A stretch of DNA of 64,000 nucleotides from Clostridia bacterium. Lineage in GTDB: Bacteria > Bacillota > Clostridia > Oscillospirales > CAG-272. Shown here piece after piece: positions 1 to 64,000 of the stretch (positions within the stretch are counted from its first letter, which is position 1; every line of letters starts with the position of its first letter). Location: contig JAFTXZ010000008.1 of NCBI GenBank assembly GCA_017461385.1, positions 62,001 through 126,000 of the forward strand, read 5' to 3'. Under the pieces are notes generated by a model. It was not told the origin of the DNA, made no database searches, and was given only the letters and a program-made list of their open reading frames with translations. The translations under genes and the position numbers were made by a program.

Positions 1-37
1 GATATTATATTTGAAAACTTACAGGAGTGTTTATATT

Positions 38-340
38 ATGGAGCATCATTTTGCTGAAATTCTTGAAATAATTATGCTTATCTGCTTTGGATTTTCTTGG
101 CCACTTAATGTTATTAAGGCCTACAAGGCTAGAACTGCAAAAGGAAAAAGCCTTTGGTTTATTTGCCTAATCCTACTTGGCTACATAGCAGGCATCACTT
201 CAAAATTTGTAAATCCTTATTTTGATATGAGCGCTAAGTGGTATGTTCTTTTCTTCTACTTCCTTAATTTCATTATGGTTAGTGCAGATTTGCTTATGTA
301 CTTTAGAAACAGACGTATAGACAGAATGAATAATGAATAA
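38..340 (+). CDS. small PQ-loop/SemiSWEET-like membrane protein
   Basis: This is a 100-residue protein with three predicted membrane helices (about residues 6-22, 38-56 and 67-87). The first helix runs into a proline-containing stretch (GFSWPLNVIKAYKARTAKG) that resembles the PQ-loop region of SemiSWEET-type half-transporters, so a small-solute transport role is possible but inferred. The ATG at 38 is chosen because AGGAG (23-27) lies 10 bases upstream; an in-frame TTG at 11 has no such site. It ends in a hairpin terminator shared with the convergent degV-type gene. The family assignment rests on this motif and the helix count only. Confidence 0.6.
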   Translation: MEHHFAEILEIIMLICFGFSWPLNVIKAYKARTAKGKSLWFICLILLGYIAGITSKFVNPYFDMSAKWYVLFFYFLNFIMVSADLLMYFRNRRIDRMNNE

Positions 341-372
341 AAGCACAGAGCCAAGCTCTGTGCTTTTGTTTT
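339..372 (+). terminator. bidirectional terminator
   Basis: A 12-bp stem (339-350 with 356-367) and a CCAAG loop are followed by GTTTTATT. It lies between two convergent genes and overlaps both ends. Confidence 0.8.
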
Positions 373-1267
373 ATTCTGCCTTATTAGCTGTTACTTCTTT
401 GCCAAAGAACAATACTGCAATTGTTCCAGGTCCTGCAGATGAACCGATAATTGGACCGATTCTACCTACGTATATGTCTAGCTTTTTCTCTGGGAATCTA
501 GATTCGATTATTGATTTGAGCTCATTAGCTGCAGCCTCGTCATCTGCGTGGCAAACAACTATTTTTTGGTGAGGAACCTCAACGTATTCCTCCTTCATTC
601 TATCAGCAATTCTCTCCATTGAGGCACGTCTTCCCTTTACTGTTTCAATAGCAAAGTTTTGTCCAACCGCATCTGAAATAATAATTGGCTTCTTGTTTAG
701 AAGTCCACCAAAGAATGCCTTTGCAGCGCTTACTCTACCTGCACGCTTCAGGTATGTTAAGCTTTCAACTGTGCATTCTTGATTTACAGTTAAACGATTT
801 TCCTCAATCCACTTTGCGTTTTCCTCAATGCTCAAGCCCTCTGCTCTCTTTTCTGATGCTACCATACACAAGATACCAAGACCAAAGCAGGAATTCAAGC
901 TATCGATACAGATAATTTTTGAATCCGGATACTTGTCTAAAAGGTGGTCCTTTGCAACTCTACTTGCCTTAATTGATGCAGAAAGTGCACCTGCACAGGA
1001 TAGATACAAAACATCATATCCATTTTGTATGTACTCTTCAAATCTTGCCTCAAATTCGTGCGCTGTTACCTGAGCGGTGATAATTCTTGTTCCATTACGA
1101 AGCAATTCAAAAAAGTCGTGATATGGAATTTCCTTAAAGTCAATATCTGCCACATATTCCTTTTCGTCAATGCTTAGATGCATAGGAACATATTCAATAT
1201 CGTATTTTTCTCTTAAATCCTGTGATAAATCACTACAGGAGTCTGTAACAATAATATATTTTTTCAT
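371..1267 (-). CDS. fakB: DegV-family fatty-acid-binding subunit FakB (pair 1)
   Basis: This 298-residue DegV protein binds a free fatty acid and presents it to the FakA kinase for phosphorylation at the membrane surface. Visible family marks are the N-terminal VTDSCSDLS strand-loop, the LKRAGRVS element near the middle and the C-terminal GPIIGSSAGPGTIAVLFFG signature. The ATG at 1267 follows AGAGG by 9 bases; a TTG at 1288 overlapping the fakA stop is less likely. It lies directly downstream of fakA (stop at 1281), so the two are probably co-transcribed. Which fatty acid it prefers cannot be read from the sequence. Confidence 0.9.
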   Translation of the reverse strand: MKKYIIVTDSCSDLSQDLREKYDIEYVPMHLSIDEKEYVADIDFKEIPYHDFFELLRNGTRIITAQVTAHEFEARFEEYIQNGYDVLYLSCAGALSASIKASRVAKDHLLDKYPDSKIICIDSLNSCFGLGILCMVASEKRAEGLSIEENAKWIEENRLTVNQECTVESLTYLKRAGRVSAAKAFFGGLLNKKPIIISDAVGQNFAIETVKGRRASMERIADRMKEEYVEVPHQKIVVCHADDEAAANELKSIIESRFPEKKLDIYVGRIGPIIGSSAGPGTIAVLFFGKEVTANKAE

Positions 1268-1280
1268 TTTTATATACCTC

Positions 1281-2948
1281 TCATTCAAATATCAAAATAA
1301 AATCATAAACCTCTTGCATGCCGTCAATCTCATAAAGCTCAACCTTGCCCTGCTTTTCAACGTAAGTCTGGATTTGCGCCTTTTCCTCGTCGGTTGTACT
1401 CTTACCGTACACGGCAATTAAGAAATCCCTATCCTTGCTTAATTCGTCAATGAGCAGCTTTGTGGTTTCCAGCTTTGATTCAGTTGAAAACATCATTGTT
1501 TTCCCTGTGAAGCCCATATAATCGTTTTCCTTAATGCTAACGCCGTTTGCAACCGTTGTTCTAATTGATCTAGCTATCATTCCAGTTACAGAAAGCATCA
1601 TTTTTTCAGAAAGATTTTTAGCAATCTCCTCCGGATTGTCAAAGGAGTAATCAAGTTCTGAAAGGGCTGAATAACCCTGTCCTATGCTCTTGGACTCAAT
1701 TATGTAAACGTTTGCGTCCTTATAAAGCTCCTTTGCCTGCTTAGCAGAAAGGATTATGTTTGAGTTATTTGGAAGAACAAAGATATTTTCTGCGTTTGCC
1801 ATCTCAAACGCCTCCAAAAAGTCCTCGGCAGAGGGGTTGTTTGTTTGTCCTCCATTTACAACAACGTCGGCGCCCATTTCCTCAAAAAGATTAATAAGCC
1901 CCTCGCCCATTGCTGTTGTTACTGTTGCGTACTTTTTGCGAGGCTTTTTAATTTTTATTGAGTCTTCCTTTTTCTCTTTTTTATCAACGGTTTCGTTATG
2001 CTGAAGCGTCATATTTTCAATTTTGACTGTTAGATACTCACCAAACCTTTGACAATACTCAAGCACCTTATATGGTGTCATTGTGTGAACGTGGATTTTA
2101 ACCACTGTGCCTGTTTTGAAGGCTACAATAGAATCGCCACCTACTGATTCAAGATATTTTATCAAGCCATCTACGTCGAAATTGTCAACATCAGTTTTGC
2201 TCTTTTGAAGCTGAAGGAGCATTTCTGTGCAATATCCAAATTCCATTTCGCTATCCTCAGTAAACTTAGAAAAGTCTAGGTCCACTGTCTTGCTACTAGA
2301 ACCCTCGTTGTCCCAATGAAGCTCCTCACCACCAAGCGCCTTGCAGAAGCCCTCAATTATGTAAACAAGTCCTGCTCCACCGCTATCAATAACGCCAGCT
2401 TCCTTCAAAACTGCCAACAGCTCAGGGGTCCTTTCAAGCGATTCCTTCATTTCCTTTAAGAAGCACTTAAAGAACTCATAAACTGAAATATCGTCATTGA
2501 TACGGTTGCTAACGTTTTCTGCAGATTCTCTTGCTACAGTAAGTATAGTTCCCTCAACAGGAACAGCTACTGCACCATAAGCGCATCTTACACCGTTTAG
2601 AAGTGCTCTACCAAATTCCTTTAGATCGGCTCTTTCCTGTCCCTTTAGGCTTTCAGCTAAGCCGTAGAATAATTGAGATAGAATTACGCCAGAGTTTCCT
2701 CGTGCGCCCATTAGCATTCCGTTTGCCATTGCGCTTGCAAGCTCCGTTAAGCTTTTGCCTTGAGCCTTTTTCAAGCCCTCGACTCCACCACGCATAGTGA
2801 GAAACATATTCTCTCCCGTATCTCCGTCTGGAATTGGGAATACGTTAAGGTCATTTACGGTTTGAACATTGTCGTGTAGGTTTACCGCACCGCCCATAAC
2901 CATTTTCTCAAAAATCTCACCGTCAATTACATTGCCATTATATTTCAT
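1281..2948 (-). CDS. fakA: fatty acid kinase FakA-type (DAK2 domain, pair 1)
   Basis: This 555-residue protein has the DAK2/DhaL kinase domain in the first ~200 residues, with the nucleotide/metal motif NVFPIPDGDTGENM at about 36-49 and GARGNSGVILSQ at about 97-108. The middle and C-terminal FakA domains follow, including SGGQTNNPS-type GGQT and LPNNSNIILSAKQ elements near residues 380-410. Known family role: ATP-dependent phosphorylation of FakB-bound fatty acid to acyl-phosphate for phospholipid synthesis. GGAGG stands 4 bases before the ATG. Length matches full FakA (about 550). The gene precedes fakB, the reverse of the second pair at 31.9-34.4 kb. Confidence 0.92.
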   Translation of the reverse strand: MKYNGNVIDGEIFEKMVMGGAVNLHDNVQTVNDLNVFPIPDGDTGENMFLTMRGGVEGLKKAQGKSLTELASAMANGMLMGARGNSGVILSQLFYGLAESLKGQERADLKEFGRALLNGVRCAYGAVAVPVEGTILTVARESAENVSNRINDDISVYEFFKCFLKEMKESLERTPELLAVLKEAGVIDSGGAGLVYIIEGFCKALGGEELHWDNEGSSSKTVDLDFSKFTEDSEMEFGYCTEMLLQLQKSKTDVDNFDVDGLIKYLESVGGDSIVAFKTGTVVKIHVHTMTPYKVLEYCQRFGEYLTVKIENMTLQHNETVDKKEKKEDSIKIKKPRKKYATVTTAMGEGLINLFEEMGADVVVNGGQTNNPSAEDFLEAFEMANAENIFVLPNNSNIILSAKQAKELYKDANVYIIESKSIGQGYSALSELDYSFDNPEEIAKNLSEKMMLSVTGMIARSIRTTVANGVSIKENDYMGFTGKTMMFSTESKLETTKLLIDELSKDRDFLIAVYGKSTTDEEKAQIQTYVEKQGKVELYEIDGMQEVYDFILIFE

Positions 2949-3030
2949 AATACCTCCATTGCACTGATTTTATCAATCGACAGTATTCTTCATTTTTTGA
3001 CATTTTATCAAGTGTTTCTAAACTAAAGAT

Positions 3031-3070
3031 TAACAAAAAAGAAAAATTGCCGATTTATTTCGGCAATTTT
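3031..3070 (-). terminator. terminator of the two-component operon
   Basis: An 11-12-bp stem (3042-3053 with 3060-3070) reads on the minus strand into TTTTTCTTTTTTG. The stop codon of the kinase gene sits in the loop. Confidence 0.8.
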
Positions 3071-4122
3071 ACTATGAAGCTTGTTTTTCCATTTTCACAT
3101 TCTACGTCAACCTCTCCCTTGTGAAGAACAACTATATGCTTTACTATAGAAAGCCCTATACCATTGCCCTCCTTTTCGTGAGAGCTATCGGCTTGGTAGA
3201 ACTTAGAGAATATTTTTTGTCTGTCCTCTTCCTTGATTTCTTTTCCGTCATTCGTTATTTTTACTTGAATTATATCGTCGCTTTGCTCAATTCTAACAGA
3301 AAGCTCACCCTTTTCGTTTGAAAACTTAATAGCGTTATCTATTATGTTTATCCAAACGTGCATAAGCATTTCTTCATCTCCTGAGATTTCTATCTCATCA
3401 AAATCAAGATTTAGCTCAAGGTTCTTTTTATCCCAACGCTTTTCAAGCATTACAATAGCAGTTCTGATTTGCTCGGACAAATTGTACTTTTTCTTTTTTT
3501 GGATTTCCTTTTCGTTTTCTATCTTGGATAGATGCAAAATCTTTGTTGACATTTCCAGGAGGCGAGTTGTTTCTTCATCGATGATTTCGATATATTCCTG
3601 CCTTTTTTCATGGGTTAAATCCTCCCTCTTAAGTAGCTCCAAAAGTCCCCTTATTGAAGCAATCGGGGTCTTGAATTCGTGAGAGAAATTATTTACAAAA
3701 TCGGAACGAAGCATTTCAGTTTTAGAAATTTCCTCTGCCATGTTATTAAAGCCCTTCTCTACCTCTTTAAGAGTGCTTTTCTCACCAAAGCTTAATCTTA
3801 CCGAGTAGTCTCCACGGGAAACCTTTATCATAGCCTCAACAAGTGATTTATATGGTCTTAAAAGAAGCTTTCCCGCAAGAATCGAGAAGCCCATTCCTAT
3901 GATTACGCTAGACACCACCATTAAAAGAATGTATGGCCATCCTGATGCCTGCCACCATTCCTGCTGAATAACACCTGCGTTTGTAAGGATTGCTCCCAAA
4001 ACAAAAATCACGGCAAGGCTTAAAAGCTGAACTACACCAGTCATTAAGATAAAGAATGCATTTACCTTAACGTTGGCAATTGGCTTTTCTAAGTTAATTT
4101 TACCTAGCTTTTTTCTTTTCAT
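3055..4122 (-). CDS. sensor histidine kinase
   Basis: This 355-residue membrane kinase has two helices (about 22-48 and 63-90) flanking only a short outside loop, followed by a HAMP-like linker (about 90-140). The dimerisation/phosphoacceptor motif NFSHEFKTP has His148, and the ATPase domain shows the N box (WINIIDNAIKF), G1 (TNDGKE) and G2 (GNGIGLSIVKHI). It should autophosphorylate and pass phosphate to the response regulator encoded just upstream, whose stop overlaps its start by 4 bases. The small extracellular loop suggests it senses membrane or envelope state, which is an inference. No target genes are obvious from position. Confidence 0.93.
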   Translation of the reverse strand: MKRKKLGKINLEKPIANVKVNAFFILMTGVVQLLSLAVIFVLGAILTNAGVIQQEWWQASGWPYILLMVVSSVIIGMGFSILAGKLLLRPYKSLVEAMIKVSRGDYSVRLSFGEKSTLKEVEKGFNNMAEEISKTEMLRSDFVNNFSHEFKTPIASIRGLLELLKREDLTHEKRQEYIEIIDEETTRLLEMSTKILHLSKIENEKEIQKKKKYNLSEQIRTAIVMLEKRWDKKNLELNLDFDEIEISGDEEMLMHVWINIIDNAIKFSNEKGELSVRIEQSDDIIQVKITNDGKEIKEEDRQKIFSKFYQADSSHEKEGNGIGLSIVKHIVVLHKGEVDVECENGKTSFIVKLPK

Positions 4123-4793
4123 ATTTTAATCTCCGCCTTATAGCCTAAGCCCTTGATTGCCTTCAGCTCAAATTCATTCCAGCCCTCAAAGCGCTTCCTT
4201 AACCTTGATATGTGTACGGTTACGGTATCTGTAGCTGTGTCGCAGTCGTAGCCCCATATTTCATCCATTAGTTGTATACGGGTGAAGATTTGGTTTGGTG
4301 AGGACAAGAGCTTAAAAAGCAGCATAAATTCCTTTTGAGGAAGCTCGATTTTTTCCTCGCCTCTAATTACTAGCTGTGTATTGTAATCCAGGGTAATGCT
4401 TCCAATTTGTAGCTTTTGCTCATTTACCATTTTGGCACGTCTTAGAAGTGCTTTTATATGAAGTAAAAGCTCCTCGCTATTGATGGGCTTTGTCATATAA
4501 TCGTCAATACCTGATATAAAGCCCTTCATTCTATCCCTCGGGAGATCCTTTGCTGAAATCATCAAAACAGGTAAATCTTGATTGAAGGTTCTTAGCTCCT
4601 CAGTAAACTCGTAGCCATTCAATTTTGGCATCATTATATCTACTATTACAAGATCAACGTGAGTTTTATCAAGAATGTCCAGTGCCTCTACTCCGTCCGA
4701 TGCGGTGATTACTGTGTATCTTTCAAGCTCTAAGCGCTCCTTCATAACGTATCTTATGTTTTTATCGTCGTCGATTATTAGAATTTTGAACAT
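4119..4793 (-). CDS. OmpR/PhoB-family response regulator
   Basis: This 224-residue regulator has a receiver domain with the acidic pair at residues 8-10 (IIDDDK), phosphoacceptor Asp52 in VIVDIMMP and the conserved Lys in TKPI. A C-terminal winged helix follows (about 130-224, with QKEFMLLFKLLS and the DTVTVHISRLRKR recognition helix). The ATG at 4793 follows GGAGG by 8 bases; the longer reading frame to 4823 lacks a site. It is the first gene of a two-gene operon with the histidine kinase (ATGA overlap). Confidence 0.95.
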   Translation of the reverse strand: MFKILIIDDDKNIRYVMKERLELERYTVITASDGVEALDILDKTHVDLVIVDIMMPKLNGYEFTEELRTFNQDLPVLMISAKDLPRDRMKGFISGIDDYMTKPINSEELLLHIKALLRRAKMVNEQKLQIGSITLDYNTQLVIRGEEKIELPQKEFMLLFKLLSSPNQIFTRIQLMDEIWGYDCDTATDTVTVHISRLRKRFEGWNEFELKAIKGLGYKAEIKI

Positions 4794-4945
4794 TTCAATA
4801 TCCTCCAACTCTTTTACAGGCATATTATATCACAATTATAAGACTTTTTCAATTGATTGTTTATTTTTGTTGTTTTTTGTCAAAAGTATAGAAATATCAC
4901 GGAAAATATGCTATAATAGGTTAAAAATTGAAAAGAGGTAATAAA

Positions 4946-5377
4946 ATGGATAAAAATAAATCCCTTATGCTTGATAATCAAATTTGTTTTCCTTTGTATG
5001 CCACTTCTCGTGAAATAATTAAAAAATACAGACCATATTTAGACGAAATAGGTCTTACATATACACAATACATTGCAATGCTAGTTTTTTGGGAACAAAA
5101 AATTATAAACGTAAAGGATTTAGGTGCTAGGCTTTTCCTTGATTCCGGAACGCTAACGCCTGTGCTTAAAAGCCTTGAAAAAAAGGGGCTTGTTCGACGC
5201 TCTCGTTCTCGCGAGGATGAGAGAGTTTTGCTGGTTGAAATTACAGATGAGGGCATGAGTCTTAAGGAGCTAGCTAAAAATATTCCCTGCCTGCTTAAGG
5301 AAGCGCTTCCTATTACAAACGAGGAATGCGCAGAGCTACATAGGATTTTATACAAGCTACTTGATAGTAAAAATTAG
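4946..5377 (+). CDS. MarR-family regulator, OhrR-like
   Basis: This 143-residue winged-helix protein begins with the segment LDNQICFPLYATSRE, in which Cys14 sits where OhrR repressors carry their peroxide-reactive Cys15. The recognition helix (LDSGTLTPVLKSLEKKGLV) and wing (RSREDERVLLVEIT) are typical of MarR proteins. Known OhrR proteins derepress an organic hydroperoxide reductase when the Cys is oxidised, but no ohr gene lies in this window, so the target is unknown. The ATG at 4946 follows AGAGG; the upstream frame at 4928 lacks one. A TATAAT at 4912-4917 is a likely -10. Confidence 0.85.
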   Translation: MDKNKSLMLDNQICFPLYATSREIIKKYRPYLDEIGLTYTQYIAMLVFWEQKIINVKDLGARLFLDSGTLTPVLKSLEKKGLVRRSRSREDERVLLVEITDEGMSLKELAKNIPCLLKEALPITNEECAELHRILYKLLDSKN

Positions 5378-5443
5378 TTATGTGCTATTGTTAAGCATAT
5401 AATTCATACTAACTAGAAGCCATACATAAATACAAATTCATAC

Positions 5444-5471
5444 AAAAAAGTGCTCTTTCGAGCACTTTTTT
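5444..5471 (+). terminator. bidirectional terminator
   Basis: A 12-bp stem (5444-5455 with 5460-5471) with loop TTTC has A and T runs on both sides. It lies between the convergent marR-type and PHP genes. Confidence 0.85.
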
Positions 5472-6135
5472 AATTATCAAGGATTAGGGTATAGCTTCCG
5501 TCCTTTAGTGTTTGAACAAGCTGAGTCATGCTTGTGATTTCATAGTCTGTTAGTATTCCAGCATTAGCAGGGGTGTCATTATAATGGAAATCGGTGCCTG
5601 AGGTTTTAATCAATCCATATTTTTCAGCCCATGCGTTCGCTATTTCGTTTCTTGAATCGTGTCCCTTGTGTCCATTAAACGCCTCCACTCCGTCTAGATA
5701 GTATGGCGCTACAACTGTCATACTGTTTCTAAATGGATGTGCCTGCACGAATAAAATCCCGTTTTCCTTGGCAATTTTGTGGAAGCATTCAGGATTCATA
5801 TCGAAAAGCCCCTCGTTATCAAGAAGAAATTCTTTAGTAATGCCAAATAGCAAATAATCGTTTATATTTTGATTAAAGCGAAGCTCGGCTCCAAACAAAA
5901 TATTCATTTTTCCCTTTGCGCATTCCTTGAGCCTTTCGTAGGCTGAATAAAACTTCTCTACAAAAGCCTGCCAGCTCTCGCAGTTGTGATGTAGCATTGT
6001 TGTATAGTTAAGATGGTTTGAAAGGACAAGCGTTTTATAGCCTGCCTCGGTGTATTTTTTTGTTATATCATCTACACTAACCTGTGCGCATTCACTGATA
6101 TCCATTGAATGGCAATGAAGCTCTGTCTTAAACAT
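5470..6135 (-). CDS. PHP-domain metal-dependent phosphoesterase
   Basis: This 221-residue protein shows the PHP metal ligands in order: HCHS at residues 7-10, SNHLN near 40, GAELR near 83, AHPFR near 133 and GTDFHYND near 180. Such stand-alone PHP proteins include histidinol-phosphate phosphatases and other phosphodiesterases or monoesterases; the substrate cannot be told. No histidine genes are nearby, which argues against a dedicated histidinol phosphatase. It is a single-gene unit ending in the shared terminator at 5444-5471. Confidence 0.82.
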   Translation of the reverse strand: MFKTELHCHSMDISECAQVSVDDITKKYTEAGYKTLVLSNHLNYTTMLHHNCESWQAFVEKFYSAYERLKECAKGKMNILFGAELRFNQNINDYLLFGITKEFLLDNEGLFDMNPECFHKIAKENGILFVQAHPFRNSMTVVAPYYLDGVEAFNGHKGHDSRNEIANAWAEKYGLIKTSGTDFHYNDTPANAGILTDYEITSMTQLVQTLKDGSYTLILDN

Positions 6136-6280
6136 ATTTTCCTCACTCGAATTTTATAATCTTCCTTAATTTTTTGCCAAATAAAGTATATCACCATTAG
6201 TGAATTATTTCAAGACTTTTGCTCTTTTCGAGAGAGTTTTTTAATTAAAACAAATTTTTTACAAAAAACCAAAAAAAGTC

Positions 6281-6309
6281 TTGACAAGCAAATACTCCTG
6301 TGATATAAT
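6281..6309 (+). promoter_or_regulatory. tRNA-operon promoter
   Basis: Consensus TTGACA (6281-6286), a 17-base spacer and TATAAT (6304-6309) with TGTG ahead of the -10 stand 21 bases before the first tRNA. Confidence 0.9.
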
Positions 6310-6330
6310 AAGCAAGCATTGCAAATCAAC

Positions 6331-6406
6331 GGCGGAATAGCTCAGAGGCTAGAGCATCCGGTTCATACCCGGCAGGTCATAGGTTCAAATCCCATTTCCG
6401 CCACCA
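6331..6406 (+). tRNA. tRNA-Met (CAT), elongator-like
   Basis: A 76-base cloverleaf with acceptor GGCGGAA/TTCCGCC, D stem GCTC/GAGC, anticodon CAT at 6364-6366, T loop TTCAAAT and encoded CCA. The G1-C72 pair (initiators are mismatched at 1-72) argues for the elongator form. A tRNA-Ile(CAT) modified by TilS is the alternative. The outermost anticodon-stem pair is a T-C mismatch. Confidence 0.9.
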
Positions 6407-6411
6407 TATTT

Positions 6412-6486
6412 GGCCCGTTGGTCAAGCGGTTAAGACACGGCCCTTTCACGGCTGTAACATGGGTTCGATTCCCGTACGGGTCACCA
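6412..6486 (+). tRNA. tRNA-Glu (TTC)
   Basis: A 75-base cloverleaf with acceptor GGCCCGT/ACGGGTC (one G-T pair), anticodon stem CGGCC/GGCTG around TTC at 6445-6447, T arm GGGTTCGATTCCC and encoded CCA. It follows the Met tRNA by 5 bases and shares its promoter. Confidence 0.95.
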
Positions 6487-6497
6487 AAATAAACCTA

Positions 6498-6530
6498 AAT
6501 CGAACACTTCGGTGTTCGATTTTCGTTTAT
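6498..6530 (+). terminator. tRNA-operon terminator
   Basis: A perfect 10-bp stem (6498-6507 with 6512-6521) with a UUCG tetraloop is followed by a broken T run. Confidence 0.8.
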
Positions 6531-6536
6531 TTATCA

Positions 6537-6627
6537 AAGTCGCAGACTTTGTATGGCATCAGGCGTTAGGCTGTATGGCATCACTTTTATGTGTATGGCA
6601 TCACCGTTAGGTGCTTTTCTGCGACTT
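6537..6627 (+). repeat. left arm: three GTATGGCAT-hairpin units inside a 10-bp inverted repeat
   Basis: AAGTCGCAGA (6537-6546) and its exact reverse complement (6618-6627) enclose three direct copies of GTATGGCATCA at 6551, 6573 and 6593. Each 9-mer GTATGGCAT is followed by a small hairpin of changing sequence: CAG/CTG, CAC/GTG, and CACC-gtta-GGTG (6602-6613). The GTATGG core is complementary to the CCATAC core of the right arm. The array starts 7 bases after the tRNA terminator. I recognise no named RNA family. Confidence 0.8.
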
Positions 6628-6718
6628 GATTCCATACGACACTGTGTGTCAATTCCATACTGCAACAAGTTGCAAATTCCATACACGCTATGCGTGATTT
6701 CATACAATGCTACGCATT
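6628..6718 (+). repeat. right arm: four ATTCCATAC units separated by variable 3-nt-loop hairpins
   Basis: ATTCCATAC occurs at 6629, 6652 and 6676, and ATTTCATAC at 6697. After each comes a perfect hairpin with a 2-3-base loop but a different stem: GACAC-tgt-GTGTC (6638-6650), TGCAAC-aa-GTTGCA (6661-6674), CACGC-tat-GCGTG (6684-6696), AATGC-tac-GCATT (6706-6718). Stems change with paired substitutions while linkers are kept, which points to selection on RNA or single-strand DNA structure. The last hairpin ends 3 bases before the ribosome site of the four-helix-bundle gene. Confidence 0.85.
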
Positions 6719-6733
6719 GATTGGAGGTTAGTT

Positions 6734-7090
6734 ATGGCTAAAAGAAATCTGCTTTTAGAATATAGCGAGGAATTAGCTGTTTGTATAGCTAAGCTATGCA
6801 AGGACAATAAATTTGATTCTAATGTAGTTTTTCAAATAAAAAAGTCGTCTTCGAGTGTGTTTGCTAATATTACAGAGGCACAATACCCTCAAAGTCTTGC
6901 AGACATGCATTCTAAATTTGAAATAGCAAGAAAGGAATGTGCCGAAACTGAAAGCTGGTTAAAGCTTCTCTTTTCTACCGAAGCTATTGATGATATAACT
7001 TTCAAAAAATTGAGAAATCTTTGTGGCAGAATTAAAAGAATGCTCACAAGCTCCTGCATCACAATCGAAAATAAATCAAAGCAAGGTTGA
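6734..7090 (+). CDS. four-helix-bundle protein (S23/Avd-like)
   Basis: This 118-residue, almost all-helical protein has the hallmarks of the 23S-intervening-sequence/Avd four-helix-bundle family: an N-terminal YSEELAVCIAKLCK helix, a SSSSVFANITEAQYPQS turn and an AETESWLKLLFSTEAID segment near residues 73-90. Relatives include Avd, which binds RNA and reverse transcriptase in diversity-generating retroelements; no reverse transcriptase is present here. GGAGG (6723-6727) precedes the ATG at 6734; the longer frame from 6707 would run through the last hairpin. The stop codon lies inside the terminator stem. It is tightly joined to the hairpin array, suggesting the protein acts on that RNA or DNA. 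Confidence 0.8.
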   Translation: MAKRNLLLEYSEELAVCIAKLCKDNKFDSNVVFQIKKSSSSVFANITEAQYPQSLADMHSKFEIARKECAETESWLKLLFSTEAIDDITFKKLRNLCGRIKRMLTSSCITIENKSKQG

Positions 7091-7110
7091 CTTTTCAACC
7101 TTGCTTTTCT
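7079..7110 (+). terminator. terminator of the four-helix-bundle gene
   Basis: A 12-bp stem (7079-7090 with 7095-7106) is followed by TTCTT and overlaps the TGA stop. A very similar GCAAGG/CCTTGC hairpin recurs at 9378-9410. Confidence 0.85.
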
Positions 7111-7152
7111 TACATATACAAGCACACGCCACAGTGCCATTTGATAAAAATT

Positions 7153-7599
7153 TTATTTTCTTAATATTGAACTTAGCAATGCGATAGTCTTTTTTGCTGG
7201 CTTATAAAACGCAAAATATATCGACAATATCAAAAATGTGGCAAACACCAGTGCAGCTAAGAGAAAAACAGGCTCTACAATTCCTATTATTAGTGGAACA
7301 ATAATTGTACCTATGGACCATATTAAACAGAAAATAGATACAAACACACTCAATCGTGCAGTAACATTTATATCGCAGCCTTCATTTTTACTATCTATTT
7401 TTCCAATCAAAACAGGAGTGAATGCATTCCTTACATATTCTTTTGGTCTTTTGCGTATCCTGAATTCATCATCGCTTATCTGCCCAATAAAAACGTCATT
7501 GTCTTTAACTGTTGTATTTGTTATTTCATACAACCTTTGCACAATCTCTTGTTTTGTTAAAGAAGATTCCATCTTGCTTTGTAGTTTTATAAAAAACAT
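7153..7599 (-). CDS. unrecognised two-helix membrane protein
   Basis: This 148-residue protein has a polar N-terminal half (about 1-80, including SDDEFRIRKRPKEYVRNAFTPV) and two long hydrophobic helices near residues 85-108 and 110-133, followed by a basic tail. The N half looks like a small cytoplasmic domain and the layout resembles small PH-like or DUF membrane proteins, but I do not recognise the family. GGGAG stands 7 bases before the ATG at 7599; an upstream extension to 7659 lacks a site. No operon partner. Confidence 0.65.
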   Translation of the reverse strand: MFFIKLQSKMESSLTKQEIVQRLYEITNTTVKDNDVFIGQISDDEFRIRKRPKEYVRNAFTPVLIGKIDSKNEGCDINVTARLSVFVSIFCLIWSIGTIIVPLIIGIVEPVFLLAALVFATFLILSIYFAFYKPAKKTIALLSSILRK

Positions 7600-7992
7600 G
7601 CCACTTCTCCCTTTAATACTTGCTATTTGTATTATACCACACCATATAAAGCATTTCAATATTTTTCGATTTACAATTACCCTTGGCTCACCATAGTATT
7701 ACCAGTCGATCCTTTCGACTGGTTTTACTTTTTATAGGTGATAATTACTTATTTTAACTCAAAGATAGCAGTAAAGCTTCTTTGAGTTATTTTAATTACG
7801 CCAGTAACAAGGTTCGGACAGGTCGAAATGCTATTTTATTTCCCCTTTGCACCTTGTGCTAGGTTCGCAAGAATTGAGTGTTCGGTTCTTATTTCTGTAT
7901 CAAACAAAAGAATGTTCCAATGAAACTATGTTATTGAATTCAAGTGCTTATTATGCTAAAATAAATTAAAGCTTATTTGCGAGGTGATATTT
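7600..7992. other. intergenic region with orphan hairpins and a promoter
   Basis: A terminator-like hairpin lies at 7701-7733 (ACCAGTCGA/TCGACTGGT then TTTACTTTTTA). A 10-bp stem with a 13-base loop lies around 7757-7789 (AACTCAAAGA/TCTTTGAGTT). The promoter at 7934-7962 and the ribosome site at 7981-7986 belong to the next gene. I see no coding potential and cannot explain the stretch 7790-7930. Confidence 0.55.
7934..7962 (+). promoter_or_regulatory. promoter of the GH20-like gene
   Basis: TTGAAT (7934-7939), a 17-base spacer and TAAAAT (7957-7962), with TG one base before the -10. Confidence 0.75.
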
Positions 7993-9354
7993 ATTTCTAA
8001 CAGGTTTTATATTAGCAAAGAATTAACTGCTATGGCAGATGCTCGATTAAAAAATGATATTATATTAGAGTTTTTTAGTAGGTTTACATTCCACGAGTCC
8101 TTATTGGAAATTAAAAGTGGTATTTCCAATACTTTTGTAATCGGAGATGTTGAAATTCCACAAATTCCAAAAGGATGCGAATATACTCTTTTAGTAAACG
8201 AAAAGGGTGTCGCCATTGTCGGTAAGGATTATAGCTCACTTATGCGTGGATATTTTTCTATGCTGATGAAAATTGAGCGTGAAATTGGTAAAAAGGAACT
8301 TTTTATTGACTCTGCGTGTGAAAACAAATCGTATAACATTAAAAATCGTATGATACATTTATGTGTTTTTCCCGAAAATTCCTTATTAGAAATCAAAAAA
8401 TACATACGCCTTTTTGCTATTCTTCAATACACCCATGTGATTATCGAGTTTTGGGGAATGCTCAAGTATGACGCACTGCCCTCTCTCGCTTGGGAAAATG
8501 CATTTACAAAAGATGATGTAAGAGGAATTATTAACGAGGCTAAAGCACTTGGGCTTGAGCCTATACCTATGTTTAATTCTCTTGCCCACGCCTCACAGTC
8601 ACGCTCTATGAGTGGCAAGCACACTATTCTTGATAACGATTTATCGCTTTATCATCTATTTACACCTGATGGCTGGGCATGGGATTTAGAAAACGAGGAT
8701 GTGTGGGCTTTATTAAAGAAAATAAGGCATGAGCTTTACGAGGTTTTTGATGGTTGTAAATATTTCCATTTAGGATTTGATGAATCTCATGCTCACAACC
8801 AAAACCCCTATTTGAAGGAAAGACTTCCCTACTATATGTCACGATTGACAAAAGAGGTGCAAGGTGAGGGCAAACGGCCTATGATATGGATGGATATGCT
8901 TTTGCCTCCAGATGCTTTTTCTAATATGGTGGGTAACTGTCATTCTATAAAACCAAAGGATGATTGCGTTAAAATAATCAACACTTTGGCAGAGAATACA
9001 GTTTTTGTGGATTGGGAATATTCCGTAAAAAAAGCACCTATTAGTAGTGTGGTTTATTTCAAGGATTTTGGCATTGATATTATGGGGGCATCTTGGTTTG
9101 ATGTAGAAAACGCAAGTGCACATATTGATACAATTTCAAGCCACAAGCTATTTGGTTATATGCACACAACATGGCACACAATATCAAGTGATTTGCCAAA
9201 TATAATTTCTATCGCAAGCAAGCTTGGTGCTTCTCTTCCTATATGGAAAAATGAAAGCAATAATCAAATGATATTATCGGCACTTTTGAGAGATGTCGCT
9301 ATTGAAATTGGGGATTATCATTCCTGCGGTTGGGTTAAGAACCAACTTCCTTAA
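7993..9354 (+). CDS. GH20-like glycosidase with a probable ATT start
   Basis: This 453-residue enzyme resembles GH20 beta-N-acetylhexosaminidases. An N-terminal GH20b-like domain (about 1-115) is followed by a TIM barrel with the catalytic pair Asp263-Glu264 in FHLGFDESHAHN. A C-terminal WKNESNNQMILSALLRD segment closes it. It probably cleaves beta-linked N-acetylhexosamine from imported oligosaccharides, since no signal peptide is visible. The start is odd: GAGGTG (7981-7986) plus six bases leads to ATT at 7993, the exact spacing that leads to ATG in other genes of this window (for example at 13761 and 39357). A GTG at 7984 lies within the ribosome site and an in-frame ATG occurs only at 8032. 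Confidence 0.75.
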   Translation: MSNRFYISKELTAMADARLKNDIILEFFSRFTFHESLLEIKSGISNTFVIGDVEIPQIPKGCEYTLLVNEKGVAIVGKDYSSLMRGYFSMLMKIEREIGKKELFIDSACENKSYNIKNRMIHLCVFPENSLLEIKKYIRLFAILQYTHVIIEFWGMLKYDALPSLAWENAFTKDDVRGIINEAKALGLEPIPMFNSLAHASQSRSMSGKHTILDNDLSLYHLFTPDGWAWDLENEDVWALLKKIRHELYEVFDGCKYFHLGFDESHAHNQNPYLKERLPYYMSRLTKEVQGEGKRPMIWMDMLLPPDAFSNMVGNCHSIKPKDDCVKIINTLAENTVFVDWEYSVKKAPISSVVYFKDFGIDIMGASWFDVENASAHIDTISSHKLFGYMHTTWHTISSDLPNIISIASKLGASLPIWKNESNNQMILSALLRDVAIEIGDYHSCGWVKNQLP

Positions 9355-9377
9355 TTGTATTAAAACTGAAAAAAATT

Positions 9378-9410
9378 AAAGCAAGGCTGAAATTTCAGCC
9401 TTGCTTTTTT
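9378..9410 (+). terminator. terminator of the GH20-like gene
   Basis: A 15-bp stem (9378-9392 with 9393-9407; real loop inside AATT) precedes TTTTTT. Confidence 0.85.
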
Positions 9411-9462
9411 AACAACTAAAAAGAAAACGGATCAACAGCTTTCAATCTCCTCATGTTTTTCT

Positions 9463-11460
9463 TTATTCGCATATTTCTATAATGCTATGAATGTCAATGC
9501 GCGGAATTGTTGTTATAAGCCTGCCATTTGATGCATGCTCCATTGGAAGGAGTGTGCCCTCTGGTTGAAGGACGAGTGCTTTTGCGTTTGGCGCGTTAAT
9601 TGAAAGCTTTATATCCAGGACAGGTGGGATATAGTCGTCGGTGGTGCTGGCACTATCAGCATGTGTGCCCCCTGCATTGACTAGCTGTATCATTGTTTTG
9701 TTGTCCTTTTTGGTTACTACAATTTCAAGTCTGCCAAGGGCTGACTCTATTTTTACAATTGGGTCATAAAGGCTTGTTATTTTCTTCATAAGCTCCCTGT
9801 GTGTAAATTGAGCTGCGCTTAAATATTGAGAGCCTATGTCAAAGCCTATTGTTGTAATTGTTCCCTTTCCATAAGGTGTTGTAACTGACAAGCTATCTAA
9901 TTTAGTAGCTGGATTTTCTGCAAAGAGTGCGTTTATTTCCCCCTTTGCTACAATTTCACAGGGTGAGAATAAAGCACCATAGGATGAGTTATCCGTTGTA
10001 AAGCAATAAGGAATATATTTATTAGAGGTTTTGTTATTGTGTCCGTCCTCATTACCCTTTACTTCTTCAATTAAAAATTCTTGGTGCTCTTTACACTTAA
10101 ATGGTGCCCCTCCCTTTTCAAAAATTGAACAGGTGTTTTTGCCACTTAGTACTAAATTACCGCCATTTTTAGCATATTCCAAAAGTAATTCTATAGTTTC
10201 ATTTTCAAGTCCACTATATAGCTCCGGTACAAAAATCATTTTATACTCGTTTATGCTTTTCTTTAAGGTATGCTCGCACAAGATTTCAAGGGACTGCCCT
10301 ATGTCGCAAAGAAGTGCTGACATTCCCATTATCTTTTCATATCCTGTTCTTGAATATAAGTGCGTTGATTCACGATATCTATCATAGGTGGACAGCAAAA
10401 GTGCCACTTGATGAATTGGCTTTACTCTGTGACAAAAGGGCTTGCGCTCAAGGACAAATTTGGATAGGTCAACAAGTGGCTCCAGCTCCCACATTCTTGG
10501 TGAGCCATCTCTGTTTTGAGGCACATAATTTTGGTATGCTCCACCTACTGCAATAACTGCTGACGCCTCTTGCTTTATTTGGTTTACGTGCTTAGGCACG
10601 TAGGCTGAGCGTCCTGATACGTTGCTTCTGAAATTCCAAGACATCAAGTCCCAAGCGTAGCCCTCCTGTTGTGCTAGTGCTCTTGCCGCATAGCGAGCAG
10701 AATTAAAGGAATTCAGTGGATTTAAGTCGCCAGACAAAAAGTCTACGTTTGCAGATACTTCCTCAGGCATGTGGTCGCTAAATGCCCAGTTTGAGCAAAT
10801 TTCAAAATCGGGGTACTTTTCGTGAATTGAGTCTATGTAATGATTGATATATTTTTTGAATAGACCTCTATTATAGTCTCGGTATTCATGAAAATATTCA
10901 TCCTTCTCTGTGGCAGGAATTTTGCCATTCAGGTTAATTCCTGTTTCCCTCTCAAAGGACTCAAGGGTTTCCTTGGTAAAATCTGCAAGTGCCATCCAAC
11001 ACTCGCCGTCAACCCAAACACCGTTAACCTGGTAGTTCTCTGCTAGCTCCATTAGCTGAGGAATAAGTAAATCATCTGCGTATTTACCATTTAGCCTTGT
11101 TGAGCCAAAATGACGATAACCATCTGCCATCAAAACGCGCTCATTTGGGTGCTCACTACAGTATTTCACATCGTACACGCCTGAATAGTGCATATAAAGC
11201 GCTATATCTTCCTCTTTTGTAACCCTTCGCCAAAGCTTTAAGGTATCCTTTTCAAACTCGTTTACTGCATTGCCTAGCTTCGATGGATATGAGGTGTAGC
11301 CGGGGTGTCCCTTGCAGTCGATTTGAATAAAATCAGGCTTTAGCAGATGACATATTTTTCTTATACCCTCTTCCTTTAAGGTTTTACCCTGTATTCCATC
11401 CTTCGGAGTTGCATGAAAATCAAAATGTAATCCCCAAAAGCTTTCCTTCCTTTTTTTCAT
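9463..11460 (-). CDS. large glycosidase of the GHL6/GH29-GH151-like type
   Basis: This 665-residue protein has an N-terminal TIM-barrel domain (about 1-340) opening with FWGLHFDFHATPKD and containing VNGVWVDGECW and YPDFEICSNWAFSD. This arrangement resembles the GHL6 and alpha-L-fucosidase-like (GH29/GH151) groups. A GATase/trimerisation-like domain follows (about 350-560, with LLLEYAKNGGNLVLSGKN), then a small beta domain. Residue D in WVDGE is a candidate nucleophile. There is no signal peptide. GAGGAG lies 6 bases before the ATG at 11460. The exact family and substrate are uncertain; fucosidase is one guess. Confidence 0.6.
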   Translation of the reverse strand: MKKRKESFWGLHFDFHATPKDGIQGKTLKEEGIRKICHLLKPDFIQIDCKGHPGYTSYPSKLGNAVNEFEKDTLKLWRRVTKEEDIALYMHYSGVYDVKYCSEHPNERVLMADGYRHFGSTRLNGKYADDLLIPQLMELAENYQVNGVWVDGECWMALADFTKETLESFERETGINLNGKIPATEKDEYFHEYRDYNRGLFKKYINHYIDSIHEKYPDFEICSNWAFSDHMPEEVSANVDFLSGDLNPLNSFNSARYAARALAQQEGYAWDLMSWNFRSNVSGRSAYVPKHVNQIKQEASAVIAVGGAYQNYVPQNRDGSPRMWELEPLVDLSKFVLERKPFCHRVKPIHQVALLLSTYDRYRESTHLYSRTGYEKIMGMSALLCDIGQSLEILCEHTLKKSINEYKMIFVPELYSGLENETIELLLEYAKNGGNLVLSGKNTCSIFEKGGAPFKCKEHQEFLIEEVKGNEDGHNNKTSNKYIPYCFTTDNSSYGALFSPCEIVAKGEINALFAENPATKLDSLSVTTPYGKGTITTIGFDIGSQYLSAAQFTHRELMKKITSLYDPIVKIESALGRLEIVVTKKDNKTMIQLVNAGGTHADSASTTDDYIPPVLDIKLSINAPNAKALVLQPEGTLLPMEHASNGRLITTIPRIDIHSIIEICE

Positions 11461-11606
11461 ATAGCGCTCCTCTATGTTTGTCATCATTTTTTGTTATAAA
11501 ATTATATCATATCTCGAAAGGCATTACAATACGTTCTGTGGCTTTTTACATTGAATTTATGGCATTTTAGTTTTTGTGGGACTAAGCTGTATCTTTTAAC
11601 TAAGTG

Positions 11607-11637
11607 AAAGGAGGTTGCAATTTGCAACCTCCTTTTT
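11607..11637 (-). terminator. hairpin after the RiPP precursor gene
   Basis: A 14-bp inverted repeat (GGAGGTTGCAA with TTGCAACCTCC plus flanking A/T) lies 19 bases after the precursor stop. The minus-strand T run is short (TTTCAC), so it may be leaky; the longer T run is on the plus strand, where no gene ends. Confidence 0.6.
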
Positions 11638-11655
11638 GATTTTCATAATTTGTAA

Positions 11656-11772
11656 TTATGAATTAGTTCTGTAGTTTCTACCGCATGTGCTTTCATACCA
11701 CTTTGTGCAGCAGTTTCCCATTGACTGAGAATATCTTTCAGTTGCGATAAGCGCTGGTCTTACAAATTTCAT
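11656..11772 (-). CDS. putative RiPP precursor peptide, 38 residues
   Basis: This small gene encodes a peptide starting MKFVRPALIATERYS and ending in the core-like segment NCCTKWYESTCGRN plus RTNS. Three cysteines (21, 22 and 30), one Trp and aromatic residues are packed in the last half, while the first 18 residues are Cys-free, as expected for a leader plus core. AGGAG lies 8 bases before the ATG. It begins 24 bases after the stop of a radical SAM/SPASM gene on the same strand, the usual place for a substrate of such enzymes. I know no named family that matches. Thioether or carbon-carbon crosslinks are inferred from the partner enzyme only. Confidence 0.75.
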   Translation of the reverse strand: MKFVRPALIATERYSQSMGNCCTKWYESTCGRNYRTNS

Positions 11773-11795
11773 TTTACTTTCTCCTTTCATAATAC

Positions 11796-13127
11796 TTATT
11801 CCTCTGAGAGCTTTTTAGCCTCAGATAAAATACAAGCTTCTTCATATTTACATAGCGGATCGCCCTTTTCAATAAGAGCGCTTCCAGGGCAATAATTACA
11901 GGTAACTATATGCTCGCATCCCTCACAGCCCTTTACCTTGTCCATAGTAAATTGGCGAATTGTTTTCATAACCGGAGAGTTTTGCCATATATCCTCTATT
12001 TTGCTTTCACGAATATTGCCACATTTCATAAGCAAGGCATTACATGGATATACGTCTCCGTAGGGGTTTATGTTTATTGAATTTGAGCCAGCACCACAAA
12101 TTCCACTCTTTTCGCTAATTCTTGAAAGATCAAGTGCGCTTGAGCAGTTAAGCACTATATGCTCACTAAGCTTTTTCATTACGCTTGCATAGTCGGAAAC
12201 ATTTTTCAACCTAAAGCCAAGCGGTTCTTTATTTCCGTCGTTTTTAGCGTTGACGCTAAGACTGACCTGTATGGTTGCGCCAAGCTCCTTGGCAAGATTC
12301 ATTATTCCGTCTATATCATCCACGTTGAAATCCGTTACACAGGTTTTTATATTAACTGGAATTGATAGCAAAACGCATTTTTTGATTGCTTCAATGGTTT
12401 TTTCAAATGAGCCCCTTACCTGTGTAAATTCATCGTGCTTTTCCGGAACATGACTATATACACTAAAATGAATGCTTCTTGGATATATTTTTTTGAGTCT
12501 AAAGAAATCCTCGTCCTTAATAGCTATTCCATTTGTAAAAATATTTATTAAAAATCCTAACGAATAAGCATATTCAAGAATTTCAAACACATCCTTGCGA
12601 ACAAAAAGGTCTCCACCTGTAAAGGTTAGTTCAAAAACATTTAGCTTCTTTAGCTGATCCAATGCATCCTTGATTTCATCAAGTGTAAGCTCCTGTCTGT
12701 CCTTGTCAACTATACAGTAGCAATACTTACATTTTTCATTACACCTAAAGGTTAATTCAAATTGTGCCCTGTAAAGCTTATATTGTGGTAAGATAGCATT
12801 ATAGAATGAAAGCTCTACGCCTCCCTTTCTCTCCTCAAGAATATTTTCCTCCTTCAATATTCCCTCACTTACAAGAGTTACTATAAATTCCTCAACCCAC
12901 TCCTTGTCTTCATTCTCAAGTGCATACTTATTGCCAAGAGCTTCTATGCATTCACCTACAGATATATACCTTTCAAAGCACGCAATAACGTCAAAAACAA
13001 TGGAGTTATACAAATATACCTTTTGAACTGAGGTTTTATAAACAAGTGTATTTTCCTCAAAGGCTTTATAAAATACGTCGGGTGATTTTATATATTTCAC
13101 AGGATTTTTTTTATTATGATTATTCAC
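11796..13127 (-). CDS. radical SAM/SPASM peptide maturase with N-terminal RRE-like domain
   Basis: This 443-residue enzyme has three parts. Residues about 20-95 look like a PqqD-type winged-helix RiPP recognition element (YNSIVFDVIACFERYISVGECIEAL...SEGILKE). Residues 115-320 form the radical SAM domain with Cys129, Cys133 and Cys136 in CNEKCKYC and FTGGD for SAM binding. The C-terminal SPASM domain (about 340-430) holds CGAGSNSININPYGDVYPC and a Cys cluster (CEGCEHIVTCNYC, then later Cys) for auxiliary iron-sulfur clusters. It should bind the leader of the adjacent precursor and install a crosslink. GTG start after AAAGGA. A consensus promoter lies upstream. Confidence 0.9.
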   Translation of the reverse strand: MNNHNKKNPVKYIKSPDVFYKAFEENTLVYKTSVQKVYLYNSIVFDVIACFERYISVGECIEALGNKYALENEDKEWVEEFIVTLVSEGILKEENILEERKGGVELSFYNAILPQYKLYRAQFELTFRCNEKCKYCYCIVDKDRQELTLDEIKDALDQLKKLNVFELTFTGGDLFVRKDVFEILEYAYSLGFLINIFTNGIAIKDEDFFRLKKIYPRSIHFSVYSHVPEKHDEFTQVRGSFEKTIEAIKKCVLLSIPVNIKTCVTDFNVDDIDGIMNLAKELGATIQVSLSVNAKNDGNKEPLGFRLKNVSDYASVMKKLSEHIVLNCSSALDLSRISEKSGICGAGSNSININPYGDVYPCNALLMKCGNIRESKIEDIWQNSPVMKTIRQFTMDKVKGCEGCEHIVTCNYCPGSALIEKGDPLCKYEEACILSEAKKLSEE

Positions 13128-13157
13128 ATTATGTATTTCCTTTCAATTGATAAACAT

Positions 13158-13186
13158 ATTATACACCTATAGGTTAATTTTGTCAA
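13158..13186 (-). promoter_or_regulatory. promoter of the RiPP operon
   Basis: On the minus strand TTGACA (13186-13181) and TATAAT (13163-13158) are separated by exactly 17 bases, a perfect consensus. Confidence 0.9.
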
Positions 13187-13188
13187 CC
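13172..13188. promoter_or_regulatory. candidate XRE operator over the RiPP -35 box
   Basis: The dyad GGTTAATTTTGTCAACC covers the -35 element; a related half-site TTAACC is at 13206-13211, ahead of the divergent XRE gene. Binding there would block the operon promoter. The assignment is inferred from position. Confidence 0.5.
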
Positions 13189-13255
13189 CATAAGTGATTA
13201 TAAATTTAACCTTCTGGTGATATAATCTAATTAGTAGATGTTTGTGAGGTGTGCT

Positions 13256-13573
13256 TTGGATACAAAGATTTTACTTAAAGAAATAGGCGCAAGAATTAGC
13301 GCAAAGCGTCGCGAAAAAGGCGTTACCCAAGAGCAGCTTGCCGAGATTATGGATGTATCAATTCAAATGATTTCAAACCTTGAGGGTGGAAAGAAAGCAA
13401 TTCGTCCCGAAAACCTGCTTAAGCTATGTTCTGCCCTTGACGTTAGCACAGATTATATTCTGCGAGGCGCTCGAGCTGAATACGAAAGCTTTGAATTTAT
13501 GAAAAAATACTCAAGGCTTACTCATACCCAACAAGAGCTACTTGAAAAAATAGTAGATAGTTGGCAAGAATAA
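13256..13573 (+). CDS. XRE-family transcriptional regulator
   Basis: This 105-residue protein carries a Cro/C1-type helix-turn-helix in its first ~65 residues (ISAKRREKGVTQEQLAEIMDVSIQMISNLEGGKK, then PENLLKLCSALDVSTDYILRG), followed by a short helical tail for dimerisation. A TTG start at 13256 is preferred because GAGGTG lies just upstream; the ATG at 13238 has no ribosome site. A TATAAT at 13221-13226 is its likely -10. It diverges from the radical SAM operon with 128 bases between start codons, so it is the likely local regulator of peptide production. Confidence 0.85.
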   Translation: MDTKILLKEIGARISAKRREKGVTQEQLAEIMDVSIQMISNLEGGKKAIRPENLLKLCSALDVSTDYILRGARAEYESFEFMKKYSRLTHTQQELLEKIVDSWQE

Positions 13574-13597
13574 AGCTATACAAAATGCATTTGAATT

Positions 13598-13640
13598 ACA
13601 ACAAAAAAGGGCACTTTCGTGAGTGTCCTTTTTTGTTGTA
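13598..13640 (+). terminator. terminator of the XRE gene
   Basis: An extended stem (ACAACAAAAAAGGGCACT with GAGTGTCCTTTTTTGTTGT) with loop TTCGT. Confidence 0.85.
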
Positions 13641-13760
13641 CTAATATTTGCCAAGTTTCGGATCTTGTAAAGCAAAATAATTGCATACTAAATGTTTTGG
13701 TGGAATAGCTTCTATATTTTTGAATATACTTTTTGTAAGAATTGTTTTGAGGTGATTTTT

Positions 13761-14285
13761 ATGAAAAGGTCGGTTGGTCTCTGGCAACTAATGGGGTTTG
13801 GATTTGCATCTCTTGGTGGAACTCTTTTGCACTTTTTGTATAATTGGCTTGGGAAGGCTGTTTGGATAGCGCCATTTTCTGGTGTGAACGAGTCTACTTG
13901 GGAGCATATGAAGCTTTTGTTTTGGCCTATGCTTATTTTTTCTATTGTGCAAGGCTTTTTCTTCAAGGATTACTCAGACTTTTGGTGTGTTAAGCTACGT
14001 GGTACTCTTTTAGGGCTTCTTTTAATTCCTGTGCTTTTTTATACCTACAATGGTATAATTGGTAAGTCGCCCGATTGGTTAAACATTGCAATCTTCTTTA
14101 TTTCCTTGGGAATTGCCTATCTTTACGAAGCAAGGCTATTTAACTCGGGTAAGCTTAGCTGTAAAAGACCTACGCTTGCAAAAATTATGCTTTTTGCAGT
14201 TGGCATTTTATTTGTGGTGTTTACCTTCGCTCCCCCTGAAATCAATCTTTTCAAGGACCCTTTAACCAGTACATTTGGCATTTGA
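13761..14285 (+). CDS. DUF6512-type integral membrane protein
   Basis: This 174-residue protein has about five membrane helices. The motif FSGVNESTWEHMKLLFWPM after the first helix is typical of the DUF6512 family, whose function is unknown. GAGGTG plus six bases leads to the ATG at 13761, so the longer frame from 13692 is not used. It follows the RiPP regulator on the same strand but behind its own terminator, so a role in peptide export or immunity is only a possibility raised by position. Confidence 0.75.
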   Translation: MKRSVGLWQLMGFGFASLGGTLLHFLYNWLGKAVWIAPFSGVNESTWEHMKLLFWPMLIFSIVQGFFFKDYSDFWCVKLRGTLLGLLLIPVLFYTYNGIIGKSPDWLNIAIFFISLGIAYLYEARLFNSGKLSCKRPTLAKIMLFAVGILFVVFTFAPPEINLFKDPLTSTFGI

Positions 14286-14351
14286 GCTTAGCCTTGCAAG
14301 AATCGAACTCTCTTGGTTTGAAATGGAAAATAGCTTGCCGATTTTTTGGCT

Positions 14352-14386
14352 AGCTCTGTGCAAAAATGCACAGGGCTTTTAATATT
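14352..14386 (+). terminator. terminator of the DUF6512 gene
   Basis: An 11-bp stem (14352-14362 with 14367-14377, one G-T pair) with an AAAA loop, then TTTAATATTTT. Confidence 0.8.
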
Positions 14387-14398
14387 TTGCTTTTTTTA

Positions 14399-14427
14399 TT
14401 GACTTCTTTACTTTTCCATATTAAAAT
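14399..14427 (+). promoter_or_regulatory. promoter of the GH63-like gene
   Basis: TTGACT (14399-14404), 17-base spacer, TAAAAT (14422-14427). Confidence 0.8.
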
Positions 14428-14456
14428 AGAACTAACGAAAATTTAAGGAGATTTTT

Positions 14457-16088
14457 ATGTATTCATTTGAAAGACTTCATTACAGCATCAGAGGCTCATA
14501 TCTTGTATGGGATAAAAAGGATAAAAGCGTACTAAAAATGGATATGATTCACAATCATGGTCAAGACATTTTTAACGGTGTTTTATCTATCAACTTTGGC
14601 ACAGGCTCAAGATTTTCCTTTGTACCTCGTGAGGCTACTGCAAAATCTAAGGATGGTGAAACAAAAATCACCCTGTACGATATTGATGGTACCTTTATTA
14701 AGGGTAAGGGCAAGGAAATCGTTGTTGAGATTGCAAACAGAAAAACACGATTCGACTATCAAATAGTTCAAAACGGCATAATCGAGCTTTGTGATTTTAT
14801 AAATAATTGTAGCCTTATGTTTGTTCCAGTCAAGGGCACACTTAAGGTTGAAAAGCAACGCACTCCCGGTGTAATTATGGCTGACTTTGTAAACGTACGT
14901 GTATTGCCAGACGAAAATGGTGAATATGAGTTTGCTATTGAGGGTAACTTCCTTGATAAGGGAGCAACTCTTGCACAGGGTATGTCCTATGACTACTTTG
15001 CCGATTTGGCTGAAAAGGACTATATTGCTTGGGAAAAGAAATTTAATTGCAAAAACAAATACGAAAAGGAATGCGCTTACATAATGTGGTCAAATACAAT
15101 TGCTCCACTTGGAAACTTCTCAACCGAGGCAATTGTTATGGGTAAGGCTGGTATGAGTAACGTTTGGAGCTGGGATAACGCGTTTAATGCGCTTGGCTTG
15201 GCTGACATTGATTATCGTATAGCCATGGACCAATTTATGGTTATGTACAAGCATATCAATCGTGTCGGCAGAGTGCCTGATGCTATTTCTCAATTCCATG
15301 CTGTTTGGAATTTTGTTAAGCCACCCGTACAGGGCTGGATGTACAAGCAAATGATTAAGAGAAATCCTGAATTTGCAACTCCTCACGCACTGGAGGAGGT
15401 TTACTTTGATATGAAGAGAAATACAGACTGGTGGTTAAACCTACGTGGTGACACTCCCTCATACTATCACGGTAACGACTCTGGACAAGACAACTCGACC
15501 TGCTTTGATAAGAGTGAGCACATTGAAACCTCCGAGCTTATTGCTTTTCTTTCTGTACAGTGCTCTTTCCTTTCCGAGGCTGCAGAGGTTTTGAATTTCC
15601 CAACTGATAAGAAAATTTACAGGCAGTTAGCAAATGAGCTTGCTGAAAAGGCTATTAAGGATTACTGGGACGGTGAGAAAATCTTTGTTCGTCTTGCTGA
15701 AACTGGCGAGGCTTACTACTGTAATGCCCTTATGCCACTTAGAGTAATTGTTCTTGAGGATATGCTTCCAAAAGAAATTCAAGAATACATTGTTAAGCAA
15801 ATTACTGAGCATCACCTTTGCAAGGGTGGTATTTCAAGTGAAGCCATAGATAGCCCAATGTTTGTTGAAAACGGCTACTGGCGTGGTGCTGTTTGGGCTC
15901 CAGACGTTGTTATGTTCGTTTACGCTCTACGCAATCTTGGCTACACTGACCTAGCTAACCAAATTGCAGATAACTACAAGAGCTCAATTTGTAAGTATGG
16001 CTTTAGTGAGAATACAAGTGCCATTACAGGTAAGGGCTTACGCTGTAAGGGCTACGCTTGGGCTGCTAATGCGTATCAGGTGCTTTAA
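14457..16088 (+). CDS. GH63-like (MGH-type) alpha-glycosidase
   Basis: This 543-residue protein has an N-terminal beta-sandwich-like region (about 1-180) and an (alpha/alpha)6 barrel marked by SNVWSWDNAFNALGLA near 232-248. SGQDNST contains the candidate general acid Asp345, and ENGYWRGAVWAPD near 470 is a GH63 signature. GH63 members remove alpha-glucosyl or mannosylglycerate-type residues; the exact substrate is unknown. There is no signal peptide, so it acts in the cytoplasm. AAGGAGA lies 5 bases before the ATG. It is a single-gene unit followed by a beta-mannosidase with its own promoter. Confidence 0.8.
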   Translation: MYSFERLHYSIRGSYLVWDKKDKSVLKMDMIHNHGQDIFNGVLSINFGTGSRFSFVPREATAKSKDGETKITLYDIDGTFIKGKGKEIVVEIANRKTRFDYQIVQNGIIELCDFINNCSLMFVPVKGTLKVEKQRTPGVIMADFVNVRVLPDENGEYEFAIEGNFLDKGATLAQGMSYDYFADLAEKDYIAWEKKFNCKNKYEKECAYIMWSNTIAPLGNFSTEAIVMGKAGMSNVWSWDNAFNALGLADIDYRIAMDQFMVMYKHINRVGRVPDAISQFHAVWNFVKPPVQGWMYKQMIKRNPEFATPHALEEVYFDMKRNTDWWLNLRGDTPSYYHGNDSGQDNSTCFDKSEHIETSELIAFLSVQCSFLSEAAEVLNFPTDKKIYRQLANELAEKAIKDYWDGEKIFVRLAETGEAYYCNALMPLRVIVLEDMLPKEIQEYIVKQITEHHLCKGGISSEAIDSPMFVENGYWRGAVWAPDVVMFVYALRNLGYTDLANQIADNYKSSICKYGFSENTSAITGKGLRCKGYAWAANAYQVL

Positions 16089-16092
16089 TGAT

Positions 16093-16122
16093 AAAAAAAG
16101 GACACTTGGGTGTCCTTTTTTG
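16093..16122 (+). terminator. terminator of the GH63-like gene
   Basis: Stem AAAAAAAGGACAC with GTGTCCTTTTTT, loop TTGG. Confidence 0.85.
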
Positions 16123-16151
16123 TTGCAAGTGCCATAATTCTATGATAAAAT
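16123..16151 (+). promoter_or_regulatory. promoter of the beta-mannosidase gene
   Basis: TTGCAA (16123-16128), 17-base spacer, TAAAAT (16146-16151); it starts right after the preceding terminator. Confidence 0.7.
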
Positions 16152-16179
16152 AGGGTTATAGAATAAAATGGAGGGTTTT

Positions 16180-18579
16180 ATGGTTATTAGCAATTGGAAA
16201 ATGGATTTTGACAAGTGGGCTGGGCTTGACTGCTCCATTCCCTGCGATATGTACAGCACACTGTATGAAAACGGTTGTATTGACGACCCATATTATGGGA
16301 CAAACGAGGAAAATCTCTGTCATTTTTCAAAAAAGGATTGCTCATTTTATAGTAGCTTCAGGCTAAGCGAAAAGCAATTAAGTAGCGAGCACATTGAGAT
16401 TGCGTTTTTTGGTCTTGATACAATTTGCGATATTTACGTAAATGGTAGGCTTCTTGATAGCGTGAAGAATATGCATCGTAAATACGTTTACGATATTAAG
16501 GGTATAGCTTCCTTAGAAAACGAGATAAGACTCAATTTCAAGTCTCCAGTTGAATACTTTGAGAAAATGGAAAATACTCACCATTTATATATGAATGGCG
16601 ATACAATTCCTGGTGCTTCTCATTTGAGAAAGGCCTTTTATATGTCCGGTTGGGACTGGGCGCCTAAGCTACCTAATATGGGTATATTCCGTCCTGTAGA
16701 GGTTGATTGCTATGACGTTGATAAAATTGAGGACTTTTTAGTTATTCAGCACCACGAAAATAACGTTGTAAGGCTTGAATTATCCGTAGATACAAGACAC
16801 AAGGAAAATGAACTTACCTATACCTGTGAAATCGACGGACAAGTAATCTTTCTTGAAAATGGCAAGGGTGAGATATCAATTAAAAGTCCTAGGCTTTGGT
16901 GGCCGAATGGTTATGGCAAGCAAGAGCTATATGAAATTAGCTTTTACCTTTACAAAAACGACACTCTCCTTGACAAAATTACAAAAAGAATCGGTCTTCG
17001 CACCCTTTATCTAAGTCGCGAGGACGACCAATACGGTCAGGAATTCTGCCTCGTTGTAAACGGTATCAAAATATTTGCAAAGGGCGCTAATTACGTGCCT
17101 GTTGACTGTATGCTTTCCCGTGTCAACAAAGACCGTACAGAAAAGCTTATTAAGGATTGCATTTTTGCTAACTTTAACTGTGTAAGGGTTTGGGGTGGTG
17201 CTTACTATCCCGAGGACTACTTCTTTGACCTTTGTGATGAGTATGGTCTTATAGTTTGGCAGGACTTTATGGTTGCCTGTGCCAACATTTGGTTGACAAG
17301 TGATATGGAAAAGGAGTTTACAGAGGAAGCAATCTACAACGTAAAAAGAATAAGACATCATGCATCTCTTGGCATTCTCTGTGGCAACAACGAAATGGAG
17401 GAGGCTATTTGCTTTTGGGAAGATGCAGACGGTGATGACCCTCTTGTACGTAGTGATTATTTGAAGCTATACGAGAATATTCTGCCATCTATTTGCAAGG
17501 AGCACGCACCCTTTATTTCATACACTCCCTCCAGCCCAACCTCAAATGGTGGTTTAGAATCTCCACAGGATAAGAGCATCGGTGACGTACATTTTTGGGA
17601 CGTATGGAATGGCAACTGTGAATTTGATGAGTACAGGCGCCACAAGTTCCGTTTTTGCTCAGAATACGGCTTTGAAAGCCTACCGTCAATTAAAACTATT
17701 GATTATTTTTGCCCTCGTGAGGAAAGAAATCTTCTTTCCTACACTATGGAAAGCCACCAAAAGCATTGGCATGGTAACGTTAAGCTTTTAAGATATCTTG
17801 CAGAGGAATATCAAATGCCTAAGGATTTGGAGACTACTGTATATGCCTCACAGCTTAATCAAGCTAATGCCATTAAGTTTGGTGTTGAGCATTTCAGACG
17901 CAATCGTGGCTACACAATGGGCTCTATATACTGGCAATTAAACGATCCGTGGCCTGTTGCCTCTTGGTCTAGCGTTGATTATTTTGGAAGATACAAGGCG
18001 CTACACTATTTTGCAAAAAAATTCTATCAGGATGTTTCCCTTGGGCTTTTCAATGAGGAAAGGAATATTACAATCAACGTTGCAAACGAAGCCCTAAATG
18101 AATTTAAGGGATACGTTAAGGCGGGGGTTATGACCTCAGAGCTTAAACCTATTTTTGAATACAAGAAGGATTTTGTTGTTGGTCCTCTCTCCTCTCTTGA
18201 CGTGGATAGCCGACCCAATTGTGATTTCAACGGAAGCAATAACGCCTTTTTCTTTGCTGAACTTTATGATGAAAATGACAAGCTTATTGCAAGTAATATA
18301 GTTCTTGGCACAAAGCCAAAATACTTTACATTCCACGAGCCTAACATTAACGTTCGTGCAATTGAGACACAGGGTGGAGTTAATTTGACGTTTGATTCAA
18401 GGGTACTAGTTAAAAATCTTGAAATTTCCTTTAAGGATTCAGACGTAAAATTAAGCGACAACTATTTCGATTTGGTTGGCTCGCCTTACACGGTATTTGT
18501 TGAAACCGATTTGAATGCCAGTCAATTATTAGATAAGCTTTCTTGGCTTTCAGTTTATGATATTCCACTAAAATATTAA
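16180..18579 (+). CDS. GH2 beta-mannosidase
   Basis: This 799-residue GH2 enzyme has a sugar-binding jelly-roll domain (about 1-180, ending SGWDWAPKLPNMGIFRPV), an immunoglobulin-like domain and the catalytic barrel (about 285-600). Glu405 in ILCGNNE is the predicted acid/base and Glu495 in CSEYGFES the nucleophile. WDWAP and RVWGGAYYPEDYFFDLCDEYG are typical of beta-mannosidases rather than beta-galactosidases. It should release mannose from beta-mannosides such as manno-oligosaccharides or N-glycan cores, inside the cell. The ATG at 16180 is preferred over 16168 because GGAGGG (16170-16175) lies between them. Confidence 0.9.
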   Translation: MVISNWKMDFDKWAGLDCSIPCDMYSTLYENGCIDDPYYGTNEENLCHFSKKDCSFYSSFRLSEKQLSSEHIEIAFFGLDTICDIYVNGRLLDSVKNMHRKYVYDIKGIASLENEIRLNFKSPVEYFEKMENTHHLYMNGDTIPGASHLRKAFYMSGWDWAPKLPNMGIFRPVEVDCYDVDKIEDFLVIQHHENNVVRLELSVDTRHKENELTYTCEIDGQVIFLENGKGEISIKSPRLWWPNGYGKQELYEISFYLYKNDTLLDKITKRIGLRTLYLSREDDQYGQEFCLVVNGIKIFAKGANYVPVDCMLSRVNKDRTEKLIKDCIFANFNCVRVWGGAYYPEDYFFDLCDEYGLIVWQDFMVACANIWLTSDMEKEFTEEAIYNVKRIRHHASLGILCGNNEMEEAICFWEDADGDDPLVRSDYLKLYENILPSICKEHAPFISYTPSSPTSNGGLESPQDKSIGDVHFWDVWNGNCEFDEYRRHKFRFCSEYGFESLPSIKTIDYFCPREERNLLSYTMESHQKHWHGNVKLLRYLAEEYQMPKDLETTVYASQLNQANAIKFGVEHFRRNRGYTMGSIYWQLNDPWPVASWSSVDYFGRYKALHYFAKKFYQDVSLGLFNEERNITINVANEALNEFKGYVKAGVMTSELKPIFEYKKDFVVGPLSSLDVDSRPNCDFNGSNNAFFFAELYDENDKLIASNIVLGTKPKYFTFHEPNINVRAIETQGGVNLTFDSRVLVKNLEISFKDSDVKLSDNYFDLVGSPYTVFVETDLNASQLLDKLSWLSVYDIPLKY

Positions 18580-18598
18580 CCAACGCATATAAAATAAA

Positions 18599-18636
18599 TA
18601 CCCTGTGCCACTATTTTGTGGCACAGGGTATTTTTC
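18599..18636. terminator. bidirectional terminator
   Basis: Perfect 13-bp stem TACCCTGTGCCAC/GTGGCACAGGGTA, then TTTTTCTT, between the convergent beta-mannosidase and heparinase-like genes. Confidence 0.85.
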
Positions 18637-18642
18637 TTATTC

Positions 18643-20343
18643 TTAATTTAGAAAATCAATTGTAGCCTTGAACTCTGTTGTATCACCGTTAAGTGTATAA
18701 TCAAGCAGATAACAAATTTGCTCGTATTTACCGTTTTCGTCTGGCAATTGGTCTACATAGGGTTGTTCAATCACATTTAGAGTTGCATTACTCGTTGTGC
18801 TAAGTCTAACGTCACCCATAATGGCGGTGTTTCCGTCAACCTGTGGTTTAATTGTCGTTACAAAGCGCTCAACAATTTTTGTTTTGCCACTGAACGTAAA
18901 CTTGTCGTACATTTCGATTTTATCGTCCATTGGCTTGAAGCTTCTTTCTGCCTTTTGTAGCTTTGAATGCTTTTTTCTATCATAGCCTAGGGTAAAGTCC
19001 ATATATACTACGCCTGTTTCCTCGTTATATACTGCTCTTGCCTTATTGGTATCGTCGCCACCCTGTCCCATATCGTCAAAGATTGGTAGGCTATGTGAGA
19101 AGGATGAGGGCTGGAAGTACTCGTTCCTTCTTGACCCCTGGTAGCCTGGCCAGTTGCCCGGTCCGATATATCCAAAGTCACAGAAAATTTGCTTGTTGTT
19201 TCTTGCTAAAATGAATGAGCCTACGTCCTGATGATTGTGGCTTTCCCATTGATTACCACCCTTGAATGCTAGTCCGTAATTGTCAGTTCTCTTTATAAAG
19301 TAGTTAGACACTGGTGCTGAATAAGTGCCGTTTGCTAGCTTTTCTGTGGTATATTCCGGGTTAAAATATACAGTTGAACGAACTGCGAACGCCCAGTGGC
19401 AATATGCAACGATTGTAGCTTGATCCAGTGGTAGCTTTTCAATTGCGTCACCATATACTGTCTTTAGCATATGAGGTAAGCCTACCCAGTAGCCCTCTCT
19501 TGCATTCACGTCGCTAAACATAGCAAGAATGTTTGGTTGTAGGTGCATCTTTTGAATAAATTGTGAAATTGCTTTTACCTTTGGATTTTTTAGCCAGTCG
19601 TATTTTCCCTCTGAAAATTCACGAAGGAGCATAGCGTATACTGCGAAAAATCCGAAGCCGAAGCCCCAATATGCAGTACCCTCAACGCACATTCCGTCAT
19701 CATCGTAGCTATTCAGATAGCATTCCATTGATGCTTGCAGGCGCGGTAGCTGTCTTTCAAACTCATCTGGATCCTCATACATTAATACGCCTCCAACTGC
19801 ACCTGTACATACGGCTGTCCAGTTGTTGTTGTGGTTCTCCCAGAAGAATTTTCTTGTTAAATATGGCTCAATTGTATGTCTTCTTATTTCGTAGCTGATT
19901 CTGTCGTTTAGTAGCTTTGGAAATCTATCCTTGAACAAGGACTTAATTTCTGCCATTGAGAATGCAAGTGAGGCTGCAAATATATCTATAAGACCCGGGT
20001 CGAAATCCTTTGGTGTTCTTTGATAGTAATCGTTATAGTGTCCAAGTGGTGCCCATGTATATTCGTTACATATTTCCCAAACGGTTTCAACTAGATTTTT
20101 ATAATATTCCTCATTATCCGGATAAATTAAGGCAAGTAAGGCTGAGGTTTGCAATTGACGGTAGGTGTCAGCGCCTCCACCACCTCCGTTTGGAAATTCA
20201 AGCACATTCCAAGCAGTAGCACAACGTGGCTTTACCTGAAAAACCTTATCGTATTGCTCCTTAATTTCCTTTCTGTGACGGGCAAAAGCCTCATCGTTTC
20301 TTACCCTTTCCCAGACCTTTGGGTCCTTTGCAATATCAAACAT
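18643..20343 (-). CDS. heparinase II/III-like polysaccharide lyase
   Basis: This 566-residue protein has an N-terminal (alpha/alpha) toroid (about 1-340, with WENHNNNWTAVCTGAVGG) and a C-terminal beta-sandwich. WESHNHQDVGSFILARN near residue 365 is the conserved His-containing segment of the heparinase II/III family. Such enzymes split uronic-acid-containing polysaccharides by beta-elimination; the exact polymer is unknown. No signal peptide is visible, so it likely acts on imported fragments. It is the second gene of an operon with a NodB-like deacetylase (16 bases between them). Confidence 0.8.
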   Translation of the reverse strand: MFDIAKDPKVWERVRNDEAFARHRKEIKEQYDKVFQVKPRCATAWNVLEFPNGGGGGADTYRQLQTSALLALIYPDNEEYYKNLVETVWEICNEYTWAPLGHYNDYYQRTPKDFDPGLIDIFAASLAFSMAEIKSLFKDRFPKLLNDRISYEIRRHTIEPYLTRKFFWENHNNNWTAVCTGAVGGVLMYEDPDEFERQLPRLQASMECYLNSYDDDGMCVEGTAYWGFGFGFFAVYAMLLREFSEGKYDWLKNPKVKAISQFIQKMHLQPNILAMFSDVNAREGYWVGLPHMLKTVYGDAIEKLPLDQATIVAYCHWAFAVRSTVYFNPEYTTEKLANGTYSAPVSNYFIKRTDNYGLAFKGGNQWESHNHQDVGSFILARNNKQIFCDFGYIGPGNWPGYQGSRRNEYFQPSSFSHSLPIFDDMGQGGDDTNKARAVYNEETGVVYMDFTLGYDRKKHSKLQKAERSFKPMDDKIEMYDKFTFSGKTKIVERFVTTIKPQVDGNTAIMGDVRLSTTSNATLNVIEQPYVDQLPDENGKYEQICYLLDYTLNGDTTEFKATIDFLN

Positions 20344-20359
20344 AATATTTCTCCCTTAA

Positions 20360-21694
20360 TTAAATTCTTCTACTAGATGCACGGAAGCGCATTGTGTAAG
20401 CTTGGTAACGAAGTCGGTCGGATAGATACTTATCCTCAAAGGAATCAGAGTGTTGCCACGTGCCCTTGAAGTTACTATCACGTACCTCTGGCATACAGTC
20501 AAGGCTTGGTAATTGTGGCTTAGGTGAAATTAGGATTGTTTCCTTACCTAAGATAACCTCCATTGCACCAAGTAGCCAGTCAGTTGGTCCTATGCATTCT
20601 TTTCCTACCTTTATTTGGTTAGGTAAAAACTCATTGTCCTTTATTTGGTCACAAGCTGAAATTATGTCCTTGCTTGTAAGCGTTATTTCCCTCTCTATCT
20701 CATAGGGCTTATCTAAAAATCCGTACACATCCCCACAGATATGCTCATTTTTGCCCTTAAGAAAATCACGGCAGGCAAGCATCATATCTGCAAGAGATAA
20801 AGACATTGGGTCCTGCACAGGGAAAATTCTTTCCCTTAAGGAATTATAAAGCTCGGCGATATGCTCTCTTTTTATAACCCTTTGACCGTCCGCACAAAGC
20901 TCGCTTGCAAGCTGTGAATAGGTGATTATTCTAAATCTCGGGTCATTTTTTATCATGCGTATAAGCACACGCATATTTTCAAGAACCTTGTTTGTTATTT
21001 CCTTTGGTAAATCCTTTGGCTCAATCCATTGACCGAAGGGCACTAGATTTTCCTTGTGGTAATTTAATGCATCCCAACAATCCTCTTTTATAATCATATT
21101 TGGGTGAGTGTAAATTACTGCCCTTTCTCTTTTAGCAAGGTCATTTAGCACCTTTTTAATATCATCTTCTGTTGCATCACGCAAAAACCATTCAATACCA
21201 AAGGTATAGTTCGCGTGGAAAATATTACAGTAATATGCGCCTGTACCCCATTCTGTATCGCAGAAGGTGTCTGCATAAATCGGAATACCCATTTTATGAT
21301 AGCCATACATTGCAACGTAAGACTTTTGGTTGCCCGGTGGGCAAGCTGCCCATACTCGCTCAACCCCTAAGGTGTTTTTTATATGCTCGATACCAAGGCT
21401 TTCCTCTTCTATAAGTCTTTTTTGTGCCTCACAAAAGTCCTCTATATCTGTATATTCATTTATCATTGGATGAAGGGTGTGCCCATAGGTGTGAGTGCCT
21501 ATTTCGTGGTGAGAAAGTGCCTCGATTACGTCATCTCTTCCCCATTCCTTTAGGTGCTTAGCAAGTAAGCCAACCACACAAAAGCAACCCTTGACTCCCT
21601 CTTCCTTAAATAGATTAGCCTCGTACAAAATTCCATCAGCTGCGCGAGAGGAGGTAAAGTCCTCTGTATCAAAGGAAAAAATTATATCTGTCAT
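20360..21694 (-). CDS. NodB-like polysaccharide deacetylase
   Basis: This 444-residue protein begins with IIFSFDTEDFTS and contains EIGTHTYGHTLHP near residue 87, matching the metal-binding Asp and His-x(3)-His pattern of CE4/NodB deacetylases (motifs 1 and 2). The later AVIYTHPNM resembles motif 5. Residues beyond ~270 form an extra domain I do not recognise. Being cytoplasmic and paired with a heparinase II/III-like lyase, it probably removes N-acetyl or related groups from oligosaccharides. GAGGG precedes the ATG, and the promoter lies at 21733-21761. Confidence 0.78.
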   Translation of the reverse strand: MTDIIFSFDTEDFTSSRAADGILYEANLFKEEGVKGCFCVVGLLAKHLKEWGRDDVIEALSHHEIGTHTYGHTLHPMINEYTDIEDFCEAQKRLIEEESLGIEHIKNTLGVERVWAACPPGNQKSYVAMYGYHKMGIPIYADTFCDTEWGTGAYYCNIFHANYTFGIEWFLRDATEDDIKKVLNDLAKRERAVIYTHPNMIIKEDCWDALNYHKENLVPFGQWIEPKDLPKEITNKVLENMRVLIRMIKNDPRFRIITYSQLASELCADGQRVIKREHIAELYNSLRERIFPVQDPMSLSLADMMLACRDFLKGKNEHICGDVYGFLDKPYEIEREITLTSKDIISACDQIKDNEFLPNQIKVGKECIGPTDWLLGAMEVILGKETILISPKPQLPSLDCMPEVRDSNFKGTWQHSDSFEDKYLSDRLRYQAYTMRFRASSRRI

Positions 21695-21732
21695 TTTTGC
21701 CCTCTATCTTGTTTTTGTAAAGTGTTTACTAT

Positions 21733-21761
21733 ATTTTATCATATGTAATTATTAAAATCAA
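21733..21761 (-). promoter_or_regulatory. promoter of the deacetylase-lyase operon
   Basis: Minus strand TTGATT (21761-21756), 17-base spacer, TAAAAT (21738-21733). Confidence 0.75.
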
Positions 21762-21771
21762 CTATATATTG

Positions 21772-21800
21772 TTGAATTTTATGTTTTGCTATGATAAAAT
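21772..21800 (+). promoter_or_regulatory. promoter of the GH51 gene
   Basis: TTGAAT (21772-21777), 17-base spacer, TAAAAT (21795-21800). It sits back to back with the deacetylase promoter, 10 bases between the -35 boxes. Confidence 0.75.
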
Positions 21801-21828
21801 ATTGATAGCTTAAGTTTTGGAGGATATT

Positions 21829-23313
21829 ATGAAAGCAAAGCTTTTTATAAACAGAAACGAAGAAATAGGAAAAATAGACAGACGTATATACGGCTCCTTT
21901 ATTGAGCATTTAGGTCGAGCAGTTTATAACGGAATTTACGAACCCAATCATCCACTTGCCGATGACATGGGCTTCAGAGGTGACGTTTTATCGCTAATAA
22001 ACGAATTAAACTTACCTATTGTCAGATATCCAGGTGGTAATTTTGTTTCTGGATATAATTGGGAGGACGGAATCGGAGATAAATCAAAAAGACCTACCAA
22101 GCTTGACTTGGCTTGGCTTACAACCGAAACCAATCAAGTGGGAATTGATGAGTTCCAAGAGTGGGCAAGGCGTGCTGGCACCGATATTATGATGGCGGTT
22201 AATCTTGGCACAAGAGGTCCTGACGAGGCGAGAAGCTTGATTGAATATTGCAATAGTGAGACTAACAGCTATTATGCAAGCTTGCGTCGCAAAAACGGCT
22301 TTGAAAAGCCCTTTGGCGTAAAGCTTTGGTGCTTGGGAAACGAAATGGACGGCGATTGGCAAATTTGCCACAAAACCGCCGAGGAATATGGTAGAATAGC
22401 AACTGAAACGGCTAAGGTTTTGAAATGGGTTGACCCCTCAATTGAGCTTGTTGCCTGTGGCAGCTCCGACCCTAATATGCCTACCTATGGAGATTGGGAG
22501 AAAACAGTCCTTGAGCACACATACGATTACGTAGATTATTTATCCTTACACTGCTATTATGGAAACAAGGCTAAAAACACCCCTGACTTTTTGGCAAGAG
22601 CTGAGGATATGGACAGGTTTATTAAAAATACTGCCTCTCTTTGCGATGAAATTAAAGCAGAGAAGAATAGCAACAAAACTATTAATCTTTCCTTTGACGA
22701 ATACAACGTTTGGTACAGAACAAAGGACGAGGAAAAGCAAATGGAAAGATGGCAAATTGCCCCACATCTCTTAGAAGAAAAATTCAATCTCGAGGACGCA
22801 CTGCTCGTTGGTTGTATGTTAATGAGCTTGCAAAACAACTGTGATAGGGTCAAGATTGCATGCCTTGCTCAGCTTGTAAACGTTATAGCGCCTATCATGA
22901 CAGAAAACAATGGTAGTGCTTGGCGTCAAACAATTTTTTACCCATACATGTATGCCTCTCTTTTTGGAAATGGCACTACCCTTAAGACTCAGGTAGAGTG
23001 TGATGGATACAAGTCAAAGGAGGGCTGGGACATCCCTTATCTCTACACCTCCACTATTAACAACGCAGAAAAAAGAGAGCTTATAGTCTTTGCAGTAAAT
23101 CGTAGTCTTACGGAGAATGCTGTGCTTTATACAAATTTTGAGGGCTTTGATGAATGCAGGCTTGTAGAGCACATCCAGCTATACCATGAGGATTTGGAGA
23201 CTACTAACGACAAAAATGAAGAAAGAGTCTTCCCTGTTTCAAGGAAAATTGAGTCTTCATCATCTGCCGTTTTGAAAAAGCATTCCTGGAATATGCTCAT
23301 TTTCAATTACTAA
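21829..23313 (+). CDS. GH51 alpha-L-arabinofuranosidase
   Basis: This 494-residue enzyme opens with the family signature IDRRIYGSFIEHLGRAVYNGIYEP and RYPGGNFVSGYNWEDGIG. Glu172 in LGNEMDG is the acid/base and Glu291 in SFDEYNVWY the nucleophile. A C-terminal beta-sandwich follows the barrel. It releases arabinose side chains from arabinoxylan or arabinan oligosaccharides in the cytoplasm, where GH51 enzymes usually work. GGAGG lies 6 bases before the ATG at 21829. It stands upstream of a beta-glucuronidase and a CE15-like esterase, fitting side-chain removal from glucuronoarabinoxylan. Confidence 0.95.
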   Translation: MKAKLFINRNEEIGKIDRRIYGSFIEHLGRAVYNGIYEPNHPLADDMGFRGDVLSLINELNLPIVRYPGGNFVSGYNWEDGIGDKSKRPTKLDLAWLTTETNQVGIDEFQEWARRAGTDIMMAVNLGTRGPDEARSLIEYCNSETNSYYASLRRKNGFEKPFGVKLWCLGNEMDGDWQICHKTAEEYGRIATETAKVLKWVDPSIELVACGSSDPNMPTYGDWEKTVLEHTYDYVDYLSLHCYYGNKAKNTPDFLARAEDMDRFIKNTASLCDEIKAEKNSNKTINLSFDEYNVWYRTKDEEKQMERWQIAPHLLEEKFNLEDALLVGCMLMSLQNNCDRVKIACLAQLVNVIAPIMTENNGSAWRQTIFYPYMYASLFGNGTTLKTQVECDGYKSKEGWDIPYLYTSTINNAEKRELIVFAVNRSLTENAVLYTNFEGFDECRLVEHIQLYHEDLETTNDKNEERVFPVSRKIESSSSAVLKKHSWNMLIFNY

Positions 23314-23317
23314 AAGC

Positions 23318-23350
23318 AAAGAGAGACGCAATATGCATCTCTCTTTTGTT
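23318..23350 (+). terminator. terminator of the GH51 gene
   Basis: An imperfect stem (AAAGAGAGACGC with GCATCTCTCTTT, one mismatch) is followed by TGTTTTC. Confidence 0.65.
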
Positions 23351-23356
23351 TTCCTG

Positions 23357-23385
23357 TTGACTTTTCCATTTTTATTTGGTATAAT
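23357..23385 (+). promoter_or_regulatory. promoter of the beta-glucuronidase gene
   Basis: TTGACT (23357-23362), 17-base spacer, TATAAT (23380-23385). Confidence 0.85.
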
Positions 23386-23415
23386 TATCATGAAATTTTT
23401 TTGAGGGGCAAAATT

Positions 23416-25137
23416 ATGAAAAGATTATTCAAAAACCATTACAAAAGAAAAGTAGAAATGCTTAGTGGCTCCTGGAAATTCCTTGCAGATACTGAAAGCA
23501 ATGGCGAGGTAAGGGGTTGGCAAAACGGTCTTCCATCGGGAGACACTGTAATTGTTCCATCTGTTTGGAACAACGAGCTTGGCCTTCTTAATTTTGAGGG
23601 CTGTGGCTGGTATGAAAAGAAATTCACAAGTGAGGGTGGCACTCTTCTTTTTGAATTTGAGAGTGTAATGACTCTTGCCACCGTTTGGCTTGATGGAAAT
23701 AAAATCGGCGAGCATTACGGTGCGTTTACTCAATTTGACATTATCGTGAATGACGTAAGCTGTGGCGAGCACACCTTAATTGTTCGCGCTGACAACAGAA
23801 TTGACAAAAAGTCCTTCCCACAAAGATATACAGACTGGTATAACTATGGTGGTATTGCAAGAGACGTTTCTGTAAGCGAGCTCAAGGGTATTACTGTTCT
23901 AAGTAATCACATAAAATATGAGCTTAGTGAGGATTTAACTAATGCCAATGTCAGCTCATTGCTTGAGCTTTACAATGCAAGTGCAGAGGCGCTTACCTCA
24001 TGTGTCAACGTTAAGATTGGCGACACTGTTATTTATAACGAAAGCGTAACGGTTGAGGGCTATTCAAAGCTCAGTCTTGAAACTCCTGCGGTTTTAATGG
24101 AAAACGTTAAGCTTTGGGATACAGAGACACCTAACCTTTATACCGTAGTTACCTCAACTGAAACTGATGATTATATTGACAAAATCGGCTTTAGAAAAAT
24201 AGAAGCTAAAAACGGAAATATTCTTTTGAACAATCGTTCTATTGAGCTTCTCGGAGTAAACAGACATGAGGAGCATCCTGACTGGGGCTTCGCGTTTCCT
24301 GCTAAGCTAATGAAAAAGGATATTGACCTTATGCTTGATATGGGCTGTAACACCGTTCGTGGCTCTCACTACCCTAACTCAAGAATTTTTGTTGATATGC
24401 TTGATGAGAGAGGTATTTTATTCTGGAGTGAAATCCCTATGTGGGGTTGTGGCTTTAGCTGGGAGGCGCTTCAGGACCCTGATATTATTGAGCGTGGTCT
24501 TAATATGCACAAGGAAATGACAAAATACTATTACAACCACCCTTCTATTATAATTTGGGGCATGCATAATGAGATTGACACCTCTAAGGACTTTACAATT
24601 CCTTTGACAAAGCAATACTACGAGCACCTAAGAGAGTTTGGTGGTAACAGGCTGATTACACACGCATCTAACCATCCACTAAACGATTTATGTATGGGCT
24701 ACAATGATATCGTTTGTATAAACATTTATCACGGCTGGTATAACTATGGTGGAACAGGCTCACTTAAGGACTGGGATAAGTTTGTAGTTGACCTTAAGAA
24801 TTACCTTACTGAAAAGGGTTGGTTTGGTAAGCCCGTTGTTATGAGTGAGTTTGGTGCAGGTGCACTTGCTGGCTTTCACTCTCATTTTGATACTGTTCGT
24901 TGGAGCGAGGAATACCAAAGAGATTTAATTGAATATTGCCTTGAGCTATTCCATAAGACAGATTATATGAGGGGCACTTACGTATGGCAATTCTGTAATA
25001 TAAGAACCTCATACTCAATGGATCTTAACCGTGTTCGTTACTTTAACAACAAGGGTGTTCTTGATGAATACAGAAATCCAAAGTCCTCTTACTTTAAGAT
25101 TAAAGAGCTTTATCATCGCTACGCAAGCGAGAAATAA
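23416..25137 (+). CDS. uidA: GH2 beta-glucuronidase
   Basis: This 573-residue GH2 enzyme has the jelly-roll, immunoglobulin-like and TIM-barrel domains in order. Glu386 in IWGMHNEI is the acid/base and Glu478 in VVMSEFGAGALAGFH the nucleophile. Asn544-x-Lys546 in YFNNKGVLDEYRNPKSS matches the N-x-K motif that binds the glucuronate carboxylate, which separates glucuronidases from galactosidases. Length is right for the family. It releases glucuronic acid, which UxaC (52.6 kb) can use. GAGGGG precedes the ATG at 23416; the ORF extension to 23401 is not needed. A loop-1-type feature for drug glucuronides cannot be judged. Confidence 0.88.
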   Translation: MKRLFKNHYKRKVEMLSGSWKFLADTESNGEVRGWQNGLPSGDTVIVPSVWNNELGLLNFEGCGWYEKKFTSEGGTLLFEFESVMTLATVWLDGNKIGEHYGAFTQFDIIVNDVSCGEHTLIVRADNRIDKKSFPQRYTDWYNYGGIARDVSVSELKGITVLSNHIKYELSEDLTNANVSSLLELYNASAEALTSCVNVKIGDTVIYNESVTVEGYSKLSLETPAVLMENVKLWDTETPNLYTVVTSTETDDYIDKIGFRKIEAKNGNILLNNRSIELLGVNRHEEHPDWGFAFPAKLMKKDIDLMLDMGCNTVRGSHYPNSRIFVDMLDERGILFWSEIPMWGCGFSWEALQDPDIIERGLNMHKEMTKYYYNHPSIIIWGMHNEIDTSKDFTIPLTKQYYEHLREFGGNRLITHASNHPLNDLCMGYNDIVCINIYHGWYNYGGTGSLKDWDKFVVDLKNYLTEKGWFGKPVVMSEFGAGALAGFHSHFDTVRWSEEYQRDLIEYCLELFHKTDYMRGTYVWQFCNIRTSYSMDLNRVRYFNNKGVLDEYRNPKSSYFKIKELYHRYASEK

Positions 25138-25163
25138 AAAAGCGAGCCAATGCTCGCTTTTTT
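25136..25163. terminator. bidirectional terminator
   Basis: A 12-bp stem AAAAAAGCGAGC/GCTCGCTTTTTT with loop CAAT, between convergent genes. Confidence 0.88.
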
Positions 25164-26229
25164 ATTTGTTGTTTTCGATAAAGTCTATAAAATTGCGCCA
25201 GCCATGACGTGATAAAAGGTGTCTTGATTTCAAAAGGAAGAAGGAAACGTTGCCATCAATAGCACGCTCTCCTACTTCGAGTGGACGATTTGGTCCTTGA
25301 TATCCCTTTAAGCCTTGCTTTTCCCAAGCTGGAGACGATGCCATTACGCATAGCTGTTGTGATAGTGGATCTGCCCAAAAATCAAGGCTACAGGCTCCAA
25401 CAATTACATAACGCGGGGCAATACTACCTATTAAAAAGTGCTGGTCAAAGGTATCCGGAATATTCGTTTCCGTATATTTTTCGTAGTTTTTACAGAACCA
25501 ATAGGGAAACATTCTGTATATATCCTCAATCAGTTCGCCCGTTATCCAACGATTTTCCGTTCTATGATGTCCACTGTTTCCACGGTATAGTGCATCGCCT
25601 GAGCATCCTGCAGCGTTTGAATAAACAAACTTTATTCTTTCATCAAGCATAGCCGTAAAAAGTGCAGTTTTACCTAAGCGTGAGTGGCCTGCAATTCCTA
25701 TATTTTTTTCATCAGTTCCTTTAAGAGTAAGCGCATAATCCAGCACACGCATATTCGTCCACGCCCACATTGCGATTTTTCCACAATCGCTTCCCTTTTC
25801 TTGTCCATTTGGCAAAAGAAGTGGTGCTATACCATTTGAAAAATCATCATTATCGCTAGTTATATCCTCATAGCAATAGCAAAGAAAATCTACGTCTCTT
25901 TCAGTCATTTCCTCAAGTGGAAAATATCTTGATGCATACATTGGATGGAAGTTATTAAATAGTATAAGTGGTCTTTTCTTTTCATCCGTATGTAACAAGC
26001 GATCAATTCTTATGCTATGACTTTTTTCACCTACGCTTATAGTTAAGGTAACAAAGGAATGCTCTACAGTACCGCACATATATTCGCCATATACATGAGT
26101 TGGCTCGCTTACAGATATAGAATAATCCACCTTAGGCAAATAGCCATATTCCTCTCTTTGCAATATTTCTATCATTTCCTCTCTTTCTAAAAGAGGGGGT
26201 AGGCATCTTTTTTCAAGCTCGTTTTTCAT
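25162..26229 (-). CDS. CE15-like glucuronoyl esterase family protein
   Basis: This 355-residue alpha/beta hydrolase has the nucleophile elbow GIAGHSRLGKTALFTAMLDERI (Ser near residue 183), close to the CE15 GCSRxGK motif. SNAAGCSGDAL supplies a likely acidic residue and SRHGWRNF near the C terminus holds the catalytic His. CE15 enzymes split ester bonds of 4-O-methyl-glucuronic acid in xylan. The family's typical signal peptide is absent. Its place next to beta-glucuronidase and arabinofuranosidase supports a hemicellulose side-chain role. A broader esterase function is possible because GHSRLGK differs at one position. Confidence 0.75.
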   Translation of the reverse strand: MKNELEKRCLPPLLEREEMIEILQREEYGYLPKVDYSISVSEPTHVYGEYMCGTVEHSFVTLTISVGEKSHSIRIDRLLHTDEKKRPLILFNNFHPMYASRYFPLEEMTERDVDFLCYCYEDITSDNDDFSNGIAPLLLPNGQEKGSDCGKIAMWAWTNMRVLDYALTLKGTDEKNIGIAGHSRLGKTALFTAMLDERIKFVYSNAAGCSGDALYRGNSGHHRTENRWITGELIEDIYRMFPYWFCKNYEKYTETNIPDTFDQHFLIGSIAPRYVIVGACSLDFWADPLSQQLCVMASSPAWEKQGLKGYQGPNRPLEVGERAIDGNVSFFLLKSRHLLSRHGWRNFIDFIENNK

Positions 26230-26347
26230 TTTGTCCTCACTAAATATATTTTTGGTAGCTTATATAGAATTTTTCTAGCTATCCATAGAATTGATAAGAT
26301 TATTTTATCATTTAATTCTGTAATTGTCAATTTGAAAGTTATTTTTA

Positions 26348-26376
26348 TTGATATTGTAAATAGTTTGTGATATAAT
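26348..26376 (+). promoter_or_regulatory. promoter of the RNA ligase gene
   Basis: TTGATA (26348-26353), 17-base spacer, TATAAT (26371-26376) with TGTG before it. Confidence 0.85.
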
Positions 26377-26411
26377 TTTTATGAAATTTACGTTGTTTTT
26401 AAGGAGATACC

Positions 26412-27038
26412 ATGAATAACAGATACAAATATCCAAGAACACCTCACCTTCCCTTTTCGCAGGGTGCTACCGATGATGATAAAATTCTTACATCGACAGA
26501 GCATTTTTGGGGCAAGGAGGTAATTGTTACCGAAAAAATGGACGGTGAGAATACCACGATTTACAACGACCATTGCCACGCACGAAGCACAGATAGCAAG
26601 CACAAGGGATACCATTCCTGGTTGCTTAGCACCATTCCTATGTTTCAGCATCAAATTCCCGATGGTTGGAGAATTTGTGGTGAATATCTTTATGCAAAGC
26701 ACTCCATAGGCTACGACAATTTACCGTCATATTTTATGGTTTTCTCAATTTGGACAGAGGAAAACAAATGTCTTAGCTGGGACGATATGACTGATATTTG
26801 CAGTGATATGGGCCTTGAGGTTGTACCATTTGTTTACAGGGGAATGTATGATGATGCTACTATCAAAAAGCTGGCTGAGGAAACTGTAAAAAGAGGTGGC
26901 GAGGGTATTGTTGTCCGTTTAGTTGACGGCTTTAAGTATGAGGACTTTTCCACATCTATTGCAAAGTACGTTAGAAAAAATCACGTTCAAACAGATTCCA
27001 GCTGGGGTGCTGTGATTGAAAAGAATGGATTGAAATAA
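26412..27038 (+). CDS. stand-alone RNA ligase (T4 Rnl-type nucleotidyltransferase)
   Basis: This 208-residue protein holds the covalent nucleotidyltransferase motifs: motif I EKMDGENTTIY with Lys42 as the AMP-accepting residue, motif III-like GEYLYAKHSIGY, motif IV EGIVVRL and motif V AKYVRKNH. It matches the RNA_ligase domain and little else, so it is a minimal ligase. Such enzymes seal 5'-phosphate/3'-OH RNA breaks. No kinase/phosphatase (Pnkp, Hen1) or RtcB partner is adjacent; it has its own promoter and terminator. AAGGAG lies 6 bases before the ATG. The RNA it repairs is unknown. Confidence 0.85.
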   Translation: MNNRYKYPRTPHLPFSQGATDDDKILTSTEHFWGKEVIVTEKMDGENTTIYNDHCHARSTDSKHKGYHSWLLSTIPMFQHQIPDGWRICGEYLYAKHSIGYDNLPSYFMVFSIWTEENKCLSWDDMTDICSDMGLEVVPFVYRGMYDDATIKKLAEETVKRGGEGIVVRLVDGFKYEDFSTSIAKYVRKNHVQTDSSWGAVIEKNGLK

Positions 27039-27071
27039 AAAAATTGCTCGGGTTTTCCGAGCAATTTTTAT
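27037..27071. terminator. bidirectional terminator
   Basis: Stem AAAAATTGCTCGG/CCGAGCAATTTTT with a T-rich loop between the RNA ligase and thioesterase genes. Confidence 0.85.
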
Positions 27072-27454
27072 TTTAGCTTTGAATAAGTTTTTTGTACGAA
27101 TTTTTCGTTAAAAACAATAAATCTTTGGTGAATTGCCTCGCCAATAAGACCACATTCATCATAAGCCTTAATTTCAAAGGAAACACATCTGCCGTCTACC
27201 TTTGTAACAACAGATTCAGCCCACACCCTCATTCCTACAGGTGTTGCGCTTAGGTGCTTAACCTCGATTAGTGTGCCTACTGTTCCACTGCCATTTTCAA
27301 GATATGAGCTTAAGGATTTATAAGCACATTCCTCCATTAAAGCGACCATACGCGGTGTTGCCAGCACCTCAAGCTCACCACTGCCAAGCGCCTTAGCTGT
27401 ATCGTGTTGAGTAACTGTTATTTCAATTTTGTTTTTCAAGCCCTCAGTTATCAT
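27068..27454 (-). CDS. FlK-like hot-dog thioesterase
   Basis: This 128-residue single-domain protein has the hot-dog fold pattern of fluoroacetyl-CoA-thioesterase-like proteins: LGSGELEVLATPRMVALMEECAY (helix with Glu) followed by GSGTVGTLIEVKHLSATPVG. It probably hydrolyses a short acyl-CoA; true FlK activity on fluoroacetyl-CoA is not implied. Its start overlaps the end of the upstream membrane-anchored XRE gene by 11 bases, so the two are translationally coupled. GAGGA lies 8 bases upstream of the ATG. Confidence 0.82.
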   Translation of the reverse strand: MITEGLKNKIEITVTQHDTAKALGSGELEVLATPRMVALMEECAYKSLSSYLENGSGTVGTLIEVKHLSATPVGMRVWAESVVTKVDGRCVSFEIKAYDECGLIGEAIHQRFIVFNEKFVQKTYSKLK

Positions 27455-28115
27455 TTACTTCATCCTCGTCCAAAATTTGTTTGATAAGTCTCCTTGCCCT
27501 TACGTGCTTATACTTTGAAAGCTTATGTGCTAAGAAAAGAATTGCTTGAACTGGTATGCCTATAAAAAAGATCGGCCAAAAGGTGTACGCATTTGGAATT
27601 GTTGTAAAGAATACAAGATTCAAATATATACTTCCCAAAAGAGTCCATGCTACAACCGAAGAAAGCACAAAATTTGCAACCCAATGGAAAATTGGTCTGC
27701 CAAATAGCAAAATAACGATGCAAGAAACCGGAACTGCCCATACGAAAATAATCCAAAGTGGAGATAGGTTGTCGGTAATTGTGTTATGTATGAAATATAG
27801 AACTGTGGCAACTAGCCAAACTGAAACGCCAGCAATAGCGCAAAGCCATGCATTATATGCCCTTGCATCCTTTTCAGTAATGTTTTCCTCCTTAGCCCTT
27901 GCTTCTTCCTCACCAACCAAGTCGTTCATTGTAACTCCATAGAATTGGCAGATTTCATAAAGCACGTTTATATCAGGCAAGGTGTCCCCCTTTTCCCAAC
28001 GGGAAATGGCTTTATCAGAATAATTTAATTTTTCAGCAACGTCTGCCTGTGTGAAGCCACATTGCCTACGTAGTGCCCCAAGATTTTTGGCAACACGAGC
28101 CTTTATATCCTTCAT
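27444..28115 (-). CDS. membrane-anchored XRE regulator (copy 1)
   Basis: This 223-residue protein has an N-terminal Cro/C1 helix-turn-helix (ALRRQCGFTQADVAEKLNYSDKAISRWEKGDTLPDINVLYEICQF in residues ~14-60) and four hydrophobic helices between about 85 and 200. It is a clear paralogue of the gene at 34601-35278: same NYSDKAISRWEKGD core, same length, same four-helix tail. A DNA-binding head on a membrane tail suggests it senses membrane state or is held at the membrane. It is the first gene of an operon with the thioesterase. The region upstream holds two TCTACAATTTGTA sites. Confidence 0.85.
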   Translation of the reverse strand: MKDIKARVAKNLGALRRQCGFTQADVAEKLNYSDKAISRWEKGDTLPDINVLYEICQFYGVTMNDLVGEEEARAKEENITEKDARAYNAWLCAIAGVSVWLVATVLYFIHNTITDNLSPLWIIFVWAVPVSCIVILLFGRPIFHWVANFVLSSVVAWTLLGSIYLNLVFFTTIPNAYTFWPIFFIGIPVQAILFLAHKLSKYKHVRARRLIKQILDEDEVNDN

Positions 28116-28232
28116 AATATTCTAAAATTCCCTCTTTTTTTACTCTTTCCCAGCCATTTTGTAATTTTTGTGGCGAGGAGTGTCTATTTTTCGTTTTTAT
28201 TGAGTGCGTACAATCATTCTTTATTTTTTTAT

Positions 28233-28261
28233 ATTTTATCATATATATTATAAAAAGTCAA
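28233..28261 (-). promoter_or_regulatory. minus-strand promoter for xre copy 1
   Basis: TTGACT (28261-28256), 17-base spacer, TAAAAT (28238-28233). Confidence 0.85.
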
Positions 28262-28275
28262 TACTTTTTGGTAAT

Positions 28276-28290
28276 TCTACAATTTGTAGA
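28276..28290. promoter_or_regulatory. operator-like palindrome, copy 1
   Basis: TCTACAATTTGTAGA, a 7-bp-arm dyad, lies 15 bases upstream of the minus-strand -35. Confidence 0.65.
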
Positions 28291-28335
28291 GTTATTTTTC
28301 TACAAAAATGAGGGGTGAGAATTTTTTCTTTAGAG

Positions 28336-28348
28336 TCTACAATTTGTA
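28336..28348. promoter_or_regulatory. operator-like palindrome, copy 2
   Basis: TCTACAATTTGTA, identical to copy 1 over 13 bases and exactly 60 bases away, ends 6 bases before the plus-strand -35. Confidence 0.65.
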
Positions 28349-28354
28349 ATGTCC

Positions 28355-28383
28355 TTTACTTTTTACGTGGTTATTGGTAAAAT
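28355..28383 (+). promoter_or_regulatory. plus-strand promoter for the acyltransferase operon
   Basis: TTTACT (28355-28360), 17-base spacer, TAAAAT (28378-28383). Confidence 0.75.
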
Positions 28384-28435
28384 AGCCCTGTAAATTACGA
28401 CCAAACGGCATCAAATCGCCAGAAAGGAAACTTAG

Positions 28436-29221
28436 TTGGATAAAAGAAAGGTTATTTACTACGAGGATGAGTTAAACGATGAGTTCTCTGTTGCTAAAAT
28501 CACACCCAAGAGGATTGATGAGAATTACGTTTACTATAATCCATCGATTTGGAAAAGGATCACACACTTCTTTTGGTATAGAATGGTATTTACACCTATT
28601 GCTTTCTTTCATACAAAGCTTGTACTTCATCACAAAATTGTAAACAAGAAGCTACTTAAAAAATTTAAGAATACCGGCTACTTTATTTACGGTAATCACA
28701 CAAACGATATTGGCGATGCCTTTATGCCTAATATGCTAAACGTTCCAAAGGACAACTACATGATAGTTCATCCTAACAACGTTTCAATGCCTTTTCTTGG
28801 CAGAATCACTCCCTCCCTGGGTGCCATTCCCTTGCCAGACGGAAAGACAGCTTACAAGAATTTCACAAGTTGTATTGAAAAAAGAATTAAGGAAAAATGC
28901 TGTATTGTTATTTATCCAGAGGCACATATATGGCCTTACTACACTAAGATAAGACCATTTACAGACGTTTCCTTTGCTTATCCCTTAAAGCTTGACGTTC
29001 CAACGTTTTGCTTTACTAACACTTATCAAAAAAGGCGTTTTTCTAAAAAACCTAAGATTGTTACTTACATTGATGGTCCATTTTACCCTAACACAGACCT
29101 TTCTCCTAAGGAGCAAAGAAAGCATCTTCGCGAGCAGGTTTACGAGTGTATGTGCGACCGTGCTAAAAACTCCAACGTTGAGGTAATCAAGTACATTAAA
29201 AAGGAAAATAAAGATGGTTAA
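28436..29221 (+). CDS. PlsC-like acyltransferase with variant HX4D motif
   Basis: This 261-residue protein resembles 1-acylglycerol-3-phosphate acyltransferases. Motif I reads GNHTNDIGDAF around His88, but the Asp falls at +3 and +6, not +5 as in HX4D. A later IYPEAHIWPYYTKIRPF (from about residue 159) matches motif III (FPEGxRS-like) loosely. GAIPLPDGKTAYKNF resembles motif II. It may acylate a glycolipid or polyol rather than lysophosphatidate. A TTG start after AAAGGA is the only one with a ribosome site. Its end overlaps the next GT8 gene by 8 bases. Confidence 0.75.
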   Translation: MDKRKVIYYEDELNDEFSVAKITPKRIDENYVYYNPSIWKRITHFFWYRMVFTPIAFFHTKLVLHHKIVNKKLLKKFKNTGYFIYGNHTNDIGDAFMPNMLNVPKDNYMIVHPNNVSMPFLGRITPSLGAIPLPDGKTAYKNFTSCIEKRIKEKCCIVIYPEAHIWPYYTKIRPFTDVSFAYPLKLDVPTFCFTNTYQKRRFSKKPKIVTYIDGPFYPNTDLSPKEQRKHLREQVYECMCDRAKNSNVEVIKYIKKENKDG

Positions 29222-30044
29222 TGTTTTATTTTGTGGAAACTATAAGGTTTTCGATGGTATGCTCACCACTTCTCTTTCGATTTTGAAAAGAAGCAAAAGC
29301 GATGAGCCCATTAAGTTTTATATATTCACTATGGACGTTTCTCACCTAAAGGCAGACTATTTGCCTGTTACTGAAAAACAGTTAATTTTCTTTAATCAGG
29401 TGATTAAGTCCTACAATAAGGAAAATGAGGCTACACTAATCGACGTAACCACATTCTATAAAAATTACTTTGCTGGCTGTCCTAACGAGGGTGCTTATTG
29501 CTCTCCTTACACGCTTATTAGATTGTTTGCCGATCTTGTTGATATGCCTGATAAGGTGCTTTATCTTGATTGCGATTTGCTTTTCAACAAGGATATCCAT
29601 CTCCTTTATGATAAGGACCTTGAGGATTATGAATACTTTGCCTCAAGAGATCATTACGGAAAGTTTTTGTTGAATCCAAACTACATAAACGCAGGCGTTA
29701 TTCTTTTTAATATGAAAAAGTGTAAGGAAACAGGGCTTTTTGTAAAAGCCAGAGAATGGATTCAAAGGAAAAAGCTTACATTTGCCGATCAAAGCGCAAT
29801 TATCCGTTCAACTACAAAAAGAAAGGTGCTTTCTCAACGTTTTAACGATCAAAAATTCCTATACAAGAACACGGTTATTAGGCATTTTTCTAAAAGACTA
29901 TTTTGGTTGCCATATCCACACACCGACAATATTAAGCAATGGCACGTTAGTCGTGTACACAAGGTTTTCAAATATTATTGCTTTGATGACATTTTGTACG
30001 AATACATTTACTTGAAGGAAAAATTTGAAAGGGAGTTCAACTAA
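29214..30044 (+). CDS. GT8-family glycosyltransferase
   Basis: This 276-residue GT-A fold enzyme has the metal-binding DxD as Asp119-Cys120-Asp121 in VLYLDCDLLFNKDI, preceded by the nucleotide-sugar N-terminal strand. NYINAGVILFNMKKC is the usual GT8 second signature and RFNDQKFLY sits near the active site. It should transfer glucose or galactose from a UDP-sugar with retention. It is the middle gene of a three-gene operon with acyltransferase functions on both sides, so the acceptor is probably a lipid-linked or cell-envelope glycan. Confidence 0.88.
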   Translation: MVNVLFCGNYKVFDGMLTTSLSILKRSKSDEPIKFYIFTMDVSHLKADYLPVTEKQLIFFNQVIKSYNKENEATLIDVTTFYKNYFAGCPNEGAYCSPYTLIRLFADLVDMPDKVLYLDCDLLFNKDIHLLYDKDLEDYEYFASRDHYGKFLLNPNYINAGVILFNMKKCKETGLFVKAREWIQRKKLTFADQSAIIRSTTKRKVLSQRFNDQKFLYKNTVIRHFSKRLFWLPYPHTDNIKQWHVSRVHKVFKYYCFDDILYEYIYLKEKFEREFN

Positions 30045-30046
30045 TT

Positions 30047-31852
30047 ATGAATAAAATCATTCCTATTTTTTATGCTTGCGATGATGCTTTTGTTAAGTAT
30101 ACTATAGTTTCACTAAGCTCTATGATAAAAAATGCATCCACCGAGTACAGCTACAAGGTTCATATATTAAACACAAATATTTCAGAGGATATGAAGAACA
30201 GACTCAGCGCTCTTCAAAACGATAATTTTGAGGTGATTTTTGCTGACGTTAACGCATATCTAGACTCTGTTAAAAAGGAGCTTCCTATAAGGCACTACTA
30301 CTCTGCTACTACATATTACAGATTGTTTATTTCTGAAATGTATCCAGAGTACGACAAGGCTATTTACATTGACAGTGACACGATAGTTTTAGGTGATATC
30401 AGCAAGCTATACAACACTGATATTGGTGATTTTTACATGGCTGGCTGTCGCGAGCAGGCTATGGAGCAGGTTGACGTTTATGGCACATACTGTGAAAGGG
30501 TTGTTGGTGTCAGCAGACATCGCTTCTACAACGCAGGTATGATGCTTATTAATTGCCGTCAATTCAGAGAAAAGCAGATTCTGAAGAATTTCTTAAAGAC
30601 TCTTGAGCTATATAACTTCGTTGTTACACAGGACGAGGACTACCTAAACTACCTCTGCAAGGATCATGTTTATTGGCTTGACCAAAAATGGAACACAGAG
30701 CTAACCGACGGTCTTGAGTATCCTTATGATTACAGAGAGGCTTATATTCTCCACTACATTATGGTAAACAAGCCCTGGCATTACCACGAGTGCCGTGGTG
30801 CAGATATTTTCTGGTCCTATGCCGAAAAAACCTCTGTTTACGATATGCTTAAGGCTGAGCTTGACGCTTATACCGACGCTGAAAGAGAAAGAGATGCAGA
30901 ATCAGCAAAAAATCTTTATCAAATGGCAATTGATGAAACAAACCGTGAGGATAATTTCCAAAATCAATTAAAAAAAAAGAAAACTCAATATAGAGTAGCA
31001 CTTGAAGAAAAGATAACTGAATACGAAAAGGAGGGCAAATTTGATCAAGACGTTGAGGACGACCCTCCGTCAAGAACAATTATGCCCAACGAAATCGACT
31101 ATTTAAGAAGAAGCCCAATAGCTAAGATTAAAACAAAAATCGCCCACGAAAAGGCAAAGGTTTTCCTAAAAACCATTCTTGATAAGAAGGTAATGATTAT
31201 TAAGGAGATTAAGGGCATTGAAAATTGGCAGAGACTACAGAGCGGTGCTATCATTACCTGCAATCACTTTAATGCCTTTGATAGCTTTGCTATTCAAGAG
31301 GCTTATCACGCATCTAAAAAGTGGCCTAAGCAAAAGTTTTACAGAGTTATAAAGGAAGGTAACTACACCTCGTTCCCCGGCTTCTTCGGAGAGCTTATGC
31401 GTCATTTCTATACTCTCCCTCTCTCCTCAAATCTAAAGACAATGGTTAAGTTTACAGAGGCAACAAATACGCTTTTGAAGAAGTGTAATTTCGTTTTGTT
31501 CTATCCTGAACAGGCTATGTGGTGGAACTACAGAAAGCCAAGACCCCTTAAGCCTGGCGCTTACAAGTTTGCAGTTAAGAATAACGTGCCTGTGCTTCCT
31601 TGCTTTATAACAATGAGAGATTCTGATATTCTTGGTGAGGATTTAAGAAAGTCTATAAAGGACTTCGACGTTGACGAAAACTTTATTCCAGATGGTTATT
31701 TCGTGCAGGAATACACCATTCACGTAGGTGAGCCAATTTATCCAAGAGCTGACCTTAATTACAAGCAAAATCTTGAATATATGGCTGAGGAAAACTTCAA
31801 ATGCTGGAAGGAAATTTACGAAAAGGAATATCAAGAGGCGCTTAAATACTAA
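30047..31852 (+). CDS. GT8 glycosyltransferase-PlsC acyltransferase fusion
   Basis: This 601-residue bifunctional protein has a GT8 domain in residues 1-265 (DxD Asp109-Ser110-Asp111 in YIDSDT, FYNAGMMLINC, DEDYLNYLC). A charged, probably coiled-coil linker follows (about 270-380, many Lys/Glu). The last ~220 residues are a PlsC-like domain with a canonical HX4D (His407-Asp412 in CNHFNAFD), FYTLPLSSN and YPEQAMWW from residue 486. One chain could glycosylate and acylate the same acceptor. Nothing suggests a frameshift: both domains are full length and the linker is continuous. A ribosome site (AAGGGAG) precedes the ATG 2 bases after the previous stop. Confidence 0.9.
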   Translation: MNKIIPIFYACDDAFVKYTIVSLSSMIKNASTEYSYKVHILNTNISEDMKNRLSALQNDNFEVIFADVNAYLDSVKKELPIRHYYSATTYYRLFISEMYPEYDKAIYIDSDTIVLGDISKLYNTDIGDFYMAGCREQAMEQVDVYGTYCERVVGVSRHRFYNAGMMLINCRQFREKQILKNFLKTLELYNFVVTQDEDYLNYLCKDHVYWLDQKWNTELTDGLEYPYDYREAYILHYIMVNKPWHYHECRGADIFWSYAEKTSVYDMLKAELDAYTDAERERDAESAKNLYQMAIDETNREDNFQNQLKKKKTQYRVALEEKITEYEKEGKFDQDVEDDPPSRTIMPNEIDYLRRSPIAKIKTKIAHEKAKVFLKTILDKKVMIIKEIKGIENWQRLQSGAIITCNHFNAFDSFAIQEAYHASKKWPKQKFYRVIKEGNYTSFPGFFGELMRHFYTLPLSSNLKTMVKFTEATNTLLKKCNFVLFYPEQAMWWNYRKPRPLKPGAYKFAVKNNVPVLPCFITMRDSDILGEDLRKSIKDFDVDENFIPDGYFVQEYTIHVGEPIYPRADLNYKQNLEYMAEENFKCWKEIYEKEYQEALKY

Positions 31853-31854
31853 AT

Positions 31855-31889
31855 AAAAAAGCTTGACGAAAATCGTCAAGCTTTTTTTA
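31855..31889. terminator. bidirectional terminator
   Basis: A 15-bp stem AAAAAAGCTTGACGA/TCGTCAAGCTTTTTT between the fusion gene and fakA pair 2. Confidence 0.88.
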
Positions 31890-33527
31890 TTCAGCTGATA
31901 TAATGTAGTCGTAAACCGGTTGGTTACCACAGTACAGCTCTATTTGTGCGTTTGGTAGGCGAGATTGCAAATATTTTTGCTTTTCCTCAGCCTCCCTCTC
32001 TGTTACTGCCTCCCCGTAATAAATGCTTATAGTTTCCTTATTAAGCTCCAAAATCTTATTAATGAAGCTATCAAAAATCTTGTCTATTTTCTTATCACTT
32101 GAAAGGAGCCTTCCCTCAAGCATACCTAGGTAGTCGCCCTCCTTAATTGAAAGTCCATCAAACTCAGAATCTCGGGCAGCGTAGGTTATCTGCATAGTCG
32201 TTACCGTGCCAAGCGCTTCCCTCATGCTCTGTTCATTTTCCTTTTCGTCAAGATCACAATTAAAGGCAAGCATTGAACAAATGCCCTGCGGAATTGTTTT
32301 TGTAGGTATCACTACTACATTCTCCTCAGCAAGCTCCTTAACCTGCTCAGCAGATAAAATTATGTTTTTATTATTCGGTAAAATAAATATGGTTTTTGCC
32401 CTTATTTCCTTAACTGCATTGTAAATATCCTCAGTTGACGGATTCATTGTTTGTCCACCAGAGACAATTTTATCAACGCCTAGCTGATAAAATATCTCCT
32501 CTATTCCATCGCCACTAGCTACTGCGACAATGCCGTAGTCCTTAAGTGGCTCGCCTGGATTTTCCTCAAGCTCTGCTATCTTGCTTGTATGCTGTGTACG
32601 CATATTTTCTACCTTTACGGTTTCGTATTCACCCCATTTAAGCGCTTCTCCTAAAACTGCATGAGGCTCGTTTGTATGAACGTGCACCTTTACAATTTCC
32701 CCATCATCAAGCATTACTAGGCTATCGCCCATTGTAGCAAGATACTCCTTAAGCGGTGTTGTATTGCTATCTGAGTCCTTTTTTGTAATGATAAATTCTG
32801 TGCAAAAGGTAAAGGTTATATCATCAGCTTCAAAGGCTGAAAAGTCAGCCCTTTCCTTAATTTCTTGCTTTATAGCCGGCGTATAAGACAAGCTCTGATC
32901 GCTTGCAAGCGCCTCCTCCATTGCTCTTAAAACTAATAGCCAGCCCATACCACCTGCGTCTACAACGCCTGCCTTCTTTAGAACAGGGTTTTGCTCAATT
33001 GTTTCGGAAAGCGCCTTTTCGGCTGATGAAATCGCATTTTCTAACACGTATTCAAAGCTATTATTTATTTGAGCCGAGCTTCTCGCAGTTTCTGCACATT
33101 TTCTTGCAACTGTAAGGATTGTTCCCTCGGCTGGGCATTCAATGGCATTATATGCAGATTTTACCCCCTCATCAAGTGCCTCTGCAAGTGTAATTCCGTC
33201 ACAGCTCTTGCTATTTTTTAGCGCACGAGCTATGCCTCTAAACAAAAGGCTAAGAATTACTCCAGAGTTACCTCTTGCGCCCCTTAGCATAGCTTTAGCT
33301 GTTTGCTCTGCTACAGCGTCTAGATTGTTCTCATTACTCTCTGATAGTGCCTTTGCGGCGTTTCCAATAGTCATTGACATATTAGAGCCTGTATCACCAT
33401 CCGGAACCGGAAAAACGTTTAGCTCATTTATTTCGCCTTCTCTTAGCTGAAGCTGTTTTGCTGCATTTATAACTAGATTACGATAATCTAAGCCATCAAT
33501 CGTGTTATGCTCCTTGATATCTATCAT
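31887..33527 (-). CDS. fakA: fatty acid kinase FakA-type (DAK2 domain, pair 2)
   Basis: This 546-residue paralogue of the 1281-2948 gene has NVFPVPDGDTGSNM near residues 41-54, GARGNSGVILSLLFRG, VDAGGMGWL, and in the C-terminal part SGGQTMNPS and LPNNKNIILSAEQ. It should phosphorylate FakB-bound fatty acids. It lies 14 bases downstream of its fakB, so both are one unit. AAAGGAG precedes the ATG. Having two complete kinase systems suggests separate fatty acid pools or conditions. Confidence 0.92.
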   Translation of the reverse strand: MIDIKEHNTIDGLDYRNLVINAAKQLQLREGEINELNVFPVPDGDTGSNMSMTIGNAAKALSESNENNLDAVAEQTAKAMLRGARGNSGVILSLLFRGIARALKNSKSCDGITLAEALDEGVKSAYNAIECPAEGTILTVARKCAETARSSAQINNSFEYVLENAISSAEKALSETIEQNPVLKKAGVVDAGGMGWLLVLRAMEEALASDQSLSYTPAIKQEIKERADFSAFEADDITFTFCTEFIITKKDSDSNTTPLKEYLATMGDSLVMLDDGEIVKVHVHTNEPHAVLGEALKWGEYETVKVENMRTQHTSKIAELEENPGEPLKDYGIVAVASGDGIEEIFYQLGVDKIVSGGQTMNPSTEDIYNAVKEIRAKTIFILPNNKNIILSAEQVKELAEENVVVIPTKTIPQGICSMLAFNCDLDEKENEQSMREALGTVTTMQITYAARDSEFDGLSIKEGDYLGMLEGRLLSSDKKIDKIFDSFINKILELNKETISIYYGEAVTEREAEEKQKYLQSRLPNAQIELYCGNQPVYDYIISAE

Positions 33528-33541
33528 AATATCTCCTTTAA

Positions 33542-34429
33542 TTAATCAATACGTTCCTTGCCCACAAAGAATAGTGCTACTGTACCCGGTCCAGAGTGAG
33601 AGCCTATTGTTGTTCCTATGTTATTTACCAATATTTTGTCCTTAAGCTGTGGAAATTTTTCCTCAACCAGCTCCTTAACTTGCATTGCATATTCTTGTGC
33701 GTCAGAATGGGAAATGTAGCACCTTCCATTATAATTTACACCGTCATCTGCGTTTTCTTCCATTTTTTTAACAATTTGCTTTATTACCGAGGCTACTCCT
33801 CTTATTTTCTCTCTAGGAATCAGCTTTCCATTCTTATCGACATTTAGTAGTGGACAAATCTTGAGCACCGTTCCAAACCAGCCTGAGACCTTAGACACAC
33901 GTCCGCCCTTAACATAGAAGGTCAAATCGGTTGAAAAGAACCAGTGATGTATCTTTTTTCTGTTTTCCATTGTCCACTTGTAAAGCTGGTCAATATCCAT
34001 GCCACTGTCACGTCTATCTGCCATTTCATCGACTAAAATGCCCATTCCAGATGATGCCCCAAGAGAGTCAACAACATATATTTTTCTGTCGGGATACTCA
34101 TCTATTAACTCGTTTACTGCGATTTTTGCGGAGGTCATTGCGCCACTTAAGCCAGAGGAAAGCATCAGGTGAATAATGTCCTTACCCTGTTCAAGATATG
34201 GCTTGAAGAATTCCTTGATTTGATCTGAGTTTGGCTGTGAGGTTTTTGTATCAGCACCATTTTTCATTTGCCTATAAAAATCCTCATAGCTGAGCGTTTG
34301 CCCCATATCATCCTTGTGTTCCTTACCGTCTATAAAAAATGAAAACTTTAAGAAGTCGATTTGTCTTTCTCTCAAATGCTCAACGCTAACGTCAGCAGTT
34401 GAACAGGTTGTAATAACGTAATTTGCCAT
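33542..34429 (-). CDS. fakB: DegV-family fatty-acid-binding subunit FakB (pair 2)
   Basis: This 295-residue DegV protein starts ANYVITTCSTADVS and contains KTSQPNSDQIKEFF, the YVKGGRVSK element and the C-terminal NIGTTIGSHSGPGTVALFFVG. These are the lipid- and phosphate-contacting segments of FakB. The ATG at 34429 follows AAAGGA by 8-9 bases; the frame to 34450 has no better start. It precedes fakA, reversing the order of pair 1. Sequence differs clearly from the first FakB, so it likely prefers a different fatty acid, which is an inference. Confidence 0.9.
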   Translation of the reverse strand: MANYVITTCSTADVSVEHLRERQIDFLKFSFFIDGKEHKDDMGQTLSYEDFYRQMKNGADTKTSQPNSDQIKEFFKPYLEQGKDIIHLMLSSGLSGAMTSAKIAVNELIDEYPDRKIYVVDSLGASSGMGILVDEMADRRDSGMDIDQLYKWTMENRKKIHHWFFSTDLTFYVKGGRVSKVSGWFGTVLKICPLLNVDKNGKLIPREKIRGVASVIKQIVKKMEENADDGVNYNGRCYISHSDAQEYAMQVKELVEEKFPQLKDKILVNNIGTTIGSHSGPGTVALFFVGKERID

Positions 34430-34552
34430 TTTGAAAATCCTTTCTCTCAAGGTTAGTGTTTCCTTGACACTATGATATTATCAATTATTACCCAAAAAGT
34501 CCACCTACTGTTTCACTTTTTTTCTCTACGTAAAAATTTTAGCCAGTAGAGT

Positions 34553-34587
34553 AAAAAAAAGGAACTCTACGATTCGTAGAGTTCCTT
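34553..34587 (-). terminator. terminator of xre copy 2
   Basis: A perfect 13-bp stem AAGGAACTCTACG/CGTAGAGTTCCTT reads into eight T on the minus strand. Confidence 0.9.
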
Positions 34588-34600
34588 GTATTTACTGGCT

Positions 34601-35278
34601 TCAGCCCTGATTTTCTTCTTTCTTTTCTTCTTTCTTGAGCTTTTTAAGACCTGTCCAAGCACCACCGTTTTTCTTACTAATTGTAATGGTAATCTTCATT
34701 CCAAAAATTAAAAATACAATTACCTGCAATGGGATTCCAATTAAGAAAATCATCCAAAGACCGTTTCCATAGCCCAAGGCTGAGGCAATTGCAAAGTAAA
34801 TTGAAGCAAGCAAGGACCAGCCAAGAATTGAGGTGTAGACTAAAACTCCATTTCCCTTAAACCATACAGAGGCAAGAACAATTGCCACAATTGCGCATAC
34901 AGGAACGGCATAAATAAAGACTTGCCAATGATAAATATTTGTAAAGGCCAGTAATACATAAATAAGCGTTGCCAAAGCAAAGATTCCAACCAATGCCGTT
35001 ACCAAAATAATTCTCTTTATCCTGTTTTTCGGTTTGGTCTCTACTCTTTTATCCTGCTCCTTATGCTCTGTTAAAATATAATCTACGGTAACGCCAAAAA
35101 GCTCGCTCATTTTAACAAGCACATAGGCATCGGGCATCGCATCGCCACGCTCCCATTTGGAGATAGCCTTGTCGGAATAATTTAGCTTTTGTCCAAGCTC
35201 AAACTGTGTAAGATGATTTATTGTTCTTAGGTAATAAATATTTTGTGCTACGACTAACTTAAAATCATTTATATCCAT
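34601..35278 (-). CDS. membrane-anchored XRE regulator (copy 2)
   Basis: This 225-residue paralogue of the 27444-28115 gene has the helix-turn-helix in residues ~10-60 (NHLTQFELGQKLNYSDKAISKWERGDAMPDAYVLVKMSELFGV). Four hydrophobic helices between about 87 and 200 are followed by a Lys/Glu tail. It is a single-gene unit with its own promoter and terminator, located next to fakB/fakA pair 2. Function beyond DNA binding at the membrane is not known. Confidence 0.85.
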   Translation of the reverse strand: MDINDFKLVVAQNIYYLRTINHLTQFELGQKLNYSDKAISKWERGDAMPDAYVLVKMSELFGVTVDYILTEHKEQDKRVETKPKNRIKRIILVTALVGIFALATLIYVLLAFTNIYHWQVFIYAVPVCAIVAIVLASVWFKGNGVLVYTSILGWSLLASIYFAIASALGYGNGLWMIFLIGIPLQVIVFLIFGMKITITISKKNGGAWTGLKKLKKEEKKEENQG

Positions 35279-35308
35279 TTTGCATACCTCCCTTATAATT
35301 TCGCTATT

Positions 35309-35337
35309 ATTCTAACACAACATAGTTGATTAGTCAA
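35309..35337 (-). promoter_or_regulatory. promoter of xre copy 2
   Basis: TTGACT (35337-35332), 17-base spacer, TAGAAT (35314-35309). Confidence 0.8.
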
Positions 35338-35367
35338 GAATCAGGCTTAAAAATTAATAATAAATTA

Positions 35368-35420
35368 AAAAAGCCCTGTCGTATAAGATCGATAAGCGTC
35401 GACTTGCTACAGGACTTTAT
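35368..35420 (-). terminator. imperfect terminator after hemW
   Basis: AAGTCCTGT pairs with ACAGGGCTT across a ~28-base insert and is followed by TTTTTT on the minus strand. The large loop makes the call modest. Confidence 0.5.
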
Positions 35421-36556
35421 TAAAATTTTAATATTTGGGTTAATATGTAGTTGCTAACAAAGAATCCCTTTGTGGAAAAGAAGTATTTTTCACCATCAAA
35501 ATTTACATGTCCGCTTCTTACAAACTGCTCAATTTGTGGATATTCCTTAGCAAACTCTTTGCCAAACTCCTTATAAAACTCGCTTGTGTTAACACCATCA
35601 TTCAGCCTAAATCTAAGCATTACGTATTCGTCCATTTTGTCAAGGGAGTGTTCAAAATTCTCCTCAAGCTGTTTGACTGGAAGCATATCCTTTGACAAGG
35701 ATTCTACATACTCACTAAGGCTTGGCTTATAGCTATACCTCTCCCCGCAAAAAAAGGAGTGAGCGCTAGGTCCAAAGCCGATATACTCTTGACTTAGCCA
35801 ATATTTAAGATTGTGCTGTGAACGCCTGCCTGCTCTTGAAAAATTGCTTATTTCGTATTGAGAATAGCCATTTTCCCTAAGCTTTTCCACTATTGTCTCG
35901 TACATTAAGTACTCAAAATCCTCATCTGGCAGGTTAAGACTAGCTTCAATTTTACCAAAGGGTGTATTCTCCTCAACCTTTAAGCAGTATGCGGAAATAT
36001 GCTCCGGTTGATAGCTTATAGCCTCCTCAAGAGTTTCTATAAGATCATTAAGCGTTTGATTAGGCAAGCCATACATTAAATCAAGGCTTACGTTGTCAAA
36101 GCCACACTCTCTTGCAAGGAAATAGCTCTCCTCAAAATCCTTAAGGGTATGGATTCTGCCAAGACTCACAAGCATTTGGTCATTTGTGCTTTGAAGTCCT
36201 ATGCTTAAGCGATTTACTCCCTGTGATTTATATGCAATAAGCTTTTCTAAGGTTAAGGTGCCTGGGTTTATTTCAATAGTGAATTCAGCACCCTGTGTGA
36301 GATTCAGGTGCTTTTTTATGGTTTTGCCTAGCTTTTCAAAGCTATTCGGTGTAAGAATAGATGGAGTGCCACCACCAATATAGACAGTGTCAAATTCATA
36401 GTCCTTATATAGTGGCGCTTCAAGCTCAATATGCTTACATAGTGCTTCTATATAGCTATCTCTTACGCCTTCAGAACAGGGAGAAGAATAAAAGTCGCAA
36501 TAGTTGCACTTTTTCTCACAAAATGGTATGTGAATATATGCTCCTAATTTTCTCAT
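35420..36556 (-). CDS. hemW: HemW, heme chaperone of the radical SAM family
   Basis: This 378-residue protein starts [21 protein letters not shown], whose Cys-x3-Cys-x2-Cys-Asp-Phe motif separates HemW from true coproporphyrinogen oxidase HemN. YIGGGTPS, the second SAM motif, and [21 protein letters not shown], a HemW marker, follow. HemW binds heme and hands it to apoproteins. It overlaps the end of lepA by 4 bases (ATGA), the classic Firmicute lepA-hemW arrangement. Confidence 0.93.
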
Positions 36557-38370
36557 TTGTCGCTATCGTCAAGCTTAAGAACAGCCATAAACGCCTCGGG
36601 TGTAACCTCAACTGAGCCAAGACGGCGCATCTTCTTTTTACCCTCTTTTTGTTTTTCAAGAAGCTTTTTCTTTCTTGTAATATCACCACCATAGCACTTT
36701 GCCAAAACGTCCTTGCGAAGCGCTCTTACGGTTTCTCTTGCAATGACCTTAGATCCTATTGCTGCTTGGATTGGAATTTCAAAAAGCTGACGAGAGATGT
36801 TATCCTTAAGCTTTTCTGCAATTCTTCTTGCACGAGCATACGCCTTATCAGAGTGTACTATAAAGGTAAGGGCATCGACAATTTCACCATTCAGGAGAAA
36901 ATCAAGCTTAACGAGATTGCTTGGCTCATAGCCTGCAAGCTCATAGTCAAGTGATGCATATCCCTTGCTTCTGCTCTTTAGTGCGTCGAAAAAGTCGTAA
37001 ACTATCTCATTGAGTGGCATTATATAATGTAGCTCTACCCTTTGTGAGTCTAGATACTTCATATCCTTAAAAATACCACGTCTATCCTGGCACAGGTCCA
37101 TAATTCCACCCACGTACTCAGTTGGTGTAATTATACTTGCCTTCACCGTTGGCTCATAAGCCACGGAAATTGTATCTGGGCTTGGGTAATTTGATGGGTT
37201 ATCCACATAAATTACCTCGCCATTTGTTTTTTCAATTTTGTAAATAACGCTTGGTGCCGTAGTAATCAAATCAAGATTGAACTCTCTTTCAAGCCTTTCT
37301 TGTATTATCTCCATGTGCAAAAGTCCAAGGAAGCCACATCTGAAGCCAAAGCCAAGGGCAATGGAGGTTTCAGGCTCAAAGGACAAGGCGGCATCGTTTA
37401 GCTTAAGCTTGTCAAGCGCGTCACGAAGATCGTTATATCTTGCACCATCTGCTGGATAGATACCAGAAAACACCATTGGTAGTGCTTCCTTAAAGCCCTT
37501 AAGTGGCTCGCTTGTAGGGTTCTCGTCATTAGTTACCGTATCACCTACTCTCGTTTCACTAACTGTTTTGATGCTGGCTGTGATATAACCAACCTCTCCA
37601 GCAGAGATGGAGTCGGATTTTTCCAATCCAAAGGCGCTTAGATGACCTACCTCCACAACGTCGTATTTTGCTCCTGTGCTCATAAGACGAATTCTATCGC
37701 CTGCCTTAAGAGTTCCATCCATTACTCTTACATAAACAACTACACCTAAATATGAATTGTAGTGGGAGTCAAAAATCAAGCACTTAAGAGGTGCATCAGC
37801 ATCACCCTTAGGACAAGGAATTTTTTCAACAATTGCATCAAGCACCTGATCGATATTCAAGCCTACCTTAGCAGATACTGCGGGACAATCCTCTGCAACA
37901 ATTCCTATTACATCCTCAATTTCCCCTCTAACTCTTTCGACATTGGCAGAGGGTAGATCAATTTTATTTATAACGGGTACTATTTCAAGGTCACAATCTA
38001 CGGCAAGATATGCGTTTGCAAGGGTTTGTGCCTCTATACCCTGCGTTGAGTCAACAACCAAAAGCGCTCCCTCACAAGCATTCAAGGAACGTGAAACCTC
38101 ATAGTTGAAGTCAACGTGACCAGGGGTGTCAATCAAATTCAACACATAGTCCTGTCCGTCCTTGTGCTTATAATTTATTCTAACAGCTCTTGCCTTTATT
38201 GTAATACCTCTTTCTCTTTCAAGGTCCATATTATCAAGAAGCTGTTCCTCCATTTCCCTTTTACTTACTGCATTAGAATATTCAAGTATTCTATCAGCCA
38301 AGGTTGATTTTCCGTGGTCGATATGAGCAATAATGGAGAAATTTCTTATATATTTCTGCTTTTCGTTCAC
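36553..38370 (-). CDS. lepA: elongation factor 4 (LepA)
   Basis: This 605-residue translational GTPase has the G1 motif [15 protein letters not shown], the switch II/G3 motif [14 protein letters not shown] and the C-terminal EF4-specific domain ([30 protein letters not shown]). It back-translocates or remodels stalled ribosomes. A GTG start at 38370 is chosen because AAAGGA lies 9-10 bases upstream and the length then matches LepA (about 600); the frame to 38445 only adds unrelated residues. Confidence 0.95.
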
Positions 38371-38455
38371 TTTTTTAAGTCCTTTCGAAAAATTCATAAC
38401 TATTTTAGCATAATTACTTTTTATATACAAGTATTTTTTATGCAAAAATTATATA

Positions 38456-38485
38456 AGAAAAGAAAAAGCAGGACGCGTGTCCTGC
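38456..38485 (-). terminator. terminator of the DUF975 gene
   Basis: Stem GCAGGAC/GTCCTGC with loop GCGT; the minus strand continues TTTTTCTTTTC. Confidence 0.8.
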
Positions 38486-38491
38486 CTTGCT

Positions 38492-39226
38492 TTAATCCTT
38501 TGTTGATTGTGGCTTTGACTGCTCAGGCTCCTCGCTTGAGGTTGGTGTGGTAATCGCAATTGGTGCGGGAGTGGGCTTTTTAATTGTGATTGGCTCAGGC
38601 GCTGAGTATGAGGAATGGCTATATGATGAGCCATATTCTACCGGTTCACTAACGAGCGAGTTATAAAATGCAGCTTCCGACGATTGTACATAAGGTATCA
38701 ACCAATAAATACCTATACCAAAGGTAAAGAGCATTACCACAAAATACCAGCCAATAAAGGAAAAATGAAGCTTAAAGAGCTTCCATTTCTTGCCCTTCAT
38801 AAGTCTTGCGCTTTCACGCATAGCGTCCATTAATGAAATATCCGGCTTATCTGCCCTAACGTAGTAGGTCATTGAAAGCATATAGTAGACTATAATACCA
38901 GGGAAAAAGAAAAAGAAAAAGCCGATAGTAACAAAGAAGCCATGAACTAATCCTGTCAATGCGTTTGTTATAAATCTGTCGTTAAATGCAACGAACAATG
39001 AGCTTACTGCATCTGTATTTTGTCTGCGAACAAAGCCTAAAAATGCTGTACACAATCCAACGGTTAACGGTCCAGTAGCAATTACACCAAAGGGTCCTAA
39101 GATGCTACTTGCAGCACTTAAAATAATGCCATACAAAAAATATGACAATACTCCATTAAGCCAATTGCCAGAGAAAATACCACCTAATGATTCTCTTGCA
39201 ATGCGTCTAAAATCTCTGCTTCTCAT
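38492..39226 (-). CDS. DUF975-family integral membrane protein
   Basis: This 244-residue protein opens MRSRDFRRIARESLGG and has about five membrane helices to residue ~195, matching DUF975. The stretch GFFFFFFPGIIVYYMLSMTYYVRAD is the family's hallmark helix-loop, and MRESARLMKGKKWKLFKLHFSFIGW follows. The tail (about 200-244) is Pro/Ser/Thr-rich and probably disordered. Function is unknown. AGGAGG lies 6 bases upstream of the ATG. Confidence 0.85.
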   Translation of the reverse strand: MRSRDFRRIARESLGGIFSGNWLNGVLSYFLYGIILSAASSILGPFGVIATGPLTVGLCTAFLGFVRRQNTDAVSSLFVAFNDRFITNALTGLVHGFFVTIGFFFFFFPGIIVYYMLSMTYYVRADKPDISLMDAMRESARLMKGKKWKLFKLHFSFIGWYFVVMLFTFGIGIYWLIPYVQSSEAAFYNSLVSEPVEYGSSYSHSSYSAPEPITIKKPTPAPIAITTPTSSEEPEQSKPQSTKD

Positions 39227-39308
39227 TTTTCATCCTCCTACTTAGCATTATTCATTAGTATTATAGTATATTTTCGAATGTTTGTCAACTTTTCTTGAAG
39301 CTTTTGCC

Positions 39309-39337
39309 TTGACTTTTTTATTTGAATGTAATATAAT
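39309..39337 (+). promoter_or_regulatory. promoter of the HAD gene
   Basis: TTGACT (39309-39314), 17-base spacer, TATAAT (39332-39337). Confidence 0.85.
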
Positions 39338-39356
39338 TTCTCAAGAGGTGAGATTA

Positions 39357-40013
39357 ATGAAAATCAGTGGTGCAATTTTTGATATGGACGGTACTCTTCT
39401 CAATTCTATGGATTACTGGGGAACTGTTGGTAGCGAATTTTTAATTAAAAATGGATTTGATTCTAAAAGTGATGATAATAGACGCTTTCTTGAAAGAGGT
39501 ATGCGCGAGTTTTACAAATATGCGACTGAGGAGCTTGGACTAACAAAGAGCTATCAAGAGGTCCACGACGAAATATACAACTTGATTCGAGAAAAATATG
39601 AAACTGTTGTTGCACCTAAAAATGGCGCTATCAAAATGCTTGATACCCTTTTGGAAAAGGGTGTTAAAATGTGCCTTGCTACTGCAACTGACCGTGAAAC
39701 CGTCGAGTTGATTCTTAAAAGGCTCGATATGAAAAAATACTTCTCAAAAATATTTACAAGTGGCGAGGTTGGAGTTGGAAAGTCAGAGCCTAAGATTTAT
39801 GAGCTTGCCCTTGAGCATTTGGGTACTCCAAAGGAAAAAACTTACGTTTTTGAGGACGCATATTATGCAATAAATACTGCTAGCAAGGCAGGCTTTAACG
39901 TAATTGGAATTTATGATAAAAACGTTTTTGTTCCAGTTGAGGAAATTAAGCCTCTTTGTGTTCACTTCATTGAGGAAGGCGACCAGTACAATATTGATTT
40001 CTTATTAAAGTAA
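39357..40013 (+). CDS. HAD-superfamily phosphatase (beta-phosphoglucomutase-like)
   Basis: This 218-residue protein starts GAIFDMDGTLLNS (motif I, nucleophile Asp8), has ATATD (motif II), a Lys in GKSEPKIY and EDAYYAI (motif III). The cap is helical, as in sugar-phosphate phosphatases and beta-phosphoglucomutases. The substrate is unknown. GAGGTG plus six bases leads to the ATG at 39357, so the upstream frame is not used. Confidence 0.85.
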   Translation: MKISGAIFDMDGTLLNSMDYWGTVGSEFLIKNGFDSKSDDNRRFLERGMREFYKYATEELGLTKSYQEVHDEIYNLIREKYETVVAPKNGAIKMLDTLLEKGVKMCLATATDRETVELILKRLDMKKYFSKIFTSGEVGVGKSEPKIYELALEHLGTPKEKTYVFEDAYYAINTASKAGFNVIGIYDKNVFVPVEEIKPLCVHFIEEGDQYNIDFLLK

Positions 40014-40038
40014 AAAGCAGACACAGGTCTGCTTTTTT
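40012..40038. terminator. bidirectional terminator
   Basis: Stem AAAAAGCAGAC/GTCTGCTTTTT with loop ACAG, between convergent genes. Confidence 0.85.
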
Positions 40039-40750
40039 ATATTTCTATAATTTGGTAAGGGCTTTCCTTCGCCTCACACATAGCACTAAGAGTAATATAT
40101 GGTATTCCATCGATTAGACTGCTTTTACCATTATGATAATGTCCTTGAATTACCATTTTTACCTTGCCTGAATCCTTAATTATTTTTCTTATCTCTGCTG
40201 CATTTTTGATAGCGTGGTTTTCTTCGACGGTTGGGTCAAGGTTTTGATGCACCAGCACTATCACAGGATTTGTGGCATTTTCCAGCTGTTTCTTCAGATA
40301 CTCTACTTGAAACGGTGGCAAATTGGAGTCAGTCCACTCAACTCCTGCCTCATCAAAGCATCTATAATCAGAGCGATAGTTTGCGTCAAGAATTATAAAG
40401 CTTATTCCTTGATTCTCTACAGTATAGGGAGGTGCCTTTAGTCCTAGCTCTCTTTCAATTTCTTCTCTTGTCAGCATAAGATAATCGTGGTTTCCAGGGA
40501 CGGAATAAAATGGTATATCAAAGGACTTAATAAGAGAAAGCATTTTTTCAAAATAGCCTTTTATATCCTCTTTTGTGTCCCCGTCTATATGATCTGTCAT
40601 ATCGCCTAAGCAAAAGCAAAGGTCCACCCTTTCTTTTTTGAAGATTTCTAACGCTTCCCTAGTTCTTTCATACGCAAGGGTTGGATTTCTCAAGCCACCT
40701 ATTGTTTCACAATTACAATAGTGTGTATCAGAAAAAAGTCCTATTTTCAT
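40037..40750 (-). CDS. calcineurin-like metallophosphoesterase
   Basis: This 237-residue protein shows the metallophosphoesterase motifs in order: FSDTHY, LGDMTDH, PGNHDY, LVHQN and GHYHNG. The catalytic dinuclear metal site is complete. Members cut phosphodiesters or phosphomonoesters; the substrate is not known. GAGGAA precedes the ATG. Single-gene unit. Confidence 0.9.
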   Translation of the reverse strand: MKIGLFSDTHYCNCETIGGLRNPTLAYERTREALEIFKKERVDLCFCLGDMTDHIDGDTKEDIKGYFEKMLSLIKSFDIPFYSVPGNHDYLMLTREEIERELGLKAPPYTVENQGISFIILDANYRSDYRCFDEAGVEWTDSNLPPFQVEYLKKQLENATNPVIVLVHQNLDPTVEENHAIKNAAEIRKIIKDSGKVKMVIQGHYHNGKSSLIDGIPYITLSAMCEAKESPYQIIEI

Positions 40751-40821
40751 ATATATTCCTCGATGATTTTTTTCTTATATTCTATCATAGAAAAAAGTTT
40801 GTGTCAATTAAATCTTTAATA

Positions 40822-40850
40822 TTGACAAAGTATTTATATTGTGCTAAACT
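40822..40850 (+). promoter_or_regulatory. promoter of thrH
   Basis: TTGACA (40822-40827), 17-base spacer, TAAACT (40845-40850). Confidence 0.75.
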
Positions 40851-40886
40851 ATTACCATTATTTTGAGTACCTTGGGGGTTTTTATT

Positions 40887-41495
40887 ATGAGTAATTTGAA
40901 CGTTGTTTGCTTAGATCTTGAGGGTGTTTTAGTGCCCGAGATTTGGATTGCATTTGCAGAGGCTTCTGGTATTCCAGAATTAAAGCGCACTACAAGAGAC
41001 GAGCCTGACTACAATAAGCTTATGGCATTTAGAATCAATATTTTGAAGGAGCATGGACTTGGTCTTAAGGAAATTCAAGAAACTATTGCAAAAATCGAGC
41101 CTATGAAGGGTGCTAAGGAGTTTCTTGACGAGCTTCGCTCACTTACACAGGTTATTATTGTTAGTGATACATTTACACAATTTGCTGCGCCTCTTATGAA
41201 AAAGCTTGGCATGCCTACAATCTTCTGCAACACACTTGAGGTTGCTGAAAATGGTGAGATTACTGGCTTTAGAATGAGATGTGAAAAGTCAAAGCTTACT
41301 ACAGTTAAATCCTTACAAGCTGCCGGACTTGATACAATTGCAGCAGGTGACAGCTACAACGACCTTGGTATGATTTTGAATAGCAAGGCAGGATTTCTTT
41401 TCAAGAGCACTGACAAGATCAAGGCTGACTATCCTCAGCTTGAAGCCTTCGAGGAATACGACGAGCTTCTTAACGCAATTAAAAAAGCACTATAA
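40887..41495 (+). CDS. thrH: ThrH, phosphoserine phosphatase/homoserine phosphotransferase
   Basis: This 202-residue HAD enzyme starts VVCLDLEGVLVPEIWIAFAE, the ThrH-specific form of motif I (DLEG instead of DxDGT), and has VSDTFTQF and AAGDSYNDLGM. ThrH makes serine from phosphoserine and can move the phosphate to homoserine. GGGGG lies 8 bases before the ATG at 40887. No serine or threonine genes are adjacent. It is a single-gene unit. Confidence 0.92.
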   Translation: MSNLNVVCLDLEGVLVPEIWIAFAEASGIPELKRTTRDEPDYNKLMAFRINILKEHGLGLKEIQETIAKIEPMKGAKEFLDELRSLTQVIIVSDTFTQFAAPLMKKLGMPTIFCNTLEVAENGEITGFRMRCEKSKLTTVKSLQAAGLDTIAAGDSYNDLGMILNSKAGFLFKSTDKIKADYPQLEAFEEYDELLNAIKKAL

Positions 41496-41498
41496 ATT

Positions 41499-41532
41499 AA
41501 AACGAGCAGATTTTCATCTGCTCGTTTTTTTA
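41499..41532. terminator. bidirectional terminator
   Basis: Stem AAAACGAGCAGAT/ATCTGCTCGTTTT with loop TTTC between thrH and the GH30 gene. Confidence 0.87.
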
Positions 41533-42801
41533 TTGAATTATCGTATTCATTGATTTTGCAGGGAGAGTGTATGATTTTTCGCCAAGTGTTATTGTTTTTT
41601 CAAAGCCATAGGGGTTATATACAAATACAACTATTTCGCCGTTTGGATTTTTGAAAGAGATACAGCTTGATGAAAATTCGCCCTTTGTTTCTACGTATTT
41701 TGCACCACGCTTGACGAAGTGCGATAGGTGCTTCATTAAGTAAAATTCCGGAGTATAGATTCTTTGCCCGTTATCAACAGATACAAGTGAGTTTTGTCTC
41801 CATCCCCAAGTGCTTGGCTGATTCTTTTTGAGAGCAAGATTCCAATATACATAGGATGACGCGCCAAAATAGAAGTAGCCTTGCATTAGCTCTGCTATAT
41901 ACATTGCATGCTCCCAGGAGTTTTCTCCTCCACCGCACTCTGATTCTGTTTGAATAATCTCAAGCTGTGGGTAGTCCTGCTTTGTTTGTGCAAGCGCGTA
42001 CTTGCCTGCCCATTGATAGCCCACGGATTTTATGTATTTTCTTGATTTTTCATCTTGCATTGCATAGCCCAAATAGTCACAGTATCTTGTGTAAAGAACT
42101 CTGTGGTCTGTTTCTGGTCCGTTAATGGTGCCAAACATTATATCAACATTTGAGCCCTCAAGAGCTGGTCCAAGGTAGTTGCCAACAAATTCTGCAAGCT
42201 CAGCTCCTGTCCATACACAGGATGGGAATATTTGATTGCTACAAGGCTCATTTTGCGGTGCAATTTGCACTAGTGGAACGCCGTTTTTGCGATACTCCTC
42301 CACATATTTTTTGAAATATATTGCATAAGCCTGTAAATTCTCCTTTGTTTTATTAAAGACACCGTTGCTATATGCATTATGTGTTTTTAACCAAAGAGGT
42401 GGACACCAAGGGGATGCAAACATTTGCATATCTTTTTGTCTTTTTACTCCCTCAAGAATCAAGGGGAGCAAAAGCTTTTTATCTCTATCAATAGAGAAAT
42501 TCTTCATTTCATAGTCGCCGTCTGTCTCGTTATATGAATAAAAGCTAGTTGCAAAGTCGCTAGCGCCAATAGGCGTACGGCAGAAATTGAAGTTGCAATT
42601 TTCTTCTAAGAAAAGCTCATCAAGTGTACTTTGCTTGTCCTTTTCACTTAAGTCGTTTAGTGCTAATGCACTAAGCTCACTAAAGCAACATCCAAAGCCC
42701 CTTATTTCTTGCTTTTCATCACCTAGAGTAAGGACAGTTCCCTTTTCGCTGACCTCCTTGCCCTTTTGCCAATAGTTATTTTTGGTGGTCGATATTATCA
42801 T
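41530..42801 (-). CDS. GH30 glycosidase (glucosylceramidase-like)
   Basis: This 423-residue TIM-barrel plus beta-sandwich enzyme begins with a QEIRGFGCCFSELSA strand typical of GH30. FCRTPIGASDF and FASPWCPPLWLKTH are family signatures. Glu185 in IAPQNEP is the acid/base and Glu288 in QTESECGGG the nucleophile. GH30 includes beta-glucosidases, glucosylceramidases, beta-xylosidases and beta-1,6-glucanases; the subfamily cannot be fixed here. There is no signal peptide. AAGGAG is 6 bases before the ATG at 42801. Confidence 0.9.
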   Translation of the reverse strand: MIISTTKNNYWQKGKEVSEKGTVLTLGDEKQEIRGFGCCFSELSALALNDLSEKDKQSTLDELFLEENCNFNFCRTPIGASDFATSFYSYNETDGDYEMKNFSIDRDKKLLLPLILEGVKRQKDMQMFASPWCPPLWLKTHNAYSNGVFNKTKENLQAYAIYFKKYVEEYRKNGVPLVQIAPQNEPCSNQIFPSCVWTGAELAEFVGNYLGPALEGSNVDIMFGTINGPETDHRVLYTRYCDYLGYAMQDEKSRKYIKSVGYQWAGKYALAQTKQDYPQLEIIQTESECGGGENSWEHAMYIAELMQGYFYFGASSYVYWNLALKKNQPSTWGWRQNSLVSVDNGQRIYTPEFYLMKHLSHFVKRGAKYVETKGEFSSSCISFKNPNGEIVVFVYNPYGFEKTITLGEKSYTLPAKSMNTIIQ

Positions 42802-42935
42802 AGTAATCTCCTTGCTTGAATTATCTGAAATTATTGTATCATATTTCAAGGACAAATGTCAATTTATTTGTATTTTTTGTTGAAAAATATTCAGTTATGT
42901 GATATCATATTTTATTATCTGGAAAGGAGTGCTCT

Positions 42936-43871
42936 ATGCTATCAATTTTTTTGGCGTCCCTGGGTGTTGTTTGCACCATGCTTATTTATGCAGTTCCTGG
43001 GTTTTTACTTATCAAGTCTAAGCTTGTTAAGGAGGGTAGTATTTCTGCCTTTGCTAAGCTTTTAATGTATGTTTGCTCTCCTTGTCTTGTTTTTAGCTCA
43101 GTTACAAGAAATAATTTTTCAAGCGAGCTAGTTGTTCAGCTTCTTGTTGCCCTTGTATTTATTAGCTGTATGCTTCTTTTAGGGCTTTTGATTTTTCATT
43201 TTGTGTTCAAGAAAAAAAGTGGTGATATAAAATACAGAATTTACAATCTTGCCACAACCTTTGCAAACTGTGCGTTTATGGGAGTTCCTGTTCTTGAGGC
43301 ATTATTTCCTGATTATCCACAGGCAATTGCATTTTCAGCTATGTTTTCATTGGCAATGAACGTGCTTGGTTGGAGTGTAGGCTCGTTTATTATTTCTAAA
43401 GATAAAAAGTACATAAGTGTAAAGAAAATTCTTTTGAATCCTGCTACTATTGCGCTGGTTATTGCCGTTCCGTTTTTTGTATTTGGCTTACAGCTTCCTT
43501 ATTTTGTTGGGGACGTTGTTAGCTTGCTTGCAAAAATGACTACTCCACTCTGCATGCTTATTATGGGTATGCGCCTTGCTACTGTTCCTGCAAGGGGAAT
43601 TTTCCTTGTGCCATCACAGTATTTGATTATAGCTATTAAGCAAATTGTGTTCCCGTTGGCTACACTTTTGCTCTTACTTCCACTACCACTTGACCCACAA
43701 ATGAAGTCATCTATTTATATTATGATGTGTTGTCCTGTTGCATCAGTTGTATTGAATTTTGCAGAAATGATTGGGCAAGGTCAGCGAAATGCGGCAAATC
43801 TTGTGCTTCTTGGCACGTCGCTTTCGGTTATAACTATTCCCGTAATGTCGCTTTTAATTACCCTATTCTAA
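42936..43871 (+). CDS. AEC-family transporter
   Basis: This 311-residue protein has about ten membrane helices in two inverted halves, starting VCTMLIYAVPGFLLIKSKLV and LMYVCSPCLVFSS, as in the auxin-efflux-carrier family. TFANCAFMGVPVLEALFPD is the family's first crossover region and CCPVASVVLNFAEMIGQ the second. Bacterial members move organic anions such as malate; the substrate is unknown. AAGGAG precedes the ATG. A weak promoter (TTGAAA, 17 bases, TATCAT) lies near 42880-42910. Confidence 0.9.
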   Translation: MLSIFLASLGVVCTMLIYAVPGFLLIKSKLVKEGSISAFAKLLMYVCSPCLVFSSVTRNNFSSELVVQLLVALVFISCMLLLGLLIFHFVFKKKSGDIKYRIYNLATTFANCAFMGVPVLEALFPDYPQAIAFSAMFSLAMNVLGWSVGSFIISKDKKYISVKKILLNPATIALVIAVPFFVFGLQLPYFVGDVVSLLAKMTTPLCMLIMGMRLATVPARGIFLVPSQYLIIAIKQIVFPLATLLLLLPLPLDPQMKSSIYIMMCCPVASVVLNFAEMIGQGQRNAANLVLLGTSLSVITIPVMSLLITLF

Positions 43872-43900
43872 AGCATTGATACTCAATGCTTTAGAATAGG
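43862..43900 (+). terminator. long hairpin over the AEC stop codon, no T run
   Basis: An exact 18-bp stem (43862-43879 with 43883-43900) with a TAC loop covers the stop codon. The next bases are AATAATC, so intrinsic termination is doubtful and an mRNA-stability or silencer role is possible. Confidence 0.6.
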
Positions 43901-43976
43901 AATAATCTTTGATGAGCCAGGAAAAATTATATTTAACTGCACAAATAATATTTTTTAGCAAAAATAAAAAAACATC

Positions 43977-44005
43977 TTGATTTTTATATCAAGTTATGAT
44001 ATAAT
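43977..44005 (+). promoter_or_regulatory. promoter ahead of the two tRNA-Ser copies
   Basis: TTGATT (43977-43982), 17-base spacer, TATAAT (44000-44005); the broken copy begins 22 bases later. Confidence 0.8.
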
Positions 44006-44027
44006 GCACAAGTACAATTTAGTATAC

Positions 44028-44182
44028 GGAGAATTCGCCAAAGGTGCGAGGGCGCACGATTGGAAATCGTGTAACCGGTAACACGGTTCCAGACACATTG
44101 AGACTGCGAGAAACCGAGCTATGCGATGGTCGATTGCTTAGTCGAAAGTGTGCGAAGCTTTTGCGTAGCTGTTCGAATCTCA
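44028..44182 (+). pseudogene. broken tRNA-Ser (GGA) with a 78-base insert
   Basis: 44028-44092 repeats the first ~65 bases of the intact tRNA-Ser at 44225, including acceptor GGAGAAT, the GGA anticodon stem-loop and the variable arm, with changes in the D loop. The match then stops. After 78 unrelated bases (44093-44170), GTTCGAATCTC of the T arm reappears, but the 3' acceptor half and CCA are missing. The insert and remnant can fold on themselves: TTGAGA (44098-44103) with TCTCAA (44178-44183), and AGCTATGC (44117-44124) with GCGTAGCT (44163-44170). It cannot make a normal tRNA. Confidence 0.8.
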
Positions 44183-44224
44183 AATTTTGAAAAAATTTGC
44201 TTCTTTATACACAATTTAATATAT

Positions 44225-44315
44225 GGAGAATTCGCCTAGTTGGTCGAGGGCGCACGATTGGAAATCGTGTAACCGGTAACACGGTTCCAGAGTTCGAATC
44301 TCTGATTCTCCGCCA
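44225..44315 (+). tRNA. tRNA-Ser (GGA)
   Basis: A 91-base class II tRNA: acceptor GGAGAAT/ATTCTCC, anticodon stem CACGA/TCGTG around GGA at 44260-44262, a long variable arm (CCGGTAACACGG), T arm CAGAGTTCGAATCTCTG, and G discriminator plus encoded CCA. Confidence 0.95.
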
Positions 44316-44320
44316 AACAT

Positions 44321-44357
44321 AAACCGCAATTCTGATACAAAGGGATTGCGGTTTTTG
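44321..44357 (+). terminator. tRNA-Ser terminator
   Basis: Stem AAACCGCAAT/ATTGCGGTTT with a 14-base loop, then TTGTTATTTT. Confidence 0.75.
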
Positions 44358-44374
44358 TTATTTTGTGGTATAAT
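44346..44374 (+). promoter_or_regulatory. promoter of the lipoprotein gene
   Basis: TTGCGG (44346-44351), 17-base spacer, TATAAT (44369-44374); the -35 lies inside the tRNA terminator stem. Confidence 0.65.
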
Positions 44375-44404
44375 TACTCTAGTAATTAAGAAAGGGGTTC
44401 ATTT

Positions 44405-44944
44405 ATGAAAAGGATCTTATGTTTTATTTTCATTCTTGTTTTGTTATCGGCTTCTCTCGTCTCTTGTTCCGGATATAACAAAACAATGCGAAACCACCTG
44501 AAAAACGAGGACAATTACCGAACTTGTGAGGTTTATTTGAAAGATTTTTATTATATAGATCCATCGTCTGACGAGAAAAAGCGAGATTTTACAGAACGAA
44601 CTTCCATTGATGCGAATATTATTTTTGAGGTCTCCTTTTTCAACAGCGTTGAAGAATTGAAACCTTTTTTGGGCGGATCACCAAATGAAAATATTCTGCT
44701 GGAAGAATACATATTTCAATTTTATGTAATCAAAGAGAACGGCAACGTCCTTTTATCCAACAACTTTTTCAATGATATACCGATCGGTGAAAGGTTCAGC
44801 GTTAAGGTTTCCGATTTCATATATATGGACAGTGAATTTTTCTACGTTGCTCAATTGGAATATAACGGCAAAGAATATTTAAGTTTTGAAAAGGGATTAG
44901 AAAATATTGTTAACATGATGAACAAAAACAAAAGCTTGTTCTGA
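44405..44944 (+). CDS. lipoprotein of unknown function
   Basis: This 179-residue protein has a lipoprotein signal peptide: MKR, a hydrophobic stretch and the lipobox LVSC with Cys21, so it should be anchored to the outer face of the membrane. The mature part (about 22-179) is rich in aromatic and charged residues (KDFYYIDPSSDEKKRDF, EEYIFQFYVIKENGN) and looks like a single beta-rich domain I do not recognise. It is the only clear signal-peptide protein in the window. AAAGGGG precedes the ATG. Confidence 0.8.
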   Translation: MKRILCFIFILVLLSASLVSCSGYNKTMRNHLKNEDNYRTCEVYLKDFYYIDPSSDEKKRDFTERTSIDANIIFEVSFFNSVEELKPFLGGSPNENILLEEYIFQFYVIKENGNVLLSNNFFNDIPIGERFSVKVSDFIYMDSEFFYVAQLEYNGKEYLSFEKGLENIVNMMNKNKSLF

Positions 44945-44979
44945 AAATAAACCGTTGTATCAAAATTATAGTTATTAGC

Positions 44980-45018
44980 CAACAAAAAAGACAGGTCTGT
45001 GCCTGTCTTTTTTTGTTG
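44980..45018 (+). terminator. lipoprotein-gene terminator
   Basis: Stem CAACAAAAAAGACAGG/CCTGTCTTTTTTTGTTG. Confidence 0.88.
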
Positions 45019-45170
45019 ACTACGAATCATCGTTCGAGCTTCTGCTTCGTGGCTTTGACACAAATGGAGTCCACAAACGAGGAAAGCACCTCTTTTGCGA
45101 AAAGTTAAACGTGGGTTCAATCCCACATGCGAAAGTTCCATTACCTTGTTCAATGTTTAGCGTAGCAGAT

Positions 45171-45204
45171 AAAAGCGAGTGCCGAAAATCAGCACTCGCT
45201 TTTT
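45171..45204. terminator. hairpin terminator
   Basis: Stem AAAAGCGAGTGC/GCACTCGCTTTTT with a 9-base loop; it is 46 bases past the end of the minus-strand ArsR gene and could serve either direction. Confidence 0.75.
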
Positions 45205-45249
45205 AGGAGGTTATTGGAATTTATGCAATTCCAAAGTCTTTTGCACATT

Positions 45250-45783
45250 TTAGTGTTTTATCACATAATATTTATTGTCTTGGCGCTTCATAAAGCCGTC
45301 CTCAACAAACCAACGCCTTATTGTACAGTAATCATCATTGTATTTCAAAATAATATCATTTACTTCTTTTTCTGTATATTCTATATCATTTTCAAAATCT
45401 TTAATAATTTCGGAAAGAACAATTTCTCTCTTTTTTTGTTGCACAGGTATTTGAACAAGCTTTCCAAGTTTGAAGAAGGAGGCAATAACCTTTTTTCTGT
45501 ATTCGCTTTCTTCATCCTTGATTTCTTTGGCTTCAATAAAGCTTTCAATCGTTGCACCGATAATTTCACGATTCAAAGAATATATCATATAAAATTGATT
45601 TCTCGAGCATTTTACCAAGCCAACCTTTTCCATTTTTTTAAGGTGAAAGCTAACTGTACCGGGCGTAAGATTCAAATTACTTGCTAAAAGCTCTACATAA
45701 CTATCTGTATAATAAAGCTGGCATAAAATGTTGTATCGTGTTTCGTCCCCTAAGCATTTGAAAATTGCAACCGCATTTTCCAT
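45250..45783 (-). CDS. ArsR-type regulator with C-terminal DUF2087 domain
   Basis: This 177-residue protein has an ArsR winged helix in residues 1-80 (FKCLGDETRYNILCQLYY, LTPGTVSFHLKKMEKVGLV). A helical linker (85-110) and a DUF2087 domain follow (about 125-177: YTEKEVNDIILKYNDDYCTIRRWFVEDGFMKRQDNKYYV). No metal-binding Cys pattern is present in the HTH part, so it is not an arsenic sensor in the classic sense. Its start overlaps the upstream gene's TAA by one base, so the two are coupled. The ligand is unknown. Confidence 0.85.
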   Translation of the reverse strand: MENAVAIFKCLGDETRYNILCQLYYTDSYVELLASNLNLTPGTVSFHLKKMEKVGLVKCSRNQFYMIYSLNREIIGATIESFIEAKEIKDEESEYRKKVIASFFKLGKLVQIPVQQKKREIVLSEIIKDFENDIEYTEKEVNDIILKYNDDYCTIRRWFVEDGFMKRQDNKYYVIKH

Positions 45784-46277
45784 TATATCACCTCACAGGG
45801 AATAAAACCGTTTTCATTCCACCATTTTTGCCAAAGTTGCAACATTTCCATTGTGGCATTTGCTTTAATTTTAAGCTCGAAAATTTCCTTTGCATCGCCT
45901 TTTTCGTTAGCAATTTCTAATTGACTGCTATACATATCAAAAAATTGCGTTTTCATAAAACACATTCCGTGAATGAAAGGAGTAATGTTCTTTTTATCCT
46001 CTTCGTTCAACTGTGAATATAATTTTTTAACATTTGGAAAGTCAATTAGTAGTGAGTCAAGTCGTTTAGAAAAAGTAACAATTGCACTTTCTCGGCTTCC
46101 TGTTGTATAGTAAAGAAGCCCTATTCTTAAAAAATTGTCGTACATCGCTTTTTGTACAATTAGTGCTTTTTGTTCCATTTTTGCGTTTTTGTCAAGATTG
46201 GCAAGTTGATTTTCACATTCCTTTGTTTTTTGGTTTACAATATCAACCAAGTTTTTTTCGAGTTCAACAAAATTCAT
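45783..46277 (-). CDS. uncharacterised helical protein coupled to the ArsR gene
   Basis: This 164-residue protein is predicted almost fully helical and charged, with no signal peptide or membrane segment. Segments such as NFVELEKNLVDIVNQKTKECENQLANL and TMEMLQLWQKWWNENGFIP are visible but I do not recognise a family. GGAGG lies 8 bases before the ATG. It is first in a two-gene unit with the ArsR-DUF2087 regulator, which may control it or be controlled by it. Confidence 0.7.
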   Translation of the reverse strand: MNFVELEKNLVDIVNQKTKECENQLANLDKNAKMEQKALIVQKAMYDNFLRIGLLYYTTGSRESAIVTFSKRLDSLLIDFPNVKKLYSQLNEEDKKNITPFIHGMCFMKTQFFDMYSSQLEIANEKGDAKEIFELKIKANATMEMLQLWQKWWNENGFIPCEVI

Positions 46278-46458
46278 AATAATTCCTCCTTTTTTGTTTC
46301 TCTACTGATATTATACACATCAAATCACTTTTTGTCAATAGTATTTTGATAAATATCAAATTATTTTTAAATTTGAAGATTTCGGTGAAATATTATATAT
46401 GGTAAACAAAGCTTATTCTGAAACATAGTTCGATTTTTATCTCACTTGCTCCATCAGC

Positions 46459-46489
46459 AAAAAAAGGACACCAATTGGTGTCCTTTTTT
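46459..46489. terminator. terminator shared by the GH106-like gene
   Basis: Stem AAAAAAAGGACACC/GGTGTCCTTTTTT with loop AATT, between the helical-protein gene's upstream region and the 3' end of the GH106-like gene. Confidence 0.8.
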
Positions 46490-46502
46490 GTGCAAATAAA
46501 AG

Positions 46503-49307
46503 TTAGATAATTGTTTTAACGAAGGTGTATTTATCGGAATAATATTTACTCTTGCCGTTTTGCCAGGTGCCAAATCTTTCGAAGGTATCAGGTCCTACGA
46601 AACCAGGCTCACCCTCAATGGTGTGGAACGGTCCTAGCAGATTTCTGTTGCCTACCGTCAAGGTAAGCCTTAGCTTGTTTTCTCCTTTTTTAAGGACTGC
46701 TGACAAATCGAGAGTATTTTCAAGCATCATTCTTCCTGCGTATTTGTCATTTACCTCAACATCAATTAAAAGGAATGGCTTTTCTACTAAAAGTCTTACG
46801 TCTGTGTTCTCGGCGCTTATGGTTTTTGTAAGAACAATATCTCCAGCGAAGAACGGAAAGCCGTCTTTTATTAGGCTTGCCACCTTGTTTTTTTGTCTTC
46901 CTAGGTAAAAATTACGACCCTGTGTGAGATTTTTGCCGTTCACCTGCTCAAAATCGCCATAAACTCCAAAGCTACCCTTTAGGTAGACCGGCTCTATTTC
47001 CGTGTCGTAGGCAAGGCAATTTTTAAGCCCCTCAGTAACATTTTCGCCAAAAAGTGCATAATAAACGTTTTCACCCTGATAGTAATCAATTACTACAACT
47101 ATTTCGTTTATGCCAAGCTTAAGTGAGCTTACAATATTGTAGGAGCTTTTTGCTATATCACTACTGAAATTCAGACACTTCTCCGCTTCTTTTCCGTTTA
47201 CCCTAACACTAAGGGAGCTTTCATTTTCCAAAAGGAGCTGACAATTTTCTGGTAGCTCTCTTACCTCAAATTCATACTTAAGATAGAGCTTACCATGATA
47301 TCTGTCCTTAAGTAGCTCATCAAAGGCACAAAGATGATATCGATTCTCTGAATAGGAAATGCCGTCCCTTGAGTAGCACAGTGTGTCAAGAGTTAAGTAA
47401 TTGTCAACGCTTTCGCATTCAAACTCACCGTCAATGCATAAATTCTCAAGGACTTTCTTTGCCACTGGCTCCTTTGTTGATGGGTAAAGTATAAGAGATT
47501 GTCCGTCCTCAAGCTCTACGCTTGTTGGCACATTTTCTGTTTTATCGGTGCAAATATTATATGCGTCAAAGGATTTAGCGCCTTGAATCTCTATGTTGAC
47601 CTTTGTCTTTCTTCCCAGGTTTACTACGTAGATAAAATCGCGTCCGTCCTCTCCCTTTCGCATAGTTAGACGCACATCCTTATTGCCCGTTATTTTTACA
47701 GGCTGTGCATCTATTATTTCTTGCCAGCTTGTATTTGTTTTAAGGTATGAATAATCAAATGGCTCACCCTCTAAATACTTAGGCTTTTCTTGTGTAAGAA
47801 GAACCCTTCCACCAGTACGCACAAAGTTTTCCAAAAGCCTCTCGCTTGATTTATCCATTGTATAAGCAAGTGGGAAAATTAAGTAATCATATTTGCATTT
47901 TCCTACTATAAGTGTGCCATTTTCTACCTTTGCGTGTTTTTTCATTATAGTTTCATCAAGGAAATGAAATGCTATAGCGTTTTCTCCAAGCTTTTCTGTT
48001 AGCTTTTGGATTGAATCCTCAAGAGCGCCAATTCCTGAGCGATTTCTTCCATCGAAGCGCTTGTAATCAAAGTATGCACTTCTTATTGGATGAAAAACGC
48101 CTACGTTTACATATTCCTCACTTTCGGCAATTATTTTGCCAAGATATGAAAAATAGTCGTTAAACTTCAAAAAATCCTTTTTAACCCAAGGGTTAACGCT
48201 TGAGAAATGTGCAGGGTAATCACGCTTTCTCTGCCCGTGCTCCTCATATGGCAACAGATGCTGACACATAAGGTTTACGCCATGAGCATACTGACACTCT
48301 GCTATTTTCTTAAGCTCTCTTGGGGTTATATTCCAGCCACAGCCTGCGTAGGTTTCAGTGAGAATTTGCCTTTTGCCAAGCTGAGCGCAAACGCTTGCCA
48401 CCTGTCTTTCTGCAAATCCCCTAGATATCCAGGAGCCTAAATAGTCAATGCCCGGTATATGCTCATACTCGTAAAACGGCATAATGCCTGCACAACAAAG
48501 CATTTGTCCATCAAGACAGCTCTCCTCTATATAGTGACCCATTAGCTTATAGCCACGCTCATCACACCAGTTATAGATTTTTTCGCCAAAGCTTTTGAGC
48601 ATTAACTCTTGCATGGATTTCCAGAATTTATATCTAAAATCTCGATAGCCATCTTTCTCTACAAACAGAAGTCCCAGTCTGTCAAGAATGTCCTCACCAT
48701 AGTTTTTTTCAAAGTACTCGGGCAAAACCTTTGTGTATGGAGTATCCCAACGATAATATTGAGGCTCATCTGTAAAAAAGCCCTTAAGCCCATACTTGTC
48801 TCTTTTGTTATATTCCTCATGAGTAAGGGAAAGGAATTTATCAACTACAAGAGGGTTCAAAATGTCGGCAGTCGATGCAGAATAATGCTCATATACATTA
48901 AGACAGTCTTCACAGGGTGAGAATACTCTTTTAAGGGTGCTTCCGCTTATATCATAGGATGCAAGTGCGTTTTTGTCGTAGCTACCTATTGAATGGGTTA
49001 GATATCTATCTCTGTTTTCCATATCCTCAAGAAGCTTGCCACCGACAAAGCCACTTGGCCAGCCGTTTTCATCATAGGCATACGCCTCCATTCCAAGCTC
49101 GGCTGCTTTTTTTGTACACGCCTCTATGCACTCATGCCATTTTTCGCCCAGGTATGGGGTTTTAAGTCCTCCTCTTGCATGCATAAAGAAGCCACCTATT
49201 CCGTTTTCATTCATCCATTCAACCTGCTTTACAAGCTTTTCCTTGTCAAGCTCGTCATTCCATGACCAAAACGGAAGACTTCTATACTTTTTCTCAACCT
49301 GCTTCAT
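46503..49307 (-). CDS. GH106-like glycosidase (alpha-L-rhamnosidase type)
   Basis: This 934-residue protein opens with the GH106-family signature SLPFWSWNDELDKEKLVKQVEWMNENGIGGFFMHARGG in pieces and EAYAYDENGWPSGFVGG near residue 80. A barrel domain (to about 400) is followed by a GATase-like domain (LLENFVRTGGRVLLTQEKPKYLEG) and C-terminal jelly-roll domains (GRNFYLGRQ, RLTLTVGNRNLLGPFH). Rhamnosidase is the known activity of the family, but several members are uncharacterised. No signal peptide. AAGGAG precedes the ATG. Confidence 0.75.
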   Translation of the reverse strand: MKQVEKKYRSLPFWSWNDELDKEKLVKQVEWMNENGIGGFFMHARGGLKTPYLGEKWHECIEACTKKAAELGMEAYAYDENGWPSGFVGGKLLEDMENRDRYLTHSIGSYDKNALASYDISGSTLKRVFSPCEDCLNVYEHYSASTADILNPLVVDKFLSLTHEEYNKRDKYGLKGFFTDEPQYYRWDTPYTKVLPEYFEKNYGEDILDRLGLLFVEKDGYRDFRYKFWKSMQELMLKSFGEKIYNWCDERGYKLMGHYIEESCLDGQMLCCAGIMPFYEYEHIPGIDYLGSWISRGFAERQVASVCAQLGKRQILTETYAGCGWNITPRELKKIAECQYAHGVNLMCQHLLPYEEHGQRKRDYPAHFSSVNPWVKKDFLKFNDYFSYLGKIIAESEEYVNVGVFHPIRSAYFDYKRFDGRNRSGIGALEDSIQKLTEKLGENAIAFHFLDETIMKKHAKVENGTLIVGKCKYDYLIFPLAYTMDKSSERLLENFVRTGGRVLLTQEKPKYLEGEPFDYSYLKTNTSWQEIIDAQPVKITGNKDVRLTMRKGEDGRDFIYVVNLGRKTKVNIEIQGAKSFDAYNICTDKTENVPTSVELEDGQSLILYPSTKEPVAKKVLENLCIDGEFECESVDNYLTLDTLCYSRDGISYSENRYHLCAFDELLKDRYHGKLYLKYEFEVRELPENCQLLLENESSLSVRVNGKEAEKCLNFSSDIAKSSYNIVSSLKLGINEIVVVIDYYQGENVYYALFGENVTEGLKNCLAYDTEIEPVYLKGSFGVYGDFEQVNGKNLTQGRNFYLGRQKNKVASLIKDGFPFFAGDIVLTKTISAENTDVRLLVEKPFLLIDVEVNDKYAGRMMLENTLDLSAVLKKGENKLRLTLTVGNRNLLGPFHTIEGEPGFVGPDTFERFGTWQNGKSKYYSDKYTFVKTII

Positions 49308-49414
49308 GTCCTTTTCTCCTTACGTGTAGTAGCATTTTTATTATAGCATCACAGATGGAAAAAGTAAATATTTGATAGCAAGTTTTCATTGCCTTTAATA
49401 TTTTGTTGATTGAG

Positions 49415-49443
49415 TTGACAATTTGCCTGTGACGTGATATAAT
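49415..49443 (+). promoter_or_regulatory. promoter of the small membrane protein gene
   Basis: TTGACA (49415-49420), 17-base spacer, TATAAT (49438-49443) with TG before the -10: near perfect. Confidence 0.9.
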
Positions 49444-49477
49444 AAGGTTAATCTATAAGAAAGGAGACTTCAATGCT

Positions 49478-49702
49478 ATGAACAATAATATAGTTCGCTT
49501 TTTGGTAATATTTTTTCTAGGCCCTCTTGGTAGCTTTATTATCAATCATACATCTCTTAAGCCAGCTGGTTGGAGATCAAGAACATGGGCTTACCTTATT
49601 TGGGGTACAATCACATGCGGTCTTTACATCTTTGTTGCCTGCATCTGTAACCTATTCTTCGATCCAAACAAGCCAAAGAACATTGGCTACTTCAAAGCAT
49701 AA
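49478..49702 (+). CDS. small two-helix membrane protein
   Basis: This 74-residue protein has two hydrophobic helices (about 6-24 and 38-62) joined by a basic loop (KPAGWRSRTW) and a polar tail with FDPNKPKN. It resembles small TM2-like proteins in outline; I do not recognise the family. A two-codon frame ATG-CTA-TGA (49473-49481) sits between the ribosome site (AGGAG) and the start, overlapping it by one frame step. Strong promoter and terminator imply high expression. Confidence 0.75.
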   Translation: MNNNIVRFLVIFFLGPLGSFIINHTSLKPAGWRSRTWAYLIWGTITCGLYIFVACICNLFFDPNKPKNIGYFKA

Positions 49703-49714
49703 TTAGTACATAAT

Positions 49715-49747
49715 AAAAATGGATGCAATCCCTTGCATCCATTTTTA
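49715..49747 (+). terminator. terminator of the small membrane protein gene
   Basis: Stem AAAAATGGATGCAA/TTGCATCCATTTTT with loop TCCC. Confidence 0.88.
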
Positions 49748-49775
49748 TTTATTCTAGATATTTATAATGCATATA

Positions 49776-49804
49776 TTGACACTGTGTTTATTTTATAGTA
49801 TAAT
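49776..49804 (+). promoter_or_regulatory. promoter of the uxaBAC operon
   Basis: TTGACA (49776-49781), 17-base spacer, TATAAT (49799-49804). Confidence 0.9.
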
Positions 49805-49840
49805 TTGATTGTGACAAAAATGCCTGTTACACAGGCGCTT

Positions 49841-49860
49841 TTAAGAATAATTATTCTTAA
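49841..49860. promoter_or_regulatory. 20-bp perfect palindrome in the uxa leader
   Basis: TTAAGAATAATTATTCTTAA is an exact dyad 37 bases downstream of the -10, preceded by a small GCCTG-ttaca-CAGGC hairpin at 49822-49836. Position within the leader suits a repressor operator or a folded leader; which one is not known. Confidence 0.6.
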
Positions 49861-49908
49861 ACTTTTGTTGACACACTAAAAAAATATTCATCAAAGGGGA
49901 GAATAAAA

Positions 49909-51186
49909 TTGAAAAGACCTATTAAGGTAATACAATTCGGAGAGGGTGGCTTTCTTCGTGGCTTTGTAGATTGGATGCTACAAATTGTCAATGAAAACAC
50001 AGATTTTAATGGTGGTGTTTGCGTTGTACAGCCTATCAAAAGTGGGCTTTGCGACATTTTGGCTAGTCAGGATTACATTTACACTCACGTATGCAGAGGT
50101 GTCGAAGGGGTTGACGTTAAGAAAATTGACGTAATCTCTCGTTGCGTAAAGCCTTACGACGATTTTGAGGACTACTTAAGTCTTGCAGAAATTAAAGAAG
50201 CTCGCTTTATTGTATCTAATACTACTGAGGCGGGCATTTGCGTTGACAAAAGCGACAAGCTAACTAATACTCCTGCAAATAGCTTTCCCGGTAAGCTTAC
50301 GCAGCTATTACTTAAAAGATATGAATTAGGTCTTGATGGCTTCGTATTTCTTCCCTGTGAATTGATTGATAAAAATGGTACTCAGCTAAAGAAATGTATT
50401 CTTGAATATTGTCAGCTTTGGAATCTTTCCTCCGGCTTTGCCGATTGGATCGAAAATGAAAACATTTTCTGTAATACTTTAGTTGACCGTATTAATACAG
50501 GTTACCCTAAGAATGAAAAAATAGACGTTGGCTTTGAGGACAAAATGCTCAATACCTCTGAATATTTCCATCTATGGGTTGTTGATGGCTATGATGGATT
50601 GTTTAGTGAAATCCCCTTTGACAAGTGTGGTCTTAACGTTATTGTTACAAACGAGCTTGAAAGATACCGCACAAGAAAGGTGCGTATTCTAAATGGCTCT
50701 CACACTTGTATGATTCCTTACGCTCTTTTGTGTGGTGTTGAGTCGGTTGGTGAGTGTCTTGCTGACCCTGTGGTTTCTAAGCATCTATTCGATTGTCAAG
50801 AGGAGATTATCGCATCTCTGGATATGGATGAGTGCGAAAAACGTGAATACGCAAAATCTGTAATTACAAGATTTTCTAATCCTTACATTCGTCATCTTTG
50901 TCAGTCTATTGCACTAAACTCTGTAAGCAAATTTAAGGTAAGAGTTTTACCTTCAATTCTTGAATATGAAAAGAAATTTGGTAAAGCACCTTCGGCGCTT
51001 CTGTTCTCCCTTGCTAAGCTAATTGAGTTTTATAAAAGAGGCACTCCTAATGATGGTGCAACAGAAACAGAAAAGCTACAAAGAGGTACTGTTAAGGAAA
51101 TTTTATCTGATGAAACGCTTTGGGGTCAAGATTTATCAAGATTTGCCTGTGAGGTAGAAAAATATGCAAATTCATCCAAACGATAA
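49909..51186 (+). CDS. uxaB: tagaturonate reductase (UxaB), mannitol dehydrogenase family
   Basis: This 425-residue NAD-dependent oxidoreductase starts with a Rossmann segment (IKVIQFGEGGFLRGFVDWMLQIVN) typical of UxaB, and has the catalytic Lys/Asn/His region RKVRILNGSHTCMIPYALLCG near 255-275. It reduces tagaturonate to altronate in the galacturonate branch, or fructuronate to mannonate if it is UxuB-like; the neighbours uxaA and uxaC favour UxaB. A TTG start after GGGGAG is the only good one. The end overlaps uxaA by 23 bases. Confidence 0.88.
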   Translation: MKRPIKVIQFGEGGFLRGFVDWMLQIVNENTDFNGGVCVVQPIKSGLCDILASQDYIYTHVCRGVEGVDVKKIDVISRCVKPYDDFEDYLSLAEIKEARFIVSNTTEAGICVDKSDKLTNTPANSFPGKLTQLLLKRYELGLDGFVFLPCELIDKNGTQLKKCILEYCQLWNLSSGFADWIENENIFCNTLVDRINTGYPKNEKIDVGFEDKMLNTSEYFHLWVVDGYDGLFSEIPFDKCGLNVIVTNELERYRTRKVRILNGSHTCMIPYALLCGVESVGECLADPVVSKHLFDCQEEIIASLDMDECEKREYAKSVITRFSNPYIRHLCQSIALNSVSKFKVRVLPSILEYEKKFGKAPSALLFSLAKLIEFYKRGTPNDGATETEKLQRGTVKEILSDETLWGQDLSRFACEVEKYANSSKR

Positions 51187-52540
51187 CGTAGAAATACGCG
51201 AAAATGGACACAAGTATGCTCTTACAAAAATCAAAAAGGGTCAAGACGTTATAAAATACGGTTTTCCTATTGGTATAGCTACCTGTGATATTGATATTGG
51301 TGAGCACGTGCATACTCATAACATAAGGACTAAGCTTTCCAGCAACCTTGAATATACATATAATTACAAGGATTACGGAATAAAGCCTGCAAAGAGTGAT
51401 ATTTACTTTGAGGGCTACGTACGTGAAAACGGCGACGTTGGTATTCGTAACGAGGTTTGGATTATCAACACGGTTGGTTGTGTAAACAAAATAGCTGAAG
51501 CCCTTGCTAAAAAAACGGGCGCCAAGTGCTTTACTCACCCCTATGGTTGTTCACAGCTGGGCGATGACCATTCGCTTACGCAAAAGATACTTTGTGCAAT
51601 GATTAAGCATCCTAATGCAGGTGGCGTTTTAGTCCTTGGCTTAGGCTGTGAAAACAACAATATCAAAGAGCTAAAAAAGGTGCTTGGTCCATACAACGAA
51701 AAGCGAGTTAAGTTTTTGAATGCTCAAGACGTTGAAGACGAGTTTGAGGCTGGAGAAAATCTTATTTCTGAGCTATTTGAATATGCAAATAGCTTCAAGC
51801 GTGAAAGAGTACACATTTCTAAGCTTAAAATTGGCTTAAAATGTGGTGGCAGTGACGGCTTAAGCGGAATTACTGCAAATCCGTTGGTTGGCAGAATTTG
51901 TGATCGACTTGTATCCTTTGGTGGTAGCTGTGTTTTGACAGAGGTGCCTGAAATGTTTGGCGCTGAGCATTTGCTTATGGAAAGATGCGTAAGTCGCGAG
52001 GTTTTTGACAAAACAGTTTTGTTGATTAACAATTTTAAGGACTACTTTACAAGGCATAATCAGGTTATTTACGAGAATCCCTCTCCTGGAAATAAGGACG
52101 GTGGAATTACTACTCTTGAGGAAAAGTCCTTGGGCTGTGTGCAAAAGGGTGGTCTTTCCCCTGTGGTTGACGTGCTTGATTATGGTGATACAATTACAAA
52201 AAATGGTCTTTCTCTGCTAAATGGTCCAGGAAACGACATTGTCGCAATTACCAATTTAATGGCGAGTGGTGCAGTTATGATATTATTTACAACAGGCAGA
52301 GGCACTCCCTTGGGTGGGGCTGTTCCTACTGTGAAGATTTCTACAAACGCCGCTCTTGCCAAGAAAAAATCTAATTGGATTGACTTTGATGCATCTGTTG
52401 TCCTAAATAAAATGACTATGGACCAAGGTGCTGATAGCTTGCTTTCCTATTTAGTTGAGGTTGCAGGTGGCAAAATGACCAAAAACGAGGAAAACGGCTT
52501 TTCCGAGATTGCTATTTTCAAGGATGGCGTTACTCTTTAA
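51164..52540 (+). CDS. uxaA: altronate dehydratase (UxaA)
   Basis: This 458-residue protein fuses the small N-terminal SAF-type domain (IHPNDNVEI...GIATCDIDIGEHVHTHNI) to the large catalytic domain (NEVWIINTVGCVNKIAEAL, LGLGCENN, KCGGSDGLSGITANP, VMILFTTGRGTPLGGAVPTVKISTN). It turns altronate into 2-keto-3-deoxygluconate. Conserved Cys and His residues for the metal are in place. Translation is coupled to uxaB through the overlap, with GAGGT inside the uxaB end. Confidence 0.93.
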   Translation: MQIHPNDNVEIRENGHKYALTKIKKGQDVIKYGFPIGIATCDIDIGEHVHTHNIRTKLSSNLEYTYNYKDYGIKPAKSDIYFEGYVRENGDVGIRNEVWIINTVGCVNKIAEALAKKTGAKCFTHPYGCSQLGDDHSLTQKILCAMIKHPNAGGVLVLGLGCENNNIKELKKVLGPYNEKRVKFLNAQDVEDEFEAGENLISELFEYANSFKRERVHISKLKIGLKCGGSDGLSGITANPLVGRICDRLVSFGGSCVLTEVPEMFGAEHLLMERCVSREVFDKTVLLINNFKDYFTRHNQVIYENPSPGNKDGGITTLEEKSLGCVQKGGLSPVVDVLDYGDTITKNGLSLLNGPGNDIVAITNLMASGAVMILFTTGRGTPLGGAVPTVKISTNAALAKKKSNWIDFDASVVLNKMTMDQGADSLLSYLVEVAGGKMTKNEENGFSEIAIFKDGVTL

Positions 52541-52567
52541 TTTTGAATGTTGAGTGAGGAATAAAAA

Positions 52568-53956
52568 ATGAGTTATATTAAGGATGATTTTTTACTAGAA
52601 AACGAAAGCGCAAGAAGCTTGTACTTTGAATATGCAAAGGGAATGCCAATATTTGACTATCACTGTCATTTGTCAGAATATCAAATTTTGGAAAATAAGC
52701 CATTTAACGACATTTTCGAAATTTGGCTTGCAGGCGATCACTACAAGTGGCGCTTAATGAGAAACTACGGTGTAAATGAGGAATATATTACAGGTAACAA
52801 GTCAAACAAGGAAAAGTTTATTGCTTACTGCACAACCCTTGGCACTGCCTTTGGCAACCCATTGTATCACTGGTCACAGGTTGAATTAAAGGAATATTTC
52901 GGCTGTGAGCTTGAAATTAATGCAAAGAATGCGGAGGCTATTTGGGACCAGTGTAACGAATACATAAGAAGCAATTCTATCACCCCTGTATCGCTTATTA
53001 AGGGCTCTCATGTTACTCATCTATTTACTACAAATGAGGTGTTTGACAATCTTGAGGTTTTTGAAGCACTTGAAAATAAGAATTACGGCTTCTCTGTTAA
53101 GCCTGCATTCAGAGCTGACAAGATAATGAATATTGATGCAAGTGCTTATCTTGAATTTATTGGCAAGCTTGAAGCGCTTACACTTCCACTTAAGTCTATT
53201 GACGACCTTGAAAAAGCGCTTGAAATGAGACTTCAAGCCTTTATTGCAGTTGGCGCTAAGGCTAGTGATATCGCAGTTGAATGTGTATATACAATTCCTA
53301 AAAAGGAAGATGCTAACAGGGTATTCGTTAGCGTGCTAGCAGGTAACAAGCCTAGCGAGGAGGATGCTGAGTGCTTTAAGGGCTATTTGACATATTATTT
53401 AATGAAGCTTTATGGTAAGTACAATATCGCAACCGAGCTACATATAGGTGCTATGCGTAACAATAATTCCGTTATGCTTGGCAAGCTAGGACTTGACACA
53501 GGCTATGATTCTATTTCCGACAAGAATAGCATTTCCAAGCTTTCAAGACTTCTTGATAGGCTGAATAACGAGGGCTGTATGCCTAAGCTAATTATGTTCA
53601 ATCTTAACCCTAAGATGAATACAGAGATTATGACTCTTATGGGTTGCTTCCAGGATGATAGTGCTAAGGGCAAGGTGCAATTCGGACCTGCTTGGTGGTT
53701 CCTTGATAATAAGGTTGGTATGGAAAACCATCTAAAGGACCTTTGTGCAACCGGTCATATCGGCGCCTTTGTTGGTATGCTAACAGATAGCCGTTCCTTC
53801 CTTTCCTATCCACGTCATCACTACTTCCGTAGAATTTTGTGCAACTACCTTGGCACACTTATGGAAAACGGTGAAATGACCTGTGATAAGGAACTAGTAG
53901 GCTCTGTTGTTAAGGATATTTGCTACAACAATTCCATTGCTTATTTTGGTATGTAA
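52568..53956 (+). CDS. uxaC: glucuronate isomerase (UxaC)
   Basis: This 462-residue protein carries the signature FDYHCHLS (metal-binding His pair) near residue 28, IWLAGDHYKWRLMRNYGV and the C-terminal FVGMLTDSRSFLSYPRHHYFRR. It isomerises glucuronate to fructuronate and galacturonate to tagaturonate, feeding UxaB and UxaA upstream in the same operon. GAGGA precedes the ATG, 27 bases after uxaA. No KDG kinase or aldolase lies in the window. Confidence 0.95.
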   Translation: MSYIKDDFLLENESARSLYFEYAKGMPIFDYHCHLSEYQILENKPFNDIFEIWLAGDHYKWRLMRNYGVNEEYITGNKSNKEKFIAYCTTLGTAFGNPLYHWSQVELKEYFGCELEINAKNAEAIWDQCNEYIRSNSITPVSLIKGSHVTHLFTTNEVFDNLEVFEALENKNYGFSVKPAFRADKIMNIDASAYLEFIGKLEALTLPLKSIDDLEKALEMRLQAFIAVGAKASDIAVECVYTIPKKEDANRVFVSVLAGNKPSEEDAECFKGYLTYYLMKLYGKYNIATELHIGAMRNNNSVMLGKLGLDTGYDSISDKNSISKLSRLLDRLNNEGCMPKLIMFNLNPKMNTEIMTLMGCFQDDSAKGKVQFGPAWWFLDNKVGMENHLKDLCATGHIGAFVGMLTDSRSFLSYPRHHYFRRILCNYLGTLMENGEMTCDKELVGSVVKDICYNNSIAYFGM

Positions 53957-53997
53957 AATAAAAGATGCTAAGCGAAATCGCTTAGCATCTTTTATTT
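53957..53997. terminator. bidirectional terminator
   Basis: A 15+-bp stem AAAAGATGCTAAGCGA/TCGCTTAGCATCTTTT between uxaC and the GH4 gene. Confidence 0.88.
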
Positions 53998-55381
53998 ATA
54001 GGTTATAATCCTTTAGATATGCTTTTGTATTTTCTACCATTTCATTGAATAGTAGTCTTGCATCCTTTAGTCCACAGGTAACCAGTGGGTCTGATGCAAA
54101 GGCGTTGAAGATAGCCTCGATGTCACGATTCTTAATTGCCTTAGCAACTGCCTCCTGCTCTGCACAAACTCTTGAAACCAGAGGGTAGATTTCGCAAGGA
54201 ATATCACCTGAAAATACAGGCTCTACGCTATCCTTTGTAAACTTAGCATTTGTTTCAACAACAGCGCCTAGTGGTAGGTTTGAAATTTGACCTACGTTTG
54301 GTACGTTTACGTTTGTAACAAGATCAGAAAGTCCAAGCAAGGCTCTCATCTGGTTTACACCCTCCTCGCCTGTTGGATTGATTTTTACCTTTTCCTCACC
54401 GTTAAGAAGCCTTCTGCTTTTTTCAAGTCTGCTCGCAAGATCGCTCTTTCTCCATGAAACCGGGGTTAGCCCAAACTTCATTTCTCGAACTCTTTCGGGG
54501 CTTTCAAGATACCACTTTCCAGGGCAAAACTCAGCTAAGTGCCTATCGCCTGCTGCAGAAATATAGCCAAATCTTCTGAACAGGTCAAAGGTTACCTTGC
54601 CAGCGCAAGCAAAGTGGTTGTTCATCCAGTTGTTGTCTAGTCTATTTGGTAGTCCGTCAGCATATTTTTCACAGAATTTTGCGTAGTATGGAAATAGGTC
54701 AACGTCTTGATATTTAGCACTTGTTAGCCAAGTAAAGTGATTCACAGCAACTGGGGTTACCTTGATTTCCTCTCTTGTTGCCTTCTTGCCGAGATACTCC
54801 TCAACCACACGAGCAAGTAGCTTTTGAGTTCCAAAAACCTCGTGACAGCATCCAAACGCCTTGATTTTCGGAAAGGTGTTATACAACGCCTTGACACAAA
54901 GTGTCATTGGATTAGTATAGTTGATTACCCATGCATTGGGAGAATATTTTTCAATATTTCTAGCGATTTCCTCAAACATAGGTATGGTACGCATAGCACG
55001 TACAATTCCACCAGGTCCTGAGGTGTCGCCAACCGACTGGTAAATACCATATTTTTCAGGAGTATGCACGTCGCTTTCCATTTCATCAAAGGTACCTGGA
55101 AGAATGGAGATAACAACAAAGTCGGCACCTGTTAGTGCATCGCCAATCGTTTCAGTTGCCTTGTATGTCCATTTCGAACATGCTCCCTCACAATCGTTGT
55201 ACATATTTCCTATCATTTCATTAGCCTTGGCAGCCTCTTGGTCGATATCGTAGAGATAAACCTCACCATTCATATCCTTACACTCTGCAAGGTCACTCAT
55301 AAGCCCCCATGCCCAGCCACGAGAGCCTCCGCCGATATAAGCAATTTTCACACCGTTTGCAATTCCGTTTATAATTTCCAT
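53996..55381 (-). CDS. GH4 glycosidase, alpha-glucuronidase/galacturonidase type
   Basis: This 461-residue NAD- and metal-dependent GH4 enzyme has the dinucleotide motif IAYIGGGSRGW at residues ~13-23, TGADFVVISI, NYTNPMTLCV and the metal site FGCCHEVFGTQ (Cys-His-Glu) near residue 175. PVAVNHFTWL supplies the second metal His. The CHE form of the metal motif and the neighbourhood of uxaBAC favour an alpha-hexuronidase over a phospho-glucosidase, but this is inferred. AGGGG precedes the ATG. It converges on the uxa operon. Confidence 0.85.
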   Translation of the reverse strand: MEIINGIANGVKIAYIGGGSRGWAWGLMSDLAECKDMNGEVYLYDIDQEAAKANEMIGNMYNDCEGACSKWTYKATETIGDALTGADFVVISILPGTFDEMESDVHTPEKYGIYQSVGDTSGPGGIVRAMRTIPMFEEIARNIEKYSPNAWVINYTNPMTLCVKALYNTFPKIKAFGCCHEVFGTQKLLARVVEEYLGKKATREEIKVTPVAVNHFTWLTSAKYQDVDLFPYYAKFCEKYADGLPNRLDNNWMNNHFACAGKVTFDLFRRFGYISAAGDRHLAEFCPGKWYLESPERVREMKFGLTPVSWRKSDLASRLEKSRRLLNGEEKVKINPTGEEGVNQMRALLGLSDLVTNVNVPNVGQISNLPLGAVVETNAKFTKDSVEPVFSGDIPCEIYPLVSRVCAEQEAVAKAIKNRDIEAIFNAFASDPLVTCGLKDARLLFNEMVENTKAYLKDYNL

Positions 55382-55473
55382 GACTTGTTACCCCTTTGCA
55401 TTAATGATTATATTATAGCACTCAGCTACTAAAAAGTAAATAGAATTTAAGTAAAAGATTTCTTAAGTTTAGG

Positions 55474-56484
55474 CTAATGCTTTTGAATTTCTTGCCACGC
55501 CTCGTTTGGATAGAAGCTATGGCCACCCTTACAAATTACATGAATGCATTTGTCGGTTGCATTTTGTGCTTCGTATATTTTTTTGATTCTTTCAAATTCT
55601 CTTTTAGCCCCGTCGATTGGAAACCATTTATCCTCTGTTCCACTTACAACAATTAGTCTTTTAGGAGCTATTAAAACAGCTAAATCGCCCATATCAAAGT
55701 GTTTTGTCATATTGGGCACATAGTTACAGGCACAATGGCTTATTTCTGCAATTGAGTCGTAAAAGCTACACAATGCAACTCCAGGAACGTAGGTATCAAA
55801 GCGATCGTTAAGACAGGCTACGTAATAGGTTGCCGTGCCCCCGCCAGACATACCTACCAAAACTGAATTCTCCATTGTAACAATATCGCTGAACTGTTCT
55901 AAAACAGAATCAAGGACTCTTTGTACGTCCCATACTCTTTCTCCGACTAAAGTACGACCTGTCAAAATGGCAGTTAGCGCTGGGTGCAGACAGTTTGTAC
56001 CCCCTGTTTTGGTGTCACCACCATTTTCACCAAAGCCTCTTTGCTCAATGGCTAACGCAATATATCCACGATTTGTTGCTTGAATGCAAAAGTCAACGCC
56101 TTCATTTTGAAGATATACGTTATCGTAAGGGAATTTTTCAATTCCTAAGCCTAGATGAGCACCACTTACATGTCCCTGCAGGCAAACGCAAAGTGGTAGT
56201 CTTTCCCCGCTATAATTTTTTGGAAAAAGAAGATGACAGTTGGCATAATAGTCCTCCTCGGTTTTTACTGCCAGCTTAACGTATCTTTGTCCGTTGAGCG
56301 TTTCTTCCTTCAATATTTTTACGTCTTTGTCTGTTTCTATAATTTCGTTTATACCTAAAAGCTGAACTAGCTTTTCTTTACAATTTTTCTTGTGGGCTGA
56401 AAAATCTGACTTAAAATCCCAACGCATGCTTGGGATTGTATTTTTTATTATTTTTTTATGTATCTCATTTGGTAGGAAATTCAT
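55474..56484 (-). CDS. alpha/beta hydrolase, acetyl-xylan-esterase-like
   Basis: This 336-residue hydrolase of the Abhydrolase_7/dienelactone-hydrolase kind has the nucleophile elbow VLVGMSGGGTAT (Ser near residue 216), the acid in VVSGTEDKWFPI and the His in CKGGHSFYPN. GYIALAIEQRGFGENGG is the strand before the oxyanion hole. It probably deacylates imported sugars, given its place next to the GH4 gene. No signal peptide. AAAGGGG precedes the ATG, as in the GH4 gene. Confidence 0.78.
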   Translation of the reverse strand: MNFLPNEIHKKIIKNTIPSMRWDFKSDFSAHKKNCKEKLVQLLGINEIIETDKDVKILKEETLNGQRYVKLAVKTEEDYYANCHLLFPKNYSGERLPLCVCLQGHVSGAHLGLGIEKFPYDNVYLQNEGVDFCIQATNRGYIALAIEQRGFGENGGDTKTGGTNCLHPALTAILTGRTLVGERVWDVQRVLDSVLEQFSDIVTMENSVLVGMSGGGTATYYVACLNDRFDTYVPGVALCSFYDSIAEISHCACNYVPNMTKHFDMGDLAVLIAPKRLIVVSGTEDKWFPIDGAKREFERIKKIYEAQNATDKCIHVICKGGHSFYPNEAWQEIQKH

Positions 56485-56550
56485 AACCTTACCCCTTTGA
56501 AAGTCTTTTCTTTATTATATCACTTTATTTTAATAATGTAAATATTTATA

Positions 56551-56590
56551 ACAAAAAGGAAGTGCCTGTTTTTGCAAGCACTTCCTTAAA
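56551..56590 (-). terminator. terminator of the CofE-like gene
   Basis: Stem AAGGAAGTGC/GCACTTCCTT, with TTTTTG after it on the minus strand; the loop is about 12 bases. Confidence 0.75.
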
Positions 56591-56591
56591 A

Positions 56592-57785
56592 TTATTCTGT
56601 TGTGTAGTTATCAAAATAACCTTGAATATATACGATAGGTGTACCCTTGTCGCCTGAGCCAGAGGTTAGGTCGCAGAGTGAACCAATAAGGTCTGTAAGT
56701 CTTCTTGGTGTTGTACCCTCGGAAGCCATTTGACCAACAAGGTTATCGTCCTTTTCCTTAATTTTACCCTTGATTGCTTCCTTAAGTGCATCGCCTGAAA
56801 GATTTGCAAACTCGTTATCAGCTACGTACTTAATCTTGATTTCGTTTGGTGTACCCTCAAGACCACTTGTGTATGCAGGGGAAACGATTGGGTCAGCAAG
56901 CTCCCAAATCTTACCTACTGGATCCTTAAAGGCGCCATCGCCGTATACCATAACCTCAACTATCTTGCCTGTCTTTTCCAAAAGGCTCTTTTGAATAGCC
57001 TCAACAAGCTTCTGGCAATCACGTGGGAATAGCTTAACCTTGTCCTCAGTTGCCTTGTTGGAGCCAAGTAGTCCATACTCCTCGTTGTAGCCACTGCCAT
57101 CAACAGATGCGTTAAGGATTTCGTCAAGACCGTAAACAACCTCAGCACCAGCATTCTTCAAAAGACGCTTTGTGCGGAAGCGAGTGTGAATGTCGCAGTT
57201 AAGAACGTTCTTTGTGTATGCAAGGATTGCGCGAGGATCGTTAGCAAAAATTATTTCAACGTCAGCACCGCTTTCTCTGATAAGCTGTTCATAATATTCA
57301 ACGTAGTCAACACCAGTGAATCTATGCTTTTCATAGCCAAAAAGCTCACGATATTTCTTAAGGTCTAAAACATCCTTGTAAGGGTCAATTCCCTTTTCGT
57401 CAAGCATATCTAGGCTGATTAGATGGTTGCCAACCTCATCAGATGGATAAGAAAGCATTAAAACAACCTTCTTAGCTCCCTTGGCAATTCCACGTAGACA
57501 GATTGCAAAACGGTTACGGCTAAGGATTGGGAAAATTACACCAATTGTTTCTCCACCAAGCTTTGCTTTTACATCCTTTGCAATATCATCAACGGTTGCG
57601 TAGTTGCCCTGAGCTCTTGCAACAATAGCCTCAGTCATAGCAACAACGTCGCGCTCGCGAATTTTGAAGCCGTCGTCAGCGCTTGCCTCAAGCACTGTGT
57701 TTGTAACTATTTCTACTAAGTCATCTCCCTCACGGATGATGGGCGCCCTTAAGCCCCTAGATACTGTACCGACCATACGACTCAT
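56592..57785 (-). CDS. CofE-like (F420 gamma-glutamyl ligase family) protein
   Basis: This 397-residue protein matches the F420-0:gamma-glutamyl ligase (CofE) fold: LRAPIIREGDDLVEIVTNTVLE at the N terminus, RERDVVAMTEAIVARAQGNY and EVMVYGDGAFKDPVGKIWELADP. It is longer than archaeal CofE (about 250). No other F420 gene is in the window, and most gut Clostridia are not known to make F420, so its real substrate is probably another one. AAGGAG precedes the ATG, though 12 bases away. Confidence 0.82.
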   Translation of the reverse strand: MSRMVGTVSRGLRAPIIREGDDLVEIVTNTVLEASADDGFKIRERDVVAMTEAIVARAQGNYATVDDIAKDVKAKLGGETIGVIFPILSRNRFAICLRGIAKGAKKVVLMLSYPSDEVGNHLISLDMLDEKGIDPYKDVLDLKKYRELFGYEKHRFTGVDYVEYYEQLIRESGADVEIIFANDPRAILAYTKNVLNCDIHTRFRTKRLLKNAGAEVVYGLDEILNASVDGSGYNEEYGLLGSNKATEDKVKLFPRDCQKLVEAIQKSLLEKTGKIVEVMVYGDGAFKDPVGKIWELADPIVSPAYTSGLEGTPNEIKIKYVADNEFANLSGDALKEAIKGKIKEKDDNLVGQMASEGTTPRRLTDLIGSLCDLTSGSGDKGTPIVYIQGYFDNYTTE

Positions 57786-57967
57786 AATAAATACACACTC
57801 CTTTTTTTGCTGTCCAAAATGGATTTTATTGCCAATTTTTGGGCAAAAGCTTTTTTAACAAAAATAGTATAACAAAAAAATTCTCAAATGTAAAGAAAAA
57901 TTTTATGCTATGCGAAATTTTTTATAATATGTAATATACACATAGTTGTATTTTCTATTTTTTTGTC

Positions 57968-58837
57968 TTATTTGCTAAATGATTTAATTAACTCATCTAT
58001 GCGCCTTGCGCTATTCGCCAAGGCAACGGCGCCTTCAAAAAGCTTATCCTTATCGTAATTCCTTAAAAATTGATCTGCCTCAAGCGTAAGCTCACCTTGA
58101 TAATCAATTTCCTTTAGTGCCCTTGCAATTTCGACAAAGTCGATATTCATCGAAAAGGGGATTTGGTGGCTATCGTGTAGCCTATCGTTATCGTGAATAT
58201 GAAGCGCCTGTAATCTATTGCCCAGCTCCCTTATCATATAAGGTGCTCCATCGCCAGAGCCCTGCATTTCCGCATGTCCTAAATCAAGACAAGCCACAAG
58301 ATATGGGTCGTTTACAATGTCAATATGCTCCTTGAAGCTTTCTGCGCTTGAGCAAGCGGCAAAGCAACTTTGAGTAGCCCCATTTTCCCAGTTCCACATA
58401 TTTTCGGTGGCAATTTTTACTCCGCATTCCTTTGCAAATGGTAAAAGCTCAAGATACATTTCAGCATTTTTCTCGGCTGAGCTATTATTGTCTGGATGAA
58501 TAATGCAAATTTTACCACCAGCCTCAGCTGTACACTCAATTGCTCTCTTTTGCAAATCCATTATTGCCTTGATTCTTACAGGGAATGGTGCGTGGGATTG
58601 GTTACATTCAATTCCACATTCAAGACCTATATGCTTCAGCTTGCGAGCAAACGCAAGATAATCCTTACCTGCAAGAGGATGATTACTTTCTAAAAGCGAA
58701 TAATTGCTCCAATCTATCCTTGCCATATCAAACATGGAAAAATCCCAGCAATCAAAGCCTGCCTTAGCGTACATTTCAATTGCCTTTTCCTCACCAATAT
58801 GTTTAGAAAGGCTACAAATTTCAGTTGATATTTTCAT
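57968..58837 (-). CDS. sugar phosphate isomerase/epimerase (xylose isomerase-like TIM barrel)
   Basis: This 289-residue protein is of the AP-endonuclease-2/xylose-isomerase-like barrel type. ENMWNWENG near residue 145, DLGHAEMQGSGD near 185-195, LHIHDND near 213 and LTLEADQF near 255 supply the metal ligands. Known members epimerise or isomerise sugars or inositols. The ATG at 58837 follows AAGGAG by 7 bases; the frame extends to 58855. Its substrate is unknown, but it stands in a sugar-catabolism setting. Confidence 0.85.
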   Translation of the reverse strand: MKISTEICSLSKHIGEEKAIEMYAKAGFDCWDFSMFDMARIDWSNYSLLESNHPLAGKDYLAFARKLKHIGLECGIECNQSHAPFPVRIKAIMDLQKRAIECTAEAGGKICIIHPDNNSSAEKNAEMYLELLPFAKECGVKIATENMWNWENGATQSCFAACSSAESFKEHIDIVNDPYLVACLDLGHAEMQGSGDGAPYMIRELGNRLQALHIHDNDRLHDSHQIPFSMNIDFVEIARALKEIDYQGELTLEADQFLRNYDKDKLFEGAVALANSARRIDELIKSFSK

Positions 58838-58933
58838 ACCATTTCTCCTTTGCAACTAGATAAGTTTATTCTACCACAATTTGCTAAGGGTTTCAATACG
58901 CAACACGTTTTTTTCTTATATTTTATTATTTGA

Positions 58934-58962
58934 TTGACAAGGGGGTGTTTTTGTGATATTAT
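58934..58962 (+). promoter_or_regulatory. promoter of the Lrp-aminotransferase operon
   Basis: TTGACA (58934-58939), 17-base spacer, TATTAT (58957-58962). Confidence 0.82.
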
Positions 58963-59008
58963 AAAAATAACTTTTTAGTTAGCTAAAGCATTTTAAGGAG
59001 ATTTTAGT

Positions 59009-59494
59009 ATGGATAAAATTTTACAATTACTTGAGGAAGACGCAACCCTTACAGCACAACAGCTTTCTGTTATGCTATCAAAGGAGGTTGGCGAAATCAA
59101 GAATGCTATTGAAAAATATGAGAAGGACGGAGTTATTCTCGGCTATAAGACTCTTATCGACTGGGATAAGACTGACCGTGAATACGTAAGCGCCATTATT
59201 GAGGTTAAGGTTATGCCACAAAGAGATAAGGGCTTTGATAGAATTGCAGAAAAGATTTATAATCATCCAGAGGTTAAGTCTCTTTATCTTATGTCCTCCG
59301 GTGGCTTTGATTTAGCGCTTATTATTGAAGGAAAGACTTTGAAGGAGGTTGCCTACTTCGTTGCACAGAAGCTTGCTCCTATTGAGTCTGTTACTGCTAC
59401 TGCTACTCACTTTGTTCTAAGAAAATACAAGGATAAGGGTGTTATATATGGTGGTTGCGACGAGGTTGATGGAAGAGGTAACATTATTATATGA
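59009..59494 (+). CDS. Lrp/AsnC-family regulator
   Basis: This 161-residue protein has the N-terminal helix-turn-helix (LTAQQLSVMLSKEVGEIKNAIEKYEKDGVILGY) and the C-terminal RAM ligand domain (VSAIIEVKVMPQ..., LMSSGGFDLALIIEGKTLKEVAYFVAQKL). It probably senses an amino acid and controls the aminotransferase it overlaps by 4 bases (ATGA). GGAG precedes the ATG. Confidence 0.92.
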   Translation: MDKILQLLEEDATLTAQQLSVMLSKEVGEIKNAIEKYEKDGVILGYKTLIDWDKTDREYVSAIIEVKVMPQRDKGFDRIAEKIYNHPEVKSLYLMSSGGFDLALIIEGKTLKEVAYFVAQKLAPIESVTATATHFVLRKYKDKGVIYGGCDEVDGRGNIII

Positions 59495-60663
59495 TTGATT
59501 ACGGCAAGATGCTGTCTTCAAGGGTTCAAGGGATAAAGCCATCGGGAATCAGAAAGTTCTTCGATATGCTTTCTGAGATGGAAAACGTTGTTTCTTTAAC
59601 TGTTGGACAGCCTGATTTTATAACGCCTTGGCATATTCGCGAGGCTGCTATTGAGAGCCTTGAGCAGGGTAAAACCTACTATACCTCCAATGCAGGCACT
59701 AACGAGCTACGTCAAGAGATTTCAAGCTATATGAAGCGTAAATTCAACCTTGAATATTGCGCTAAGGACCAAATTATTGTAACTGTCGGTGGTAGCGAGG
59801 CAATAGACGCAACAATGCGTGCTATTCTAGAGCCTGGTGATGAGGTGATTTTACCTGTGCCGTCCTTTGTTTGCTACGGCCCTATTGCAGAAATGATTGG
59901 TGCTAAGGTTGTTACCATTGAAACCAAGCTTGAAAACAAGTTTAAGCTAACCAAAGAAGAGCTTATAAGCGCTATCACACCAAAAACCAAGCTACTTATT
60001 TTGCCATTTCCTAACAACCCAACTGGAGCTATTCTTACAAAAGAGGAGCTTGAGGAAATTGCTGAGATTATTCGTGGCACTAACATTGCTATTCTTTCTG
60101 ATGAAATTTACGCAGAGCTTACCTATGGTAAGAGACACGTTTCTATTGCTGAAATTGATGGAATGAAGGAACGAACAATTATTGCAAGTGGCTTTTCAAA
60201 GGCTTATGCAATGACTGGCTGGCGTCTTGGATATATTTGTGGTCCTGCTCCTCTTGTGAAGGAAATATTAAAGATTCATCAATATGCAATTATGTGTGCT
60301 CCAACCATGTCTCAATTTGCAGCTGTAGAGGCTATGAGAAATGGTGATGAGGACGTGGAGATGATGAGAGCTGAATACAACCGTAGGCGCGTATTTATGC
60401 TAGAGGGTCTAAGAAAAATCGGCATCGAATGCTTTGAGCCTGAGGGTGCATTCTATTTATACCCATACATAGCTCCCTTTGGACTATCCAGCGAGGAGTT
60501 TGCCGAAAGACTTCTATACGAGTATAACTGTGCAATAGTTCCAGGCACTGCCTTTGGCGATTGTGGTGAGGGATTTGCAAGAATCTCCTATGCTTACTCC
60601 GTTAAGCATTTAGGTCAAGCTCTTGAAAGAATTGAAGCCTTTGTTAAGGGTCTTAAAAAATAA
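59491..60663 (+). CDS. class I/II aminotransferase
   Basis: This 390-residue fold-type I PLP enzyme has LTVGQPDFITPWHI, YTSNAGTNELR, LPFPNNPTGAILTKEEL, SDEIYAEL and the Schiff-base lysine Lys237 in SGFSKAYAMTGWRLGY. It is closest to aspartate/aromatic aminotransferases; the substrate is unspecified. It is translationally coupled to the Lrp regulator upstream. Confidence 0.93.
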   Translation: MIDYGKMLSSRVQGIKPSGIRKFFDMLSEMENVVSLTVGQPDFITPWHIREAAIESLEQGKTYYTSNAGTNELRQEISSYMKRKFNLEYCAKDQIIVTVGGSEAIDATMRAILEPGDEVILPVPSFVCYGPIAEMIGAKVVTIETKLENKFKLTKEELISAITPKTKLLILPFPNNPTGAILTKEELEEIAEIIRGTNIAILSDEIYAELTYGKRHVSIAEIDGMKERTIIASGFSKAYAMTGWRLGYICGPAPLVKEILKIHQYAIMCAPTMSQFAAVEAMRNGDEDVEMMRAEYNRRRVFMLEGLRKIGIECFEPEGAFYLYPYIAPFGLSSEEFAERLLYEYNCAIVPGTAFGDCGEGFARISYAYSVKHLGQALERIEAFVKGLKK

Positions 60664-60690
60664 AAAATGCGACGCACGTCGCATTTTTTT
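60662..60690. terminator. bidirectional terminator
   Basis: Stem AAAAAATGCGAC/GTCGCATTTTTT between the aminotransferase and tadA. Confidence 0.85.
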
Positions 60691-60691
60691 A

Positions 60692-61135
60692 TTATCTTTT
60701 AGACTTAAAGAAGCTTGACAGAAGCTGGGCACAATCATCGGCTAAAACACCTGAGGTAATCTGTGGCTTATAGAGGGGATAGTCGGTCAAATTTATCATT
60801 GTACCAAAGGCACCAGCCTTGTGGTCGGGTGCACCGTAAACTACCCTTTCAATTCTCGAATTTACAATTGCCCCTGCGCACATAGGACAGGGCTCAAGAG
60901 TAACATACATGGTACAGCCTACAAGTCTCCATCCACCTAGCCTTTTACATGCCTTGTCAATAGCCTTTATCTCTGCGTGATAAAGTGCGTTTTTCCCATA
61001 TTCTCTGGTATTATAAGCCTTGGCAATTATTTCATCGCCCCTTACTATAATAGCGCCAACGGGAACCTCATCCTTTTTATACGCCTTTTTAGCCTCTTTA
61101 ATGGCAAGTGCCATAAATTCAATATCAGTTCTCAT
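60692..61135 (-). CDS. tadA: tRNA adenosine deaminase (TadA)
   Basis: This 147-residue deaminase has the zinc/catalytic HAE motif (YHAEIKAIDKACK) and the second zinc motif LEPCPMCAGAI. It changes A34 to inosine in tRNA-Arg(ACG). The ATG at 61135 is chosen because it keeps the normal length (about 150); no strong ribosome site is seen, but it begins 8 bases after the gyrB-like stop, so it is probably coupled by reinitiation. Confidence 0.92.
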   Translation of the reverse strand: MRTDIEFMALAIKEAKKAYKKDEVPVGAIIVRGDEIIAKAYNTREYGKNALYHAEIKAIDKACKRLGGWRLVGCTMYVTLEPCPMCAGAIVNSRIERVVYGAPDHKAGAFGTMINLTDYPLYKPQITSGVLADDCAQLLSSFFKSKR

Positions 61136-61142
61136 AGCTAGA

Positions 61143-63131
61143 TTAGATATCGGCAAGATTCATATATTTATAGCCGTATTCTGCAATAAAGTCCTTTCTC
61201 GCTTGAATATCATCACCCAAAAGGGTTTCAAACATAACTCTTGTTTCCTCCTCGTCGGTTGGCATAACCTGTATCAAGCGACGGCTTTCAGGGTTCATGG
61301 TGGTTTCCCACATCATTTCCTTATCGTTTTCACCAAGTCCCTTGGAACGCTGAACTGTATATTTTTCACCCTCTAGCTTTGCTAGAATTTCTGCCTTTTC
61401 TGCTTCGTTATATGCAAAGTAGATTTTGTCCTTTGAGGTTGTGATTTCGTAAAGTGGTGATTCTGCTATAAAAACTCTGCCCTCTTTAATGAGAGTTGGT
61501 AGCAAGCGATAGAACATTGTTAAAATTAGCGTTCTTATTTGGAATCCGTCCTCATCAGCATCAGTACAAATAATTATTCTGCGCCATTTCAGGTTGTTCA
61601 TATCGAAGGTAGCCATGTTATCCTTGCTTTTAATGCCCTTTACCTCGACACCACAGCCAACAACCTTCAAAAGGTCAAGTATAATGTCACTTTTGAAAAT
61701 CTTATCATAGGTGCTCTTTAGACAGTTAAGGGTTTTACCTCTTACAGGAATGAGCGCCTGAATGTTAGGGTCGCGTCCTCCCTTACAGGACGAGAGCGCA
61801 GAGTCTCCCTCTACTATATAAAGCTCTCTAACCTCTGGGTCCTTGGACCTACATGGCACGAATTTTTCAACTCTGTTTGCAAAATCGTTAGAGGTGCTTA
61901 GCTTATTTTTAAGGTCAAGACGTGTGTTTTCCGCACTTCTTCTTGCCTTCATATTGGTAAGAACCTGATTTGCAAAAATCTCTGCCTCAGCTCTATTTTC
62001 AAGGAAGTATATCTCTAGCTTCTCCTTCATAAAGTCGCAAAGAGAATCCTCGATAAACTTGTTTGTGATTGATTTTTTAGTTTGGTTTTCATAAGAGGTC
62101 TCTGTTGAGAAGCTATTGATAACCAAAACAAGACAATCCTCAATATCCTCAAAGGTGATGCTTTCATTCCTTGCGTATTTGCCGTTGTCCTTCAAATACT
62201 TGTCAAGAACGCCTCTGAAGGCACGCTTCACTGCCTTGTCAGGAGAGCCACCATGCTCCAAAAAGCTAGAGTTATGATAATACTCCAAAAGTGCATTTTT
62301 GTTAGATACGCAGAATGCAATTTCAGCCTTTAGCTTGTATTCCTTTTTATCCTGTCTATCTCTACCCTTTGAGCTCATGCTCCAGAGCACGGGTGCAGTT
62401 AAGGAAACGTTATTTGTAATCTCGCCAATATAATCGGAAATACCATTTTTGTAAAGGAACTCGGTTTTCTCAAAGCCACCAGAGGTGTTTTGATATTTCA
62501 AAACAAGCTTCAAGCCTGCATTTACAATTGCCTGCTTATGAAGCACATTTAAGTAGTGCTCCTTTGGTATATTAGTATCTGTAAATACCTCAAGGTCAGG
62601 CCTCCAGCGAGTAAGTGTGCCTGTACGTCTGTCCTTTCCCTCAAGAGCAGTAGTCTTAAGCTTAGACACAGGGTTGCCCTTTTCAAAGTGAATTTCATAC
62701 ATAAGATCGCCCTTGTATGAATAAACGTCCATAAATTCAGAGGAATACTGAGTAGCGCAGGCGCCAAGTCCGTTTAAGCCAAGAGAATATTGATATGCGC
62801 TTTTTTCGTTGTTATTATCGTACTTACCACCCGCATAAAGCTCACAATAAACAAGCTCCCAGTTAAACTTGCCCTCCTTTTGGTTATAATCCAATGGAAC
62901 ACCTCTACCGCGGTCGTCAACCTCGATAGTTCTGTCTCTATATACTGTAACTGTAATCTCCTTACCGTAGCCCTCACGAGCCTCGTCAATAGAGTTGGAA
63001 AGAATTTCAAAAAACGAATGCTCACAGCCCTCGAGTCCATCGGAGCCGAAAATAACCGCAGGTCTTTTTCTTACACGGTCAGCACCCTTCAATGAGGATA
63101 TACTTTGGTCGGAATATTCCTTAGAAGCCAT
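61143..63131 (-). CDS. divergent type IIA topoisomerase subunit B (GyrB/ParE-like)
   Basis: This 662-residue protein has the GHKL ATPase domain (FFEILSNSIDEAREGYG and DDRGRGVPLDY), a transducer domain and a TOPRIM domain with YIVEGDSA, CTDADEDGFQIRT and RSKGLGENDKEMMW. The first signature, RKRPAVIFGSDG, departs from the common RKRPGMYIGSTG of GyrB, so it is probably a ParE-type or side-branch paralogue. No gyrA/parC gene lies in the window. GGAGG precedes the ATG at 63131; the frame runs to 63203 but that part has no site. Confidence 0.88.
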   Translation of the reverse strand: MASKEYSDQSISSLKGADRVRKRPAVIFGSDGLEGCEHSFFEILSNSIDEAREGYGKEITVTVYRDRTIEVDDRGRGVPLDYNQKEGKFNWELVYCELYAGGKYDNNNEKSAYQYSLGLNGLGACATQYSSEFMDVYSYKGDLMYEIHFEKGNPVSKLKTTALEGKDRRTGTLTRWRPDLEVFTDTNIPKEHYLNVLHKQAIVNAGLKLVLKYQNTSGGFEKTEFLYKNGISDYIGEITNNVSLTAPVLWSMSSKGRDRQDKKEYKLKAEIAFCVSNKNALLEYYHNSSFLEHGGSPDKAVKRAFRGVLDKYLKDNGKYARNESITFEDIEDCLVLVINSFSTETSYENQTKKSITNKFIEDSLCDFMKEKLEIYFLENRAEAEIFANQVLTNMKARRSAENTRLDLKNKLSTSNDFANRVEKFVPCRSKDPEVRELYIVEGDSALSSCKGGRDPNIQALIPVRGKTLNCLKSTYDKIFKSDIILDLLKVVGCGVEVKGIKSKDNMATFDMNNLKWRRIIICTDADEDGFQIRTLILTMFYRLLPTLIKEGRVFIAESPLYEITTSKDKIYFAYNEAEKAEILAKLEGEKYTVQRSKGLGENDKEMMWETTMNPESRRLIQVMPTDEEETRVMFETLLGDDIQARKDFIAEYGYKYMNLADI

Positions 63132-63223
63132 CTCTTGTTCCTCCTTTTTTGCATAATTTTGCATTATATATTTTATTTTAACATATATAAATATTTTTTG
63201 CAAGTGTCATTTTCCCCATTTTG

Positions 63224-63252
63224 TTGACAAATGCTTAAAAAATAGTTATAAT
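63224..63252 (+). promoter_or_regulatory. promoter of the gtrA-like gene
   Basis: TTGACA (63224-63229), 17-base spacer, TATAAT (63247-63252). Confidence 0.9.
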
Positions 63253-63290
63253 TAATTTATAAAACAAAATGAGTTTTTTCGGAGATTTTT

Positions 63291-63728
63291 ATGTCAAAAA
63301 TTATCGAGCTTTTTAAGAAGTATAAGGAGGTTATCCTTTACTTGATTATTGGTGGGCTCACTACACTTATTAACATTGCAACCTATTGGCTTTGCGCCTT
63401 CCCCTTGGGGCTTCACACAATACCCTCGAATATTATTGCGTGGGCTGTGGGAGTTATTTTTGCTTACTTCACTAACAAGCTTTTTGTTTTTGAAAGCAAG
63501 AGCTTTGCACCACAGGTTTTCTTCAAGGAGTTTTTGCTATTTATACTTGCAAGAGTCGGCACTGGTCTTTTAGATACTGGCATTATGTATTTATTTGTTG
63601 ACGTCCTTGGACTACACGAGTACGAAATGTGGATTAAGATTGCTTCTAACATTATCGTTATTATTCTAAATTACGTTCTTTCAAAGCTTGTTGTTTTCAG
63701 AAAGAACAAAAACGAAGCACAGGACTAA
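63291..63728 (+). CDS. GtrA-family membrane protein
   Basis: This 145-residue protein has four membrane helices and the GtrA hallmarks FLIIGGLTTLINIATYWL-like start (YLIIGGLTTLINIATYW), VIFAYFTNKLFVFES and NYVLSKLVVFRKNK at the end. GtrA proteins are thought to flip lipid-linked sugars. GGAG precedes the ATG. The stop codon lies in a small hairpin before the QueG-like gene. Confidence 0.88.
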   Translation: MSKIIELFKKYKEVILYLIIGGLTTLINIATYWLCAFPLGLHTIPSNIIAWAVGVIFAYFTNKLFVFESKSFAPQVFFKEFLLFILARVGTGLLDTGIMYLFVDVLGLHEYEMWIKIASNIIVIILNYVLSKLVVFRKNKNEAQD

Positions 63729-63744
63729 TGTCCTGTGATTTTTC
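63719..63744 (+). terminator. weak hairpin after gtrA
   Basis: ACAGGAC-taat-GTCCTGT, then GATTTTTC; read-through to the next gene is likely. Confidence 0.5.
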
Positions 63745-63761
63745 AAAACGGGAGATATGCA

Positions 63762-64000
63762 ATGACTATTAAGGATTTTTTTAAGAGCCATAATATTGAA
63801 GCCTATTCTGCTATTCCCCTTTCAAGATGTAAAATTTTAAGGGAGTATTTGCTAACAAAAAACGGTCTTGATCGAGATTGCTATGCCATTATGATGCTTT
63901 TCCCTTACAGATGCGAAAAAAAGCCTATAAACCTGACAGTTTACGCTTCAGTCAGAGATTATCATAGCTACATTGAGTCCTTTTCAAGGGAGCTTGAGAG
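63762..64000 (+). CDS. QueG-like 4Fe-4S protein, N-terminal part
   Basis: The first 79 codons are in the window; the gene runs off the right edge. IEAYSAIPLSRCKILREYLL and MMLFPYRCEKKPINLTVYASVRDYHSYIESFSRELE resemble the start of epoxyqueuosine-reductase-like iron-sulfur proteins. GGGAG stands 7 bases before the ATG. The iron-sulfur motifs would be downstream, so the call is provisional. Confidence 0.65.
   Translation, partial: MTIKDFFKSHNIEAYSAIPLSRCKILREYLLTKNGLDRDCYAIMMLFPYRCEKKPINLTVYASVRDYHSYIESFSRELE

What the first reader, a model, noticed from the sequence alone, without database searches (positions are those of the whole stretch)
6537..7110. Hairpin-ladder array fused to an Avd/S23-like four-helix-bundle gene
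Four ATTCCATAC-type linkers alternate with four perfect tiny hairpins whose stems all differ in sequence but keep pairing, ending right at the ribosome site of an Avd-like gene. A structured array plus an RNA-binding-type protein, without a reverse transcriptase, looks like a stand-alone RNA-protein element or a small non-autonomous mobile element. I recall similar arrays before four-helix-bundle genes in Clostridia but know no described function.
Basis: partly seen in the sequence, partly recalled or inferred. Interest (0 to 1): 0.82.

Follow-up and report, generated by a model that had tools for sequence, protein, structure and literature searches.

The report
tRNA-end hairpin ladder with bundle gene
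Next to a tRNA gene lies a small, apparently mobile DNA element made of two mirror-image ladders of tiny hairpins plus one gene for a small four-helix-bundle protein; the same kind of protein is found beside mirror-image short repeats in distant bacteria, which may explain several families of puzzling bacterial repeats.

Summary
After tRNA-Glu come a terminator, a left array (three GTATGGCATCA linkers with hairpins), a middle strand, a right array (four ATTYCATAC linkers, four hairpins) and an S23/IVP-type four-helix-bundle (FHB) gene. Left and right linkers are nearly reverse complements. The plan recurs upstream of FHB genes with about a dozen linker words: 76 of 132 regions carry a word and its mirror, 0 of 120 control windows. 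Linker class follows the FHB tree (16 changes, minimum 15, shuffled 47.9). 86 of 128 FHB loci lie within 450 nt after a tRNA. Arrays also occur without FHB, one at a junction that lacks it in relatives. Pairing looks DNA-level: wobble is not favoured (GT 21, AC 14; tRNA stems 62, 1). No reverse transcriptase was found in the window's genome (75% complete). Elsewhere FHB genes are flanked by inverted ~7-nt repeats (19 of 20 and 17 of 18 chosen loci above the 95% null), including 23S rRNA and RNase P RNA insertions. Best reading: a mobile inverted-repeat DNA element whose FHB protein reads linker-hairpin units. Movement is inferred. New variant of the S23/IVS kind.

The parts
6331..6403 (+). tRNA gene (CAT anticodon, Met type by eye); neighbour
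   Evidence: Rfam RF00005; anticodon read from sequence
6412..6483 (+). tRNA-Glu (TTC); the element starts at its 3' end
   Evidence: Rfam RF00005; aragorn
6487..6532 (+). terminator-like inverted repeat; changes together with the downstream DNA between relatives, so it seems to belong to what is inserted
   Evidence: relatives
6535..6551 (+). first hairpin CAAAGTC-GCA-GACTTTG; its strand 6537-6546 can pair instead with 6618-6627
   Evidence: sequence; similar in relatives by eye
6550..6603 (+). left array: linkers TGTATGGCATCA at 6550-6561, 6572-6583, 6592-6603
6560..6613 (+). left hairpins 6560-6573, 6582-6593 (one mismatch each) and 6602-6613 (perfect, loop GTTA)
   Evidence: sequence
6618..6629 (+). 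middle strand TCTGCGACTTGA, complement of the 5' strand
   Evidence: sequence
6629..6705 (+). right array: linkers ATTYCATAC at 6629, 6652, 6676, 6697, complementary to left linkers save one base
6638..6719 (+). right hairpins 6638-6650, 6661-6674, 6684-6696, 6705-6719
   Evidence: sequence; DNA fold
6734..7090 (+). four-helix-bundle (S23/IVP, PF05635) gene with GGAGG at 6723-6727
   Evidence: dN/dS 0.02-0.10 in the pairs whose dS is not saturated
7078..7107 (+). inverted repeat (terminator-like on the minus strand in the scan) overlapping the stop codon; likely right end of the unit

Best explanation
It is one copy of a family of small mobile DNA elements organised around an S23/IVP-type four-helix-bundle protein. 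SHOWN: two inverted arrays of short linkers and hairpins; linker class tracks the protein's tree; placement at tRNA and tmRNA 3' ends, with the terminator differing along with the downstream DNA; gene-less copies elsewhere; the same protein family flanked by inverted ~7-nt repeats in other phyla. INFERRED: the protein (probably a pentamer, as its solved relatives have five chains) binds its own class of linker next to a DNA hairpin when the strand is single or extruded, holds the two mirror-image arrays together, and lets a host replication or repair pathway copy the unit to a new site. At tRNA ends the inserted unit supplies a new terminator, so the tRNA stays functional. Gene-less arrays would be moved in trans, or are relics.
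For: (1) A left linker word and its right complement in 76 of 132 upstream regions; 0 of 120 control windows; 0-1 in each of ten shuffled sets. (2) Linker class against FHB tree, 69 loci: 16 changes, minimum 15, shuffled mean 47.9, none of 200 as low; 11 of 30 genomes checked carry two or more classes, so host descent alone does not explain it. (3) 86 of 128 loci within 450 nt after a same-strand tRNA, 17 isotypes and 27 anticodons, plus two tmRNAs. (4) One tRNA-Met/tRNA-Glu locus in 15 genomes: conserved tRNAs, different terminator and downstream DNA in most; array+FHB in two. (5) Gene-less array before dusB in the window's genome; no array at that junction in G008, G019, G015 and G014, other repeat types near it in G016 and G012 (by eye, 14 places printed; dusB by Pfam). 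(6) In-register hairpins: 2064 Watson-Crick pairs, GT 21, AC 14; tRNA acceptor stems 62 and 1. (7) Class A loops: left GNA/GNNA 31, TNC/TNNC 1, other 41; right 0, 48, 50. (8) Inverted repeats flank FHB genes in 19 of 20 phylum-sample loci and 17 of 18 plasmid loci above the 95% null, far windows 1 of 38. (9) dN/dS 0.02-0.10.
Against: No transposition was observed, and FHB has no known cutting or joining domain. The tie between linker and FHB could be plain linkage without binding. G025 carries seven near-identical class B right arrays, but the FHB search found one FHB there, of another class. Of 80 testable loci only 6 show a copy of the tRNA 3' end downstream, so a duplication typical of integration is mostly missing. 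The loop polarity is reversed in the other classes (10:17 against 22:8), and about half of the loops are of neither type. 56 of 132 upstream regions could not be classed, and 153 linker intervals did not fold. At the stricter 99% level only 6 of 20 and 10 of 18 loci of the wider set pass, and direct repeats pass it in 4 and 5. Many loci are near relatives found by similarity to the window protein, so counts are not independent. In the wider FHB set the repeats flank the gene, whereas here both arrays lie upstream.
Confidence: 0.48

Rival explanations
1. tRNA-end gene cassettes: the arrays are structured recombination sites moved by a site-specific recombinase in trans, and FHB is just one of several cargo genes.
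For: tRNA/tmRNA 3' ends are classic integration sites (general knowledge); at the same tRNA-Glu end G012 carries a serine recombinase element (L290, Pfam; look-alikes in G002 and G014 by eye); an integrase gene lies next to an FHB gene in L384; copies of the tRNA 3' end downstream in 6 of 80 loci (control mean 0.2 of 71); other small ORFs after class B arrays in several of 18 loci; a type I R-M set at a tRNA-Glu end.
Against: Linker class follows the FHB tree; FHB genes away from tRNA ends also carry inverted repeats. Recombinases near arrays were not searched for systematically.
Confidence: 0.2
2. REP-like palindromes spread by a Y1 (RAYT-type) transposase in trans, with FHB hitchhiking.
For: Short hairpins with a conserved foot, in inverted arrangement and many copies, resemble REP/BIME (recalled). 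Y1 transposase found in 16 of 28 genomes, the window's included.
Against: No Y1 match in G003, G011, G016, G036 (96-98% complete), which carry arrays; none of four linker words around 10 Y1 loci, though one of them (L353) has three adjacent hairpins of another kind; hairpin sequences differ within one element, unlike REP.
Confidence: 0.1
3. A structured RNA bound by FHB.
For: Stems vary and keep pairing; relatives of FHB sit in transcribed rRNA; Avd works with a reverse transcriptase; G-T slightly exceeds A-C (21 to 14, not significant).
Against: No clear G-U preference; promoter between array and gene in 31 of 102 loci; no reverse transcriptase match in 22 of 28 genomes; no Rfam family above its gathering score except tRNA.
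Confidence: 0.12
4. A cis-regulatory leader: the array controls FHB or tRNA expression, and the repeats only amplify by slippage.
For: In the window the last hairpin ends just before the RBS, and no plus-strand promoter was found between them.
Against: Arrays without FHB and at other sites; promoter-like site downstream of the array in 31 of 102 loci.
Confidence: 0.06

Closest known systems
23S rRNA intervening sequences with S23/IVP ORF (PF05635, TIGR02436)
   Same: Same protein family; inverted repeats around a single small gene; scattered distribution. PMC4990558 (passages read) reports tandem heptamers upstream of an S23p ORF and a 28-bp terminal inverted repeat. Three of my 20 phylum-sample loci are such insertions.
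   Different: Here the insertion is at a tRNA 3' end, both arrays lie upstream of the gene, and the repeats carry hairpins of free sequence.
Diversity-generating retroelement accessory protein Avd and its target hairpin
   Same: Avd resembles PF05635 in sequence and structure (PMC10053308, passages read); DGR targets use a DNA hairpin with free stem sequence and GRNA loop on the sense strand (PMC3240598, abstract and passages read).
   Different: No reverse transcriptase found; arrays instead of one hairpin; template and variable repeats not looked for.
Heptanucleotide repeats of cyanobacteria and Beggiatoaceae (STRR type, name recalled; TAACTGA)
   Same: 7-nt tandem repeats between genes; [quoted passage not shown] FHB genes on cyanobacterial plasmids are flanked by 7-nt repeats in inverted orientation.
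   Different: No hairpin ladders seen there; 'four helix bundle' does not occur in that paper's main text.
REP/BIME palindromes with RAYT transposase (recalled)
   Same: Small hairpins with a conserved foot, inverted pairs, many copies.
   Different: No linked Y1 transposase seen; hairpin sequence not conserved.

Membership tests
S23/IVP (23S IVS) elements | encodes a PF05635/TIGR02436 protein | tested here: met
S23/IVP (23S IVS) elements | inverted repeats on both sides of the gene | tested here: not met
   inverted arrays are present but both lie upstream of the gene; in the wider FHB set they flank it
S23/IVP (23S IVS) elements | inserted in 23S rRNA | tested here: not met
   tRNA-Glu precedes; only tRNA families above gathering score in 6200-7200
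Diversity-generating retroelement | reverse transcriptase | tested here: not met
   no PF00078 match in the window's genome (75% complete)
Diversity-generating retroelement | template and variable repeats | not tested
   not searched for
Diversity-generating retroelement | DNA hairpin with free stem and G-purine-N-A loop on one strand | tested here: inconclusive
   GNA/GNNA loops with strand polarity in class A, but about half of the loops are of other types
REP/RAYT | linked Y1 transposase | tested here: not met
   10 Y1 loci without the listed linkers
REP/RAYT | hairpin sequence conserved among copies | tested here: not met
   82 distinct stems among 139 left and 97 among 164 right hairpins caught by the class A pattern, which is loose
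Integron-type cassettes | integron integrase acting on the sites | not tested
   no genome-wide recombinase search was made
Type III toxin-antitoxin (repeat RNA upstream of toxin) | toxin of a ToxN-type family | tested here: not met
   only PF05635 above its cut-off in Pfam

The most novel reading that the evidence does not exclude
One superfamily of mobile elements, built on the S23/IVP/Avd-type pentamer and needing neither transposase nor reverse transcriptase of its own, underlies 23S rRNA and RNase P intervening sequences, heptanucleotide repeats of cyanobacteria, and the hairpin ladders at clostridial tRNA ends.
Probability: 0.35. Interest if true: 0.93.

Novelty: new variant of a known kind. 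Interest (0 to 1): 0.8.

Why it matters
S23/IVP proteins are widespread and without known function. Tying them to inverted short repeats that evolve with the protein turns them into candidate repeat-binding mobility factors, offers a candidate answer to a published question about what spreads heptanucleotide repeats (PMC4679880), and suggests a simple test of who reads the DNA hairpin in diversity-generating retroelements (left open in PMC3240598). It also suggests that DNA hairpins of free sequence can be maintained at the DNA level.

Tried and rejected
Considered and set aside: type III toxin-antitoxin, integron attC, REP/RAYT, group II or other retroelement (see rivals and membership). An early idea that the element simply inserts after existing terminators was dropped when relatives showed that the terminator differs along with the downstream DNA. 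A first loop count with loose linker patterns mixed classes and was replaced. A first mismatch count without register (GU 21, AC 11, other 32) was near the shuffle background and was replaced. Searches of viral contigs with two FHB proteins found no relative. The class B array/FHB co-occurrence test (p 0.0004) is not used as evidence, because some of the arrays counted belong to the FHB loci themselves. I saw no paper that links FHB genes with inverted short repeats in general, in ten answered paper searches or in the passages read; one species' heptamers upstream of S23p are in print (PMC4990558). Subscription journals are mostly not covered. On rechecking I confirmed by Pfam a serine recombinase at the same tRNA end in a relative and therefore moved the recombinase rival from 0.17 to 0.2 and the best explanation from 0.5 to 0.48.

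Full report
WHAT IS THERE. The window carries two tRNA genes (6331-6483; the second tRNA-Glu), a terminator-like inverted repeat (6487-6532), a left array of three TGTATGGCATCA linkers separated by hairpins, a middle strand (6618-6629) complementary to the 5' strand at 6537-6546, a right array of four ATTYCATAC linkers with four hairpins, an RBS, an S23/IVP-type four-helix-bundle gene (6734-7090) and a last inverted repeat (7078-7107). Left and right linkers are reverse complements save one base. No Rfam family except tRNA reaches its gathering score; a FourU-like match at 6681-6740 is far below (23.3 against 60 bits).

MORE THAN CHANCE. Folded as DNA the region beats 200 of 200 shuffles; as RNA, 5 of 200 shuffles fold as well. 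In 128 array regions upstream of FHB genes a simple scan finds 313 perfect hairpins of six or more pairs, against 15-20 in three shuffled sets.

RECURRENCE. I collected FHB loci from the window's genome, related genomes (44 of 57 have FHB; 30 loci given), chosen stretches and 71 loci of named records, mainly gut Clostridia of ruminants: 135 distinct loci. Many show the same plan with other linker words, for instance GTATGTAATC/GATTACATAC, GTATATCATC/GATGATATAC, AGTTATATT/AATATAACT, GTGAAATC/GATTTCAC, GCGATAT/ATATCGC, ATGAAG/CTTCAT. Classified by fixed patterns that require a left word and its right complement, 76 of 132 upstream regions qualify; 0 of 120 windows 500-800 nt upstream do, and at most 1 per shuffled set. 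The patterns were written after looking at these loci, so the control windows and shuffles are the fair comparison. 56 regions stay unclassed; several of these are class A by eye with variable linkers, others have no array that I could see.

PROTEIN AND LINKER GO TOGETHER. On a FastTree of 69 classed proteins the linker label changes 16 times, the minimum being 15, shuffled mean 47.9 (13 of 66 inner branches well supported). 11 of 30 genomes checked hold two or more classes (50 loci assigned by hand to genomes). The gene is under purifying selection (dN/dS 0.02-0.10 in the unsaturated pairs of the window clade).

WHERE IT SITS. 86 of 128 loci with enough upstream sequence have a same-strand tRNA ending within 450 nt before the FHB start, of 17 isotypes and 27 anticodons; two more follow tmRNA. 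With 34 tRNAs in 1.54 Mb one per cent or less is expected (my arithmetic). At the tRNA-Met/tRNA-Glu locus of 15 genomes the tRNA pair is conserved, but what follows CCA differs in most of them, the terminator included: the window's element and, in G006, an FHB copy broken by stops, fold-back elements (by eye), a serine recombinase element in G012 (L290, Pfam) with look-alikes in G002 and G014, and others. In G003 a type I R-M set lies between tRNA-Glu and the FHB element, which keeps a short remnant of the tRNA end in front of it. Copies of at least 12 nt of the tRNA 3' end region downstream of FHB exist in 6 of 80 testable loci, two of them partly A-rich (control 0.2 of 71). In L175, L165 and L130 array sequence recurs after the FHB gene; L090 repeats its terminator there.

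ARRAYS WITHOUT FHB. In the window's genome arrays follow 7 of the 30 tRNAs inspected (of 34 found, by eye), the window's own included; two others precede non-FHB genes without a Pfam match (L258, L248). Of 18 class B array loci (the seven G025 copies were left out) two precede FHB, several precede other ORFs (mutL in L264), and the rest no clear gene. G025 carries seven near-identical right arrays at different sites. Before dusB (Pfam) the window's genome has a six-hairpin one-way array; of 14 places printed, G008, G019, G015 and G014 show no array between the same two genes, G016 and G012 carry other repeat types near it, and G014 one further upstream (by eye). The remaining places have other sequence or other neighbours.

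DNA OR RNA. Three observations argue for DNA. Among 381 distinct in-register hairpins, 2064 pairs are Watson-Crick, 21 G-T, 14 A-C, 28 other (153 intervals did not fold); G-T against A-C is not significant (p 0.31), while acceptor stems of 124 tRNAs from the same loci show 62 G-T and 1 A-C (Fisher 8e-7 for the ratio). Loops are polar: in class A left hairpins GNA/GNNA 31, TNC/TNNC 1, other 41; right 0, 48, 50; class B same sense (4:1 against 0:6); the remaining classes reversed (10:17 against 22:8). Some short DNA hairpins are extraordinarily stable (PMC10527192, passages; that GNA loops are among them is recalled). A promoter-like site lies between the last hairpin and FHB in 31 of 102 loci, against 6 of 102 control segments; the window itself has none on the plus strand before the gene. 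Against this reading: selection for perfect RNA duplexes, or recent origin of the hairpins, would also lower wobble.

NO KNOWN ENGINE. Reverse transcriptase: no match in 22 of 28 genomes, the window's among them. Y1 transposase: 16 of 28, the window's included; no match in four near-complete genomes that carry arrays; none of four linker words at 10 Y1 loci. Recombinases were not searched genome-wide.

THE WIDER FAMILY. Of the non-clostridial records I fetched 18 plasmid loci by choice (6 of the hits, 12 of those; Cyanobacteria 13, Chloroflexota 2, Bacteroidota, Spirochaetota and Bacillota 1 each). They show no hairpin ladders by eye, but short repeats mirrored across the gene. A 7-mer at least twice upstream with its complement at least twice downstream occurs in 13 of 18 loci, against 8 of 1587 positions in four of these plasmids; with the laxer rule (two and one) 17 of 18 against 210 of 1587. 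PF05635 occurs in 35 of 199 genomes of the phylum and in 0 of 14 control genomes. The best place of each of the 20 top-scoring genomes and the 18 plasmid loci were tested together: upstream matches reversed downstream above the 95% level of 304 mismatched pairs in 19 of 20 and 17 of 18, above 99% in 6 and 10; far windows 1 of 38 above 95%. Direct matches above 99% occur in 4 and 5. Three of the 20 lie inside 23S rRNA and one inside RNase P RNA. Several plasmid copies sit within defence or CRISPR gene sets. Two gut phage contigs carry ladder-type copies by eye.

READING. The shared core is an FHB gene with mirror-image short repeats. Published pieces fit: S23p ORFs in 23S intervening sequences with terminal inverted repeats and, in one species, tandem heptamers upstream (PMC4990558, passages; it also suggests that this S23p is not made in vivo); a proposed but unidentified repeat-binding mobile protein (PMC4679880, passages); DGR hairpins with free stems and a fixed loop (PMC3240598, abstract and passages); Avd resembling PF05635 (PMC10053308, passages). 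Closest solved structures by sequence profile are 2RLD (1.5e-26) and, weakly, 2GSC (0.066), each with five chains. I infer that the protein recognises linker-plus-hairpin units and brings mirror-image arrays together; copying would be left to the host. That step, and movement itself, are not shown.

LIMITS. Most genomes are metagenome assemblies; relatives are unnamed in part; many loci are close kin; several classifications were by eye and are marked so. The dusB junction occurs twice, identical, in the window's assembly, probably one locus assembled twice.

Noticed in passing
window 7118-7660: The stretch with a small minus-strand gene next to the element is itself dispersed: parts of it, above all its two ends, match places in 11 of 28 related genomes, the window's included.
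   Followed up: partly
L241, L245, L250, L282, L285 (after tRNA): A second kind of tRNA-end insertion begins with an imperfect inverted copy and ends with a direct copy of the tRNA's own 3' end, so its ends seem to match the host tRNA (by eye).
   Followed up: no
L438: An FHB gene with mirrored short repeats is inserted inside the RNase P RNA gene; Rfam RF00010 spans it.
   Followed up: partly
L364, L366, L379, L382, L363, L383, L385: FHB genes sit between cas2 and cas1 (two), next to cas1, between DISARM DrmD and an MmeI enzyme, between hsdS and hsdR, and between DUF1156 and Swt1-HEPN genes (two) on plasmids.
   Followed up: no
L254, L256, L266, L268, L034, L036, L235: Gene-less arrays often run into a T-loop-like motif (GGTTCAAGTCCATACGAAAACTCC and variants) and a tail like AAATATCTTTTTTATAGCC, perhaps the right end of the unit (by eye).
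   Followed up: no
L257, L277-L280 (genome G025): Several scattered arrays are joined to another repeat, CGGGTCGTCGAGGACGTCGACCCCTACA and variants.
   Followed up: no
L343: An FHB gene lies between gyrB and gyrA.
   Followed up: partly
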